A DNA stretch of 64,000 bases from Antedon mediterranea (Eukaryota; Echinodermata; Crinoidea; Comatulida; Antedonidae): NCBI RefSeq assembly GCF_964355755.1, contig NC_092674.1:1431001-1495000 (forward strand). Direction: 5' to 3'. The notes beneath the pieces were generated by a model. The model saw only the letters and a program-made list of their open reading frames with translations. It ran no database searches and was not told the DNA's origin. Shown piece by piece: positions 1 to 64,000 of the stretch. Every line of letters starts with the position of its first letter. Within the stretch, counting starts at the first letter, position 1. Both the position numbers and the translations under genes were made by a program.

Positions 1-146
1 GAAAATTTCTGGTTTGGAATTATTAAATATCTTGAATGTTTTTGTCATGATGTATTCATTGTAGAAAGTTTTTAAGTTATTAATTACAGTTTTTTGTTTT
101 CAAAAAACATGGCTGTAAAAATACATAAGGCAGCCAAAGTCTATGC

Positions 147-292
147 TCTTTCTATGCTATCAAACAAAACAATGTATGGGGTCTATATATGGACCTGATG
201 ATGTCATATCACTACCATATTTAAGCATATCACTACCATTATGGGCACATCACACTTTTTTTGTCAAACTAGATTGATAGTGTAGACATAGC
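147..292. mobile_element. Family-1 MITE copy, left end decayed
   Basis: Contains TGATGTCATATCACTACCAT and ends GATTGATAGTGTAGACATAGCT, the right end of family 1. The left end keeps only GCTATCAAAC. Confidence 0.75.
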
Positions 293-607
293 TTAATACC
301 CCTTTTTTCACATCTGCCTAAATTTTAACAACTCGTAACAATGTTTGATCTCCCAAATTATTACATGTTTTCATACATGCATTACACAAACCTTGTGAAA
401 TCTCATGAGAAAGGCATATAGTTGCGCACTATTTGATTGGTAAGTTTAATACCATGGCAATACACACACGCAGAGTAACAACTCAGAACATCTCAGAATA
501 AAAACAGGCCTTTCATAGGTGTGCTTTCACAGAATATTGTCTTCACACTATGCCAACCTCATCATGGTTACAAGTTGTTACTTGTTGCAGGTTTAAAAAG
601 GATATTA

Positions 608-748
608 AGCTCTGTCTACACTATCAAACTTTATGTGACAAAAAAAATGTGCCCATATAATATGGACATGATGATGTCATATCACTACCATATTTTGGCA
701 CATCACACTTTATTTGTCAAACTAGTTTGATAGCGTACTGCAGATAGA
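608..748. mobile_element. Family-1 MITE copy
   Basis: Left end AGCTCTGTCTACACTATCAA preceded by TTA; right end GTTTGATAGCGTACTGCAGA, slightly rearranged. Body has GGACATGATGATGTCATATC. Confidence 0.85.
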
Positions 749-881
749 GTTTTAGAAATTATGCAACAATTTTTGACTGAGAATATATATTTTCCTTTAA
801 TTACCATTTTCTTCCAGATTGTGTTTGATTCGTTTTCTCTATAGTGAAATAAAAATAGATTTTTCATTTCTTTACCTTTAG

Positions 882-3800
882 GTTATAGCAAGAATTATTT
901 ATGTTGTTAACCGATCTTGGACGGGAAAGATAACATTACCAGAGTTCCGTCGTTCTAACATTTTGTCTGTGAGTATAATAAACATAAATGTTTACGCTTG
1001 CCTTAAGGTGTCTGTCCTCTGGTAAAAGTTATATAGCGGTAGTTTCACATGCTGATCATGATGATATTATTGTGTTTGCTGCACCATATGTGGATGCAGT
1101 TTGCAGATGGTTAAGACATGATGCTCACACTTTTGAATGACAACTTTCTGACCATTTGAAAACTATTGAGACTTTTCTCATCTGTTGTTTCAATTTAATT
1201 AATTATTAATTACTAAAGTATCTCAATTTCAGTATAGTTATCACCGAGCGGTTTAGAATTAATATTATGTGCCTTGTGTTTATATATTTATATGATATAC
1301 TGTAAATATTATTTATGTACTTCTGAACTATAGTTGATGCAACAATACCTGGCCTTCAAATGACCTCATTATATTGTCAAAATCATCTCTCACTTAATTT
1401 AAAATTACCCAATAACTACCCTAATGTATTTCATACTAAAAATACACATTTTGAAAGCATGATGAGTTGACCCGGTCATGTTTAACTTACTACCAAAACT
1501 AAATATTGAGCCAGCAAGTAATTAACTATGAAAAGATTATCAAGATTGATTAACCAAAACAAAGGAACAATTCAGTTTTTGATATATTTAGTATTCGGCC
1601 AAAGCTGTTATTATTACCGTTTATATTCTGTATAATTTTAACTTATCTGATGTTTGTGCTTTTAAATTATGTTTGTTCTTTCTCTGAGAAATAAATAAAT
1701 ATGTAAATAAACACTGTATCTGTATCTAAAAAAATATATATATGTACAGCATTGTTAATCTGTTTTTTTTTGGGGGGGGGGGGGGGCGTTCAATCCTCTT
1801 TGAATATTACTCCTATATATTATGACAAATATTATTTATGCCAAATTTTGATTTTTTTTAAATATTTTTTGATACTTTTGATAGGTACTACAATTACTTG
1901 AGGAGGAAGATGATATCAACCAAATCACAGATTTTTTTTCTTATGAACATTTTTATGTAATTTATTGCAAATTTTGGGAGTTAGATTCCAATCATGATCT
2001 ATTTATTGACAAGAAGGATTTGAGCAGACACAATGAACATGGTAGGTTAACAAGAAACTTTGACCAATCACAACATGATGGATCATCCAAACTGTGATTG
2101 GTTAACTCCCTTGAGCTTCCATCCTTGCGTTGCGTCCTAGTGTGATCCAAGCTTAAGACAGCCATTCAGACGAAGTTCTGATATAAACTTAAATATAAAT
2201 GGTATAAAAACTATGTTTGTACAATCTTTTCTCTACCTGATTTAAATTGCGGTCTGTCACAGTTATATTTTGATTTACAGTAGCTTGTTCCGCATTTATC
2301 GGATTAAAACATATCGGAGATAAATTGGAGTTATATCAGTGGTAAGGCCGTAGCGAGAGATTAAAAACAGACAAGTCAAATATGCTTTAAATATAATTAT
2401 TACTATAAAATATGGCGATCTGTGCTGGGGAATTGGGGTGGGGGTGAAAATTGAAAATGACAGACTCTATAGTCCCTCCATATCATTTATGTACTTGAAA
2501 CAAACAAAATAAGCAATAGCAAAGCATGGTCAAGGGCAGTTAAACAATCCAATCACTAGACTAAAAATGTTCAGCTGCCCTTTGAGGATGATAAAGCAAT
2601 CATAGCGGTCAGCGGTCAGTTTTGTAGCTGTAATTCATTTCAATTTAGTCTATTTACCATCTCAATATCATATCAATAAAAACAAATGAAAAAAGTAGTA
2701 GGAGTTTGAAGTCAAAAGTGATGCAAAACAACACATACAAATTAATTACAATGTGGTCCCTTGTATTTGTAAAGTTTTTTTATCAATTATTCACAAGTTG
2801 ACTACAACACTACACCTAATAATTTATTTTTCCAATCCAACTTTCCACCAATTTTTTTTCAATTAGATCACACATGTTGATAGATCAACCTATACCCCCT
2901 ATGGGCAACTAGGCAACTATCCCCTATGAGGCACCCCTAGGGGGACAACTATACCCTGTGGGGTACCCCTAGGGGGACAACTATACCCTGTGGGGTACCC
3001 CTAGGGGGACAACTGACAAAACAAGTCAACATTATTAATATTTTATCCAAGAAACAGCTGTGAGAAATATAGGATCAACCTAGAAATTGTGCTTTATAGC
3101 GATATATCACAACATCTTCATTAATATCACTAATATATCAATTCATTATGATCATCATCCACATCATCATCATCATTATCATCATCATCATTATCATCAT
3201 TATCATTGACATCATTATTGTCACATCATTATCATTATCATCAACATCATTATCGTCATTATTTTAATGTTAGTAATAATCATCTCTAGTATTCTATATC
3301 TAATACTATATTGTATTCTTCCAAGGCTGTATTGGAATACAAGCAGTTTTATTTAATTTATATTCAACAGCGGAGAGCACACCAGTATTACTGCCTCTCA
3401 AATTTTATAATTATTACATAAATAAAGTATATTAGTGTAAAATGTATTATAATAAAGTGTTCATGCAATAAAATTGTAAATGTATTAAATATAAATAAAA
3501 ATTGGCATAATAGAAAATGCCATGTTGACGTTGGTTAGAGTACATCATAATGATGATATTAAATATCTGTAATGTTTGAATACAATATGATTACAATATC
3601 ATTCATACAAGTGTCCCCTTGTTCATAGCAAAAGTGAAAGATTCCATTGTTAACATTTAAGATAATGTTTCACTTTGTTCAAGATATTTAGTGCATGCCG
3701 TATACATGTAGTAAGTACATTGAATTGTAGGTTAGGACGTTCTTTCATTAAATTTAGTTAAATTTTTTGATTTTTAGAAAATGTATTATTTTTAAAGTTA

Positions 3801-6649
3801 TATTGTTTCTCTAAAGCATTGTTCACACTACACTTGAAAATGGTCAATTTAACCCAAATTTACCCAAAGCCTACTACTTTTTTTATTTTATGAGCAGTGA
3901 GATTTAAAATTAACACTGAATAATAAGCATTATTCTTGGTTAATTTAACCCAGGCCAGCATTCAGATTGTACTTTTGTTCAATTATGCTGACTCCTGTTT
4001 TACTGTTTGTTTTGTTCATTTCACAGCTCTGTCAACCAGGATCATAGATAGTATATTTTCACATGGATCAGTACTAAGGTAAAAGAAATTATTTTCCTAA
4101 CTTAATTGCATTTCATCCCTAAAATTTAAGACAGTGGAACCGTAATACCTAGCCATAACATTGGCCTGGGTTCGAGCTTCACTTGCTCCATGGTTCTGGT
4201 GATGAGTCCTCTTGGATAAGGACTATAAACCGTAGGTCCAGTGTACACATCTAGCTCATGTGCATTTTGAATAACCTAGTACATCTTTCAAGACAAGTTT
4301 AAATTTAAATTTACTTTTATTTCTTTTAATCGTTTCAGTTCAAATTCTGTCCAGGAAGGTTTGATGAGTTACACAGAATTCGTCTGGTTCTTGTTATCTG
4401 AAGAAGATAAAAAGACACCAATGAGGTATATTTTGTATGTCCTTTTTATTGTAATTGATGGTCTCACAATCGCAAATGACCCCAATCTTGTCAATTCTAT
4501 GTATGGTGTCACATAAGGGTAAAGTTTAAACACCCTGCTGTTAATTGACTGTATATATGATTGTATGTGGCCAAGTTGTAGTGCAGAGGTGCTGCATGAT
4601 TGTATGTGGCCAAGTTGTAGTGCAGAGGTGCTGCATGATTGTATGTGGCCATGTTGTAGTGCAGAGGTGCTGCATGATTGTATGTGGCCAAGTTGTAGTG
4701 CAGAGGTGCTGCATGATTGTATGTGGCCATGTTGTAGTGCAGAGGTGCTGCATGATTGTATGTGGCCAAGTTGTAGTGCAGAGGTGCTGCATGATTGTAT
4801 GTGGCCATGTTGTAGTGCAGAGGTGCTGCATGATTGTACAGTAGTGGCATGGTAGCTTTACTTGCCTCACCATCCCAAGCACTTGAAATAAAATAATGGG
4901 TTGTTATATCATTTCTTGGCAGCATTGAATACTGGTTCCGTTGCATGGATCTTGATGGCGATGGATATTTATCAATGTACGAGTTACAGTATTTTTATGA
5001 AGAGCAACTTGCCAAAATGGAAGGACTCGGAATTGAAACTCTTCCTTTTGAGGATTGCTTATGCCAAGTAAGTTAGAAGAGAGCTGTTCAATCCCAATTG
5101 GATTCAAGATGGAGTATTACAAAAAGTGTGATGTGTCCAAATATGGTAGTGGTATGCCCAATTATAGTAGTGGTATGTCCAAATATGGTAGTGATATGCC
5201 ATCATCATGTCCATATATGGCCACATCACATTTTTGTTGTTACATAAAGTTTGATAGTGTAGACAGATCTATAGAACAGTTGTGTCATAAAACAGTACAA
5301 CCTTACTAATGCCTTAGTATTCATTGAATACTACTCCCCATTCAACCCATAACCATTCATTTTTTAATAATGCTCTGGCGTTAATCTGATAATAATATTA
5401 TTTTCTTGCAGATGTTAGATCTTGTAAAGCCTCTAGAGGGCGACAGAATAAGTCTACGTGATCTGAAAGCTTGTAAATTAGCTTATATATTCTTTGATAC
5501 ATTCTTCAATCTGGAGAAGTATCTAGACCATGAACAACGAGATCCTTTTGCAAACATCAGGGTAACAACATTTTTTATTTCATTTTGCACACAAAAAATC
5601 AGCAATTTTTCTTTTTCTATGACAAAAAAAAAAGGGAGACACTGTATATATAGTATAATTAATTTATTTTATCTACAAACTACTTGTGTTATTACAAAAA
5701 CTTTTTAAATGACAGAATGAAGAGACAGATTTAGCTGAGCCATCAGATTGGGAAAAGTATGCTGCAGAGGAATATGAATTGTTGGTAGCTGAGGAGGCAG
5801 GCCAAGAGCAGTCTGCTTTAGATGCTACTGATGTGTAAGTCAACCAACATATTCAACATTTTACCTACATATACAATATATAGGCCTATAAAATTATTGT
5901 AGAAGTAGATATATATATCAATCATGGAAAGAATTCTGCCCTTCATGATATACTGTATTAAAATTCCAAATACAGAAGAATAAAGACACAGTTAATTTAA
6001 GCTAGAACTTTTTTTGACATATTTTATTTTTATCTTGTATTTTTAATCTGTTATAATACTGCACGTTTTTAAATTGTTGCAATATTGTTGTTTTAATCTA
6101 CCAAGCAAAGTGAATTTCCATTTTTATGGACAAATAAAATTTCTTGAATCTTGAATCTTGAATCTTATACAGGATAAAATATATCAGGTATAGATGTAGC
6201 TCCTGTGTTACATTATGGTCCTGTTTTGAGAAATCCCTCTATCTTTACAACTACACTAGTCTAGGTTCTAGACTGTAATTAGTAAAAAGATGAATATGTT
6301 GCCAATTATGGCGTTTCATACGTATAATAATTGAGCTCACTTAAGACAAAAATCAAAATAACTACAGGTCTTTGTGAGATAGGTATCTCACTCATAGACT
6401 ATCACACCACTGTTGGTTTGTGTAACTTGAGACAAGTCTAGTACAACTACACATACAGTATACATTTATGAATTATTTTTATATGCTATTTTGTTCAAAT
6501 TCAATAGAGAATACCAAGACGATTTTGAGCTTGATGATGAGGATGATGAGGCTATCATGTCAATTGATGAAGCAATGAAGAAATTAGCAGCCTCTGAGCC
6601 CCCAGAAAGCAGAACATGGAACCACAATAACAACACTACAATCAGTTGA
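882..6649 (+). CDS. PPP2R3A: PP2A regulatory subunit B'' (PR72/PR130 type), 3' exons only
   Basis: C-terminal part of a calcium-binding B'' subunit, which directs the PP2A phosphatase to its substrates. Eight exons: 882-968, 1885-2041, 4027-4078, 4339-4425, 4923-5067, 5412-5561, 5716-5834 and 6508-6649 (TGA 6647-6649). All have GT-AG borders and matching phases. The product begins [20 protein letters not shown], then shows [20 protein letters not shown], an EF-hand loop [12 protein letters not shown] in exon 5, and [20 protein letters not shown] in exon 6, all close to the vertebrate PPP2R3A/B family. The tail is acidic ([13 protein letters not shown]), as usual for the family. The 5' exons lie before base 1. 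AATAAA signals at 6859-6868 probably end the transcript. PPP2R3A rather than PPP2R3B is chosen partly because MSL2 and PCCB follow. Confidence 0.88.
1763..1786. repeat. T9-G15 homopolymer junction
   Basis: Nine T are followed directly by fifteen G in an intron of the PPP2R3A-like gene. The G run could form a quadruplex on the RNA-like strand. Confidence 0.9.
2060..2156. mobile_element. Family-2 MITE fragment
   Basis: Contains TGACCAATCACA, CTGTGATTGGTTAACTC and CCTTGCGTTGCGTCCTAGTG with an AAGCTTA-like right end. The left terminus is missing. Confidence 0.65.
2933..3015. repeat. 32-bp tandem repeat, about 2.6 units
   Basis: ACCCCTAGGGGGACAACTAT plus ACCCTGTGGGGT repeats at 2933, 2965 and 2997. 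It contains a short palindrome CCCCTAGGGG in each unit. Confidence 0.9.
3149..3262. repeat. ATC/ATT trinucleotide microsatellite
   Basis: Imperfect runs of ATC with interspersed ATT and ACATC units in an intron. Confidence 0.9.
4137..4295 (+). mobile_element. Probable tRNA-derived SINE fragment
   Basis: GGGTTCGAGC at 4168-4177 resembles a Pol III B box. It is followed by GGATAAGGACTATAAACCGT and GGTCCAGTGTACACA, a body type seen in invertebrate SINEs. The A box is not clear. Confidence 0.45.
4558..4838. repeat. 39-bp minisatellite, 7 units, with 78-bp alternation
   Basis: Units TGATTGTATGTGGCCAAGTT continuing GTAGTGCAGAGGTGCTGCA. One base alternates (CCAAG or CCATG) in the order A A T A T A T, so the last six units form three 78-bp pairs. 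The open frames across it are by-products of the repeat. It lies in the intron just before the EF-hand exon. Confidence 0.95.
5112..5272. mobile_element. Family-1 MITE copy, with duplicated inner units
   Basis: AAATATGGTAGTG/TATG-type units occur three times, then ATCATGTCCATATATGG, and a right end GTTTGATAGTGTAGACAG. The left terminus is lost. Confidence 0.75.
6113..6174 (+). mobile_element. Possible 3' end of a non-LTR retrotransposon
   Basis: GGACAAATAAAATTTCTTGA is followed by repeats of ATCTTGA, the kind of short tandem tail found at LINE 3' ends. No coding part is seen. Confidence 0.4.
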
Positions 6650-6984
6650 TGACTAATTAGGTGTTACTCTGAGAAACAAAATCAAGGCTTTTGTTGGGAA
6701 ATCAGAACTATTGTGAGATGTAGTTCCATTGATGTGAGGAGAGTTGACAAGTGTTTGCACTTGAGGTCCATACCTACATCATATGCAAGACTCTTACACG
6801 CTCAGCCATCAAATAAATTGTGAAAATCCTGTTGAGTATCTTTGTGTAAATGATAAAGAATAAATAAAATTGAAACACTTTATCTAAAATTTAGGGTGAA
6901 AATTAGAAAGAAGAAAGCTGGCAAAGTCACAATCATGGAGATTTAGCTCGGAAAGACTCACATTCCTCATATCATTTGTTGTAA

Positions 6985-7137
6985 AGCTCTGTCAACACTA
7001 TATATATGACAAAAAAATGTGATGTTCCCAAATATGGACATGATGTCATATCACTACCATATTTGGGTATATCACTACCATATTTGGGTACAATCACACT
7101 TTTTTTATCAAACTAGTTTGATTGTGTAGACAGAGCT
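6985..7137. mobile_element. Family-1 MITE copy, complete
   Basis: AGCTCTGTCAACACTATATA at the left, TGTGTAGACAGAGCT at the right, flanked by TAA and TTA. Inner CCATATTTGGGTA unit is duplicated. Confidence 0.9.
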
Positions 7138-7173
7138 TTATATTTGGTTTGATGCATTCCTGCTGCTGATGAT

Positions 7174-7268
7174 GAATGGTTATACATCATATGAATGGTT
7201 ATACATCATATGAATGGTTATACATCATATGAATGGTTATACATCATATGAATGGTTATACATCATAT
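7174..7268. repeat. 19-bp minisatellite, 5 perfect units
   Basis: GAATGGTTATACATCATAT repeated five times without change. Confidence 0.97.
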
Positions 7269-7997
7269 CTTTTTATCATGGTTATGTCAATGTAATGTTT
7301 CCTAAAACAGAACACAATGTATCTTATAATAATAATATTGATCAAATAATCTCATTTTAACAATTTATGATTAGTTTTTTGTAATATAAATTTCATTAGA
7401 TACAGGTTTAATCTTTGATTTGTAAACTTTGTTTTTATTTGTTAGTTTGGTCCACAACAAGTTGTCTTGAATGAGAGTTTGTCTGTAAGATTGTAACAGG
7501 ATAACATTTATTGTATTTATATAGTTGCATTTACTGAAGTAAATAGTTGCAGTTAGTTTTACTGCAGTAATCAGTTGCATGCCTGACATGGACCACTTTC
7601 ATTATTTGTTTTTTATTATTTTTCAATTTTGTTTATATAAAATGAAATATACATTATTTATAATTACTTAATTAATATTATTCGTTAATTGTAAATGAGA
7701 ATTTATTCCAATAAATAGAAATAATTCCAAAATGCCTTTGACTAAACTACTTTTTAATACATCTTGTCTTTTTTTTATTCCAAAAATTGCCTTCAAGAAA
7801 TTATTTGTTTTTGAAAAATTCGCAAGTCTGTCGAAAACTCGGATCGGCCCCTTTTATCGGTTGATAAGAACATCATTTAAAAAATTGCAATGATTGCAGT
7901 TTCTGTACAAACATTTCGCGATAAGCTGACAGTAAACATTCAACAAGATAATGTTCCTTTATATCTAGCTGCCTTGATTTCTATTTTTTGCAAATAA

Positions 7998-8176
7998 AGC
8001 GTGGTTCCCACTAGCGACGCAACGCAAGGACGTAACGCAACGCAAGTGAATTAACCAATCACAAGCGATGGCTTATTCGCTTGTGATTGCTAACTGCCTA
8101 TAACTTCGCTTGTCATTGGTTAACACGCTTGCGTTGCGTTTACGTCCTTGCGTTACGTTCTAGTGGGAGCCAAGCT
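7998..8176. mobile_element. Family-2 MITE copy, complete 179 bp
   Basis: Ends AGCGTGGTTCCCACTAGCGA and TCTAGTGGGAGCCAAGCT, flanked by TAA and TTA. Inside are inverted ACGCAACGCAAG / CTTGCGTTGCGT and CCAATCACAAGCG words, so the whole element is a long imperfect hairpin. Confidence 0.92.
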
Positions 8177-8686
8177 TTAGACTACCACGATGCCGATGTC
8201 GGACAAATCATGTTTCGACGTTCAGGAGCATGTTTTTGCAAGAAACTTCCTCCAAATTCTCTGTAACTTTGAGCAATGCGTTGTGCCATCAGTTAAAGTC
8301 AACCACTCAGATCATGCATGCTTGTTGGTTTATCTATACTGCTGTACTTACGACTTCATTGTTGTTTTTGTAGGCCTCGATTTTGTTAAAGAAATATGAA
8401 CTTAAACACGTTCTAATAAACGGATCAGACTTAAATCTATAAACGTGTTTGGTTCTTTTTCATCAGCTAATAGTTGCATCACTAATCTCAGGTGTAATTT
8501 CTATAAACAAATTAATAATTATCAACAGAATGTTGATCTGAATTAGTAAACCTTCAAATGGTTATTAGCTATAGCCTAGACATAGCCAATTACACACAAA
8601 TGGATTCTAATTGAAATCAAATCAATTAAGTTGGTTTGCAATTAAAGAAATTAAAGAAATTGCTCGTTGATGACAATTGGACTAAA

Positions 8687-8824
8687 GCTTGTCAGTTCTT
8701 AAACGTAACGCAATGACGTAGGTGGACCCCATTAATTTGACCAATCACAATTCGCAATGCTAACCCGTTCGCTTTTATGTGATCGGTCGATGTTGCGCGT
8801 ACGCCATTATTGCGTTGCGTCTAA
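8687..8824. mobile_element. Decayed family-2 MITE immediately upstream of the GPCR
   Basis: Starts AAAGCTTGTCAGTTC, includes AACGTAACGCAATGACGTA, TTGACCAATCACAATTCGC and ends near ATTGCGTTGCGTCTA. Its right end is about 34 bp before the GPCR ATG, so it may provide leader or promoter sequence. Confidence 0.7.
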
Positions 8825-8857
8825 CAAGTGAGAAAACAAAGCTTAAAAATTCTCAAG

Positions 8858-9733
8858 ATGATTAACGGAACTGACTGGATCTTTTGCCAACTTCCAGTAG
8901 TGTTCGCTTTGTCGCATTTTATAATCTCAATTTTAGTTTTACTTGCGAATGGCATGACGGTTGCTGCAGTTGTATCAGTAAAAGATCTTCAAAAACCGAA
9001 TTTTATCATTTTGACTAGCGTTGCGATCGTTGATTTTTCCACGGCTTGCTGGATGCTAACAGGACTTGGTAAATGGACTCAAACTGGACAGTTCTACTAC
9101 ACTGAAGATTACATAGGAAGCCTAGCATTCAACGTCACAACGTTTCACATTTTATTCTCTTACATCCATCACATATATTTGGTATCTGAGAGATATTTAG
9201 CGATTTTCTACCCTTACTTCTACGTGGCAAAGATAGACAACAAATCGGTTACAATAGCATTGGTTATCTCCTGGGCTGTGTGGATTGCACTTGCAGTATC
9301 CGTAACTCTAGAATATTCCATTGATGAATTCTTCCCGATTATTTTGATATTTTTAGGATTGACTTGTCTTCCTATGTATGGTTCCCATACTCGAATATAC
9401 CTCGAAGCTGGAAAGGTGTTCCGTGAAATTACGTCAATGAGTATCAGTAACAATCCAGCTGGCAACCATCACCAAAGACAGACAAGAACACAAAACTTCA
9501 AAGCGACCAGAACTACCGCCATAATTCTCGGAGCTTTTAGTATTTCAATGATACCGTATTTTCTTCAAATAGTCTATGAGTTAATTACTGGTAAAATAGC
9601 CGAAAGGGTTTGCAATATTGGCTTCTATCTTTCATCTTCGTTTGTGTATTTGAATTGTGTCATGAATCCGATCATTTACTATGTAACAAACACAAAATTC
9701 CGTAATTTTAACAAAAAAATAATGTGTAAATAA
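8858..9733 (+). CDS. Class A (rhodopsin-like) GPCR, intronless, orphan
   Basis: A 291-residue seven-helix receptor in one exon. Visible class A marks: LLANGMTV in TM1 (N1.50), AIVDFSTACW in TM2 (D2.50), SERYLAI at the end of TM3 (ERY instead of DRY), ISWAVW in TM4 (W4.50), and NPIIYYV in TM7 (NPxxY). TM6 reads SISMIPYF, so CWxP is reduced to a lone proline. Position 3.25, counted back from R3.50, is glycine rather than cysteine, and the second extracellular loop is short, so the usual TM3-ECL2 disulfide is absent. This resembles melanocortin-like receptors but does not prove membership. Asn sites NGT (near the N-terminus) and NVT may be glycosylated. ATG 8858 is the first ATG in frame; an upstream GTG at 8828 is not a credible start. 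Ligand unknown. Confidence 0.85.
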   Translation: MINGTDWIFCQLPVVFALSHFIISILVLLANGMTVAAVVSVKDLQKPNFIILTSVAIVDFSTACWMLTGLGKWTQTGQFYYTEDYIGSLAFNVTTFHILFSYIHHIYLVSERYLAIFYPYFYVAKIDNKSVTIALVISWAVWIALAVSVTLEYSIDEFFPIILIFLGLTCLPMYGSHTRIYLEAGKVFREITSMSISNNPAGNHHQRQTRTQNFKATRTTAIILGAFSISMIPYFLQIVYELITGKIAERVCNIGFYLSSSFVYLNCVMNPIIYYVTNTKFRNFNKKIMCK

Positions 9734-9771
9734 ACCTAAATAACTAACTATGATGTTTCATCCTTTTCACG

Positions 9772-9992
9772 TCTGAGTCAATTGGTGTTATTCTGAGTCA
9801 ATTGGTGTTATTCTGAGTCAATTTGTGTTATTCTGAGTCAATTGGTGTTATTCTGAGTCAATTGGTGTTATTCTGAGTCAACTGGTGTTATTCTGAGTCA
9901 ATTGGTGTTATTCTGAGTCAATTGGTGTTATTCTGAGTCAATTGGTGTTATTCTGAGTCAATTGGTGTTATTCTGAGTCAATTGGTGTTATT
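9772..9992. repeat. 20-bp minisatellite, 11 units
   Basis: TCTGAGTCAATTGGTGTTAT repeats with one-base changes (TTTGTG, ACTGG). It starts about 40 bp after the GPCR stop, so it probably lies in its 3' UTR. Each unit contains TGAGTCA, an AP-1 consensus. Confidence 0.96.
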
Positions 9993-10486
9993 CTCTGAAG
10001 CACAACACAAAAATGGAGGAGGGGGGAAGTGACACAATTATAGGCCTACATGACATATGGGAGGCCTAGGTTGCGTAGTCGCTAGTAGTGGGAACCACGA
10101 TTTAACCATATTATTAATGATTTATATTGATTGATATTGATTGATAACCATCTGATTATCATTAAGATTGAAACTAGATAGAACATCTGCATTGTTAAAA
10201 AAATTGGTTCTAGACGAAGTTTTTAAACTAAAATAGCTAGTTGACATATTTTGTTGAATAATTTAATCTGTCGTGTACTAATTGAAAATGTTTTTATTAA
10301 ATCCAAATTGATTATTTTTTACAAGCAAGGTGATATATCATTAATCCTTCAGTAATTGCAGTTCTCGACGACGCACATGATGACTTAAGACTTCATTTTT
10401 AAAATGATTTCATTCGATTTGCGATTAGATTAGTTAAAGGTCATAAAGAAATACGATTGCTTTTATGTTAAGATAATCAAGTACTT

Positions 10487-10625
10487 ACTTACTTAGACTT
10501 AGTTCCTCCTGTTCTCTAAAGAACATTGGGCAGCAACATCTGATCTCCATTTCACTCGGTTTAGCGCTTGTGTCTTGGCATCCATCCTTCCAGTTGAGGA
10601 CCATTTTCTCGCCACTGTTCTATTT
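10487..10625 (-). mobile_element. Possible LINE ORF2 C-terminal remnant
   Basis: On the minus strand this reads as a short peptide including AKTQALNRVKWRSDVAAQCS, like the W-rich C-terminus after the reverse transcriptase of some non-LTR elements. Weak and short. Confidence 0.3.
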
Positions 10626-10923
10626 CAAGTACAATTTCTGTAAATTAAGTATTTAGACCTTTTACCATGTTAAAAAGTCTTATTAATTGTGTCAACTTAT
10701 TTGTAAGAAGTGAAAAAAAAGAGTGGAAATGATAAAGGTTCCCACGAAAGATAAACAAAAAGTTAATCAAGTTCTTTGGGCGTTAATTGACAATATCAAT
10801 GTTTATCCAAGTTATTACTATTGTTAAATCCAAATTAGAGATTATAGAAAATGCATTATTTCATCAGTTTGTGGATTGCGGTATTATCAATTAATTAATG
10901 CCTATTGCTGGTTAGGATTTTAT

Positions 10924-11028
10924 ACGCAACACAATGACGTACGGTAGCAAGCGAATTGACCAATAATAAGATAGTTCCAATAATCCGTCGCTTGTGATTG
11001 GCCAAAATAATCACTTGCGTTTTTGACT
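10924..11028. mobile_element. Decayed family-2 MITE fragment
   Basis: ACGCAACACAATGACGTACG, GAATTGACCAATAATAAG, CCGTCGCTTGTGATTGGCC and CACTTGCG words in the family-2 order; termini not preserved. Confidence 0.6.
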
Positions 11029-11083
11029 AATCATGGACAAATGAGCAGTCGATCCATCGCGTCATCATTGGTAAAGTGTTTAA

Positions 11084-11227
11084 AGCTATGTACGTCTACG
11101 CTATCAAACTTTATGAAAAAAATGTGATGTGCCCATATGGACACGATTATGTCATATCACTACCATATTTGGACATATCACATTCTTGTTTTTGTCAAAT
11201 CAGCAGTTTGATAGTGTAGACAAATCT
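11084..11227. mobile_element. Family-1 MITE copy
   Basis: Left AGCTATGTACGTCTACGCTA, right TTTGATAGTGTAGACAAATCT, flanked by TAA and TTA. Confidence 0.85.
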
Positions 11228-11466
11228 TTATACTGTAGGCCTATTTATGCCTATATGACGATTTTAATTACAAGTTATGAAAAGGATAGGAGGATCGAAT
11301 GTGAAGATTACATTCGGCCCAATGCCTAAACCATTGCGACACAGTCACCATGTGTTTTCGACAGTATACTACAGTATTATTACGTATCATAAACTCGTAC
11401 AATCAAATAACACAAGATGCTTAATAGGTTATTTGTACACATTTAATTTTTACAGTACCATCATTA

Positions 11467-11645
11467 AGCGTGGTCCCCACTAGCGACGCAACACAAGGAC
11501 GTAACGCAACGCAAGTGAATTGACCAATCACAAGCGATGGCTTATTCGCTTGTGATTGGTAACTGTCTATAACTTCGCTTGTCAGTGGTTAAAACGCTTG
11601 CGTTGCGTTTACGTCCTTGCGTTACGTTCTAGTGGGAACCAAGCT
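11467..11645. mobile_element. Family-2 MITE copy, complete 179 bp
   Basis: Nearly the same as 7998-8176. Flanked by TTA on both sides, a clean 3-bp target duplication. Similarity between the copies implies recent movement. Confidence 0.93.
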
Positions 11646-11751
11646 TTACATCGCTAAACATAGTAAACACTAAACACAACAGTCATTCCATAAACATCAA
11701 TTAATTGTATTATAGTGTGTGATTTGGATACATAAGATTATGTTAGACTTA

Positions 11752-11874
11752 AGCTCTGTCTACACTATCAAACTTTTTTGACAAAAAAAAGTTTGATGTG
11801 CCCAAATTTGGTAGTGATATGACATCACCATGTCCGTATATGGGCACATAAAGTTTGATAGTGTAGACAAGGCT
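11752..11874. mobile_element. Family-1 MITE copy, short form
   Basis: AGCTCTGTCTACACTATCAA to GATAGTGTAGACAAGGCT, flanked by TTA on both sides. The second half of the usual body is missing. Confidence 0.9.
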
Positions 11875-12161
11875 TTACAGTCATCTAAATATGAGGATGA
11901 GATATATTTCATTTTAACATTTTCATTAGAAATATAATCTTAAAACTAAATAGACACGAATACAAAACGTATACAAATTAAATCAATAACATCATAGCCG
12001 CACTTATCGACCGATAACAACTTATTACCAGAAAAAGAGAACTTTATTTTCAACAAATGGATAATATAAAAATACATCATTTACACACTATTCTAACCAT
12101 TATATAATTCATGACATTCTTCTGTCTATTGCCACTTTTATTAATTGAAACCGATTGAAAA

Positions 12162-13409
12162 CTATTGTGAATTGCTACGGCTCCGACTACTACAAGTTTG
12201 CCCGCTTGCACTTGAGTCACCGATTTCACTACTGCCTTTCGAGCTGTCGTCTTTGGATTTACTTATGTTTAATGGGTTGCTACAGCCTCTACACTTGCAG
12301 TCTTCACATCCTGCCTCTGCCATAAAACACGGACATCGCCGTCCCTGGCAAGTACTTGACGTCCCCCCTCCCGGTGACCAGGTTCCACAACGGCAACCCT
12401 GATGAATAACCAATTTTCTTCCTTCTCTCAATAGTTTAGCCCGTCGACCAGATATGATTAATTTCTTCTGCAGGTTCCTATTCGTTTTGGCGTAATTAAT
12501 GGCAGCTGATCGCATTGTTTTGTTATCCGTTATGGCCGATTCACTTTTCGTTCTGTATCCTCGAAAGTTTCTGAGTCTCCTTCCACGACCACGTTCTTTC
12601 TTGTTCATGAATTTGAGCGACCCTGCAGGAGCCGAGTGTCGTTTATATTTATTTTTACGAAATGATAAACCGTTTTGTTTGTTGTTATCTGATGATGGAA
12701 GTTGAGTTTTTTCAACGTCTTCACTACTGCACATATCATCTGACGTTGGCAATTGGTTCCCTGGTGTTGTGACGTCTTCTTGTGTCTTTGGCGAAGTGCC
12801 ACAATCATTCAAAACTGCTGAAGAACTCTGTTCTGTTTGTTGATTTGTTGTATTCGCAGCCTCTGAGTTTAATTTCACCTTTTTCTTTCGTCCTCTTTTC
12901 TTTGGAGTTAAAGTTGAAACACAATTTGATTTTGAGGATTGTAATAGAGCGATTATATCGAAATAAGACGCATTGCCAGTGTCCTCTGATCCATTGACAT
13001 TGATGGCCATTCCCTCGTACAAGAGCGCAAGGACGTTACTGGTTCCTCCGTTTGTGCCAACAAGATTTCTAGAGATGGGTGTGTCGGCAATATATTCGCA
13101 CATCTTTTTATAGCATAAGAGAAGAATTCGTAGCTGTTTCTTTTCAACAAATTGTGAGTAATCTGTACACCATCCACAGGCTGGTCGAAGTCTCTTTTTG
13201 CCTCCAATGCAACCTTGACATACATGATGTTGACATGTTGGATTCGAAGGTCCCATTGGTCCATTCAGTAGTTTTGTACAAACACAACACGACAAAGACT
13301 GACGTAAATACGGAAGCAAACGATACAGGTCGCCACCAGAATTTTCATTATTCAAGTCCGCATTTAAAATATAGCGACATGTTGTGATGTACAGACTTGT
13401 AGCGTCCAT
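12162..13409 (-). CDS. MSL2: MSL2 E3 ubiquitin ligase (male-specific lethal 2 homologue)
   Basis: A 415-residue single-exon protein. The N-terminus (LLPYLRQSLSCCVCTKLLNG) leads into a RING finger at about residues 41-81 with zinc ligands C-x2-C, TCQHHVC, C and CGWC, followed by DYSQFVEKKQLRILLLCYKK, which is typical of MSL2. A cysteine-rich CXC domain lies at about 338-381 (GCRCGTW, RRCPCF, CEDCKCRGC). The middle is low-complexity, with a basic KKRGRKKKVK stretch. MSL2 is the ubiquitin ligase of the MSL complex, which contains the H4K16 acetylase MOF; its CXC domain binds DNA. Human MSL2 is longer (577 aa), so the linker is shorter here. It is divergent from PCCB with 368 bp between start codons. 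Minus-strand AATAAA signals lie at 12137-12142 and 12043-12048, just past the stop. Confidence 0.93.
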   Translation of the reverse strand: MDATSLYITTCRYILNADLNNENSGGDLYRLLPYLRQSLSCCVCTKLLNGPMGPSNPTCQHHVCQGCIGGKKRLRPACGWCTDYSQFVEKKQLRILLLCYKKMCEYIADTPISRNLVGTNGGTSNVLALLYEGMAINVNGSEDTGNASYFDIIALLQSSKSNCVSTLTPKKRGRKKKVKLNSEAANTTNQQTEQSSSAVLNDCGTSPKTQEDVTTPGNQLPTSDDMCSSEDVEKTQLPSSDNNKQNGLSFRKNKYKRHSAPAGSLKFMNKKERGRGRRLRNFRGYRTKSESAITDNKTMRSAAINYAKTNRNLQKKLIISGRRAKLLREGRKLVIHQGCRCGTWSPGGGTSSTCQGRRCPCFMAEAGCEDCKCRGCSNPLNISKSKDDSSKGSSEIGDSSASGQTCSSRSRSNSQ

Positions 13410-13777
13410 GACAATAACTGTTATTAAGTAGTTGAAGTCATAAAACTATATAAATTGCGTTAATTTGACATTTTCCACTGCTTTCTGTGTCGTGTACGTC
13501 TTCGTAACTAACCGGAAGTTGGACTAATTTTTTTTACTGACTAGCGCCCTCTCTTACGAAAAGTTTACGTTGACATCATACTAGTCTTTAACAGAGTCGT
13601 AAATTGTATTTTAACAATGGTTTATAATGCTTTTAGTAATATCTGACCAACTGAACATTACTCAACTTAACTAATTGGTTAAAATCAATTAATCTTATTG
13701 TATTGTGACATTTTCATTTAAGCTTTATTAAGTACCCCGAGTTCTAATTTAATTTGACGGCTGGACACAATTTCAAG
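13410..13777. promoter_or_regulatory. Bidirectional promoter region between MSL2 and PCCB
   Basis: The 368 bp between the two divergent start codons must contain both 5' UTRs and both core promoters. I see no clear TATA box or named operator. The region is AT-rich with no repeat copy in it. The same head-to-head pair exists in human. Confidence 0.6.
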
Positions 13778-16700
13778 ATGGCTTCCATCATGTGGAGAGT
13801 TTCTCGGAGAGCTCTTACCCAAACAAATTTATTAAATAAAAATTTCAATAATTTGTCGGCACGATCATGTAGTCATCAGCTTTTGCAAGATGTAAAATCA
13901 AAGATTGAAAGAAAGAGACAACTTGCAAATGAAGGAGGAGGCCAACACCGAATTGATTCACAGCACAAAAAGGTAGGCCTCCCTCGCCTAGAGAGGCCTG
14001 GCCCTAGCCTAGGTAGGCTAGCTAGGCCAGGGAGGGTCAGGGAATTATGTTTCAATTCATCGGAGGACGCACACACGGAGAGGACGTTGACGTTGTGGTG
14101 GTAAAGTAGATAGTACCTGTACCTCCTAGTAGTACTAGTAGTGGACTAGTTTAGATGTAGCGTAGTAGTAGTATAGAAAGGTGCATGAAATTGTAGAGGA
14201 TGATGGGTGGCAGCTACAGACAATTGATGAATTAATTTATTGCATTTAGGATACTATTTTATTTATTTATAGGCCTAAATAATTATAATTATAGATAATA
14301 CTTAAAAGGCTTAGAGGGCCTAGATTAAAATAAATTATTATTAAATATTATTAATATTATTATTTTTATTATTAATCTTGGTAAAAAAAGATTTTTATTT
14401 TGAATAAATATTTGCCTCTTATTAGCCTAGGCTAGTTTACTTTTACCTTTAACTTTTTCAAAAATGCACGCAGTTTGGAAATGCATTATATTATAATGCT
14501 GTCATTATTATTAATATTATTTATTTTAAAGTGTTTAAATTTCACAGGGTAAGCTGACTGCAAGAGAACGAGTGAATTTGCTGATGGACCCTGGCAGCTT
14601 TGTTGAGTTTGATACATTTGTTGAACATCGGTGCACCGACTTTGGAATGGCTGAACCAAAAAACACAGCAAGTATCCAACAACTTAATAATATTAATCAA
14701 AGAAATAATAATCATTGCATATTATTTCTTTTACGAAACAATTTACGAAACACAACAAAATTAAATCTTTCAAAATAAATTTATTTTCTAGGCCATATTT
14801 TGTTCTCATATTACAACAAGGAAGAAACTTGAATGGATTTTGAACTAAACTATTTTGAACTAAACAAGTTTGTTGTTTATTTTTCAGTTTCCAGGCGATG
14901 GAGTTGTGACTGGGCATGGACATATCAATGGAAGAATTGCATTTGTGTTTAGCCAGGTAAGAAGAGCAGCTCAATCCAAGAGTACACCTTTTTCTTTCCC
15001 ATCCATCCATAAGACAAACATTTCCATCAAATAACTCATATTAATAAACAAAACAAAACAAAAGTAAAAGTCATTTTTGAGGTGAGAAAAAAGTTCATGC
15101 TTCAGACATGATATAAAATCAGGAGGGGTCACTATTAAGAATTTGATTAAGAATTTGAATAACATTGTAGAACTGTAACAAAAACATAACTGTTCCTTGT
15201 TCATAAAAGGATTTTACCGTTCATGGTGGTAGCCTGTCTAGTGCTAATGCCCAGAAGATTTGTAAAATAATGGACCAAGCAATGATGGTAGGGGCACCTG
15301 TTATTGGTCTGAATGATTCAGGGGGTGCAAGAATACAAGAGGGTGTAGAATCACTAGCTGGCTATGCTGATATATTCCAGGTAAGTTAACAGAGAGAGAC
15401 TCAATAAGTATTCTACATGGTAGCTGTATGGTAGCAAAAACATGTTTATTGTTTGGTGTGTTTTTCCCTTAGAGAAATGTGCTGAGTTCTGGAGTTATAC
15501 CACAGATTTCACTTATAATGGGCCCATGTGCAGGTAATATATTTATAGGAAAAATACAGTAATTTCTACAAACCAACACCCCATGATATAATATCTTCCT
15601 GTTGTCCTCAAATTTAGATCTTCTCTAAAAGTGGCAATACATTCTTCATAAGATATTATTTTTACTTTCATTTCAGGAGGTGCAGTGTACTCACCAGCAA
15701 TAACAGATTTTGTTTTTATGGTTCAGGTAAAATAAACATATTATTATAATAGTAAATTTTATATTTCTTTTATCACATAGTTTATAAGTTAATGTCTTTT
15801 TATTTTCTCTAGGATACCTCATACTTAGTTTATAAGTTAATCTCTTTTTATTTTCTCTAGGATACCTCATACTTAGTTTATAAGTTAATGTCTTTTTATT
15901 TTCTCTAGGATACCTCATACTTAGTTTATAAGTTAATGTCTTTTTATTTTCTCTAGGATACCTCATACTTAGTTTATAAGTTAATGTCTTTTTATTTTCT
16001 CTAGGATACCTCATACTTAGTTTATAAGTTAATCTCTTTTTATTTTCTCTAGGATACCTCATACTTAGTTTATAAGTTAATGTCTTTTTATTTTCTCTAG
16101 GATACCTCATACTTAGTTTATAAGTTAATGTCTTTTTATTTTCTCTAGGATACCTCATACTTAGTTTATAAGTTAATGTCTTTTTATTTTCTCTAGGATA
16201 CCTCATACTTAGTTTATAAGTTAATGTCTTTTTATTTTCTCTAGGATACCTCATACTTAGTTTATAAGTTAATGTTTTTTTATTTTCTCTAGGATACCTC
16301 ATACTTAGTTTATAAGGGTCTGTTTCTGCTGAAAAAATCAAAATAATCGATTTTTTCCAGTCACCGCAAACCACAAAAATAATCGCGTTGCAATTGAAAA
16401 TTGCTACGACTTTAATCGGTTATTCAGGTAATCGGTTTTTAAAATCACGTCATCATTCCCCCACAGCGCAGTTCAAGTTATGAAAGGCCGATGAGAGTTG
16501 GTTTGTTTACATCCTATCGCTGCCTAAAACTCTCACATGTAGGATTAAAAATTACTCTTACCTAAAGCTATATTATTTGTAAAATAAACATCTAGGCCTA
16601 CTACCGTACCACATACAACAGAATAATGATGTTATATTAATAAGGACACGTCGGCGAAAAAAGTACGTTTCGCCGTTCGTTGGTTCTACCTTCGGCCTAT

Positions 16701-19700
16701 ATAGGCTATATATTTCTACCGAAACAAGTCAACAGACAACAGGCCTAAACAATGTAAAACATCGTTAGCCTGGACTGGTGGTATGTAACGGGTGTACTTG
16801 TAACACAGAATCCTGGAGTCTCTCGGTATAATTCACCCCACAAAATAATAAAAATCAAATGTTTAACATTAATTGATTGTTATTCGGTCTACATCGCGAT
16901 CGTGGTTTTGCTGATCGTCGTCGATATCGCGCAAATAAACAGCATGCTTTGTGAAGTGAAGTTTGTCATACTCTAAAGGTCAAAGTGAGGTCAATAATCG
17001 CTATTTGTGTTGCAGCTCAAAACTGCTCCGCAATAATCGGTTAAAACAAGAAATAATCGATTAAAACACGCAATGGATTGAGTGTTTTTAATCGGTTATT
17101 TTTAATCGGTTATTTTATTTTGCGCCGTTTCTGCTGCCCAAAAATAATCAATTAAAAAAATAAACGGTTAATAATCGATTATTTCTGCTCAGCAGAAACA
17201 GGCCCTAAGTTAATGTTTTTTTATTTTCTCTAGGATACCTCATACTTAGTTTATAAGTTAATCTCTTTTTATTTTCTCTAGGATACCTCATACTTATTCA
17301 TAACAGGACCAGATGTCGTAAAGGTTTGTTTGCCGTATTTATAATGTTGACAGTTTTAATTAGATAAAATGTAGTTATTTTTACATTATAAATAAGTGTA
17401 TATGGTATAATTCCAATAACAGTATGCATTACAGTAATTAATCTTATTAATTATTATATATTTCAAAGGCTGTGAACAATGAAGATGTTACATTTGAAGA
17501 TTTAGGTGGAGCCACAGCGCATACAAAAAAATCTGGTAATTTTTCACTTTCACTGAATTACAACAATGAATAATTGTTACAATATATTTTTAAGATTGAA
17601 TAACCGTTATATTAATAAAAATTATTAAAATTGCAATAATGAGATGAATAAATGATTATACAATTCTATTGGTTGTTCCTACAGGCTGTGCACATGGTGC
17701 TTTTTCTAATGACATAGAGGCATTACAACATTTAAGAGACTTCTTTAATTATTTACCTCTGAGTAACAAAGATGAAGCACCTATACAGCAGTCTGATGAT
17801 TCTCCGTAAGTAATCATGCTGGATACAAGTTCTTCTTTTAATTTAGATTAATTCGTTCAGATAATTAGTTTCATACATGAAAGAATTTTATGTTGACAGA
17901 TTCTTTACAAGTTAATATTTCAATTTTCTTACTATTTTTTTAAAGAGATCGCTTAGTACCAGTATTAAACACAGTAGTACCGTTGGAGTCAAACAAGCCA
18001 TATGATATAATGGATGTTGTCCTTGCAGTAAGTACAATTCAAAAGTTGTGCCTTTAAAATGACTATAAACATTATTTAATATTGTTTTTCTTCTAAATTA
18101 TCAAGTGTCTTTATAATGAGAATATTTTCGGAAAAACTGAATTTTACGTAGTTTTGCGACATTTTTTTCTAGACTGTAGATGATCGCAAGTTCTTCCAGA
18201 TTATGCCAGATTATGCAAAAAATATTGTAGTTGGCTTTGCAAGAATGAACGGAAGAACAGTTGGCATTGTGGGTAATCAGCCTAAAGTTGCATCAGGTGA
18301 TTATTGGCTCAAATAATTACCATTTGTGAAGTCAGAATTGACATTTGATTTGAAATTTTGCCTCAAAGTATTGTGTTGTTAGCTACCTGTAGTAGAGTAT
18401 CTATAGCGTAAACATCCTCTATATTACATATTGAAATAATGGTAGTTCCTCTGTTGACCATTTTAGTGACTAGTTGTAGTTTCTTGATTTTCTAGGTTGT
18501 CTTGATATAAGTGCATCTGTGAAGGGTGCAAGATTTGTTCGTTTTTGTGATTCATTCAATATCCCCATCATCACATTTGTAGATGTACCTGGATTTTTAC
18601 CAGGTAAGTTTTAATATTGAGTGAAATTTAATTTATTGATTATACTATACAGTTCCCAAATATTTTTTACTAAATGTTGCTTTATTACACATTTAAGCAA
18701 ATGATATTATAGTTTAAATTACTAAAATATGTATTAAGTATGTACTTTTTTTCTGTTCCATAAGGTACAAGCCAGGAACATGGCGGGATAATCCGTCATG
18801 GAGCCAAGTTACTCTATGCCTATGCCGAGGCCACTGTACCCAAGCTGACTGTGATTACCAGGAAAGCATATGGAGGAGCCTATGACGTCATGAGCTCAAA
18901 ACATTTACGAGGGGACATAAATTATGCATGGCCTACTGCAGAGGTAGCAGTCATGGGGGCTCAGGCAAGTCTTGCACTTAAAGGGATACACGAATGTGGC
19001 CAAAAAAAAACGTTCTTGACACTACTAATGAGGCTAAAGAAAAGATGAACAAATTTACATTTAGAATATTGTCATTTGCAGGGTGCTGTTAAAATTATCT
19101 TTAGAGGAGATGATAATGTTGCAGAGGCTGAACAAGAATATATAGAGAAGTTTGCAAACCCTTTCCCAGCAGCTTCTAAAGGTAAGGTAGTGCTGGTGCA
19201 GTTGAGTCTATTGGATGGAAAACAAACTATAGTGATAGAGGGGGTGTTCATATTGTTGGGTGGTACATTTTATTGTATAGGATTGTATTGATAGACAGGG
19301 TTGTATTGTAAATAAGAGGTAATACTGACAAATATGATCTCAGTTTAGAATATAGTATAGCTAATATATATTAGATAGAAAAAAGGCTATAATGGTAGAG
19401 GTACATTGATATGAAGAGGCGCTATTTATAGAAATAACCTCTGCTGATAAAATATATTGGATAAGCTATTTTATAAACAGAGCTACGTTGAATTGTAACA
19501 AAAATATGTTCTATTTTTTTACTGTTATGGTCTCGGTTCTCTGTATGCAATCACTGATATTGGGGGGTTACGATTTCTTAAGTTTTCTTTAAATTTTGAT
19601 ATTACCTTCCAACACAATTGCCATCTATAATTCTTGTTTTATTTTTTTCAGGTTTTGTTGATGACATCATTGAACCAAGTACGACCAGGAAACGACTTTG

Positions 19701-19773
19701 CCGAGACTTGGATTTACTTTCTACAAAACAACTTAGCAATCCATGGAAAAAACATGGAAATATACCACTCTGA
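13778..19773 (+). CDS. PCCB: Propionyl-CoA carboxylase beta chain, mitochondrial
   Basis: Carboxyltransferase subunit that converts propionyl-CoA to D-methylmalonyl-CoA in the mitochondrial matrix with the biotinylated alpha chain. Fifteen exons: 13778-13972, 14548-14667, 14888-14956, 15210-15380, 15473-15533, 15677-15726, 17282-17323, 17469-17535, 17685-17805, 17946-18027, 18173-18296, 18496-18603, 18765-18964, 19082-19181, 19652-19773. They give 543 aa (human about 539). The start [17 protein letters not shown] looks like a mitochondrial presequence. Family marks include [86 protein letters not shown] and the C-terminal [10 protein letters not shown]. Introns 2 and 13 start with GCAAGT rather than GT. 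Intron 6 is swollen by a 48-bp splice-site repeat and an inserted element. An upstream in-frame TTG at 13754 was not used as start. Confidence 0.95.
14668..14887 (+). other. PCCB intron 2, inferred GC-AG type
   Basis: Exon 2 must end in phase 0 to join exon 3, which reads TTT CCA GGC (FPGDGVVTG). Only a donor at GCAAGT (14668) does this and restores the family length (KN-T-FPGD against human KNKFPGD). The nearest GT (14672) leaves an extra base and fits only if a second acceptor, 14894, were used, which loses FPG. Confidence 0.75.
15778..17296 (+). repeat. 48-bp tandem array duplicating the exon 7 splice acceptor
   Basis: Each 48-bp unit has TTAGTTTATAAGTTAATG, then TCTTTTTATTTTCTCTAG, then GATACCTCATACTTA. 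The pyrimidine tract plus AG, and the 15 bases after it, are the real 3' splice site and the start of PCCB exon 7. AG ends fall at 15812, 15860, 15908, 15956, 16004, 16052, 16100, 16148, 16196, 16244, 16292, 17233 and the true 17281. The jump between 16292 and 17233 is a nested insertion. Units vary at one or two bases (GTC, CTC, GTT). Read in the exon frame, a unit ends in TAG. Confidence 0.95.
16316..17205. mobile_element. 890-bp inverted-repeat DNA transposon with TAA target duplication
   Basis: The left end is GGGTCTGTTTCTGCTG; the right end is its near-perfect reverse complement (CAGCAGAAACAGGCCC). Both sides are flanked by TAA (16313-16315 and 17206-17208). The spacing between repeat acceptors around it is 941 bp, which equals 48 + 890 + 3, so the insertion and a 3-bp duplication are exact. 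No open frame of note, so non-autonomous. The inside is rich in AATCGGTTA/AATAATCGATT words. A TWA target duplication suggests the PIF/Harbinger superfamily. Confidence 0.85.
18965..19081 (+). other. PCCB intron 13, GC-AG type
   Basis: The exon ends GTC ATG GGG GCT CAG and the intron begins GCAAGT, a perfect match to the known GC-AG donor consensus CAG|GCAAGT. Joined to 19082 it reads [13 protein letters not shown], matching the family (AVMGAKGAVEIIF). No GT donor nearby keeps the frame. Confidence 0.85.
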
Positions 19774-20035
19774 ATCGGTTACTATTATTTATTTATTTAA
19801 GATAAAGGCATTATGGAACCAGAGAGCAACTCCTGGGGCTGGTGTACAAAACCTCTGTATATTATATTGTTGGTTTGCATCAAAATTAAAAATGAATCTA
19901 TAACTTATCTCGTACTGAGACTTATTTAAAATTGTCAGGGAAATTGTGGTATATTTGGAACTTGCTTTTGATTTTACATCATCTTTTCATATAAAACAGT
20001 AATAGTTTTTACATTATATTAAGCAGCAGCAATCA

Positions 20036-20098
20036 CAAGCGATAGTCGACTGGTTGAATTACTTGCGTTGCGTGCTAGTGAGAATCAGGTTTTAGCAG
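20036..20098. mobile_element. Family-2 MITE fragment, right part
   Basis: AATCACAAGCGATAG, GAATTACTTGCGTTGCGTGC and TAGTGAGAATCAGGTT follow the family-2 right half. Confidence 0.6.
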
Positions 20099-20211
20099 TC
20101 TTGTCCTATCAAATATAATTCATCAGTAGCCTAGAGGCTAAGCTAAGCTGGTTATAATTACAATTACAGTATGTGCTTGTTTTAAATATGGGCAAATCAA
20201 TCTTGGAGTAA

Positions 20212-20367
20212 AGCTCTGTCTACACTATCAAACTAGTTTGACAAAAAAAATGTGTTCTGCCCAAATATGGTAGTGATATGCTGAAATATATGTTAGTAAT
20301 ATGACATCTTCATAATTATTCATATATGGGCGCATTACGTTTTTTTTTGTCGTAAAGTTTAATAGCT
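20212..20367. mobile_element. Family-1 MITE copy
   Basis: AGCTCTGTCTACACTATCAA at the left after TAA; the right end is shortened to AAAGTTTAATAGCT before TTA. Confidence 0.85.
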
Positions 20368-21372
20368 TTAGACCTGTCTTGTATTTTGTTAAGTGAGTTA
20401 CTGGGAATATTTAATCATGGCGATATGATGGAACTCAACAAAATAGTAAAATAAAGATATATTGTTTATATACAAAGTTTTAAAATATAATGTATCCTTT
20501 TTATTGTGCATGTGGTATTATATTTATATAAAATATTGCTTTACATTTAACCAACGGCTTAACGATCCGATTGAAGGACGAGTGAGTATCTACACTGACC
20601 CCGGATTCTGTCCGTTTACGGCTCTTTAAACATTTGTTCACGATATTTTATCCGGAATCTTGACTCCATGTGAACACATGGTAAGCCGCTTATGTCACGT
20701 CATGTTTATCTTTTGTATGGTATATTCTGTGGTAGGCCTACTGTTTTTATTTCTTCATCCAATGACAGAGCAATTACCAATGTGATTATTACAACATGTT
20801 TTCAATCATTGCTATCATTGACTGACGATAAAGGTTTACATCTTTGGTATTCGAAGGAACAAAAATAAGTACAAATGCGATTATGACGTAATTATTGTCC
20901 AGAATCGATCGGTATTGATTTATCAAACCGTCCCTGAAATGTAATTCATGTTTTAAATTTCAATCTATAATTGGACTACTGTACGTGATTGAATTTAGAT
21001 TACTAAAGACTTGTATTGAAGCTATTTCATGGCGATTGGAAACAGTTCCGTTAATTGGTACTCTTAATAAAGGGTTTTATCATTACTTATTGTATTCATC
21101 CATACTTGACGATAATTTGATTAAAGCCTATTGGACGAATTGTCTCATTAAAACACACATCCCGGCTTGTTTTCTACAGTGCGTGTCTGGCCGTCAAGAC
21201 AACAGTTGATAACTTTGCGGAATGTTTATATAGACGGCAATATAATTCATAGAACTCAATGATAATGTTTGTATATCAATAATAAGAATATCAACTGAAG
21301 TAGTGCGTTTATAACGCAGTCTGTGTTTGACTACAGAGTCTATAAAAGTTGAGTTTTCATTCAAGATTACAG

Positions 21373-21585
21373 GTAAGAAAATTAATTATCTTTCTTGCTT
21401 TAATTTTCATTTTTTCATTTCATTTCTTTGTTCTAATTCAAAATAACATTAAAAAACAGTACAGGAATGAATTCAGGTTAGCAAAAAAAGTAACCAATAG
21501 TCAAACTTATCAGGTATTACAGTAAGAATATGCATTGTGAATAATAATATCATTTTTCTAAATTGTTTTCCGTTTTAAATCGCAG
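21373..21585 (+). other. Probable 5' UTR intron of the first WYxQY paralogue
   Basis: TTACAG|GTAAGA at 21373 is a good donor, and the sequence ending CGCAG at 21585 a good acceptor. The coding ATG follows only 16 bases later. The second paralogue also has an acceptor (TTCCAG, 23505) a few bases before its ATG, so the split leader is shared. Confidence 0.6.
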
Positions 21586-21600
21586 GTAAAATATGTAGCA

Positions 21601-22338
21601 ATGGGCACACGAAATAACCTGAAAATACCACCCTGGTACCAACAATATATTGAAGTCCGACGACATGAAATAGAGTGTTTCCGGGCAGCGAAGACGCTTC
21701 GAGATCGGTTGATATCCAATGAGCAGCGGTTCCTTGATTATGCTTCGAACCGATACATGCAGCGCCGTATGGCAGGGCGATCGGTAGTTCAACCACAAGC
21801 TGAAACGTTACGAACAAACTTAAAGCAATTGACGTTGAAGGGAACAGATAAGTTAAGAACAAGACGAGGCAGGTTGGTACAATCATATCCAATACAATCA
21901 AGGAATAAGAAGTTTACTGACAACGGTTTAAAGTATCCATCATTTTTATTTGAAGACACTATGTTGAAAAAAGATCGTTTGAAGGAACTTCCTCCTCTTG
22001 AACCACCAGCTGCACGTCCCCATGAGGAGGACTGTGCACCACCGCCACCACCACGTACGTTCTCGCAAACAGTAGTACAATCACCAACACGCGCGCGCTC
22101 GTCAGCCGTCGTACCCGATTTGGTGGTGAACGTTCCAGCACATTCGTGCGCGCAAATAGATCTAGACATTACTGTGCACGTTGCGGATCAAAACCCTTCC
22201 AATACGGATTCCTTCACCAATGTTGAAATGAATAAGAATTACGAAAAGCGAAGCAAACGAAAAGAAAAACTGAAGAAAACTCTAAAGAAAAAACACAGAG
22301 AGACAAATCTTGACAATATAACGAAAATCATGAAATAA
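21601..22338 (+). CDS. Unrecognised basic protein, tandem paralogue A (WYxQY family)
   Basis: A 245-residue single coding exon. I do not recognise the family. The N-terminal 60 residues (IPPWYQQYIEVRR, then KTLRDRLISNEQRF and RRMAGR) look helical and align without gaps to the downstream paralogue at 23512. A proline-rich stretch (LKELPPLEPPAARP and a run of six prolines) sits at about 135-150. The C-terminus is strongly basic (KRSKRKEKLKKTLKKKHRE). There is no signal peptide or membrane segment, so it is probably cytosolic, nuclear or axonemal; this is a guess from composition only. The start is the first ATG after a good acceptor. AATAAA at 22334-22339 overlaps the stop codon. Confidence 0.72.
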   Translation: MGTRNNLKIPPWYQQYIEVRRHEIECFRAAKTLRDRLISNEQRFLDYASNRYMQRRMAGRSVVQPQAETLRTNLKQLTLKGTDKLRTRRGRLVQSYPIQSRNKKFTDNGLKYPSFLFEDTMLKKDRLKELPPLEPPAARPHEEDCAPPPPPRTFSQTVVQSPTRARSSAVVPDLVVNVPAHSCAQIDLDITVHVADQNPSNTDSFTNVEMNKNYEKRSKRKEKLKKTLKKKHRETNLDNITKIMK

Positions 22339-23504
22339 AGTCATCATTATTAGAAATTGAAATGTAGATTAATTTGGTCACTGGTAGGCCTATTACTATC
22401 ACGAAATGTGACTTGATAAACATACAAATCAGGGGAAGATTCGCCTATTATTACCTATTGGACATTTAAGATGGAAAAGAGAGAACCGGTTGCATTCTCT
22501 TACTAGATGAACACCCAACACAATCTTTCAAGAGAAAGTTCAAGTCTATGGATACATTTTCAGTATTGTTTCTAAGCACTTTTGGAATGTTCAATGCGAA
22601 AGATATATATAAAGAAGATAAGTTAAAAAGCTGTTTAGGGTCATATTTGATGTACGGTATCAATGTAGTCTGTTTACACCAACACTTGACTTCAGAGTAG
22701 TGGTGAACGCATAGGTACAAAGTAGACGCATTATATTGCAGACTTTGATACAACGAGCTGCACAGGATGTTGTACAGGCCTAATATGGTATACAGGATAT
22801 GTTGATGTATTAATGTTCTGCACGACGATATAATATCTAAAGTAAGTTTGTTCTTCACATTTTGTTTAAACATTAACTTAAAACTTAGAGGCAATTGAAA
22901 ATTGCTCTGGAAGTTTATGGTACTTTCTTAGACTGTGAAGTCTGCAATTCCCCACTAAATTAATTTGCTTTTTTTTTTGCCAATCGCAACTTACTTAGTC
23001 AATTAAATGTATGTGCAAGTTTTTACACCCCAGTTGAGTGATGGTCACTGTTGGCCTAAGTGTCAATGAAGAATGTAACTAATTAGGGCCTAATTCTAAT
23101 TAGTAATTGAGCACGAATCACTCAATACTATGTTATTTTGTATTGCATGCTATAGGCCTACTGAACTAATGTTATCAGTAGTGATAATGCAATGCACAGA
23201 TATCATTAACTATTATCTCATATACTCATATTAATATTTACTCATAATATACTCTTAACAATCTATATACCTGTGTTACTACTATGTAATAAGATAAGAA
23301 AGGTCAAATAGGTCAACCATTGATTGACTGGCAGAGGGTTTATAGGCCTATACCCCAATCAGATGAGCTTTTATTCAAAACTATTATAATAATTATCAAT
23401 TTCATTAGAAAGGTCAAATAGGTCAACCATTGAACAGGGTTGATACCAATCATATTTTATTTAAAATATTGTATTTTAATAATTATTTCAATTTTATTAT
23501 TCCA
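22339..23504. other. Spacer between the WYxQY paralogues
   Basis: AT-rich, with the 27-bp direct repeat and the acceptor of paralogue B at its end. No MITE and no gene recognised. Confidence 0.5.
23297..23433 (+). repeat. 27-bp direct repeat pair between the paralogues
   Basis: AGAAAGGTCAAATAGGTCAA followed by CCATTGA occurs at 23297-23323 and again at 23407-23433. It lies in the leader region of paralogue B. The AGGTCA-like half sites resemble nuclear-receptor motifs, but that reading is speculative. Confidence 0.6.
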
Positions 23505-23511
23505 GACATCC

Positions 23512-24144
23512 ATGTCCGCATACACTCCGTCCGACTTACCAATCTGGTACAATCAGTACTTCGTTGCAAGAGTGAACCAACGGCGCTGTGAGAATGAAGT
23601 CAATACGTTGAGGAAGGAACTTATTCCAGCTTACCAACACACTATATCTAGAAGTTTAGAACAATATAAGGAAGAACTTCGAGCGGGAAGATTTACTGTC
23701 AACAGCGAAGATCAACGAATACAAGTTCACAAAGTTTCAAGTTTTGGTGCTTTTGCCAAATCACGTGATAGAACTGACGATTCTTCAATAAAGTTTGATA
23801 AACGTCATTTGACGTCATCTAAGATAACATTCCCGCCAATAGAAAAAACATTTACGTATGTCTCTACTAAAAAGTCAGACCGACACAAAAGTAGGTCTAA
23901 TTTTCAAGTCAAAGAGAGTAGAAGTAAAAGCGGGACCTCACATGTAACGATTGAGAGGCCGGTTGATCACAGGTTCGTTGGTTATACACCACCAGAACAT
24001 ATGTGGCCAAGAATGCAAAAACAAATATGGGAAGAAATGTGTAAACCGAAAGGCAACGTAAAGACAACCATACGGAAAAACAGTAACGATGATTTGAATG
24101 TAAATAAACTGACTTTAGATATAAAGAAAATCACACCAAAATAA
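23512..24144 (+). CDS. Unrecognised basic protein, tandem paralogue B (WYxQY family)
   Basis: A 210-residue coding exon. The N-terminus (DLPIWYNQYFVARVNQRRCE, then NTLRKELIPAYQ and LRAGRFTV) matches paralogue A at P-WY-QY---R, C, TLR--LI---Q, Y and AGR--V with the same spacing over 64 residues. Past that the two diverge, though both keep a short FPPIE/LPPLE motif. A TTYP-like tail near the end reads VGYTPPEHMWPRMQKQIWEE. It is rich in lysine, arginine and serine. ATG 23512 follows the acceptor at 23505; the open frame continues upstream into intron sequence with no ATG. AATAAA at 24140-24145 overlaps the stop, as in paralogue A. Function unknown. Confidence 0.7.
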   Translation: MSAYTPSDLPIWYNQYFVARVNQRRCENEVNTLRKELIPAYQHTISRSLEQYKEELRAGRFTVNSEDQRIQVHKVSSFGAFAKSRDRTDDSSIKFDKRHLTSSKITFPPIEKTFTYVSTKKSDRHKSRSNFQVKESRSKSGTSHVTIERPVDHRFVGYTPPEHMWPRMQKQIWEEMCKPKGNVKTTIRKNSNDDLNVNKLTLDIKKITPK

Positions 24145-25020
24145 AGCGCGAAAAACGAAGAGCTACTGTACTACATTTCCTCAAAGGACGCAACTCCGTT
24201 GGTGACAGTTCCGGGTGATACATCCCGCGCGCGTCGTGATTGGTCAAATTACTTGCTTTACACATGGACGTTGCGTCCTAGTGGGAACCAAGGTTAAAAT
24301 AATCGAGAAGTTGTATAAAAAAAAATATAAATAATAGATTACAACGATTGATTAAATATAATTAAAGTTTAATTTAAATACACTGTCGATTTTGTCTCAT
24401 TTCATGAACATCAACATAGAAAATAAATTACTGTTGTGATTTAAAATCATACATACATTTTGAATTACTGAGTATAAAACTTAGCACTCGAGCTTTTAGC
24501 TCCGAAAATAATATTTTTTATCAATCGGCGGGAGACTGAAATGTCGATTGCAAAATCGTCATAAGTATAATCGAAGAACGACTGAAACTAAACTATATAT
24601 TCAAGGTCCTTTTTTTTTGTCCTACGCTACCCATTATCTGTATTTGGCACATTATTTAAACAATTATTCATTCTATAAAATGTCTTTATAAACATTATAT
24701 AAATAGATAAGATATATTTAAAAATCACGAATTAATTTTGTTTTCAATAAAAATGCCCATAATTAAGAAAATTGCTATAGGCCTAATCTACATAAGCGTA
24801 CAGTACTGTACACAGAACTATTTTGGAAGTGCTGTACTAGATTCAGTCTAGCGCCCTCTATAATACTACAGAAAGGCAACTTTTACAAGATAGTAAAATT
24901 TAAACTCGAATACTAACTACCATATTAATAGCAACAATTCAATTTGTATTGCAAAAATTAAATAACTATCAAAGTGATTAAAAATTAATTTAAAATTAAC
25001 TTTGCTATGATTTTAGTAAC
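24145..25020. other. Spacer between paralogue B and DUF229 gene 3' end
   Basis: Contains a family-2 MITE right half (24182-24295) and otherwise nothing recognised. Confidence 0.5.
24182..24295. mobile_element. Family-2 MITE fragment
   Basis: AAGGACGCAACTCC, CGTGATTGGTCAAATTACTT and ACGTTGCGTCCTAGTGGGAA then CCAAGGTT. Confidence 0.7.
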
Positions 25021-27792
25021 CTATTGATCTCTACCTGAGTTTAGTTGATTTTTACAATAACAGTATTTTGCAACTTTTGGGTACTTATTCACAATACATT
25101 TAGGTTGGTCACCATAGAGATTTATTCGACTAATTTCCTCAGTTATTTCATATCGGGTGATGTTCTTCTCGTCATGTGACATTTTTATTGTCGCTTCAAA
25201 TAAACCTGGCCCAGGAGCTGTTTCCACGGTAACTTGGTAGAGAAGCGACATTTCATGGACGTCAACATTGGCTTCTTTCAAAAATCCTGGTTCTCTTTGG
25301 TCAAAATCTACTGTCTTATCAAACTTTAGAATCTAAGATTTTGCCACACAAAAAAAAATGGTATTATTATTAGTATAGAGAAAAGTGAGATTAGAATAAT
25401 TAAACATTTCTGTTATAAAGAAGCAATTAGAAATGAATACATCAATAGAAACCAACGAAAGATTGCCACAAAATGAATTTTAGACTCAACAGCTGCATAG
25501 CCATTGTGGCGCATCATTTTTATTTAGTATTACTGAAGGTCCTAATGTTTACCTCCGAATTTGGAATCATTCTCTGAGCAAACTTTACACTTTTCAGAAC
25601 AATGTGAGCGCAGTGTTCAATGAAGGGCACCACCAAACGATTCAGCTCTTCTATGACAACCTCGGCTATTGTATTTATCTGATCAAAATAAAAAATAATA
25701 TATGTCATATTATTATTATTATTTATTATAATACTATTAATGAGTAAACATTTCATCACATAAAAACATCGGGGGACTTATAAAGGAGTGAGGTAAAATG
25801 CATCAGTCAGCGCATACTTTTTTAAAAATAATTCTGTGCCACGTTTATCTATAGACCCTATACTTTTATCCACACACTCTGGACTTTAAAGGAATTGTAT
25901 ATTATTACCTCAAGTTGATTTCCATCTGGAACCATTTCCCACTTGAGGCATGCACACCAGTGAGGTGCCACGCCCGCACCTGAACAGCTCCTTGTGAGTG
26001 GTATTTCATTAAATAGGTTCAACCCTCGCTGATTTTTATTTCCAACAGAATTATAATTAAGAACGCTCTTAAGTGTTTCGTGAATGTCAAACGGCGTAGT
26101 TAACCGATCTGAATTTAATCGGATATTTTTATAAATAGAAGGGTGTTTTTTGCGTATCCATTCTGGGATATAAATAGACATAAAAGGAAGTCGTTCTTCT
26201 AGCTTTCCTTGAAGCGTTGCTCTTATCTTCGTATATCGCGCTCCGTGATCACTGAAAATAGCGAGTAGCGTATTATTAAGTAAACCATCAGAATGTACTT
26301 TTTTTAGGAATGTGACCAACGCGTCGTCCATTAGGGACAATTTGTTAATATCAGCGTGTGTAAGACCAGTGTATAACATAAAACCAAAGTGTGGAACCTT
26401 TCTATAATCAAACATGAAGTCCTGTAGATAATCAAGTAAAACCTTATGGACCGGCTTTGGTCCGAGACATTGACCTTCAATGTTGACCTCTTGCCAAAAC
26501 GTTCTCATGTAATGGTCAGTCGGTCGATGATCAAATCCTTTTAATCTCCAATTGTACGTAGAAATTTCAGGTGTATCCTCCGCGAATAGGGTTGCATAAC
26601 CAGCTTTCTTGAAGTCCTTCCACACGAACGGATAAACATCAACGTAAGTGGAGTTAGCGAAACTCCGCCTAGTTTCTGGCAGCTCTTTTTCGTGCTTGCC
26701 TGTGAGCATTGGAGTGACCGCTCCATTAGTCGCATCTCCAACTATGTTGTAACCTTTAAGAACCACCGAACCAATTTTTTCAGTCAAGTAACGGTAAGTA
26801 TTTGGCATTTTACGAATGAAGTTTAATCTTGATGTTGAATCAACTCCAAACATGATGACGTTTAACCCGAGGGATGTTTCCGACACGTGTTTAGACTGAG
26901 CATGCTTCATGACCTTATCAATTGGATTGATATGAGCATGAATGTCAACATGCGTTCTTTGGATGTCCATTTCGTATTCCATCAATGATTGGTCATCGTT
27001 TTCATTTGCGGAAATGTCAGGATTGTCGCAACCAACGATAATAAAATCAGAATCGACTTTGTACGCAAGTTTGAGGTCTTTACCATCCTGTGCGCGTCCA
27101 ACTGGTACAATCACTGGATCTGTTATAAAAGATAAAATATCCGAGTCTCTTTCAATGGTTGACACCTGGCATACTTCATACTTTTCTTTAACCAAAGCAT
27201 CATACCGGACAAAAATACTATTATCTTTTATATAACTGTTCAAATGACCTTTGCACTCTAAAGGTGATGGTTCGTAAAATAAGTGCGAGATTTCAAGATC
27301 AAAAGGCTCCAAGTCTGGCATCTTACAAACTTGGTCATTAGTACTGTTAAAGGCTTCTTTAAAAATAACTTTGTTTTCTAAATTTGTTTTTATTTTTACA
27401 GGATTAATTGCTTTAGTTTCTTGTCTTGTGATTGAGAATTTACTCAATTTATTAGGAATAAATGTTTTATTTGTAACTTCCGAATAAAGGTCACTTGACT
27501 TATTTTTATCTGTCGGATTATCCACAATTTTATTTTTCTGCATACTTAGTAGTTTTTGCAGCCGCCTTTGCTTTTCGGCATTGATAAAACCAATAGATCT
27601 AGAATAGTTTGCTTTTCGTAAACGGCCTTTACTTATATGATGGACGGATATTGGCATTGCACCAGTCGTCTTTGTAGTTGATTGAAGGCTACGGAACGAA
27701 ACAACGAGAAGGATCAGGCTGAAAGTGATGATGGCGTAGAACAAGCAACGCACTCGGTTGTTCGTGATGTTGATCAGTTTTGTCCGTCCCAT
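25021..27792 (-). CDS. DUF229 family protein, type II membrane, alkaline-phosphatase/sulfatase-like fold
   Basis: Three coding exons on the minus strand: 27792-25909, 25678-25553 and 25332-25021, all phase 0, giving 773 aa. Residues 1-13 are short and basic, followed by one hydrophobic segment (CLFYAIITFSLILLVVSF), so a type II anchor with a lumenal or extracellular catalytic part. The DUF229 core reads LNVIMFGVDSTSRLNFIRKM (near residue 315), GDATNGAVTPMLTGK, TLFAEDTPEISTYNW, GFDHRPTDHYMR and FSDHGARY (near 512), the last being a metal-site motif of the alkaline phosphatase superfamily. The third exon carries a beta-rich tail (LYQVTVETAPGPGLFEATIK). Substrate unknown; such proteins are expanded in nematodes and other invertebrates. 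ATG 27792 is the first real ATG. It is divergent from CEP63. Confidence 0.87.
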
Positions 27793-28612
27793 GGTCAAAG
27801 TTTCTTGTCCTTATTTTCATACTTCCAAGCAAGGTCAGGTGACATTAATTATAATTGGCCGTATTTTTTTAAAAATTAGCCTAACTCTAAAAAAAAATTT
27901 GTTATTAATATTTCATTCAATATTTGTATTTATATCATAGTTATTATTTGCTCACTTACTTTGAAGCAGTTATGGTTAAACAAAATATGTCATCAAATAA
28001 AAAATAATTTGTTTGTAATACTGTAATTCAAATAAATGGGCCGAATCGTCCTGCTACCTCGGAGAGGGTCGCAAGCTAGCTACCAACCAAGACCAATCTT
28101 AGTCTCCTCTTCTTGCCTAGCTCTAGGCCAAGGCTAGCTAGGAAAGCTATTTTTGGCGTAAGTAAGGTGTTTCTAACATAATTATCAATATACTACCTTT
28201 ATATATATATATACTACCTTTATAATTAATTTAAACTACTTAGATATGCAGAATGACTCCATTATGCCTAGCCTCTTGGAAATTAAGGGTCGAGCGGAAA
28301 CTAATGTAAACATTAATTTGAAGGTGTGGAACGCAAAATGAGCATTTATTTTATATGGGAAGATAACTTTAAAAATGGCATGCATTAAACAATTGTTTAA
28401 CGTTTTAGCTTAATATGTAAAAAACCTTTATTAAAATAGTAATCATAAGGTTTCTATCACAAACAATCTGCTGCAAATTATTATTTTTTTATATGTAAGA
28501 TTTGGCAGGCGCTCCCGGCGTTCCATTTTTAATCAAAGTTAATCAAGACTGTAGAATTTATTTGAAAAACCACCCGCGAAGAAATAATTATGTCGTAATT
28601 TTAACTAATAAT
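27793..28612. promoter_or_regulatory. Intergenic region between divergent DUF229 and CEP63 genes
   Basis: 820 bp holding both 5' ends. A short TATATA run lies at 28201-28212 and a GC-richer patch at 28050-28150. No known MITE copy and no convincing named site. Confidence 0.4.
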
Positions 28613-31600
28613 ATGGGTGAATTCGAGAGAGAGGCCCAGCGTGCTGGGTAATAATATGTTTCTTAATATTATTAGTTTGTTATTAGATTAGTATATAATG
28701 TATTTGTACATTTCATTTGGATAACCGTACCCAAACACCTAGGCCTAGATAAATGTAGGCTGCCTCCAGGCACATTGCTTAGTTAGCCTACTAGCTGGTC
28801 GTTTTGTCCATTTTATAATTACCCTACTTTACTGTATCCAGGAACGTCTGAAAACTACTGTATTTTAAAAAGTTTACAATAAAGGGGAAAGAAATCTATC
28901 CTAGCCAAGGCATGCCTAATAATTTTAATAATAATCATCAATTATATTATAATAATAATTATTTTTATAATAAATGAGTTTTCACTTTAAATTTTTTTAT
29001 GTGCAGGTTGTTCAACGGATTCCCGCTATCATCATGTGAAGCTGAGCTGCAGGAATTAATGAGGCAAATAGACATAATGATGGCAGGTCGCAAGAAGGAA
29101 TGGGAGATGGAGATCCATGCTTTGGAAGCCAGACTAGACATCAAGAGCAAGGAGTTAAATACCTCAAGAAGTCACATAGAAATTAAACATAAAGAGGTGA
29201 CATCTATGGGGATTTAGGAAGAGATATAAAGGAGGGTGTGAAAAGAAAATTCCCCGGTCATTTTTGATCAAACACATATGGAAACATACTCCCATAATGC
29301 AGCTAGTAATCAGCGCAAAGTTGTTTCTTGACCTTTCCTTGTTCACATTTACCTTCTGTAAGCACACTTTTAGTTAATTAATTCAATTTAAATTTTAAAA
29401 TTCCTAGAATTTATGTCCAGAGAAACATTCCCCTTGTTCCTCCTAGTGTTGTAAAATAGCTAAGCGGTGTACATATTATTACCCCGGTCATTTTTGATCA
29501 AACACATATGGAAACATACTCCCATAATGCAGCTAGTAATCAGCGCAAAGTTGTTTCTTGACCTTTCCTTGTTCACATTTACCTTCTGTAAGCACACTTT
29601 TAGTTAATTAATTTCATTGATTCTTAATTGCTTTTAACAATCTTTCTCTCAGCTTGGCCAACTACGACATAATTTACAGTTAGCAGAAAGCTCACAACAG
29701 AATATTACAAAACAGTACGATGAGCAAGTATCACAGTTACGAAACCAGGTATATAAAATATTTTATCTTAAAAAAAACAAAATATATCAGTTCTATTGGA
29801 ATATTTTGACAACTCTACTGTGATATTTAAAAGCATTATTTCCTCTATATATAGTACTTAAAATCAATGTAGATTATTAATATTTTATGATGTTTAATTA
29901 CAGCTTGGTGTTCTGCAAAGAGACTATGAACGACTTCAGAAACATCACAGTAGACAAGCTGCTACGGCACAGAAGACAACAGACGACAAAGTAGAAGAAG
30001 CAAGCAGGTTGCAATCGGACTTAATCAATGCCGAATCAACTATTAAAGTATTCTAATTATCTTATTATTAATTTTATAGTTTTTGATTTTGTGTAGGCAT
30101 CTTTCTCTCCCTTACAACTCAAGTAAGTTAATCTAAACATTTAAGTTAAAATTGATACATGAAAAGGTTCCTTGAATATTTTTTTTTCTGGATTGCAGGA
30201 ACTTGAAGAAAAGTCAAAAGTTTGGGAAGGTCAAAGGAGAGTTTACAGACATCAGGTTGAAAGTCTTGAATCACAGAGGAAGACTCTTGCCGAGAAAAAT
30301 CAAGTTCTTCTGGTAAATTAAAGAAATAAGATGTTAAATTCAATGTGGGAATATTAATTTACTGTATTTAATTAACTGCTTACATTCATATTTAAAAATA
30401 ATAATTAAGATTTTGTTGTCATGTTTGCATGCTGGCTGGGACGTCCCATCGAAAGTGGTTGAGTTCGCTGTTAGAGTCCTCCAGGTCTAGCATGTGTGTT
30501 TTATTGTTTATTATTGTATAATCCGGAATACTTTGAATTGAATGTTATTAAAGAAACACATTGTTATTCTAAATTGAAAGCAACAAGCAGATGGCTATCG
30601 GTCACAACTGGACAAAACACGGAACATGAGTGAGCAGCAGGATTACAATAGAAAATCCAAACTTGCTTACTGTGAGACCGAATTAAAACGCACTCATGAC
30701 AAATTGAACGAAAGAAATAACAGGATATTGTCACTAGAGGGCAGCCTAAAAGACAGCATAGCCAAGAGGATGACAGTTTCTGATGAAAACTTGAGATTGA
30801 AATCAGAAATAAAGAATGCTAATTTGAATATCCAGGTAGTTTATTTAAATGTATCATTTACATATTATTAACCAACATATTTCACGTAAGACTAGGGTTG
30901 TATAAGCACCAGGTTACATTAATTATATATTTTTTTTCTATTTTATTTTTCTTGACAGCGACTTGAGGAAGACTTAAATCAACTACGAGTTGAACTTCAG
31001 TCTCGTGATGACCTGTTAAAGGCTAGCGAACATGAAGCACGCTACCAAAGTAGAGATGTAACACAATTACAAGAGAGTCTGGCATTGAAAGAGGACATTA
31101 TACAGTTAGTAATCAAATTACTTTTGAACTGCCAAATGATTTAAAATTTATGACTTTTTTTAAAGATTATCTTTGTATGAATGCTATTTGCTATTTTCTA
31201 CATTTATATTGATATTGATTTTAGGACGTTGAAGTCACAGAATAAAATCAACCAATCAGTGGAACAAGGTCATCATGCAAGTCAGATGGCAGATAAAGAA
31301 AGAGAAAATGAACAGTTACGACAAAATGAGAAAGGTCTACGAGATGAGGTGCTGCGACTTCAACGTAGGTTAGTGCAACATGGAAATAACGCAGTCGGTG
31401 TATCAATGTTGTTCTGAGGATTTTAACATTTCATACATTGTGTTTGTGTTTCAGTGTTGATGATGCAAGCAGAGAATGTGCTCATCTCAATCTGGAATTG
31501 GCAAATAAGATAGATGAGTTGAGTCATCTTGAAGGAGTCGAGCTGAAAGAGTTGAATGACAAATACAACAAGGTTAGTTAGTAATTCTTTTCGAAAAAAA

Positions 31601-33810
31601 ACAAAAAAGAAATACCGAAACTAACGTGCTTGACAGTTTAACTGTCCTGCTCGGCAACTTTTTCAGAATAAATGACAAATAAGTCATTAAACAGATTGAT
31701 GTATAGAGGGCCAATTCTGTCTAATTCTAATGAACATGGTTAGTTATTTATTTTATTTTACATATTTAACAATAGTTGTAGTGTAGTACTGTGTTTCTTA
31801 CCATAATTTATGTTTTTGTCAAAATAGCTTTCTGAAAAATGTTCAGGCCAGGAGGATTTCTTTCAATCAACATTAGAAGGAATGAAGAAAGAAGTCACAT
31901 CACTTACAACTAACCTCCATGAAAGAGATAAGACTGTCGCTTACTTAAAGAATAAGATATCTTTATTACAAAATCAAATTACTGATAATAATTCCAAATC
32001 GGAAGATGGTGTTAGTGAATTACAGGTGAGATGTAAATAAAACAAAGTTGCTTATCTATATATTATAAAAGACCCATCAAATTAAAGAGACCGACTGCCT
32101 AAGTTTAAAGATAACTTAACTAAAAGTTCTCATGTATTTATAATGAAATTCCCTGTACAAAACAAATTTCTGTTTGGCAACACACAGAAGGAGAACAGCC
32201 TTTTAAGACAGCACCTAAACACACTACGTCACCAAGTGGAATCAGGAGAACGCAATCTGCAAGAAAGGCTTAGCAGCCAAAAAAGAGAATCTGACTTAGT
32301 CATCGCTGACATGAAGGAAGAAGAAGAAAGGTATGTTGTTATTATTATTTAATAATTATTGAAGCTCTGTTTACACTATCATTTGTGCCCAACTATGGTA
32401 GTGATACAGTTCTTCTTTCATATAATCAGTTAATATATTCAAAAATATATTATTTAGTTACTTTTTACTTTTTTTTCATAATCTTGTGCTGAATATTATG
32501 AATTGGACACAATCTTCATAACCTCTGTTTTTCATTGTTTTTCTCTCATTGTCCTTATTAGGAAGATTGAAGCTTTAAATCTTGAACATCATATAGAAAT
32601 CCAGGAATTAAAAAATAGGCTGAGCGAGACTGTCAACCAATACGAAGGAGAGTTACATAATGTCAAAGGTCAATCAGGGCATTCTATTCATTTACAACGT
32701 ATGTAAAGCTCTATGTACACTATCAAACTAGTTTGACAAAAAAAGTGTGATGTGCCCAAATATGGTAGTGATATGCTTAAATATAGCACATCACATTGTT
32801 TTGTCTCATAAGGTTTGATAGTCTAGTCAAGGCTTAATACATTTTAGGCACATGTTATTGTGTATTCTGGCGTTAAAAGAGAATTGAATTGAACTTATCA
32901 CCCTGGTAATGGTAGGCAGGGCACTTACTTATTCCACCACTACATTGTTTTTACAGGCCCAGTTTCTGGAACAGTAACTGCATCAAGTTCTTACGTCCGG
33001 TCGCCAAGTCGCAACAAATTCTTCCAGAATCCAAATATATCGCAGGAGTTACTCAGCTTTCCAGAACTTATTTCACAATCGGATTCTTTTCAATATGAGG
33101 TAAATATTATAATTTGTATGTATCACTAAGTATTATACTGTAATGAGTAAAATATTATACATTTTAGTTATCACTAAAGCTTGGTTCCCACTAGAACGTA
33201 ACGCAAGGACGTAAACGCAACGCAAGCGTTTTAACCAATGACAAGCGAAGTTATAGACAGTTAGCAATCACAAGGGAATAAGCCATCGCTTGTGATTGGT
33301 CAATTCACTTGCGTTGCGTTACGTCCTTGTGTTGCGACGCTAGTGGGAACCACGCTTAAGTATTATACTGTAATGAGTAAAATATTATACATTTTAGTTA
33401 TCACTAAGTATTATATTGTAGTATTTAATGTGAGTGTAGTATTTGAAACAAGCTTCCCAGCTTAAAGGGTTCCTCTGCTATACCATAATGTATAATTATT
33501 TAGTTTTTGTATGATTTTGTTAATTTCAAACTGTATTGTATTGTGTACATTATGGATAGCAATAAATATTACAAACAAACAAACAATAATAAAATGATAT
33601 AATAATAAAAATTGTGATAACTTTGGTTTTTTTTTTCAATGTTGTTAGCGTCCAAACTCAAGGGTTTCTGTAACAAGCAGTTTTGTTGCAGAAAACAAGA
33701 AACACACAAACGAATTGGAGAAGTTACTGAACCATCACATCACAGATCTTGAGAATAGAACAGATGAGACGATAGGTCGCTACATTCCAACATCCAAGTC
33801 CGATACTTAA
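28613..33810 (+). CDS. CEP63: Centrosomal/deuterosome coiled-coil protein CEP63/DEUP1
   Basis: Fourteen exons: 28613-28647, 29007-29196, 29653-29748, 29904-30047, 30199-30312, 30581-30835, 30959-31104, 31225-31368, 31455-31572, 31828-32025, 32188-32330, 32562-32668, 32957-33099, 33649-33810; 664 aa (human CEP63 about 703). The N-terminus after [12 protein letters not shown] reads [20 protein letters not shown], nearly the same as human CEP63. Almost all the rest is heptad coiled coil. [20 protein letters not shown] and the C-terminal helix ([20 protein letters not shown]) also match. CEP63 with CEP152 recruits PLK4/SAS-6 for centriole duplication; DEUP1 does this at deuterosomes. The short first coding exon is inferred from phase and a good GTAATA donor. 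Poly(A) signal AATAAA at 33868-33873. Confidence 0.92.
29252..29611. repeat. 130-bp direct duplication in CEP63 intron 2
   Basis: A block starting CCCCGGTCATTTTTGATCAA and ending TTTTAGTTAATTAATT is present at 29252-29381 and 29482-29611 with no difference seen, about 100 bp apart. Confidence 0.9.
32364..32412. mobile_element. Family-1 MITE half
   Basis: AGCTCTGTTTACACTATCAT and CAACTATGGTAGTGATA, left part only, in a CEP63 intron. Confidence 0.7.
32707..32834. mobile_element. Family-1 MITE copy, complete
   Basis: AGCTCTATGTACACTATCAA to TTTGATAGTCTAGTCAAGGCT with TAA on both sides, in a CEP63 intron. Confidence 0.9.
33127..33407. repeat. 48-bp tandem pair split by a MITE
   Basis: The block TAAGTATTATACTGTAATGA onward to TTTTAGTTATCAC occurs at 33127-33174 and again from 33357. 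The family-2 MITE 33178-33356 sits exactly at the unit boundary with TAA on each side. Confidence 0.85.
33178..33356. mobile_element. Family-2 MITE copy, complete 179 bp, reverse orientation
   Basis: AGCTTGGTTCCCACTAGAAC to CTAGTGGGAACCACGCT, TAA duplication on both sides. It is the reverse complement of 11467-11645 with few changes. It lies in the last CEP63 intron. Confidence 0.93.
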
Positions 33811-34048
33811 CTTTGTTCAATCGTATTTTTTTTTGTATTATAAAATTAAACATATTTATATTGTATAAATAAATTGTTTTTGTGTATTATAGAAAAAAAA
33901 ATGTTTTTAAATATAATTAATGTAATTGTTTATTTTGTGTCTGTACTTATTACGTAACACTACTTTGTCTCCCACCCGCTTTCTTCCTTTTGCTCGATAG
34001 TTTCGTCATGATCATTAACAAATGAAACCTGCCAATTATTCAGTATAA

Positions 34049-34172
34049 ATCTCTGCCTACATTTTATGTGACAAAAAAATGTGATGTGCCCATATATGGA
34101 CATGATGATGTCATATCAGTACCATATTTAAGCATATCAATACCATATTTATATTTTGTAAAAAGCAGAGCT
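34049..34172. mobile_element. Family-1 MITE copy, right end decayed
   Basis: ATCTCTGCCTACATTTTATG at left after TAA, body GATGTGCCCATATATGGACA, right end reduced to GCAGAGCT. Confidence 0.75.
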
Positions 34173-34544
34173 ATATAATTATCATTGAATGAGATCTCTG
34201 TTCAGAATATTATTAGCTGCTGAGCTACCTCTGACGCAAAACACCCCTGTAATAACGATATGCCGACCACACAATGCGTTATTACCTCGAATGTTTCATA
34301 GATCATATCACAATTAGTGAGTGTTAATTGTAGCAGGCGACAGTTTTATTGTGTTAATAACTTTTGTGTGATTATCTCGACAATGTGCTAATATTCATAA
34401 TTTTATTAGGGGCCTACACTTGATCTAGACAATACAACGTTTATTTCAAGAGGAAAAATTTATTGATCCAATGATAAGTAAATAATTGTAATTAGTACAA
34501 AAATTACTTACTAACTACGTTTAGCAAACGCTCTATTTGCGTAA

Positions 34545-34690
34545 AGCCCGTTTTCCATTACCGAATATATCGCGCGAATCGAATATTCTTGAGTTATGAT
34601 TGGTTGCGCATTTTTCCACGTCACAAAAACTGGATGACAATATTACGCATGCGATTCGCGCGAATAAATTCGCCTAGTGGAAAACCAGCT
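34545..34690. mobile_element. Family-3 MITE, 146 bp
   Basis: AGCCCGTTTTCCATTACCGA at left and TCGCCTAGTGGAAAACCAGCT at right are inverted repeats; inner arms both contain ATTCGCGCGA-type words. Flanked by TAA and TTA. The ends resemble family 2 (GGTTCCCACTAG versus GGTTTTCCACTAG). Confidence 0.8.
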
Positions 34691-35607
34691 TTATAAAGTA
34701 CACTAGTTACACAGCGAAGAACCTACGTCTTTGCGTTGCGTCCTAGTGGGAACCAAGCTTTATAATGTTCTCTGGAATACAGTCATCCTGTAACAAACGT
34801 ATATTTTTATCAAAATAATTCAGATTTACCGCAAAAACGTTATTTTTATCCGCATATTTTACACCAAATTTGGCCCTAACGTTTATTTGAATTTAGTTTT
34901 CCATTCAAAATCACATCCAACCGCGAGAAAAAACCGCAACTTAGATTGGAAATAGTCAAAATATTAACTAACTAAAGTTAAAATTGAAATCATACTGTAG
35001 AAAATACAAATAGTGTTATCTTTGTCGTCGTCACATTCTATAAGATAATACTCAACTTGGCAACGATTGATTATTGATTCTTATCGATTCTTGATAGATC
35101 AGTCCACATCCGTTGTATTAATTCTCAAAACATAATATTCCTTGGCTAAATTTCCGTTCATTCATTTTAATAATTTCCTCATAAAAATACAATCATTATT
35201 TATTTTAGACGATATTTCCTGGCTAAACGTTCTGCTTGTTATTGTCTTCAACCTATTACATACATTAGCAACGCGTTAGTCATAGCTAATTTGCATACAA
35301 GTACGCGCTCGCTTTAAGATTTGCATTTTCCCTGAGGATAAATATCTTAAAAACTTGATTTGATACTCAATTAAAGTGTGATCATTTAAAGAGATTACGT
35401 CATCGTCTTTGTTCTTCGCGAAGAGGAACTAATTATTGGTAAGACTAATTGTATCATTCTTACTAACATATAACGTATTTATACATCTTGGGAAAATCTT
35501 TGTTGTATTGTGTAGACCTAGGCCTACAGCAATTTGATATATTTATATCGATAACTCAAAAATAGTTCGAATTCAGATGGTTACAATTGAATTCAATGTC
35601 AACAAAA

Positions 35608-36281
35608 CTAGACAAAAATACACCCAAAAAAGAAAATTACTTTCAATAAATTCAACAAAAATGTCATCATTTAATTTCTCATTATTTCGGACTTCATCTA
35701 TAGAAAAATAGTAGGCATGCATTTTCCATTTATATTGATAAAAAGCTACCGTACCGAATTTGTATTTTTTTTTTTTCTCTTTTGTGGCGCAAACACCACT
35801 TTTATTCACATTCATATTATCTCATATTACATAAAATCGTATTATTTAACTTGTAAATGTCGTTACAGTTCATAAGTAACATTTTTACATATATGAATTC
35901 TGTATTACTCCTTTTTTCATTAATTTTCTTATATTTTGTTATACACTTGACAGGATCATCATTATCATCTCTCCCGTTTTAAAATAGTTCACACATTTTC
36001 ATTTGTTTGTTTTCATTTTACAACCCGGATTATACAATATATTTATATACATGATAAAAAAAACAATAATAGCTCAGTACCACCAGTAACCCGTATCACT
36101 GTAATTCTTTTTCAGTTAATCTAGACAAAAATACACCCAAAAAAGAAAATTACTTTCAATAAATTCAACAAAAATGTCATCATTTAATTTCTCATTATTT
36201 CGGACTTCATCTATAGAAAAATAGTAGGCATGCATTTTCCATTTATATTGATAAAAAGCTACCGTACCGAATTTGTATTTA
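35608..36281. repeat. 160-bp direct duplication
   Basis: A block starting CTAGACAAAAATACACCCAA and ending CGAATTTGTATTT is at 35608-35768 and again at 36121-36281, with no difference seen by eye; offset 513 bp. Confidence 0.9.
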
Positions 36282-37559
36282 CGCGTTATTTAATTTTGTC
36301 TTTTTTTATTTTATCAATATAAAAATTTAGTTTTCTGCAACTACTATTTTTGATAGAAAATCAATATTACGTTATCGCTTCCCGTTTGAAACTAAGTCGT
36401 GTTACACACCTTTTCTGGGATTTTACACATAAATTTGGTGGTTTCTTTATTTTAGTATCGTCGGTTTAGGCCTATGGTTTTGTGGAACATTATTAACCTC
36501 ATTAAGTGTGGTTGCCCATTTTTCTTCAGATGATGCAGAGAGTTGTTGCGCATTGGCCAATGTGTAATTTTGGGCTGCGCAAGCGTTGCTAGATAGTACG
36601 GATGCGCATGAGTAAGGGAAGCGGATGCGGCGACAATATTTGTTACCAATTTATAGAAACTTAGAGTATGGCTGCTTAATATATTTGTTATAAATAGTTT
36701 TAAAAACAGTTGAAATGCATTCGTTCCGTTAAAAAATAGAATGGAAGGTGGTTGTACTTTCCAAGAATTTATGTTGCTGATGAGCTAAATATACATACAA
36801 AATGTATGCAATATCTAATTCGATACGACGTATAAGTATCACTATTGGAATCAATTAATTATTATCTACTTTAGTTAACATCTTTCGCTGGAGGCAATGA
36901 CCTTACGATCTAGTTATCGACGCAAAAATGTTGTAAAACTTAATACAGTTTCTTTAAACTGTCATCTTTTGTCGCCGTCGTCGAAAATATTTGTCATCAT
37001 TCCTGTCATGTTTTAATGGCATTATTGTCACATCCGTCAAAACACAAACGTGTACATTATACAAGACTATCGTTAAAATGCGATGACGATAGAATATAGA
37101 TTTTCAGCCATAACAAGATTAGTTTACCCATCGATTTTAAAATGCGATGACGTTAGAAAAGTGTAAATCGTTGAATCATTGAATCATTGAACTTACCCAC
37201 TGCTCCTTACTGCGGCGGCGTGCGCGCGCGTCGGAACTTGCTCAACCAATCGGAATCGAACAGGAAGTGATCCAAGATGTATATTTATGTTGGCAACAAG
37301 ACGTCAAAGTATCACAACTTAATTGTACAATTCAGCTTGGAAGTGTTTCTAGTATTTTTTAAAATCAATAAATTGGTGTCTCAATTTTTAACGCTTATTA
37401 CAGAAAAAGAGAACGAATTGGTTGCATTTACTAAATATCAACTTCAGCAAGTTTGTTCCAAAATCTGTTGTTTATCTAAAAATTGGAAAAATTTGTAGAA
37501 ACTGTTAAAAGGACTGATTTCTCAAATATTATCTTCTGAACATTTGTCAGGACATTAAG

Positions 37560-39883
37560 ATGCTAAAGCTAAGCTTATTCGTATCAACTTTGCTATGTAC
37601 CTGTAATTTGATATCCAGCCAATTAGATGCTACAATTTTAAACGAGAATGGTAAGTTAAATAATATTGATACAAATGTTAGGTTGTTCAAAAATATTTAA
37701 TAACTGTTATAACATGGAACTATTTGTAGAGGCTTCTTTCGATACACATATATAATGATACTTACCTATATTTGTGACTATAGGCCTTAATCATACCAGT
37801 ATTGTATTGTTTAAATGTGTATATTATATTTTTGGAAATGGTCTGACGACAGTGTATTTTCTTGTATTTTCAATACAGTTTTTTCAACATTGTTAATTAT
37901 ATGGAACAATTGGCAATGTCAAGAAGAGTACGTTTTTCGTTTATGTTTGTCTGGAATATCAAGAAATATTATTTATCAAACATTTAGTTTCAATATATTA
38001 ATTTAGCCAATAAAAAGAAAAAGAAATTTTCTGTGGTTTTAAGTCCCAGTACAAAAAAAAAACAACAAGACGACAACATAATCAAAAATTCAAACATAAG
38101 GATTCTCCTTGTTTTTATGAGTTCCCTCTTAGTGTAAGATAGGTGTCATGTTTTTGTTGCTATAAATATCAATAAAATAATTCAATTATAATAATCATTA
38201 TTTACTATTTCTATATTTAAAAAAAAGCTAAAATCTAGCTATTTGTTTTTGGGAGATGTGTTTTTTATTTTCACCATTAATAATCCGTTGCTAGAATTAA
38301 ATCAAGAAGAGGATACTAATCCATGTTATCCTAAAAATCAAAATGGAATAGAGAAGAGAGCAACAATAAGCAGACTCAAACGGTGTCTTTGGCCAGGCGG
38401 ACGAATTCCCTTTGTACTCGATCCGCTATTTGGTGAGTTATAACAGTTGTTTTTTTTAAATAATAATACAACTATTATTATTTATTTCAATACAATTTTT
38501 GGCTGACGGTTATTATATTATTATGTACTTTATCAGATGATATGAAGAAAAATAATATACTGGAGGCAATGCGAAATTGGGAAAATCGCACATGTATACG
38601 ATTCGTCGACCGGGAACCAGAAGACCGGGATTTTGTCAGCTTCAAAGAAACAAAAGCTTCGTAAGTTACAATACGTTATAGCAATTACTGTAATTATTAC
38701 GTACGCGCGCGCATTTCAAAAGTAAACGCCTTTGTACGCCGCTCGCAAGTTCATATGTTTGATAGTTAATAACGATGTTGAACACGCCCTGATTCATAAG
38801 TCTTTTAAATTGAGCATATTTACCACCAATATTTTCTTTTCTTTTAAGAATACTGAATTCATATTTTTGTATCTAGGTGTCAGACAAAAACCGGTCGCGT
38901 TGGAAACAAACAATTTACAAAATTAGGTGCATGCGCTAGAAGAGTTGGAAATATTATACATGAACTAGGACATGTTATAGGATTCTACCATGAACAGGTA
39001 AACTGTCGCTTATTTACTTTTGTAATAAGGCCCCATAAATATAACTTTTGGCCGATCATAAGCATAATTGCTATTAATATTTTTTATTTTAGAATCGGCC
39101 CGATAGAGATAAATACATAAAGGTATTTGATGATCATATTGAACCAAAATTTAAGGACAATTTTGACAAATTTCCGAAATCTGAAACACGGACGATTGGT
39201 TATGCGTACGACTATGAGAGTATTATGCACTATGGCACCCTTGCATTTTCCAATGGTGAGGGGCCTAGCTTCAAAATTAGGAAGATTGGAACTGATTTCA
39301 AATCTATTGTTGGGCAGCGTAGCAAAATAAGCGATTTAGACGTAGCACAAGCTAGAGACATGTACTCGTGTAATAAGCTACCAGTGAACAGTAAGTATAT
39401 ACTTAATCAACTATTTTATCAATTGGTCTATTGGTCCGTTTCAGGCCTAAGATATTTACCCGAGTAAATTGGTTCCATATGTGCATACTAACTTACCCAG
39501 GTAAATAGACTTAGCCAATATTTCGGACTGTACGTCAAACTCCATAAAAACAATGACTAAAAATGAATATTCTTCTTTTTGTTATCCCAATTTTAATTTA
39601 GGTTTTTATTTATTTTTTTATATTTTCAGGTGATTGTGTGAAGAATAACGGCACAGAGTATCGTGGCACCCTTGATTATACCGTAAGTGGTGTAACCTGC
39701 CAGAGATGGAGCGCAAACTGGCCTCATCGTCACACTTTTTATACAGAATCGAATATAGAGAATAAGGGACTGGGAGATCACAACTTTTGCAGGAACCCTA
39801 ATAATAGAGCAAGACCGTGGTGTTTTACAACGAAAAAGAGACGTAGATGGCAGTATTGTGATTTGGTTCCATGTCAGAGTTAG
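37560..39883 (+). CDS. Secreted astacin-family zinc metalloprotease with C-terminal kringle
   Basis: Six exons: 37560-37650, 38295-38432, 38537-38660, 38877-38997, 39093-39390, 39630-39883; 341 aa. A signal peptide (LSLFVSTLLCTCNLISSQ) is followed by a short pro-region ending GIEKR, where cleavage would free ATISRLKRCLWPGGRIPF. The astacin zinc site HELGHVIGFYHEQ is at residues 146-158 and the Met-turn SIMHY at about 201-205. The four canonical astacin cysteines are present (TCIRF, SSCQTK, LGACARR, DMYSC). Exon 6 encodes one kringle with six cysteines (GTEYRGTLDYTV, CQRWSANWP, NFCRNPNNRARPWCFT, QYCDLVPC). The usual FxGD aspartate switch of astacin pro-peptides is not visible. Astacins commonly carry CUB, EGF or ShK domains; a kringle is unusual. 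Confidence 0.88.
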
Positions 39884-42159
39884 ACTCCTGCCTGCCATTC
39901 GTGGAAGCAATTGCTCCATTACTATACGTCAGTTTCTGGTTGCAACGAACGCGCGGTTTTCAAGCTGTTATAACGCGTTATCAAGAGTATGATGTTTAAT
40001 TGTTGCATTATGCGCTGGGCGCAAACTTGTAACAAACGATTATTAATGTGAACGCACTCTGAACGCAAACTCTGAAAACGCACATGAATCTAAAGTAAGC
40101 TTGTATATGTTATTGTTTCTTTGCTAAAGTGAATGCGAGTTTTAACTTTCTTTGCCATGTAAACCCGTAAAATAAAGCATAAAGCAATGGTTTATGCGCT
40201 CAAGATAAGAAGATGAGTTGATTAGCGAGAAAATATAAAGAGAAAATTGTTGCCTCAGCTAAAATTAAAAACAAAATAAGCAGTATCAATCGCAATGGTC
40301 ATATACATCAATCGCAATGGTCCTATACATGAAGCTTGGTTTTGGTTGTCACTAGAAACGGAGCGCAAGGACGTTCACGCAACGCAAGCGAGTTGACCGA
40401 TGACAATCCACCGTTCGAATAATCCATCGCTTGTGATTGGTCAAATCACTTACATTGCGTTAGGTCCTTGCGTTGCGTCCCTTGTGGGAATCAAGCTTTA
40501 AGGATCACATAGGCCTACGACGGTAGCGAAACTTAATCTGTCTTTTGTTGGTGGTATATCTGTAAATTGTAAGACTACTTAGTGTTTGAATTAATTTAAA
40601 CGATGTATATAGTAAGTTATTATCATTTATTTTAAAAAACTGTATGTTTTCAAGATAAACTAATTGTTATTTTAAAAGTTGTTAGTTATTTGTTAAATCA
40701 AAATCTCACATCAACCGAATCATCAACAGCGCCCCCTATACTATACAAACTGTATTTTCACCGGATTATTGTACCGTTTAATTTGGCGATTAATTCCAAT
40801 TTCGAAGCAGAGATTTAAACAAAATCCTGATTAACCTCCCTGATTTGAGTAGGCCCTTGGTACGTTCTTTTAAAACAGTCGTATTTTCACCGGGCTGAAT
40901 TCAGTTGAAAGAGTAAGGTTGTCTGAAAGTGGTTTCTATTCTTCTTAACGCTTTTTTTTTTGTAAACTTGGAACTTTTCATTCATAATTTCTCAAACACT
41001 TTTTAGAAAGAAAAAAATACACATTTAGTATACAATTTGGTATCAAGTTTATTCGTAACAAATGTACATAACTTTGACAAATGGTTGTCTCATTTCGAAA
41101 AAGCGGGAGACACAACTCCTCACTGCCGTCATGCTAGATCTGATATAGAAATTCTCTAAATAACAAAAAAAAATATATATTTGCATAATTATATTTGGAT
41201 AATAATACAATTTATATTGCACGTAATCAAACTTCATAGAATATCATAAACGTTCAATTTCCAAGACTATCAGATACTTTCAGGCATTCCAACAAATAAT
41301 GTTATAAAAAATGACACCAAAAAGTAAAAAAGCATTTATATTAGAAACCCACTATACTGAATAATAGTAACATTTCACAGTAATAGGTTGAAGAGAGTGA
41401 CGAATACGACTAAGAAGTCTCGCGTGCGCGTACAAACATTGTTAACAGTGTGTTTTGTACGCGCGCGTCAACTTTCCGTTCGTGTCACTGATATCTACAT
41501 AAACTTTTTTTTTAACATTTAGGGCTAAAGCCATTTTTAACGGATACACATCTTAATTAGTAAATAAATACAAAATACAGATTTTGTTTTTAAAGAAGGC
41601 CACAGAGTTTACATCAAGATTATAATCGTAAATTAATGTTGTAGAGTTGTTGTAACCCTACTCCGTTGTGCGTGTCCACACGCTGTTAATAATTCCCCAA
41701 CAATAATAGAATAATATCGTACGATATAAGAGTGACTCAGTGTGACGTCACATACAATATCAGACGAGATTTTTTAAACGTGGGTACTCATGGATAACAT
41801 GTCATACAGTAGATATAACTTGGAAGGCTACATTTCAATGCACTATGATAGGCCTATAATAAAGTTAGTTTGCGTTTACATCGTTTATTAATAACTTAAA
41901 TTAGTACAAAATGTCCAACTCCCTGGGACAAGCACCGCTATAAATGATTGTATTGTTTTTTTCCATTACAGCAAAGACATGAAATGACTATATAAAACAG
42001 CACAGTAGTAGAAAAGTTTTATGCTGACTGCACTGGTACAATAATGTTCATATATAACGATCATTTCACTGGGTTAAACTAAACCGCTTTTTACAAACCA
42101 TGGAGGTAGGAATTATTCGTTTTCTCTAGCATCCGTTCACACACACATCTTGGTATTTC
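39884..42159. other. 3' flanks of the astacin and MID1IP1-like genes
   Basis: Convergent 3' ends. Holds one family-2 MITE. A minus-strand AATAAA (41047-41052) about 1.1 kb past the MID1IP1 stop could end a long 3' UTR. No gene seen. Confidence 0.5.
40333..40497. mobile_element. Family-2 MITE copy, nearly complete
   Basis: AGCTTGGTTTTGGTTGTCAC at left, GCGTCCCTTGTGGGAATCAA then GCT at right, followed by TTA. Body contains GGACGTTCACGCAACGCAAG and CATCGCTTGTGATTGGTC. Confidence 0.88.
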
Positions 42160-42705
42160 TTATACAGTAAATGTTCTTGGTTTGATGCATTTTTGATCGT
42201 CACCCAATTCCTGTTGATACTGACTGGTCAGCTGCTTGGACAAGTCCGTCATTTGCTGTAATGAGTTGTATAGACCAGTAAGATGTTGTTTAAATGCAGA
42301 GGCGCATTGGTCGTAGACGGCATCATTATTGCCGTTCGATTCGTCTTCGGATGTTCCTCGTACAAGTTCGGTTTTTACGGCCTTCAACATGGAATAGTAG
42401 GAATGCAGTGTTATATTCTGTTGTACAGATTGGATAGCTGGTTTTGAGATGGACTCATCGTCTGATGAAACTTCTGAATCTGTCGTCGAAGAAGACATTG
42501 ATACGACCGTTGATGAGGATGACGATCGTACGATTGCCGATTCCGTCGGAGCATCAGCTTTCATGTCCTGTAAACGACTCGGAATTAATACGGTTTCGTC
42601 CATGTCATTTACGGCTTCGATGAAATCCTTCATGACACCAAGTAATGAGGTCGTCTGAGCCACCTCATTGTCGCTAAGCTTTAGGTCCATAGTACCAGTA
42701 GTCAT
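42160..42705 (-). CDS. MID1IP1: MID1IP1 / THRSP (Spot14) family protein
   Basis: A 181-residue intronless protein. The N-terminal helix (TTSLLGVMKDFIEAVNDMDE then TVLIPSRLQDM) and C-terminal helix (FKQHLTGLYNSLQQMTDLSK then QLTSQYQQELG) match human MID1IP1 (MIG12) at the family's two conserved blocks, including NAM..FI.AVNNMDQTVMVPSLL. The block LHSYYSMLKAVKTEL in the middle also fits. A serine-rich acidic linker (about 60-90) separates them. The family regulates lipogenesis by promoting acetyl-CoA carboxylase polymerisation, and microtubule stability through MID1. The start at 42705 is the first ATG; the gene has no close neighbour. Confidence 0.87.
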   Translation of the reverse strand: MTTGTMDLKLSDNEVAQTTSLLGVMKDFIEAVNDMDETVLIPSRLQDMKADAPTESAIVRSSSSSTVVSMSSSTTDSEVSSDDESISKPAIQSVQQNITLHSYYSMLKAVKTELVRGTSEDESNGNNDAVYDQCASAFKQHLTGLYNSLQQMTDLSKQLTSQYQQELGDDQKCIKPRTFTV

Positions 42706-43491
42706 CCTTCTTTAGGCCTAAAGTCAATGCTTAAACTAGCAAAGTGTTATTTAAGTACAGCACCGTCGTCGTATACCTGCTACACGTTGACACCGGTGTT
42801 GGCGGATACAGAATCAAAAACGCATAAAATATGAAATATATAACTCAGCCTTCTGTCAAAATTCACAGGGTACCTGCCACTTCATGTATATCCAATAATA
42901 GTTACATAAATATACTTTACTTTGTGCTGGTTAATCGTGATGTAAATTTTAAACAAGTAATCCAGCTTTGGCATGTAACGAACTGTTTATAAATGCAAGG
43001 GTGTGAACTTGGAATTATGCAAATGAGGGTCATTCATGCTGTGTCCTGATTGGATAAGTAACCGCGTGAGCGGCTCACTTGCTTCATGCATGAACATTCT
43101 AATTGGATGATGAAATAATAATTCCAAGGTCAACTTGACCTCAAGACATAACAGGGGATGTCCCTCGTCCTTGGAAACCACTAAAACGCATGCACGCAGC
43201 CGGCGGATGGAGGATTATATTACATGAACCCTGGTTAGAACTTATCATAACACATGTTTTACTTCAATCCAGTCACTATTTATTATAGATATCTCTCTTT
43301 ATCATCTATTTTCATTTATTCTCTGTCCCTTTTTCCCCTTTCCTAAAATACAATTTATATGCACCGATGTTCAAAAATTCCTGGTAGGTAGGCCAGACGT
43401 GTTATTACCCGATTTAAATCGACGTGATGTCGCAACATCGTTAGCTGTCAGAATTATTGCACAATGAATTCAAGGTGTATAGTAGGCCTAC

Positions 43492-43545
43492 CAATTATAC
43501 AGGGAGTTGTAATAATTATATTTTACAACTCCCCCTGTATAATTG
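43492..43545. repeat. 54-bp hairpin element
   Basis: CAATTATACAGGGAGTTGTAA pairs with TTTACAACTCCCCCTGTATAATTG, with a two-base bulge and an AT-rich loop. Confidence 0.85.
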
Positions 43546-43704
43546 TTCGTCTAAAATAATTTTTCATGTGATCTTTCAAGACATGAAAGGTTGTGAACTA
43601 CATGTGGCAGGTGATACATGTCATCTGCTAATTATTTTGTGGAACTTTTTTTAATTAAGTATTTACTATGGACAATAATGAGGTGTTAATTCCATTGTGA
43701 GAAC

Positions 43705-43756
43705 CAGCACATCACATTCTTTTTCACATCAAGTTTGATATTGTAGACTAGCATTA
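43705..43756. mobile_element. Family-1 MITE right half
   Basis: CAGCACATCACATTCTTTTT and AAGTTTGATATTGTAGACTA. Confidence 0.65.
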
Positions 43757-44085
43757 GCATGGCCGCTAATTTATAACAAGTGTTATCATCTATACAATGG
43801 CCAACATAATCTCGACCTGATGCATCAATCAGGATTAAAAAAAAACACAACAAAAGATGACGTCACAGCAGGGGAGCTCTCTAATTGAAATTATCATGAT
43901 CCACTGTTCACAACTTTATTTGAACATTTATAGTTTTATTTTTTGGTATAGGCCTACTAGGATACGAAAATACCAGGTATACAGGTAGGTCGCAGCACTC
44001 ACTGTTTTCTAATCGGCTTAATATTAATCCGTTAGGCCTACAATAAGTTGCTACCTGTATTTTCTCTAAAGCGTATTTATCATAA

Positions 44086-44086
<1 letters not shown>

Positions 44087-44145
<59 letters not shown>
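44087..44145. repeat. (AAT)n microsatellite, about 19 units
   Basis: Uninterrupted AAT run. Confidence 0.97.
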
Positions 44146-44302
44146 TGATAATACGTTAGTTAATGAAAATAATCAATATAAAATATGATGTAATGGGTAA
44201 GGTAAATTAAAAACAATACAGGTAAAAAATAATTGAATATGTATTGTATGAACCAGCAAACAGATCAACGATAATTTAGGCCTTGTAACTTTGACGCGTC
44301 AC

Positions 44303-44330
44303 ACCAGGGAGTTGTTTACAACTCCCTGGT
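44303..44330. repeat. 28-bp palindrome, 13-bp arms
   Basis: ACCAGGGAGTTGT, spacer TT, ACAACTCCCTGGT. Shares the CAGGGAGTTGT core with the 43492 hairpin. Confidence 0.9.
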
Positions 44331-44390
44331 CACACACGTCAACCAACGTGTTTCTCTTAAATTATTTTTACTTCTTCATGGTAGCCACCG

Positions 44391-44494
44391 ATTGGTCGGA
44401 TTGACTCAATAAAGTTTGGTTGCCATGACGCAACGCAGCGCGTCATAGGCGCAACGCGAATGACTCAAACTATTACAAGTGGGAACCGATATTT
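44391..44494. mobile_element. Possible family-2 MITE remnant
   Basis: GATTGGTCGGATTGACTCAA, AAAGTTTGGTTGCCATGACG, CGCAACGCGAATGACTCAAA and AAGTGGGAACCGAT are family-2 words in a rearranged order. Confidence 0.4.
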
Positions 44495-45902
44495 TATTAT
44501 TTCTTTGTACTGTGTGGACAGCGAGCCGTCCGCTTATTATTTTGTCGGATGCGTGATTAAGAAAAAAAACACAACTATGACATCACGTTGCGTTTTTGAT
44601 ATCCGTTTCATAAATTATGCAATTCTTGCAAAAAGCTGTGTCCAAATTCTGGCTCCTTATTTGATTGCGTAATTGAAGCAAGGAAGCCTGTAATTTAAAC
44701 GACTGATCACACCCACAATGGATTTCCCTCTTTCCTGTCCTTTACCTACGTACAGTTAGTATAACCACCTAGAAATAATGACACCATCAAACTTTAAAAT
44801 AATTTTTCCAATTTAATACCGACCGTTTGAATCAACATAAGAATGATGTTGACGATTTTTTAAATATATATTTTCGAAGATCGTTAAGAAATAGAATGGA
44901 TCAGCATCAAAGAAGGAACAAGTGTTGGGGGTTTCCCTTCAAATTAGGCAGTAATGGTCATTTATTTTATCTCCATAAAACGATAATTCGATATTTCTGA
45001 CATCACACCCTGGACTTTGAGAAAGGAACGTGACAGTATAAGGGCTTACTGGTATGACGTCATTGTTCGTTGTTCGTTGTTTTGACAGTTTGATGGTCAA
45101 GCAATTAGTAGTGACCATCGCTTGAATGATGCAATGGATACACACGTGTGATTTGTTTCTGTCTCAGGGACAAGGAAATGTGTTGTTGATACCCGTCAGG
45201 GACGTATACCGACCTATTAGTTATTAAGGCTTTTTATTTTCGTACCGTTTGCAATAAAAATTGAATTGTGAATGTGAGTAGATTACGAATATATAACAAA
45301 TAAATATAAATATAACATTGTAAAACTTTCTAGCAGAAACCATTGATATAAAACAAATCTGCTATTAGTTATATTATTACGACTTCAATGGTAAAATACG
45401 TCAAGTCTGTTACTGCGTTTGTTCCATCTTTGTGAACGAATACAATTCTGTAAATAGGGAGCTATAGTACTAAAGCCTTGCCTTGGTTTTAGTACTATTG
45501 TATATAACAATACTATCGACGACACAATACACTCGTTTAATGTTAATACCGGACAAATAGACAAACCTAGGAGTTTTGTCATAACACCAGGTACAGTACA
45601 ACAACCACGGAGGAATAACACCATAATTGAACTCGATCAGCTGTTTCCGGTTGATGTCTTGTCATGTTTCGCAATGTACAGTGCATATTGAGGCCTAATA
45701 TTATTAAAGTGGATGAATAGATACATTTTAAAGTCGCGACAACGTTCGTTTTATGTTGAAATACTTTATGCAGACAATAAATACGTAAAAACATCCATAA
45801 TACAGTAAATAATTGCGGGGATTTCCCAAAATTTTAATTGCAGATGTTTTTCTCCTTATAGTTTAGGATTTCATTGGCAACCTGAAGCTCACAGCACCAT
45901 GG

Positions 45903-46050
45903 GAGACACTATCAAACGTTATGCGACAACAAAATGTGATGTGCCCATGTATGGACATGATGATGTCATATCACTACCATATTTAAGCATATCACTACTA
46001 TATTTGGGCACATCACACTTTCTTACCAAACTAGTTTGATAGTGTAGACA
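45903..46050. mobile_element. Family-1 MITE copy
   Basis: GAGACACTATCAAACGTTAT at left (terminal bases lost), body with GGACATGATGATGTCATATC, right GTTTGATAGTGTAGACAG. Confidence 0.85.
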
Positions 46051-46691
46051 GTTACAGTATTATAATGTTTAATTATGGCATCCATTCAAAAAAATAACTC
46101 TGTTACAAACAATGTTGCATCATTTCCAATAAGGAAATACATTTATTGAATATATTTTTGTTTTCAATTTTTCATCGATAAAATGGAGGACCTATAACTG
46201 TCCAAGTCCTTGATAAAACTAATTGTCGAACATGAATAAAACAAACTTGAAGAAATCTAAAATATTAGTTTAAATACTGAACAACCCTGTTAGGCCTCTA
46301 ATTAAATAATTTACAATGTAAAATCATGGAACTTACTCCATGATAAAATTAAGGTTTGATGCTATACAGTATAACATACCAATATCACTACACACATCTA
46401 CTGTACTGTACTGTATTATATAGCATCACTATTCTTCACAATACTCCATGTTAAAAACATTCCAAACATGTACTTTAAAACTAAGAAGTACCGAAAAAAT
46501 GAATACTTTGATTTAAGTTAGCATAACATTATACACTGTGGACGGGAATGACATTACCTATGTTACACTAACATTACCCTGGAAGAGAACTAAAGGAAAG
46601 GTATTAAACAAGGTTAAACAGTGTTATACCTCCATATTCCTACACACTATTACCTATTACATTGTCTACACTGTGGAGCACCATTTTGAAA

Positions 46692-46832
46692 TGTTTACAC
46701 TATCAAACTAGTTTGACAAAAAAAATACCCATATATGGACATGATAATTTCATCTAACTACCATATTTAAGCATCACTACCATATTTGGGTACACTTTTT
46801 TGTCAAACTAGTTTGATAGTGTAAACAGAGCT
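46692..46832. mobile_element. Family-1 MITE copy
   Basis: TGTTTACACTATCAAACTAG at left, AGTTTGATAGTGTAAACAGA then GCT at right, followed by TTA. Confidence 0.88.
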
Positions 46833-47113
46833 TTAAGGTGAATACATTTTTAGTTATGCACCAACATGTTACGTGAGCAAAATAAGATAAAACTACTTCA
46901 TTACTTGGCAGCATCACAAAGTTACTATTGCTAATGGCTAAACATTGCTACATCTATCAATCACACAGAATGAAATGGGTGTTTATTTCAGGGGCATTGA
47001 AGACCAATCACACTGACACTATAATACTTTTATTAATGAAAGACTAGTATTACTAAATAGGTTTTATAAGTTATGGTGGGTACAGTCAGCAATGATTATA
47101 TACTTTATAGCCT

Positions 47114-47265
47114 TGTACATTCACAGTTTTTTGCGTTCACAGTTTTTGTGCGTTCACAGTTTTTGTGCGTTCGCAGTTTTTTGCGTTCACTGTTTGTGTG
47201 CGTTCGCAGTTTTTGTGCGTTCACAGTTTTTGTGCGCTCACAGTTTTTGTGCGTTCGCAGTTTTT
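47114..47265. repeat. 17-18 bp minisatellite, about 9 units
   Basis: TGCGTTCACAGTTTTTG repeats with C/G and length changes. It lies about 80 bp past the NT5DC stop (minus-strand sense), so probably in or just after its 3' UTR. Confidence 0.93.
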
Positions 47266-47346
47266 AAGCTTCAGTAATTTTCGTTCAGATAGATGGGTGA
47301 GTGAGGTGTTGATTTATCACAAACCCCGGTATGATTTCATATTATA

Positions 47347-50300
47347 TTATTCAAAAATTCCCGACCAAGGCCCTTGTGCGGTCTCATCCTCAATATGCGG
47401 ATGCAAGTTAAAGTTCATCTCATGTGGTAGCGCTGCCCTCTGTGGGTAAAAACTGTGTTGTAACGAGTACGACAACAGGTTGTCTACGGATGATGTGTAA
47501 ATGTCTGCGAAGCGTGAAAGACGACGGGAGAAATACGTTGGGTTGTGGTACGTGCGAAAGATACTACCAAACTGGCGGTTAAACAATGTTTTTGTTATAA
47601 CTCTAGAAAAAGAATTGAAAAAAAAAACATTAAGAATATTGACATTGAACATTATTACGAAAATTAATGCAAACATTTATTTGAAATTTATTGAAATTTA
47701 ATTCTCTTTTAATTATGTTTATTAAAATGCTTAGGAAAAAAGGCCGATAGACATACCTAAGTTGGTGACGCTCTCTCAGCCATTCTTGTAAAACTGCTTG
47801 ACACTCTGAATTCTCATAAACCTATAATAGAAAAAAACAAATATTCCGCTCAACTGTTTTTTTAAATGTATTGTATATAATTTATTTTTGTTATGCATTA
47901 AAGGGGGTGTTGGCAGTCATTTTAATATACCCACAATTTCTATTAAATATGATCAGAAAGTAGAGATCTAGTTTATTGAATTAAAGGCAGTTAAAGGAAG
48001 ATAGGAAAGATTAAGATTAAATTGGTAACAAAAGAATAATCCTAAGATTAAGAAGGATAAAAGAAAAAAGAGATTACAAAACACTCTAATCTCCTGTGAC
48101 TTGGTTGAGGTCACTAGGCTCAGACCCAATTTAGTGAAAGGTTTACGATTAAAAAAAAAAAATAAAGAAAAAAATAAATAAATAAAATGTGTTTAGTTAT
48201 TGTCTTTTTTTAATGTTGTTACTCCACCAGTCAGCATTTTGATTTTTGTTTGCAATTCCAGCTAAAGTATATTTTGTGCCAACTTTTTATCCTTTTACCA
48301 ATATTAAGTGAATCGCCGTCTAGATCCGGGACTAGAATTCAATGTCTGCAAAGACTGAATTAGTGATTTAGGTCACTGAACAGCTGATTCAATGATAGGA
48401 TTGAAACAACTGAAAAGGATAAGATTATAATTTGACAAAAAAAAACCAATTTGTATTTGTCGCACATTTTGCCTTTCACAGTTAGTGTATAATTTATCAT
48501 GGATTACACTCTTCTTTGAGGTTTGTATTGTACAACTGTGTCTGTCAAAGAACAATACCATTGTGCAAATACAATAGCAGTTTTCCTTTCACACTACAGT
48601 ACAATGCTCCCATTTTAATGTTTTTACACTGACCATGTAGTAACAATAAGACAATGACTTTCTTCTGACCACAAAATAATAAAATCTATTCATCTATATA
48701 GTTACGTTACTATTATATTCTGATTATATTTACCAATACTACTCCTGGTAAACAACTTTTACAGCAGTTTTTACTATTATATGTATTTACACTGGCAGTG
48801 TTGTTGTACACATCCCCAAAAAAAGAAGATGTTTTTATTTTTGTGATAATTTTGTATATTTTTTCTATTAGTCTTTATTCTATTATATATACATATATAA
48901 ATCCAAAGGCAAATTACTGAAAAAATGACAATACTGTGGGATACATATACAGTACACATTTAATATTTTAAAACCAGGTTGTATAAGCTATTATTTCATT
49001 AACATTTTCAATTGATGTGCTAAAATTAAAAAGTTTGATATAGGAAAAGTAATACAGGATTTGAAAGAGTTCTAAAACGACCAACAATGGAAATAACAAG
49101 TCTATTAATAACTGTTAACTACTGCGATAACAATGAACTATGGGTAATATCAGTATGTTATTTGTTTATTATCTAATGTGATATCATTTGACCCCTAAAC
49201 CACAGGTTAAGCCATTGTCCTTGTCTTCTCAATATTTGTATGTGTTTTTAGGTCTTTCATTTGATATGGATATTTCAATAGATCACTAGACCTCATCAAA
49301 TATTATTAATCTTAAAATAGTCAGTATGATTGCTTGCTATCAAGACTTCAAAATACACAGAAAATGCTATTCTGGCACAATCCAAATTTAGTACAAATTT
49401 GTTTAAATTGTATATTTGACTTTCCTTTATGTAAAGCACATTGACTCTTAACCAACCAACCAAAACTCCTCTCCCCTAGCCAAAATTGAACCGATAATTA
49501 ACCGATAAAAATTCTCTGATTTGAATGAGATAATTATCGGTTAATTTTTCTTGAGCAGAATCAGTCAAACCCCATTTCCACAAACAGGAAGTTGTATCGG
49601 TTAATTATTGTTCTGCGGAAATACGGCCTATGTCACTCTCCAGAGTAGCGTTGCATTGTGGTTTACAAACTTTGACAGATCCAGGATCCAGGGAGGGGTG
49701 GGGGCTGACTTATGTATTACCCTATAAATATTTAGAGGGCTGGATGGTCCCTTGTCCGTCAGCTTACCTGATTTTTTTCAATGAGGGCCTGCAGCGTTAA
49801 CAACCAAACAACAGCTTGCTTGAAAGGTACAGAGTTGCTTGTTGTTATTTCAGACTGAAAAATATAAAACATTGTGATACAAGATTACATCATAGAAAGT
49901 ATTATAATGTGATGTTCCCATATATGGACATAATCATGTTATCACTACCATATTTGGGCATGTCACTACCATATTTGGGCACATCACACCTTTTTTGTCA
50001 AACTAGATTGATAGTGTAGACAGAGTTTTTATATGAGGCAATTGTAGTTTAGTTGTTATATACTGTACACATTGCAATACATTGGTTCAGCCACTGCCAA
50101 TTAGAATAAAGCAGGACTTATACACATTGCAATACATTGGTTCAGCCACTGCCAATTAGAATAAAGCAGGACTTATACACATTGCAATACATTGGTTCAG
50201 CCACTGCCAATTAGAATAAAGCAGGACTTATACACATTGCAATACATTGGTTCAGCCACTGCCAATTAGAATAAAGCAGGACTTATACACATTGCAATAC

Positions 50301-53300
50301 ATTGGTTCAGCCACTGCCAATTAGAATAAAGCAGGACTTATACACATTGCAATACATTGGTTCAGCCACTGCCAATTAGAATAAAGCAGGACTTATACAC
50401 ATTGCAATACATTGGTTCAGCCACTGCCAATTAGAATAAAGCAGGACTTATACACATTGCAATACATTGGTTCAGCCACTGCCAATTAGAATAAAGCAGG
50501 ACTTATACACATTGCAATACATTGGTTCAGCCACTGCCAATTTGAATAAAGCAGGACTTATACACATTGCAATACATTGGTTCAGCCACTGCCAATTAGA
50601 ATAAAGCAGGACTTATACACATTGCAATACATTGGTTCAGCCACTGCCAATTAGAATAAAGCAGGACTTATACACATTGCAATACATTGGTTCAGCCACT
50701 GCCAATTAGAATAAAGCAGGACTTATACACATTGCAATACATTGGTTCAGCCACTGCCAATTAGAATAAAGCAGGACTTATACACATTGCAATACATTGG
50801 TTCAGCCACTGCCAATTAGAATAAAGCAGGACTTATACACATTGCAATACATTGGTTCAGCCACTGCCAATTAGAATAAAGCAGGACTTATACACATTGC
50901 AATACATTGGTTCAGCCACTGCCAATTAGAATAAAGCAGGACTTGTACACATTGCAATACATTGGTTCAGCCACTGCCAATTAGAATAAAGCAGGACTTA
51001 TACACATTGCAATACATTGGTTCAGCCACTGCCAATTAGAATAAAGCAGGACTTATACACATTGCAATACATTGGTTCAGCCACTGCCAATTAGAATAAA
51101 GCAGGACTTATACACATTGCAATACATTGGTTCAGCCACTGCCAATTAGAATAAAGCAGGACTTATACACATTGCAATACATTGGTTCAGCCACTGCCAA
51201 TTAGAATAAAGCAGGACTTATACACATTGCAATACATTGGTTCAGCCACTGCCAATTAGAATAAAGCAGGACTTATACACATTGCAATACATTGGTTCAG
51301 CCACTGCCAATTAGAATAAAGCAGGACTTATACACATTGCAATACATTGGTTCAGCCACTGCCAATTAGAATAAAGCAGGACTTATACACATTGCAATAC
51401 ATTGGTTCAGCCACTGCCAATTAGAATAAAGCAGGACTTATACACATTGCAATACATTGGTTCAGCCACTGCCAATTAGAATAAAGCAGGACTTATACAC
51501 ATTGCAATACATTGGTTCAGCCACTGCCAATTTGAATAAAGCAGGACTTGTACACATTGCAATACATTGGTTCAGCCACTGCCAATTTGAATAAAGCAGG
51601 ACTTATACACATTGCAATACATTGGTTCAGCCACTGCCAATTTGAATAAAGCAGGACTTATACACATTGCAATACATTGGTTCAGCCACTGCCAATTTGA
51701 ATAAAGCAGGACTTATTGTATGATAAACAATATTAAGTTGGATCATTGTAGTTGACATTATTAATGAGCATAGTATCTTGACATTGTTTGACAATAAAGC
51801 CTTTATAGTCATATTGAATACTTAACCTCATATTAACAGGATGTATTTCAACTAAAAATCACAAAACATAAACTCAACATTCTTCTATATATCCAGGTCA
51901 AAATAGATATAATAATATAAAGAAAAATATAATAAGATAATAAAGCATTCATAACTGCCAAATGGACAATTTAATTAGATCTTCCCTTAACTAGGTTCTA
52001 GCCCGTAATTAGTAAAGATTGTGAGTTACAACTCTGGCACTAAGTCAGGATTGAACCCCGGACTTTGTGATTGGAAGGCAAGCACGTTAACCATCAAGCT
52101 ACAACTTCACTACATTCTGAGTATTTTGTAGATCCATTGACAGTTGTTGGGTAGGCATCTTTCATTAACCATGAAAAATATTCTAATTAACAAAGCCATA
52201 AATTATTATATTCATAACTGATGCAACCAGCAGGAATAATAATAGCATAATATATGTCATTTACATGTACGTAATACTTGTAATAAATTGTCAAATTGTT
52301 TCTACAGGTAGCAAATAGAGTGAGTGTGTTTACACAGCTGAAACCATGTAGGTGGTAAACAGCAACTCCGGAAAAAGTAACAATTGAATATTATACCAGT
52401 AAAAGTTATATAAATATTGCTAATTATTGTTGTAGGAGGCTGTTGACTACTGTATAGAAATATTTTGAATGGTTTTCCATACGTGGAGTGTATGTACTGT
52501 ACAGAGAATTCTGAAATAAGATGGTGGAAGGGGGTGCCATAAAATTCAAAAGGGGTAGGGCCTTGGGGTGGTGGAAGCGGGTCTGATAAAGCTAAAAAAG
52601 GGGTCGGGCCTTGGGCTGGTGGAAGCAGGTGCGATAAAGCTCAAAAGGGGGTAGGGCCTTGGGGTGGTGGAAGCAGGTGAAATAAAGCTAAAAAAGGGTA
52701 GGGTCTTGGGGTGGCGGAAGCGGGTGTGATAAAGCTCAAAAAGGGTAGGGCCTTGGGGTGGTGGAAGCAGGTGAAATAAAGCTCAAAAAGGGTAGGGCCT
52801 TGGGGTGGTGAAAGCAGGTGAAATAAAGCTCAAAAAGGGTAGGGCCTTGGGGTGGTGGAAGCAAGTGAAATAAAGCTGAAAAGGGGAGCAGGGCCTTGGG
52901 GTGGTGAAAGCAGGTGAAATAAAGCTCAAAAGGGGGTAGGGCCTTGGGGTGGTGGAAGCAGGTGAAATAAAGCTCAAAAGGGGAGCAGGGCCTTGGGGTG
53001 GTGGAAGCAGGTGAAATAAAGCTCAAAAGGGGAGCAGGTCCTTGGGGTGGTGAAAGCAGGTGAAATAAAGCTCAAAAGGGGGTAGGGCCTTGGGGTGGTG
53101 GAAGCAGGTGAAATAAAGCTCAAAAGGGGGTAGGGCCTTGGGGTGGTGAAAGCAGGTGAAATAAAGCTCAAAAAGGGTAGGGCCTTGAAGTGGTGGAAGC
53201 AGGTGAAATAAAGCTCAAAAAGGGTAGGGCCTTGGGGTGGTGGAAGCAGGTGAAATAAAGCTGAAAAGGGGAGCAGGGCCTTGGGGTGGTGGAAGCAGGT

Positions 53301-56300
53301 GAAATAAAGCTGAAAAGGGGAGCAGGGTCTTGGGGTGGTGGAAGCAGGTGAAATAAAGCTCAAAAGGGGGTAGGGCCTTGGGGTGGTGGAAGCAGGTGAA
53401 ATAAAGCTCAAAAGGGGAGCAGGGCCTTGGGGTGGTGGAAGCAGGTGAAATAAAGCTCAAAAGGGGAGCAGGTCCTTGGGGTGGTGAAAGCAAGTGAAAT
53501 AAAGCTCAAAAGGGGAGCAGGTCCTTGGGGTGGTGGAAGCAGGTGAAATAAAGCTCAAAAGGGGAGCAGGTCCTTGGGGTGGTGGAAGCAGGTGAAATAA
53601 AGCTCAAAAGGGGAGCAGGTCCTTGGGGTGGTGGAAGCAGGTGAAATAAAGCTCAAAAGGGGAGCAGGTCCTTGGGGTGGTGAAAGCAGGTGAAATAAAG
53701 CTCAAAAGGGGGTAGGGTCTTGGGGTGGTGGAAACGGGTGTGATAAAGCTCAAAAAGGGTAGGGCCTTGGGGTGGTGAAAGCAGGTGAAATAAAGCTCAA
53801 AAAGGGTAGGGCCTTGAAGTGGTGGAAGCAGGTGAAATAAAGCTCAAAAAGGGTAGGGCCTTGGGGTGGTGGAAGCAGGTGAAATAAAGCTGAAAAGGGG
53901 AGCAGGGCCTTGGGGTGGTGGAAGCAGGTGAAATAAAGCTCAAAAGGGGAGCAGGGCCTTGGGGTGGTGGAAGCAGGTGAAATAAAGCACAAAAGGGGAG
54001 CAGGTCCTTGGGGTGGTGGAAGCAGGTGAAATAAAGCTGAAAAGAGGAGCAGGGCCTTGGGGTGGTGGAAGCAGGTGAAATAAAGCTCAAAAGGGGAGCA
54101 GGTCCTTGGGGTGGTGGAAGCAGGTGAAATAAAGCTCAAAAGGGGAGCAGGGCCTTGGGGTGGTGGAAGCAGGTGAAATAAAGCTGAAAAGGGGAGCAGG
54201 GCCTTGGGGTGGTGGAAGCAGGTGAAATAAAGCACAAAAGGGGAGCAGGTCCTTGGGGTGGTGGAAGCAGGTGAAATAAAGCTCAAAAGGGGAGCAGGTC
54301 CTTGGGGTGGTGGAAGCAGGTGAAATAAAGCTCAAAAGAGGAGCAGGGCCTTGGGGTGGTGGAAGCAGGTGAAATAAAGCTCAAAAGGGGAGCAGGTCCT
54401 TGGGGTGGTGGAAACAGGTGACTTTTACGACCTTTAGATTTTTGTAATCCCCTTTCATCGATTGTAGATTTTTTTTCTTTTTGTAGTAATAATTTCTAAT
54501 AACAATTTAATGCATAACTACTACTGAAAACTTTCAGATCCATGCCGTAGGCTGACTGAGTATTATGAAAATCAAAGATAGTGTAAATGTACTCCCCGTA
54601 GAGGGGCTATTGAATTCGCACCTCTAATTCTGGGATGATAGCTCCTGTCCTCCATCCATGTTTAAGTGACGGGTCAGCAAGGTCACTGTACACATGATCT
54701 CCAAAATATAACACACCAGATTCGTTCCAATGAATTGAGTTTACAAATTTCTCAATGTTACCCTGCAAGAAAAGGGTGATTTTTTACTCATTCATAAGGA
54801 TACAAATTAGGAATCAAAGTAGAACTACCATTTATAAAGCTCTGTCTACACTATCAAACTTTATGTGCCCATATGTCATATCACTACCATTTATTTGGGC
54901 ACATCACATTCTTTTCCACATAAAGTTAGTGTAGAGAGAGCTTTAGTTTTTGGTTTTCGATGTCCCCGACGACAGAGGATGTCAATAAAGTTTGCCTAAA
55001 GTAAAAATAAATTTAGGTAAAAACTGTAAATATGTTTGTAAGTTTATCATATGCATTGTAAACATCTTTTCAACTGTTGTGTAATCATATTCATACCTCT
55101 AAATAAATCTTGCCCTTTTCTAGGTTGTTGACCTTTGACCAAGCTGGTATACCAAGCTTGGTTGATATACATCTAAAAGGTCTAAAAATACAAAACAAAC
55201 TTTTTAAAAATACCATAAACAATTTCACTGTAAATGGTATAAAAACTTGACCTGAAGAGGGCAGCATACCTTATATTCATACATAACTACAGATTTTCAA
55301 AAGTGATTGAAATAGCTTATAATATTGTCATTATTGTGGATGAGTGAAATGTATTACATTATTGCTTTGGCTTTAGAAAGATTCTGTTGGATAAATTCTA
55401 TTTCCCAAAAAATATGTTAAAAAATATGTTTTTCTTAACATTTCACATTCAAAATATTGGTTGAGATTTGGTAAACTTCTGAAACTTGGTGTATACCTTG
55501 ATGTGTCATTGAAGAAGTATGGTTTTCTTGCCTGGGTTACAACAACATCAAACATTTCTCGCCAGTTATGGCCGCATAAATATTGCATTCCTCGATCCCT
55601 AAAACATTAAATAATATTGAGTATGCATCTGTTAAATTATGGTCTATATCGTTGGACGATATTTTTGGGAAGATGTAAAGAAACTGACAACTAGTTAAAT
55701 ATGAAAGACTATTTTTGATAAACAAATATTTGTCCAGATAATGTACAACAATTTATAATTTATACTACTGTACTTTCTCTTTAGATAGAGATAAGAGAAA
55801 AATATCTGTCTGTTTATAATAAATTCATACATTTTGAAATAATTTTCCATCCTATAGATTCTAATATCTTTATTTTTCTTAATAGTGCCATCTATGCTTT
55901 AAGAAAAACTAGATATTTCGTTTTTCCAAGTTTGGAGGTGTGTTTTAATTCATTGCACTCTGTTTAAAAGCCTTTCGTTACAACTGCCAGTGGTGGATCC
56001 AGATTTTGATATCCTATCTTTTGCATTACAATTTGCGAAATTTAGGGGGGCCAGGGTCTGACTGCATTATAGCAAAGTTTGTTTACATACACAAAATGGA
56101 AGTGACTATTTGTAATGAGAAACAGCTTCTTGCCAGCTGTGTGTAGTCTGCTCAACAGCTTTACAACTTGATGTTCATTCTTTAGGTATTTAGCTGCAAA
56201 TAAAGGGAAGCAAATATGATAAAATTAAAAGTGTCCAAGAAATAATACTGGTCAAGTTGAGCCAAACTAAAGGGCATATTTGACTAGTCACTCGCAAACA

Positions 56301-59300
56301 ACTTGCACTGAGCTACTCAAACTGCTCACATATATAAACAGTGAGGATTATCTGCTCAAAACAGTCTATCTACACTATCAAACTAGTGATATGCCCAAAT
56401 ATGGTAGTGATATGACATCATTATGTCCATATAATAAGGGCACATCACATTTTTTTGTCAAATAAAGTTTGACAATCATACAAACACAGTACTACAGTCT
56501 TAACACAATTCAGACTATGGCCTTGTATCATTTCATTTCGCGATCTCTTATCGAGGGGTAAGATCAAATTGCTATAAATGTTTATTAGTATCACACTACC
56601 TGGATTTTCCATGACTTCATTATGCATTTCTCCAGCAAAATGAACTTGTTTGACTGAATTCTATAATGAAAATAAAAATATATTTTTTACACACTTAATC
56701 ATGTGTATTAAAACGTTGACTAACATAAAAAAGACAAGAACTACAGACTTAATACTTTAATACTATTTAATAAGTTAATCTTATCTTGTTAAGTTCACAT
56801 ACTCACATGAATATCATCAAACAAGTTGGCAGGACAGTAATCAATGTTGTGATTTTCTAAATACTGAAGGAAGAAATGAAAACAACAATATTAATTGTTT
56901 TTTAAATACCGTATATACTCGGGTATAATCCCACTCTGGGCCTAATCCCACCCCCTACTTTCAGCTGATTTTACAGGCATATCCCTGGGTGGGTATAGTC
57001 CCAGTATTGACTTTTGGTCTGGATGTAGGCCTCTCTCTAGCCAGTTCAGATGCTTACCAATCATTTTTTTCCTGAACCAGGTTTATCCCGGCTATAGTTC
57101 CACCACCAAAAGTCGGCCCAATTTTGTGTTCTAGTGGGGTGGGATATACAATATATGATTTATAATCAGAAAGCTGGATGATGATGACACTTGCTGTTGA
57201 TGAGAAAGTGATGATGCATTGATAATTAATTTAATTAATTAATTTTAAAGTACATTACTTCTATAACGTTTGCGAGTAAAGCCATTTCAGGAATTGAAAA
57301 TATGTCCATAAGCTGTCGCATATTTTGTCCCTGTAAAGAAAAAATAAATTAAATTTCACTGAATCTGAAAGCTTGCTTGCCTTTTCCTTCATGTTTATTT
57401 GTTTAAGGTCAAAGGTTATACTTAATTATGCAAAAGATTTGATTACACACCTTGCCATGAAATGAGCTCATGTACGTTACTGGGATGTGAACACTGTCAT
57501 ATTCCTCAATGACCTCCTCATTGCTTAACTGTCGGTGACCCCTGAAGTAAAATGGTTTAAAAAATCTAAATGAATCTACTATACATATCAATTGAACACA
57601 CTATCCAAGACCTGCATTAGTGAGTTTATCTAAAAAGACTTCTACGCAATCAGTGGCACAACGGCTAGACCTGCATTAGTGAGTTTATCTAACAAGACTT
57701 CTACGCAATCAAGTGGCACAACGGTTAGACCTGCATTAGTGAGTTTATCTAACAAGACTTCTACGCAATCAGTGGCACAACGGCTAGACCTGCATTAGTG
57801 AGTTTATCTAACAAGACTTCTACGCAATCAGTGGCACAACGGCTAGACCTGCATTAGTGAGTTTATCTAACAAGACTTCTACGCAATCAGTGGCACAACG
57901 GCTAGACCTGCATTAGTGAGTTTATCTAACAAGACTTCTACGCAATCAGTGGCACAACGGCTAGACCTGCATTAGTGAGTTTATTCAACAAGACTTCTAC
58001 GCAATCAGTGGCACAACGGCTAGACCTGCATTAGTGAGTTTATCTAACAAGACTTCTACGCAATCAGTGGCACAACGGCTATGAGCACTCACTAGCTAAA
58101 CCCAAGGGCCCGGCCTGAGCAGTGTCCAGAAGATAAAACAGGAATTAAAATATACATCAAAAAAGGCTAAAAACGCCCAAGGCCTCCAGCGTTGGAGGGC
58201 TACTTAGGGTTCCTAAAAAAGGGGGCCTCAGGCATCTGTGTTAGACCATCGATTGCAATTCTGTTTTATTTCTTCCCCCCCAAGTCCCAAAAGGTCCACT
58301 ATTTTCTCTGTTGGTATTTTTTCTTGTCTTGTTTAACTAAAGACAATATTATATATATACAAAATTTACATTATCAATTGTATACAAACAAAAATATGTT
58401 AATATAAAATGAAAAAATACGGTAATTAAATTTACGGAATCTGAAATGACTCAAACTTGATGTAAAACATGCGCAGTCGATCATGTGACGACAAGCAATA
58501 GCTTAGCGCTTCATGTACGCGGTACGCGGTAAAGTGTTTGCTGGAAATAAATACAGACGTACAACAGGCGGTAAAGATAGGTATAGGTAGCTGTTGCCAA
58601 GCTCATATCTTATAACACTACGCGCCCAGTAAATCATCCATGGACGCCATTCGGGCGGACAGGTTATTTAAATTGTGATTTAAATGTAAATGGTTTAAAT
58701 TTTGCGGTCCGCCTCGAAGTATCTGTGGTTAACCATCTTGATGAATGATTCATGGAAAAGGGAAGAAATTATGTACACAAAGTAAAATAAAAGTTTCTTT
58801 GGGATCTGGACACTTTCCGATTAATTCTGTGTGTTTACATTGATACGTTTGGTTAGACAACTTCGTTCTTTAACCGAAACATTGTGGATATTGCCTTGAC
58901 AACGGCGGAATGGCGTCCATGGATTACAAAGGTCTCACCCAGTTACCTATCTTGCGCCGCGTAGCGGCGCTATACAATCTTTGGTGTCTGGAAATACAGC
59001 GAATACGGATACAGCGCCTAAACATGGGAAGGAAGGCCAACTCAGACAGCGTCGTACGACGCTGTCTGAGTTGTTTGTCCTTTAAACATCATGAAAGCGT
59101 TAAGTTCTGGTGTCCATCGTTCAACTAGCCCAAGCCACAACAAAGAGTCTTAAATCAGTCTTTAGAACGTCAAATAACGCAAATTTTGCCGGGGCCTTCG
59201 GCCCCTGACCGGGGGCCCTTGGCGGCCCCCTGGCCCCCCAGCCATTGTTGCTCGCTTTGCTCGCACCCCCCCCATTATAAATGCTGCATACGGGCCTGAT

Positions 59301-61012
59301 ATGGAAAGTAAATTTTCTACCTTTCATGATTTTTTTTTACAAACATTTTTAGCAAAATGAAAAAAATTTAAAATAAGTACTTGAATACAGAACCAAATTG
59401 AATTCGATGGAAAGCATCTATCTTCAAAAGTAATCCCTGGGGAAAAAAATATAAATAAAACTATAAATCAAAATCAATTCACTAGTACTGTCAAAAACCA
59501 ATAGATGCACTGATTATGTTTAAATAATATAGTATAAAACTGACTCCAAATAAAGAGAGGCAAGTCATGATTCAACGTTTCGATCTGTATTTAAAAAATA
59601 TTACACATACCTTATGGATGTCATAATGCAAGCCTCTTATAGCAAAGGTGGGGTCATAGGGCACATCTTTTATTCCTGGTGGAAACTAATTAAAACAAAA
59701 TTAATTAAAACAAATAGTAATTTGATATGTATAAAATAGAAAGAATCAAACATGCCAATGTAGAATGGTTTGTGGAAAATAGTGTTCTATCTTTTTATGA
59801 ATTCTTGAAGCTGACAATTTATAGTTTTCTTTCCTGAATTATGAAAATGAAAAACAAAATGTTAAATTGTATATATGAATATTTATTGTTTGATTCCAAA
59901 ATGTATTTAAGTGAAGAGAGGCACTATATGTCAACAAATAATTCTTAGTAATTCCATGATGGTTGTCACATAATGCTTTGTATTGTACATTGTACATTAT
60001 CATTGATTACTTCCATCTTGGTCCTGTCTCAATGATGGTTGTCACATAATGCTTTGTATTGTACATTGTACATCATTGATTACTTCCATCTTGGTCCTGT
60101 CTCCATGACGGTTGTCACATAATGCTTTGTATTTCTTGTCTTTTTTATTGTATGTATATGTTTCATATGGACAGTTTGTCTGAAATAAAGTTGAATTGAA
60201 CATTGCACCACTTCTTTCATCAACCTACCAGTTTTTTCTCCATTAATATCTGTAGTGCCATTTTGTATATAAGTTGATCAAGCTCAACAGTATAGTCAGC
60301 CAGTGTGTAATCATAATCAAATCCATAGATGTTAATATCTCCTAGATTCAACTCATTATTTGAAAACACGCCCTTTGGGTTTATGTGATGTAAATCACTT
60401 TTTGCTGAAAAAATAAACAAAGTTTGCCCTTTTTAATTGAACAAGAAACTGAAACAAGAAGTGTGTGCCTCACACTTGTTGGGGAATGGTCAAATGATGC
60501 CTCATATTTGTGGGGACGGTAACTCGATTTCTTTTTGGATACATTTTGCATGGGATGGCTCACATGCCTCGCACACTGATGTGCCATTTGTAACAAGTCA
60601 AGAGAAGCCAGATTAAGTTTGAGGCCTATTTTATTATTATTATGATATATGTTATATGTATTTGTTATATTATCATAATATATGTGTATTCATTATAAAC
60701 CAATACACGGTAAATCCATCTATTCATTCATTATTTCCTAGGCCTAGGCCTGCATAATTGTATTTCAACCAGTCAGACATGCATCCAGGGACCAGACAAT
60801 ATGATTGCCGCCACACAAAACGAAAAAGACAGGCTAGGCCTAGCATAGCTACCTAGCTTTTCGCAATAATCCTTTGATAATTTATAAAGGCGCCACAGAT
60901 CACCGCTTGTAGCATTGGAATCTTTGTTCCAAGAATTACTTAAATAATAAGAACGATAACTAAAAAATCTATGAGTATGTCTTGCAAATGTTCTTCTCAT
61001 GGGCGCCGCCAT
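47347..61012 (-). CDS. NT5DC2/NT5DC3: 5'-nucleotidase domain-containing protein (NT5DC2/NT5DC3-like), HAD superfamily
   Basis: Fifteen minus-strand exons: 61012-60853, 60404-60229, 59685-59611, 59436-59381, 57541-57451, 57330-57259, 56863-56807, 56660-56600, 56193-56091, 55598-55497, 55181-55097, 54762-54622, 49854-49768, 47821-47757, 47602-47347; 528 aa. The start [20 protein letters not shown] suggests mitochondrial targeting. HAD motif I is [12 protein letters not shown], followed by [13 protein letters not shown]. Motif II region is KKLFLITNS, motif IV is [20 protein letters not shown]. The tail [18 protein letters not shown] and [13 protein letters not shown] is highly typical of NT5DC2/3. 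Enzymatic activity is not established for this subgroup. The 4.8-kb intron 54621-49855 holds two big minisatellites. Exon 9 uses the donor at 56090 (TTTGT|GTATGT); a nearer GT at 56106 breaks frame. Confidence 0.93.
49470..49632. mobile_element. Possible relative of the 890-bp PCCB element
   Basis: Repeated ATCGGTTAAT words and an end GTTCTGCGGAAATACGGCC next to TA resemble the right end of the 16316-17205 element. Left end not found. Confidence 0.4.
49905..50025. mobile_element. Family-1 MITE copy, left end lost
   Basis: TGTGATGTTCCCATATATGG body and TTGATAGTGTAGACAGAG right end. Confidence 0.82.
50064..51716. repeat. 55-bp minisatellite, about 30 units, nearly perfect
   Basis: Units run TACACATTGCAATACATTGG, TTCAGCCACTGCCAATTAGA, ATAAAGCAGGACTTA. 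Changes are rare (TTAG to TTTG near the end, ACTTA to ACTTG twice). It lies in the NT5DC intron between exons 12 and 13. Each unit has one plus-strand AATAAA. Such homogeneity suggests recent expansion or conversion. Confidence 0.98.
52020..52106 (-). mobile_element. tRNA-derived SINE head or tRNA pseudogene
   Basis: On the minus strand TAGCTTGATGGTTAACG resembles an A box and GGTTCAATCC (52057-52048) a B box, spaced as in a tRNA. The cloverleaf is not complete and there is no clear acceptor stem. Confidence 0.5.
52545..54420. repeat. 47-49 bp G-rich minisatellite, about 39 units
   Basis: Units GGCCTTGGGGTGGTGGAAGC, AGGTGAAATAAAGCTCAAAA, then GGGGAGCAG or GGGTAG. Variants interleave. The outer 5' units (52545-52740) are more divergent than the centre, a sign of growth from inside. 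Its minus-strand frames give FTCFHHPKA-type peptides that are repeat by-products. Same NT5DC intron as the 55-bp array. Confidence 0.97.
54838..54942. mobile_element. Family-1 MITE copy, short form
   Basis: AGCTCTGTCTACACTATCAA to AAGTTAGTGTAGAGAGAGCT, flanked by TAA and TTA. Confidence 0.88.
55988..56062. repeat. Dispersed repeat, copy 1
   Basis: CAGTGGTGGATCCAGATTTT followed by CTTTTGCATTACAATTTGCG and AGGGGGGCCAGGG. The same words recur at 62613-62735. Confidence 0.6.
56358..56478. mobile_element. Family-1 MITE copy
   Basis: CTATCTACACTATCAAACTA at left; body AAATATGGTAGTGATATGAC; right end AATAAAGTTTGACAATC, decayed. Confidence 0.78.
56913..57152. mobile_element. Possible inverted-repeat element
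   Basis: CGTATATACTCGGGTATAAT then CCCACTC at left and GTGGGGTGGGATATACAATA at right look like decayed inverted ends. Inside, TATAGTCCCA and TATAGTTCCACC repeat the theme. Confidence 0.4.
57610..58081. repeat. 59-bp minisatellite, 8 units
   Basis: ACCTGCATTAGTGAGTTTAT, CTAACAAGACTTCTACGCAA, TCAGTGGCACAACGGCTAG. GTGGCACAACGGCTAGACC resembles part of a tRNA-derived SINE A-box region, so it may have grown from a SINE. Confidence 0.96.
58636..58924. mobile_element. 289-bp element with ATCCATGGACGCCATTC inverted ends
   Basis: ATCCATGGACGCCATTCGGG at the left and CGGAATGGCGTCCATGGAT at the right are inverted. It contains a second inverted pair (TTAAATTGTGATTTAAATG region). No coding capacity. It lies in an NT5DC intron. 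Confidence 0.6.
59038..59073. repeat. 36-bp perfect palindrome
   Basis: CAACTCAGACAGCGTC, centre GTAC, then the exact reverse complement. There is no spacer. Confidence 0.95.
59165..59290. repeat. GC-rich block with CGAGCAAAGCGAGCAA motif
   Basis: GCCGGGGCCTTCGGCCCC, GGGGGCCCTTGGCGGCCCCC and TTGCTCGCTTTGCTCGCACC stand out in an AT-rich intron. Each contains small hairpins. I cannot name the family. Confidence 0.55.
59956..60145. repeat. 73-77 bp tandem repeat, about 2.5 units
   Basis: ATGATGGTTGTCACATAATG then CTTTGTATTGTACATTGTAC and CATTGATTACTTCCATCTTG, repeated from 60033 and partly from 60105. Confidence 0.88.
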
Positions 61013-61386
61013 TATTGTTTTCGTTGATTCATAAACATTTTTATTAACTTACTTTTAGCTTGACAAAAAAATGTATTTGATAGGCTAACAAATAAAATAT
61101 ATTTGTAAGTTTATTATTTATGAATAAAAATGATTTATATTCAAATGTAAAGCAAAATATTAAATATTATCATTAGACGACATATAGTTAACAAGTTCGT
61201 GTCAAGTTTAGGGTCAAAACTGACCAATGAAATCACAACACATCAGGTTGCGAATTCGACGTGGTTGTTTTTCGACAACAATTGTGAATGAGGGTTATGT
61301 TTTTGTAGTGTTCTTTTCATTTAGTTGAATTCCTTGTCACTACTGCATGGTGTCAGTATCCCAGTACTCTTGAGGAATTTTACAAG
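61013..61386. promoter_or_regulatory. Bidirectional promoter of NT5DC2/3-like and DNAJC3, with possible UPR element
   Basis: 374 bp between divergent ATGs. It contains a CCAAT box at 61224-61228 and GACGTGG at 61258-61264, the core of the XBP1/ATF6 unfolded-protein-response site (TGACGTGG/A). DNAJC3 is an ER-stress gene in vertebrates, so the match is plausible. No full ERSE (CCAAT-N9-CCACG) is present. Confidence 0.45.
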
Positions 61387-63314
61387 ATGAAAAACATTTA
61401 TAATTTTTTATCTTCTTTTCCAATTCTACTAGTAACTATTGGTCTTGGACATGAAAAAGGTAGGCCTAACATAACTTTTAAACGACCAACATTTTCAGTC
61501 AGCAGGGCACCACCTGTCACACGTCAGCTTGCTTGTATGTAGTGTAGTGTAGGTGGAAGGGCTTGTCACTGTATGGTGAAAATAGATTACTGTATATATT
61601 CATTAGGAATAATTATGTAGGCCTAATGTAGGGGCTTAGCTAGCAAGGCTTGCTTAAGTTACTTAAAAAATTATTTTTGTTTTTTGGAAAATGAATTTCT
61701 AATAATAAATATTATAAATAATCTGTTTTACTTTACTTTTTATATATTCAGGCGTATATTGGCTAGTTCAGTATGCCTCCTCGACCTAGCATGGTTGTTT
61801 AATATAATAAAAACCAGTGCTTGGTTAGTTTGTATAATAGATAGGCCTATATGTTGGTTATGGTTGGTTATATTTCTCGTTTTATGTCTGTTTTGTGTCT
61901 TCTGCTTGTTTACTTCTGTTGTTATTTAATTTAAAATCTGATTCTGGTTGGTGTATGGTGTACTGTGTTACTTGCGAAACCTTAGACCTGGCCGCTGGGG
62001 TGATCAAATAAAATAAAACTATACATAGAACACGTTTCTACAATAATAAATAAAAAAGCCTGATCATTTTTTATTATGTTTTACTTCGTAGGAGTTGATG
62101 CCACTCAGAAGGATGCCTCGAGGCATATGGAGAATGGTAATGCCTTATTGGCCGCTGGTCAGCTCGCCGAGGCACTGAACCATTACAATTCAGCAATTGG
62201 TATGTTTATTCAAGCATAAAAGACAATTTTGTTTTGTTCATGCTTACATTTTACTTGAAATTGTACATTCAAAATGGGGTTTTTTTTCGCTAAAAGTTTT
62301 TAGCTAAAATTCACATTCCGTTTTCTTTCTTTTACAGAGAATGACCCAGATAATTTCATGGCATACTACAGGAGGGCAACTGTTTATTTGGCAATGGGCC
62401 GTTCCAAGTCGGCGTTACCGGACTTGAAGAAGAGCAGTGTATTAAATAAAGCATTTTCACCCGCTCTTGTTAACCATGGCAACATCCTAATGAAACAAGG
62501 TCATTTGGCAGCCGCTAAGAAAGACTACGAAGCAGTTGTAAGTTTATTTGGAGCGAAGGTCATAGTTAAGAGGTCAAACTTTCAGAAAGGTTAAATATAT
62601 AATATATGTATCAGTGGTGAATCCAGGATTTTGAAACAGAGGGGCCTAGGGCCTAAAAGTGGTGAAATGAAGTTATGAACTTAATTTGATGTCCAATCCT
62701 TTGCATTACCATTTGCAAAATTTAAGATTCACCGTGACACCTATGTATGTGATTTAATGAATGGACTACTGTATCGGAATTTGTAAGTGAAAGAAATACT
62801 CTGTTTTGTTCTACAGATAGCAAACGATCCAAGCAATAAAGAAGCCAATGAGAAGCTAAGACTGGTTGATCCATTAATTGCGAACATAAAGCAAGGCGAC
62901 GCCCTCATGAAGTCCAGGAACTTTCAAGAGGCCCTTCAATATTATAATGCTGTTATAGATGTAAGAGATTCAACAATAATTTCGTTTAGAATTTATCAAG
63001 ATTTTTGCTTTGCACTATCTTATTGTTTTGTTGTTCTCTGTGTGTGTCACTGCCTCAAAAGAAGAATTTTATAAATATGAAATATTGTTTGTACCAATTT
63101 TTAAATAGATTTATTAATTGATTTTCTTTCAGCATTGTATATGGTTTCCAGATGTACGAATAAATCGTGCCGAATGTTACCTTCAAGTTGGAGAAGTATA
63201 TAAAGCAATTGACGACTACAAAGTGATAGTAAAATTGACCAATGACAACACACAAGGTTATTATAAAATGAGCGGACTTCACTATCAAATTGGAGATTTA
63301 GACGATGCTTTAGT
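61387..63314 (+). CDS. DNAJC3: DnaJ homologue C3 (P58IPK), 5' exons; gene continues past window
   Basis: ER-lumen co-chaperone of BiP. Five exons: 61387-61459, 62092-62199, 62338-62537, 62817-62960, 63133-63314; phases agree and the last ends in phase 2 at a GTAAGT donor. The N-terminus MKNIYNFLSSFPILLVTIGL is a signal peptide. Then come TPR units: NGNALLAAGQLAEALNHYNS, NDPDNFMAYYRRATVYLAMG, SKSALPDLKKSSVL, LVNHGNILMKQGHLAAAKKD, and later RINRAECYLQVGEVYKAIDD and TNDNTQGYYKMSGLHYQIGD, all aligned with vertebrate DNAJC3. The remaining TPRs and the J domain lie beyond base 64000; I find no further exon in 63315-64000. Confidence 0.92.
62613..62735. repeat. Dispersed repeat, copy 2
   Basis: CAGTGGTGAATCCAGGATTT, AGAGGGGCCTAGGGCC and TCCTTTGCATTACCATTTGC, matching 55988-56062. 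In a DNAJC3 intron. Confidence 0.6.
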
Positions 63315-64000
63315 GTAAGTGTTGTTTATACACAATTGGATGGGAGAACAACATACAGAATAAATATATGTATATGCTTTGTAGGAATATAGGAAATAGC
63401 ATGTAAGTTTAGGGTTACCCTGGACTAAGTTGTATTATAGTTGGAGAAATAACATGTAAGTTTAGGGTTACCCTGGACTAAGTTGTAATATAGTTGGAGA
63501 AATAACATGTAAGTTTAGGGTTAACTTAAAGGCCAGGTGCGGGCAAAAAATTTCTATTGATCATACATTCCAATAATTATCGATCTATAGTTTCCCCTAT
63601 GTTTCATAATTTTTGGGATTTTCTTTGTGTTACACGAGCTTGTTGAAAATAAGCACTTTCATATCAGTGGGGGGATAGTTCAAATTACACAGTAAAATCT
63701 CTATTCTTTTGTACACAAATTTTGTAAATAGAGAGGCATTTTAAAAAGCTATGAAAAATAAATGGTGTGGTAAAAAATGTTATCAGATGACTAAATATAG
63801 GTAATATAACTTGAATATTACATTTCTGATATTTTTATTCAACTTCAGATTTTTATTTTATTTTCATGCTATAGCAAAAATTATCCACCGTATATCCACC
63901 ATCTTTTTTCACCGTCTAGGGAGTCACCAGATATGTTATTACATTAGGTTAACTACCTAACTTCCTGGTTTTTATGGAAGAATTTTGCCAAATTTTGTAT
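63315..64000. other. DNAJC3 intron, incomplete
   Basis: Begins with a GTAAGT donor. Contains a three-unit tandem repeat of about 53 bp (63397-63525) and an AT-rich remainder. No exon of the TPR or J domain is visible. Confidence 0.7.
63397..63525. repeat. Tandem repeat, about 53 bp, 2.5-3 units
   Basis: Units share ATGTAAGTTTAGGGTTACCC followed by TGGACTAAGTTGTA and GTTGGAGAAATAAC. Lies in the DNAJC3 intron. Confidence 0.8.

Follow-up and report, generated by a model that had tools for sequence, protein, structure and literature searches.

The window analysed here, a stretch of 64,000 nucleotides (C5, 1431001-1495000) with a G+C content of 34%, carries a gene for PCCB on its forward strand. 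The coding part (13778-19773) consists of 15 exons that join into a stop-free open reading frame of 543 amino acids. The predicted protein was aligned by phmmer with human PCCB (7ybu_C; E = 1.5e-273, residues 29-543), without gaps at exon 7, where 14 of 14 residues are identical to those of the human protein. A genome search recovered this as the sole PCCB locus in the 354-Mb assembly, nearly all bases of which are contained in its 11 largest contigs (22-41 Mb); weaker relatives were matched on C2 and C6. With one full-length copy and strong conservation, the gene is presumably functional in spite of the structure described below. Two among its 14 introns, intron 2 (14668-14887, ACA/GCAAGT) and intron 13 (18965-19081, CAG/GCAAGT), are of the GC-AG type. 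Mitochondrial COX1, which was sought for a reading of the genetic code, was not found in the assembly.

Between exon 6 (15677-15726) and exon 8 (17469-17535), the boundary of intron 6 and exon 7 (17282-17323, 42 nt) is present as a 48-bp unit in 13 head-to-tail copies, all on the forward strand. Each unit combines 33 nt from the 3' end of intron 6 (TAGTTTATAAGTTAATGTCTTTTTATTTTCTCTAG) with the first 15 nt of exon 7 (GATACCTCATACT), the exon part continuing into TTA. The intron part contains a branch-point-like TTAAT, a pyrimidine tract, and the AG. TTAAT occurs in every unit and, in the four acceptors for which the distance was checked, precedes the AG by about 21 nt. Units 1-11 are complete (15778-16305), and their decoy acceptors have AGs that end at 15812, 15860, 15908, 15956, 16004, 16052, 16100, 16148, 16196, 16244, and 16292, in steps of 48 nt. 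Unit 12 (16306-17246) is split by a transposon into 16306-16315 and 17209-17246, with the AG of decoy 12 ending at 17233. Unit 13 (17247-17296) holds the authentic 3' splice site, its AG at 17280-17281 being followed by the first 15 nt of exon 7. TRF reported a period of 48, 11.2 copies, and 98% matches for 15778-16316, and two further copies at 17206-17303.

The array is confirmed as real. An earlier, sequence-only reading had described it as 12 decoy acceptors in front of a genuine PCCB exon, built from a 48-bp unit that contains the pyrimidine tract, the AG, and 15 exon bases, and this description held up. The same reading had taken the array to be continuous, overlooking the 890-bp transposon at 16316-17205, and had placed it at 15778-17323; we locate its end at about 17296, inside exon 7. 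The acceptors had also been called near-identical. This is correct from TATTTTCTCTAG to GATACCTCATACTTA, where all 13 are the same, and for the AG, which is intact in 13 of 13 units, but the pyrimidine tract comes in three variants: AATGTC in eight decoys, AATCTC in decoys 2 and 6 and the true acceptor, and AATGTT in decoys 11 and 12. Typing each unit by its two variable bases gave the order a b a a a b a a a a c / c b, where the slash marks the transposon.

The insertion in unit 12 ends in 17-bp imperfect terminal inverted repeats (GGGYCTGTTTCTGCTGA) and is flanked by a TAA target duplication (16313-16315 and 17206-17208). The genome search returned about 40 relatives at 93-100% identity, nearly all of them full length; among copies whose two ends could be read, most had 3-bp target duplications. 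Terminal inverted repeats, a target duplication of constant length, and many near-identical copies are the marks of a MITE-type element, and judged by its sequence this is a recently active, MITE-like, non-autonomous DNA transposon. As the nearest other copy is 99.55% identical, the insertion into the array is probably recent. With the element in place, 11 of the 12 decoys lie at least 1031 nt from the exon 7 donor, and decoy 12, 48 nt upstream, is left as the sole close competitor of the true site; it would define a 90-nt exon in place of the 42-nt one. The element further contains a donor-like site on the forward strand, CAG/GTAATC (16425-16433, GT at 16428), which is common across the transposon family. 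From the exon 6 donor to that of exon 7 it is the strongest such site, with a matrix score of 9.3 versus 6.0 for the exon 7 donor. Decoy 11 and this donor would bound a stop-bearing candidate poison exon of 135 nt (16293-16427).

When exon 6 was joined computationally to the 13 acceptors in turn, the outcome agreed with the earlier claim that only the last one gives a full protein. AG 17281 alone yielded the 543-residue product, and every one of the 12 AGs before it led to a stop codon within 18 codons. It had also been proposed that every decoy is read into a TAG at the end of the unit. For 11 of the 12 decoys the stop was indeed the TAG ending the next acceptor, with a product of 237 amino acids; for decoy 11 (AG 16292) it instead fell 17 codons in, within the transposon, with a product of 239 amino acids. 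An in-frame TAG after 15 codons is bound to arise when the exon is in phase 0, the acceptor reads TAG, and the unit length is a multiple of three. As the stop follows automatically from these properties, it provides no evidence of tuning. Skipping of exon 7 would keep the frame and remove 14 conserved residues, for a predicted product of 529 amino acids.

Acceptors were scored with a matrix built from the 13 other acceptors of the gene. On this small and crude matrix the decoys scored 8.9-12.5, the true site 11.7, and the other PCCB acceptors 9.3-17.9, and the best acceptors of the array were decoys 11 and 12 (12.5). Since decoy and true acceptors score about equally, the last one cannot be told apart by local strength. 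The exon 7 donor (AAG/GTTTGT, 17324-17332, forward strand) is the weakest of the gene, scoring 3.0 on a matrix built without it, as compared with 6.7-13.7 for the others. A search for an RNA fold masking decoy 12 or the true site found none, the fold being no better than shuffles (z = 0.18). Known RNA families were not found in the 64-kb window. The unit was also considered as a 33-nt mini-intron plus a 15-nt exon, which would add in-frame DTSYL repeats. This was rejected, as the GTs within the unit score -7.0 and -0.2 versus 3.0 for the weakest real donor.

A search of the 354-Mb assembly did not find the 48-bp unit elsewhere, and we therefore conclude that it arose in place. We propose that a 48-bp segment across the intron 6/exon 7 boundary was duplicated tandemly, that the array was expanded by ordinary minisatellite turnover, and that the young DNA transposon inserted into unit 12 afterwards. 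The duplicated copies would now be situated within intron 6. In the one haplotype analysed, the repeat of a four-unit block (a b a a a b a a), together with the 98% identity of the copies, suggests recent turnover by multi-unit duplication. Use of the last acceptor gives a GT-AG intron 6 of 1555 bp (15727-17281); the other 13 introns measure 92-575 bp. With copy 1 as acceptor the intron would measure 86 nt, close to the gene's shortest at 92 nt, such that an ancestor with a short intron 6 and a single acceptor, later stretched, is plausible.

Minisatellites are dense in this genome, with 35 arrays of period at least 15 and at least three copies in 222 kb sampled, so that one lying across a splice boundary needs no special cause. 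Among the 18 arrays with a period of at least 25 in the same 222 kb, an acceptor of decoy strength was present only in the PCCB array; none of the 17 others with their acceptor-like units reached the decoys' score. Compared with about 7% of random segments, 1 of 18 indicates that acceptor-bearing arrays are not enriched. The PCCB array has an acceptor because a real boundary was copied.

Duplications of intron/exon boundaries, termed mirages, have been reported in amphioxus genes, namely the globins BflGb6 and BflGb9, Adh3, troponin C (TnC), and PGBD5 (PMC3087553, PMC3902484), and so far have been described in cephalochordates. The BflGb6 unit consists of the 3' end of intron B12.2 and the 5' part of exon 2, and its units evolve in concert (PMC3087553, PMC3902484). 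For the globin mirages, RT-PCR suggested regular splicing (PMC3087553), and those of Adh and TnC were reported without aberrant mRNA (PMC3902484). The PCCB array likewise is a minisatellite-like tandem duplication with an acceptor and an exon start in each unit; its copies lie head to tail, span a boundary of a coding gene, and keep the splice signal. It differs in unit length (48 bp versus 150-160 bp in BflGb6; Adh3 units are 10-72 bp), in copy number (13 versus 3 or 6 in BflGb6), in the 98% likeness of its copies, and in being split by a transposon. By structure, it is an extreme case of this already described kind, and it alone reveals no new mechanism.

Two other systems bear on the array. 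PMC2630376, citing Romano et al. 2002, describes human CBS 844ins68 as a duplication of the junction between intron 7 and exon 8, in which splicing strongly favours the distal, exon-proximal acceptor and a normal mRNA results; the site is called a donor in the text of that paper and a 3' splice site in its reference list. CBS 844ins68, a polymorphism in humans for which RNA data exist, has one extra acceptor in contrast to the twelve of PCCB. Intron gain by tandem genomic duplication, as in potato RdRp (PMC4974935; model in PMC3087553), also involves copies that surround splice signals inside a gene. The PCCB array, however, forms no new intron, and its unit is without a usable donor.

We consider it likely that the array is a mirage-type minisatellite in which the last acceptor is chosen, and that it is neutral or slightly harmful and not a regulator. 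Most PCCB transcripts would use the last acceptor, through exon-wide pairing with the exon 7 donor or through donor proximity, because it alone adjoins the rest of exon 7, with a donor at a distance of 42 nt. Of the possible rules for acceptor choice, exon-wide pairing would be the most economical, and the published parallels point the same way. Some transcripts may be spliced to decoys, encounter an early stop, and undergo decay. The array itself is most likely neutral or mildly costly, and probably without function. Against this explanation, the decoys equal the true acceptor in score or come close to it, and decoy 1 is transcribed first with an intron length near that typical of the gene, so that a first-come rule predicts decoy use. 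The weakness of the exon 7 donor also weakens the argument from exon pairing. Together, the weak donor and the first-come rule make some leakage into stop-bearing products plausible, and the sequenced haplotype may be a rare hypomorphic allele.

In its full form, that alternative holds that a sizeable share of transcripts is spliced to decoys, above all 1, 11, and 12, or includes the poison exon formed by decoy 11 and the transposon donor, reducing PCCB output; the allele would persist owing to a recessive or mild effect. The top scores of decoys 11 and 12, the mere 48 nt between decoy 12 and the true site (90-nt versus 42-nt exon), and a transposon donor stronger than that of exon 7 and situated 135 nt after decoy 11 are all consistent with it, as is the probable recency of the insertion. 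Yet amphioxus mirages were reported without aberrant mRNA (PMC3902484), CBS 844ins68 prefers the exon-proximal acceptor in the account given in PMC2630376, and the PCCB reading frame is intact. On balance, we regard a hypomorphic allele as unlikely. Less probable by a clear step is that array and transposon act as a copy-number-dependent attenuator of PCCB, in which the choice of decoys, including the poison exon from decoy 11 to the transposon donor, would set the mRNA level and vary between individuals with minisatellite length.

The sequence-only reading had raised the idea of a tuned drain on PCCB mRNA through nonsense-mediated decay, for which selection would have kept the array to set the mRNA level. 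Stops from 12 of 12 decoys and the intactness of every AG fit such a role. The stop phase, however, is automatic from unit length and exon phase, units that are 98% alike are too similar to reveal purifying selection, and the array is private to one gene in a genome where minisatellites abound; we give tuning almost no credence. An assembly artefact is just as improbable: short-unit arrays can be mis-sized in assemblies, but this one spans only about 1.5 kb overall, its interrupting transposon has a proper 3-bp target duplication, and the assembly's 11 large contigs contain nearly all bases.

For the mirage-type minisatellite that we prefer, the interest lies in the arrangement of its splice sites. 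The 13 acceptors are locally identical between -12 and +15 and differ mainly in their order and in their distances to the upstream and downstream donors. The array thus represents an unusually clean natural test of whether a 3' splice site is chosen for being the first made, for lying nearest the upstream donor, or for lying nearest the exon's own donor. A G+C content of 34% in the window and 11 large contigs do not fit Branchiostoma, which is thus probably not the host. Searches with tunicate, spliced-leader, GFP, and RAG1 markers gave no hits, but carry no weight for placing the host, as three of them, the family searches, lacked a functioning control. If the host is not a lancelet, mirages may extend beyond the group in which they have been described.

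Other repeats in the window and elsewhere in the assembly were also recorded. A minisatellite at 57608-58081 (59-bp unit, eight copies) was considered as a second mirage and rejected, as it does not span a boundary and stops about 65 bp short of the next exon's acceptor. It sits in an intron of a minus-strand gene like those with a 5'-nucleotidase domain, named by eye from its exons. Two long minisatellites lie less than 1 kb apart at 50066-51716 (55 bp, 30 copies, 99%) and 52522-54421 (49 bp, 39 copies, 93%). A 21-bp motif close to ATATCACTACCATATTTGGGC forms short tandem runs at 5137-5200, 7048-7090, 34112-34151, 45967-46016, and 49941-49987, and recurs on other chromosomes (L030, L032, L033, and L041), as if spread by a dispersed element. 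Large satellites with units of 215, 88, and 19 bp take up the greater part of 8-kb pieces picked arbitrarily from C4, C9, and C10 (L031 1-8000; L038 1-5391; L039 1-5170).
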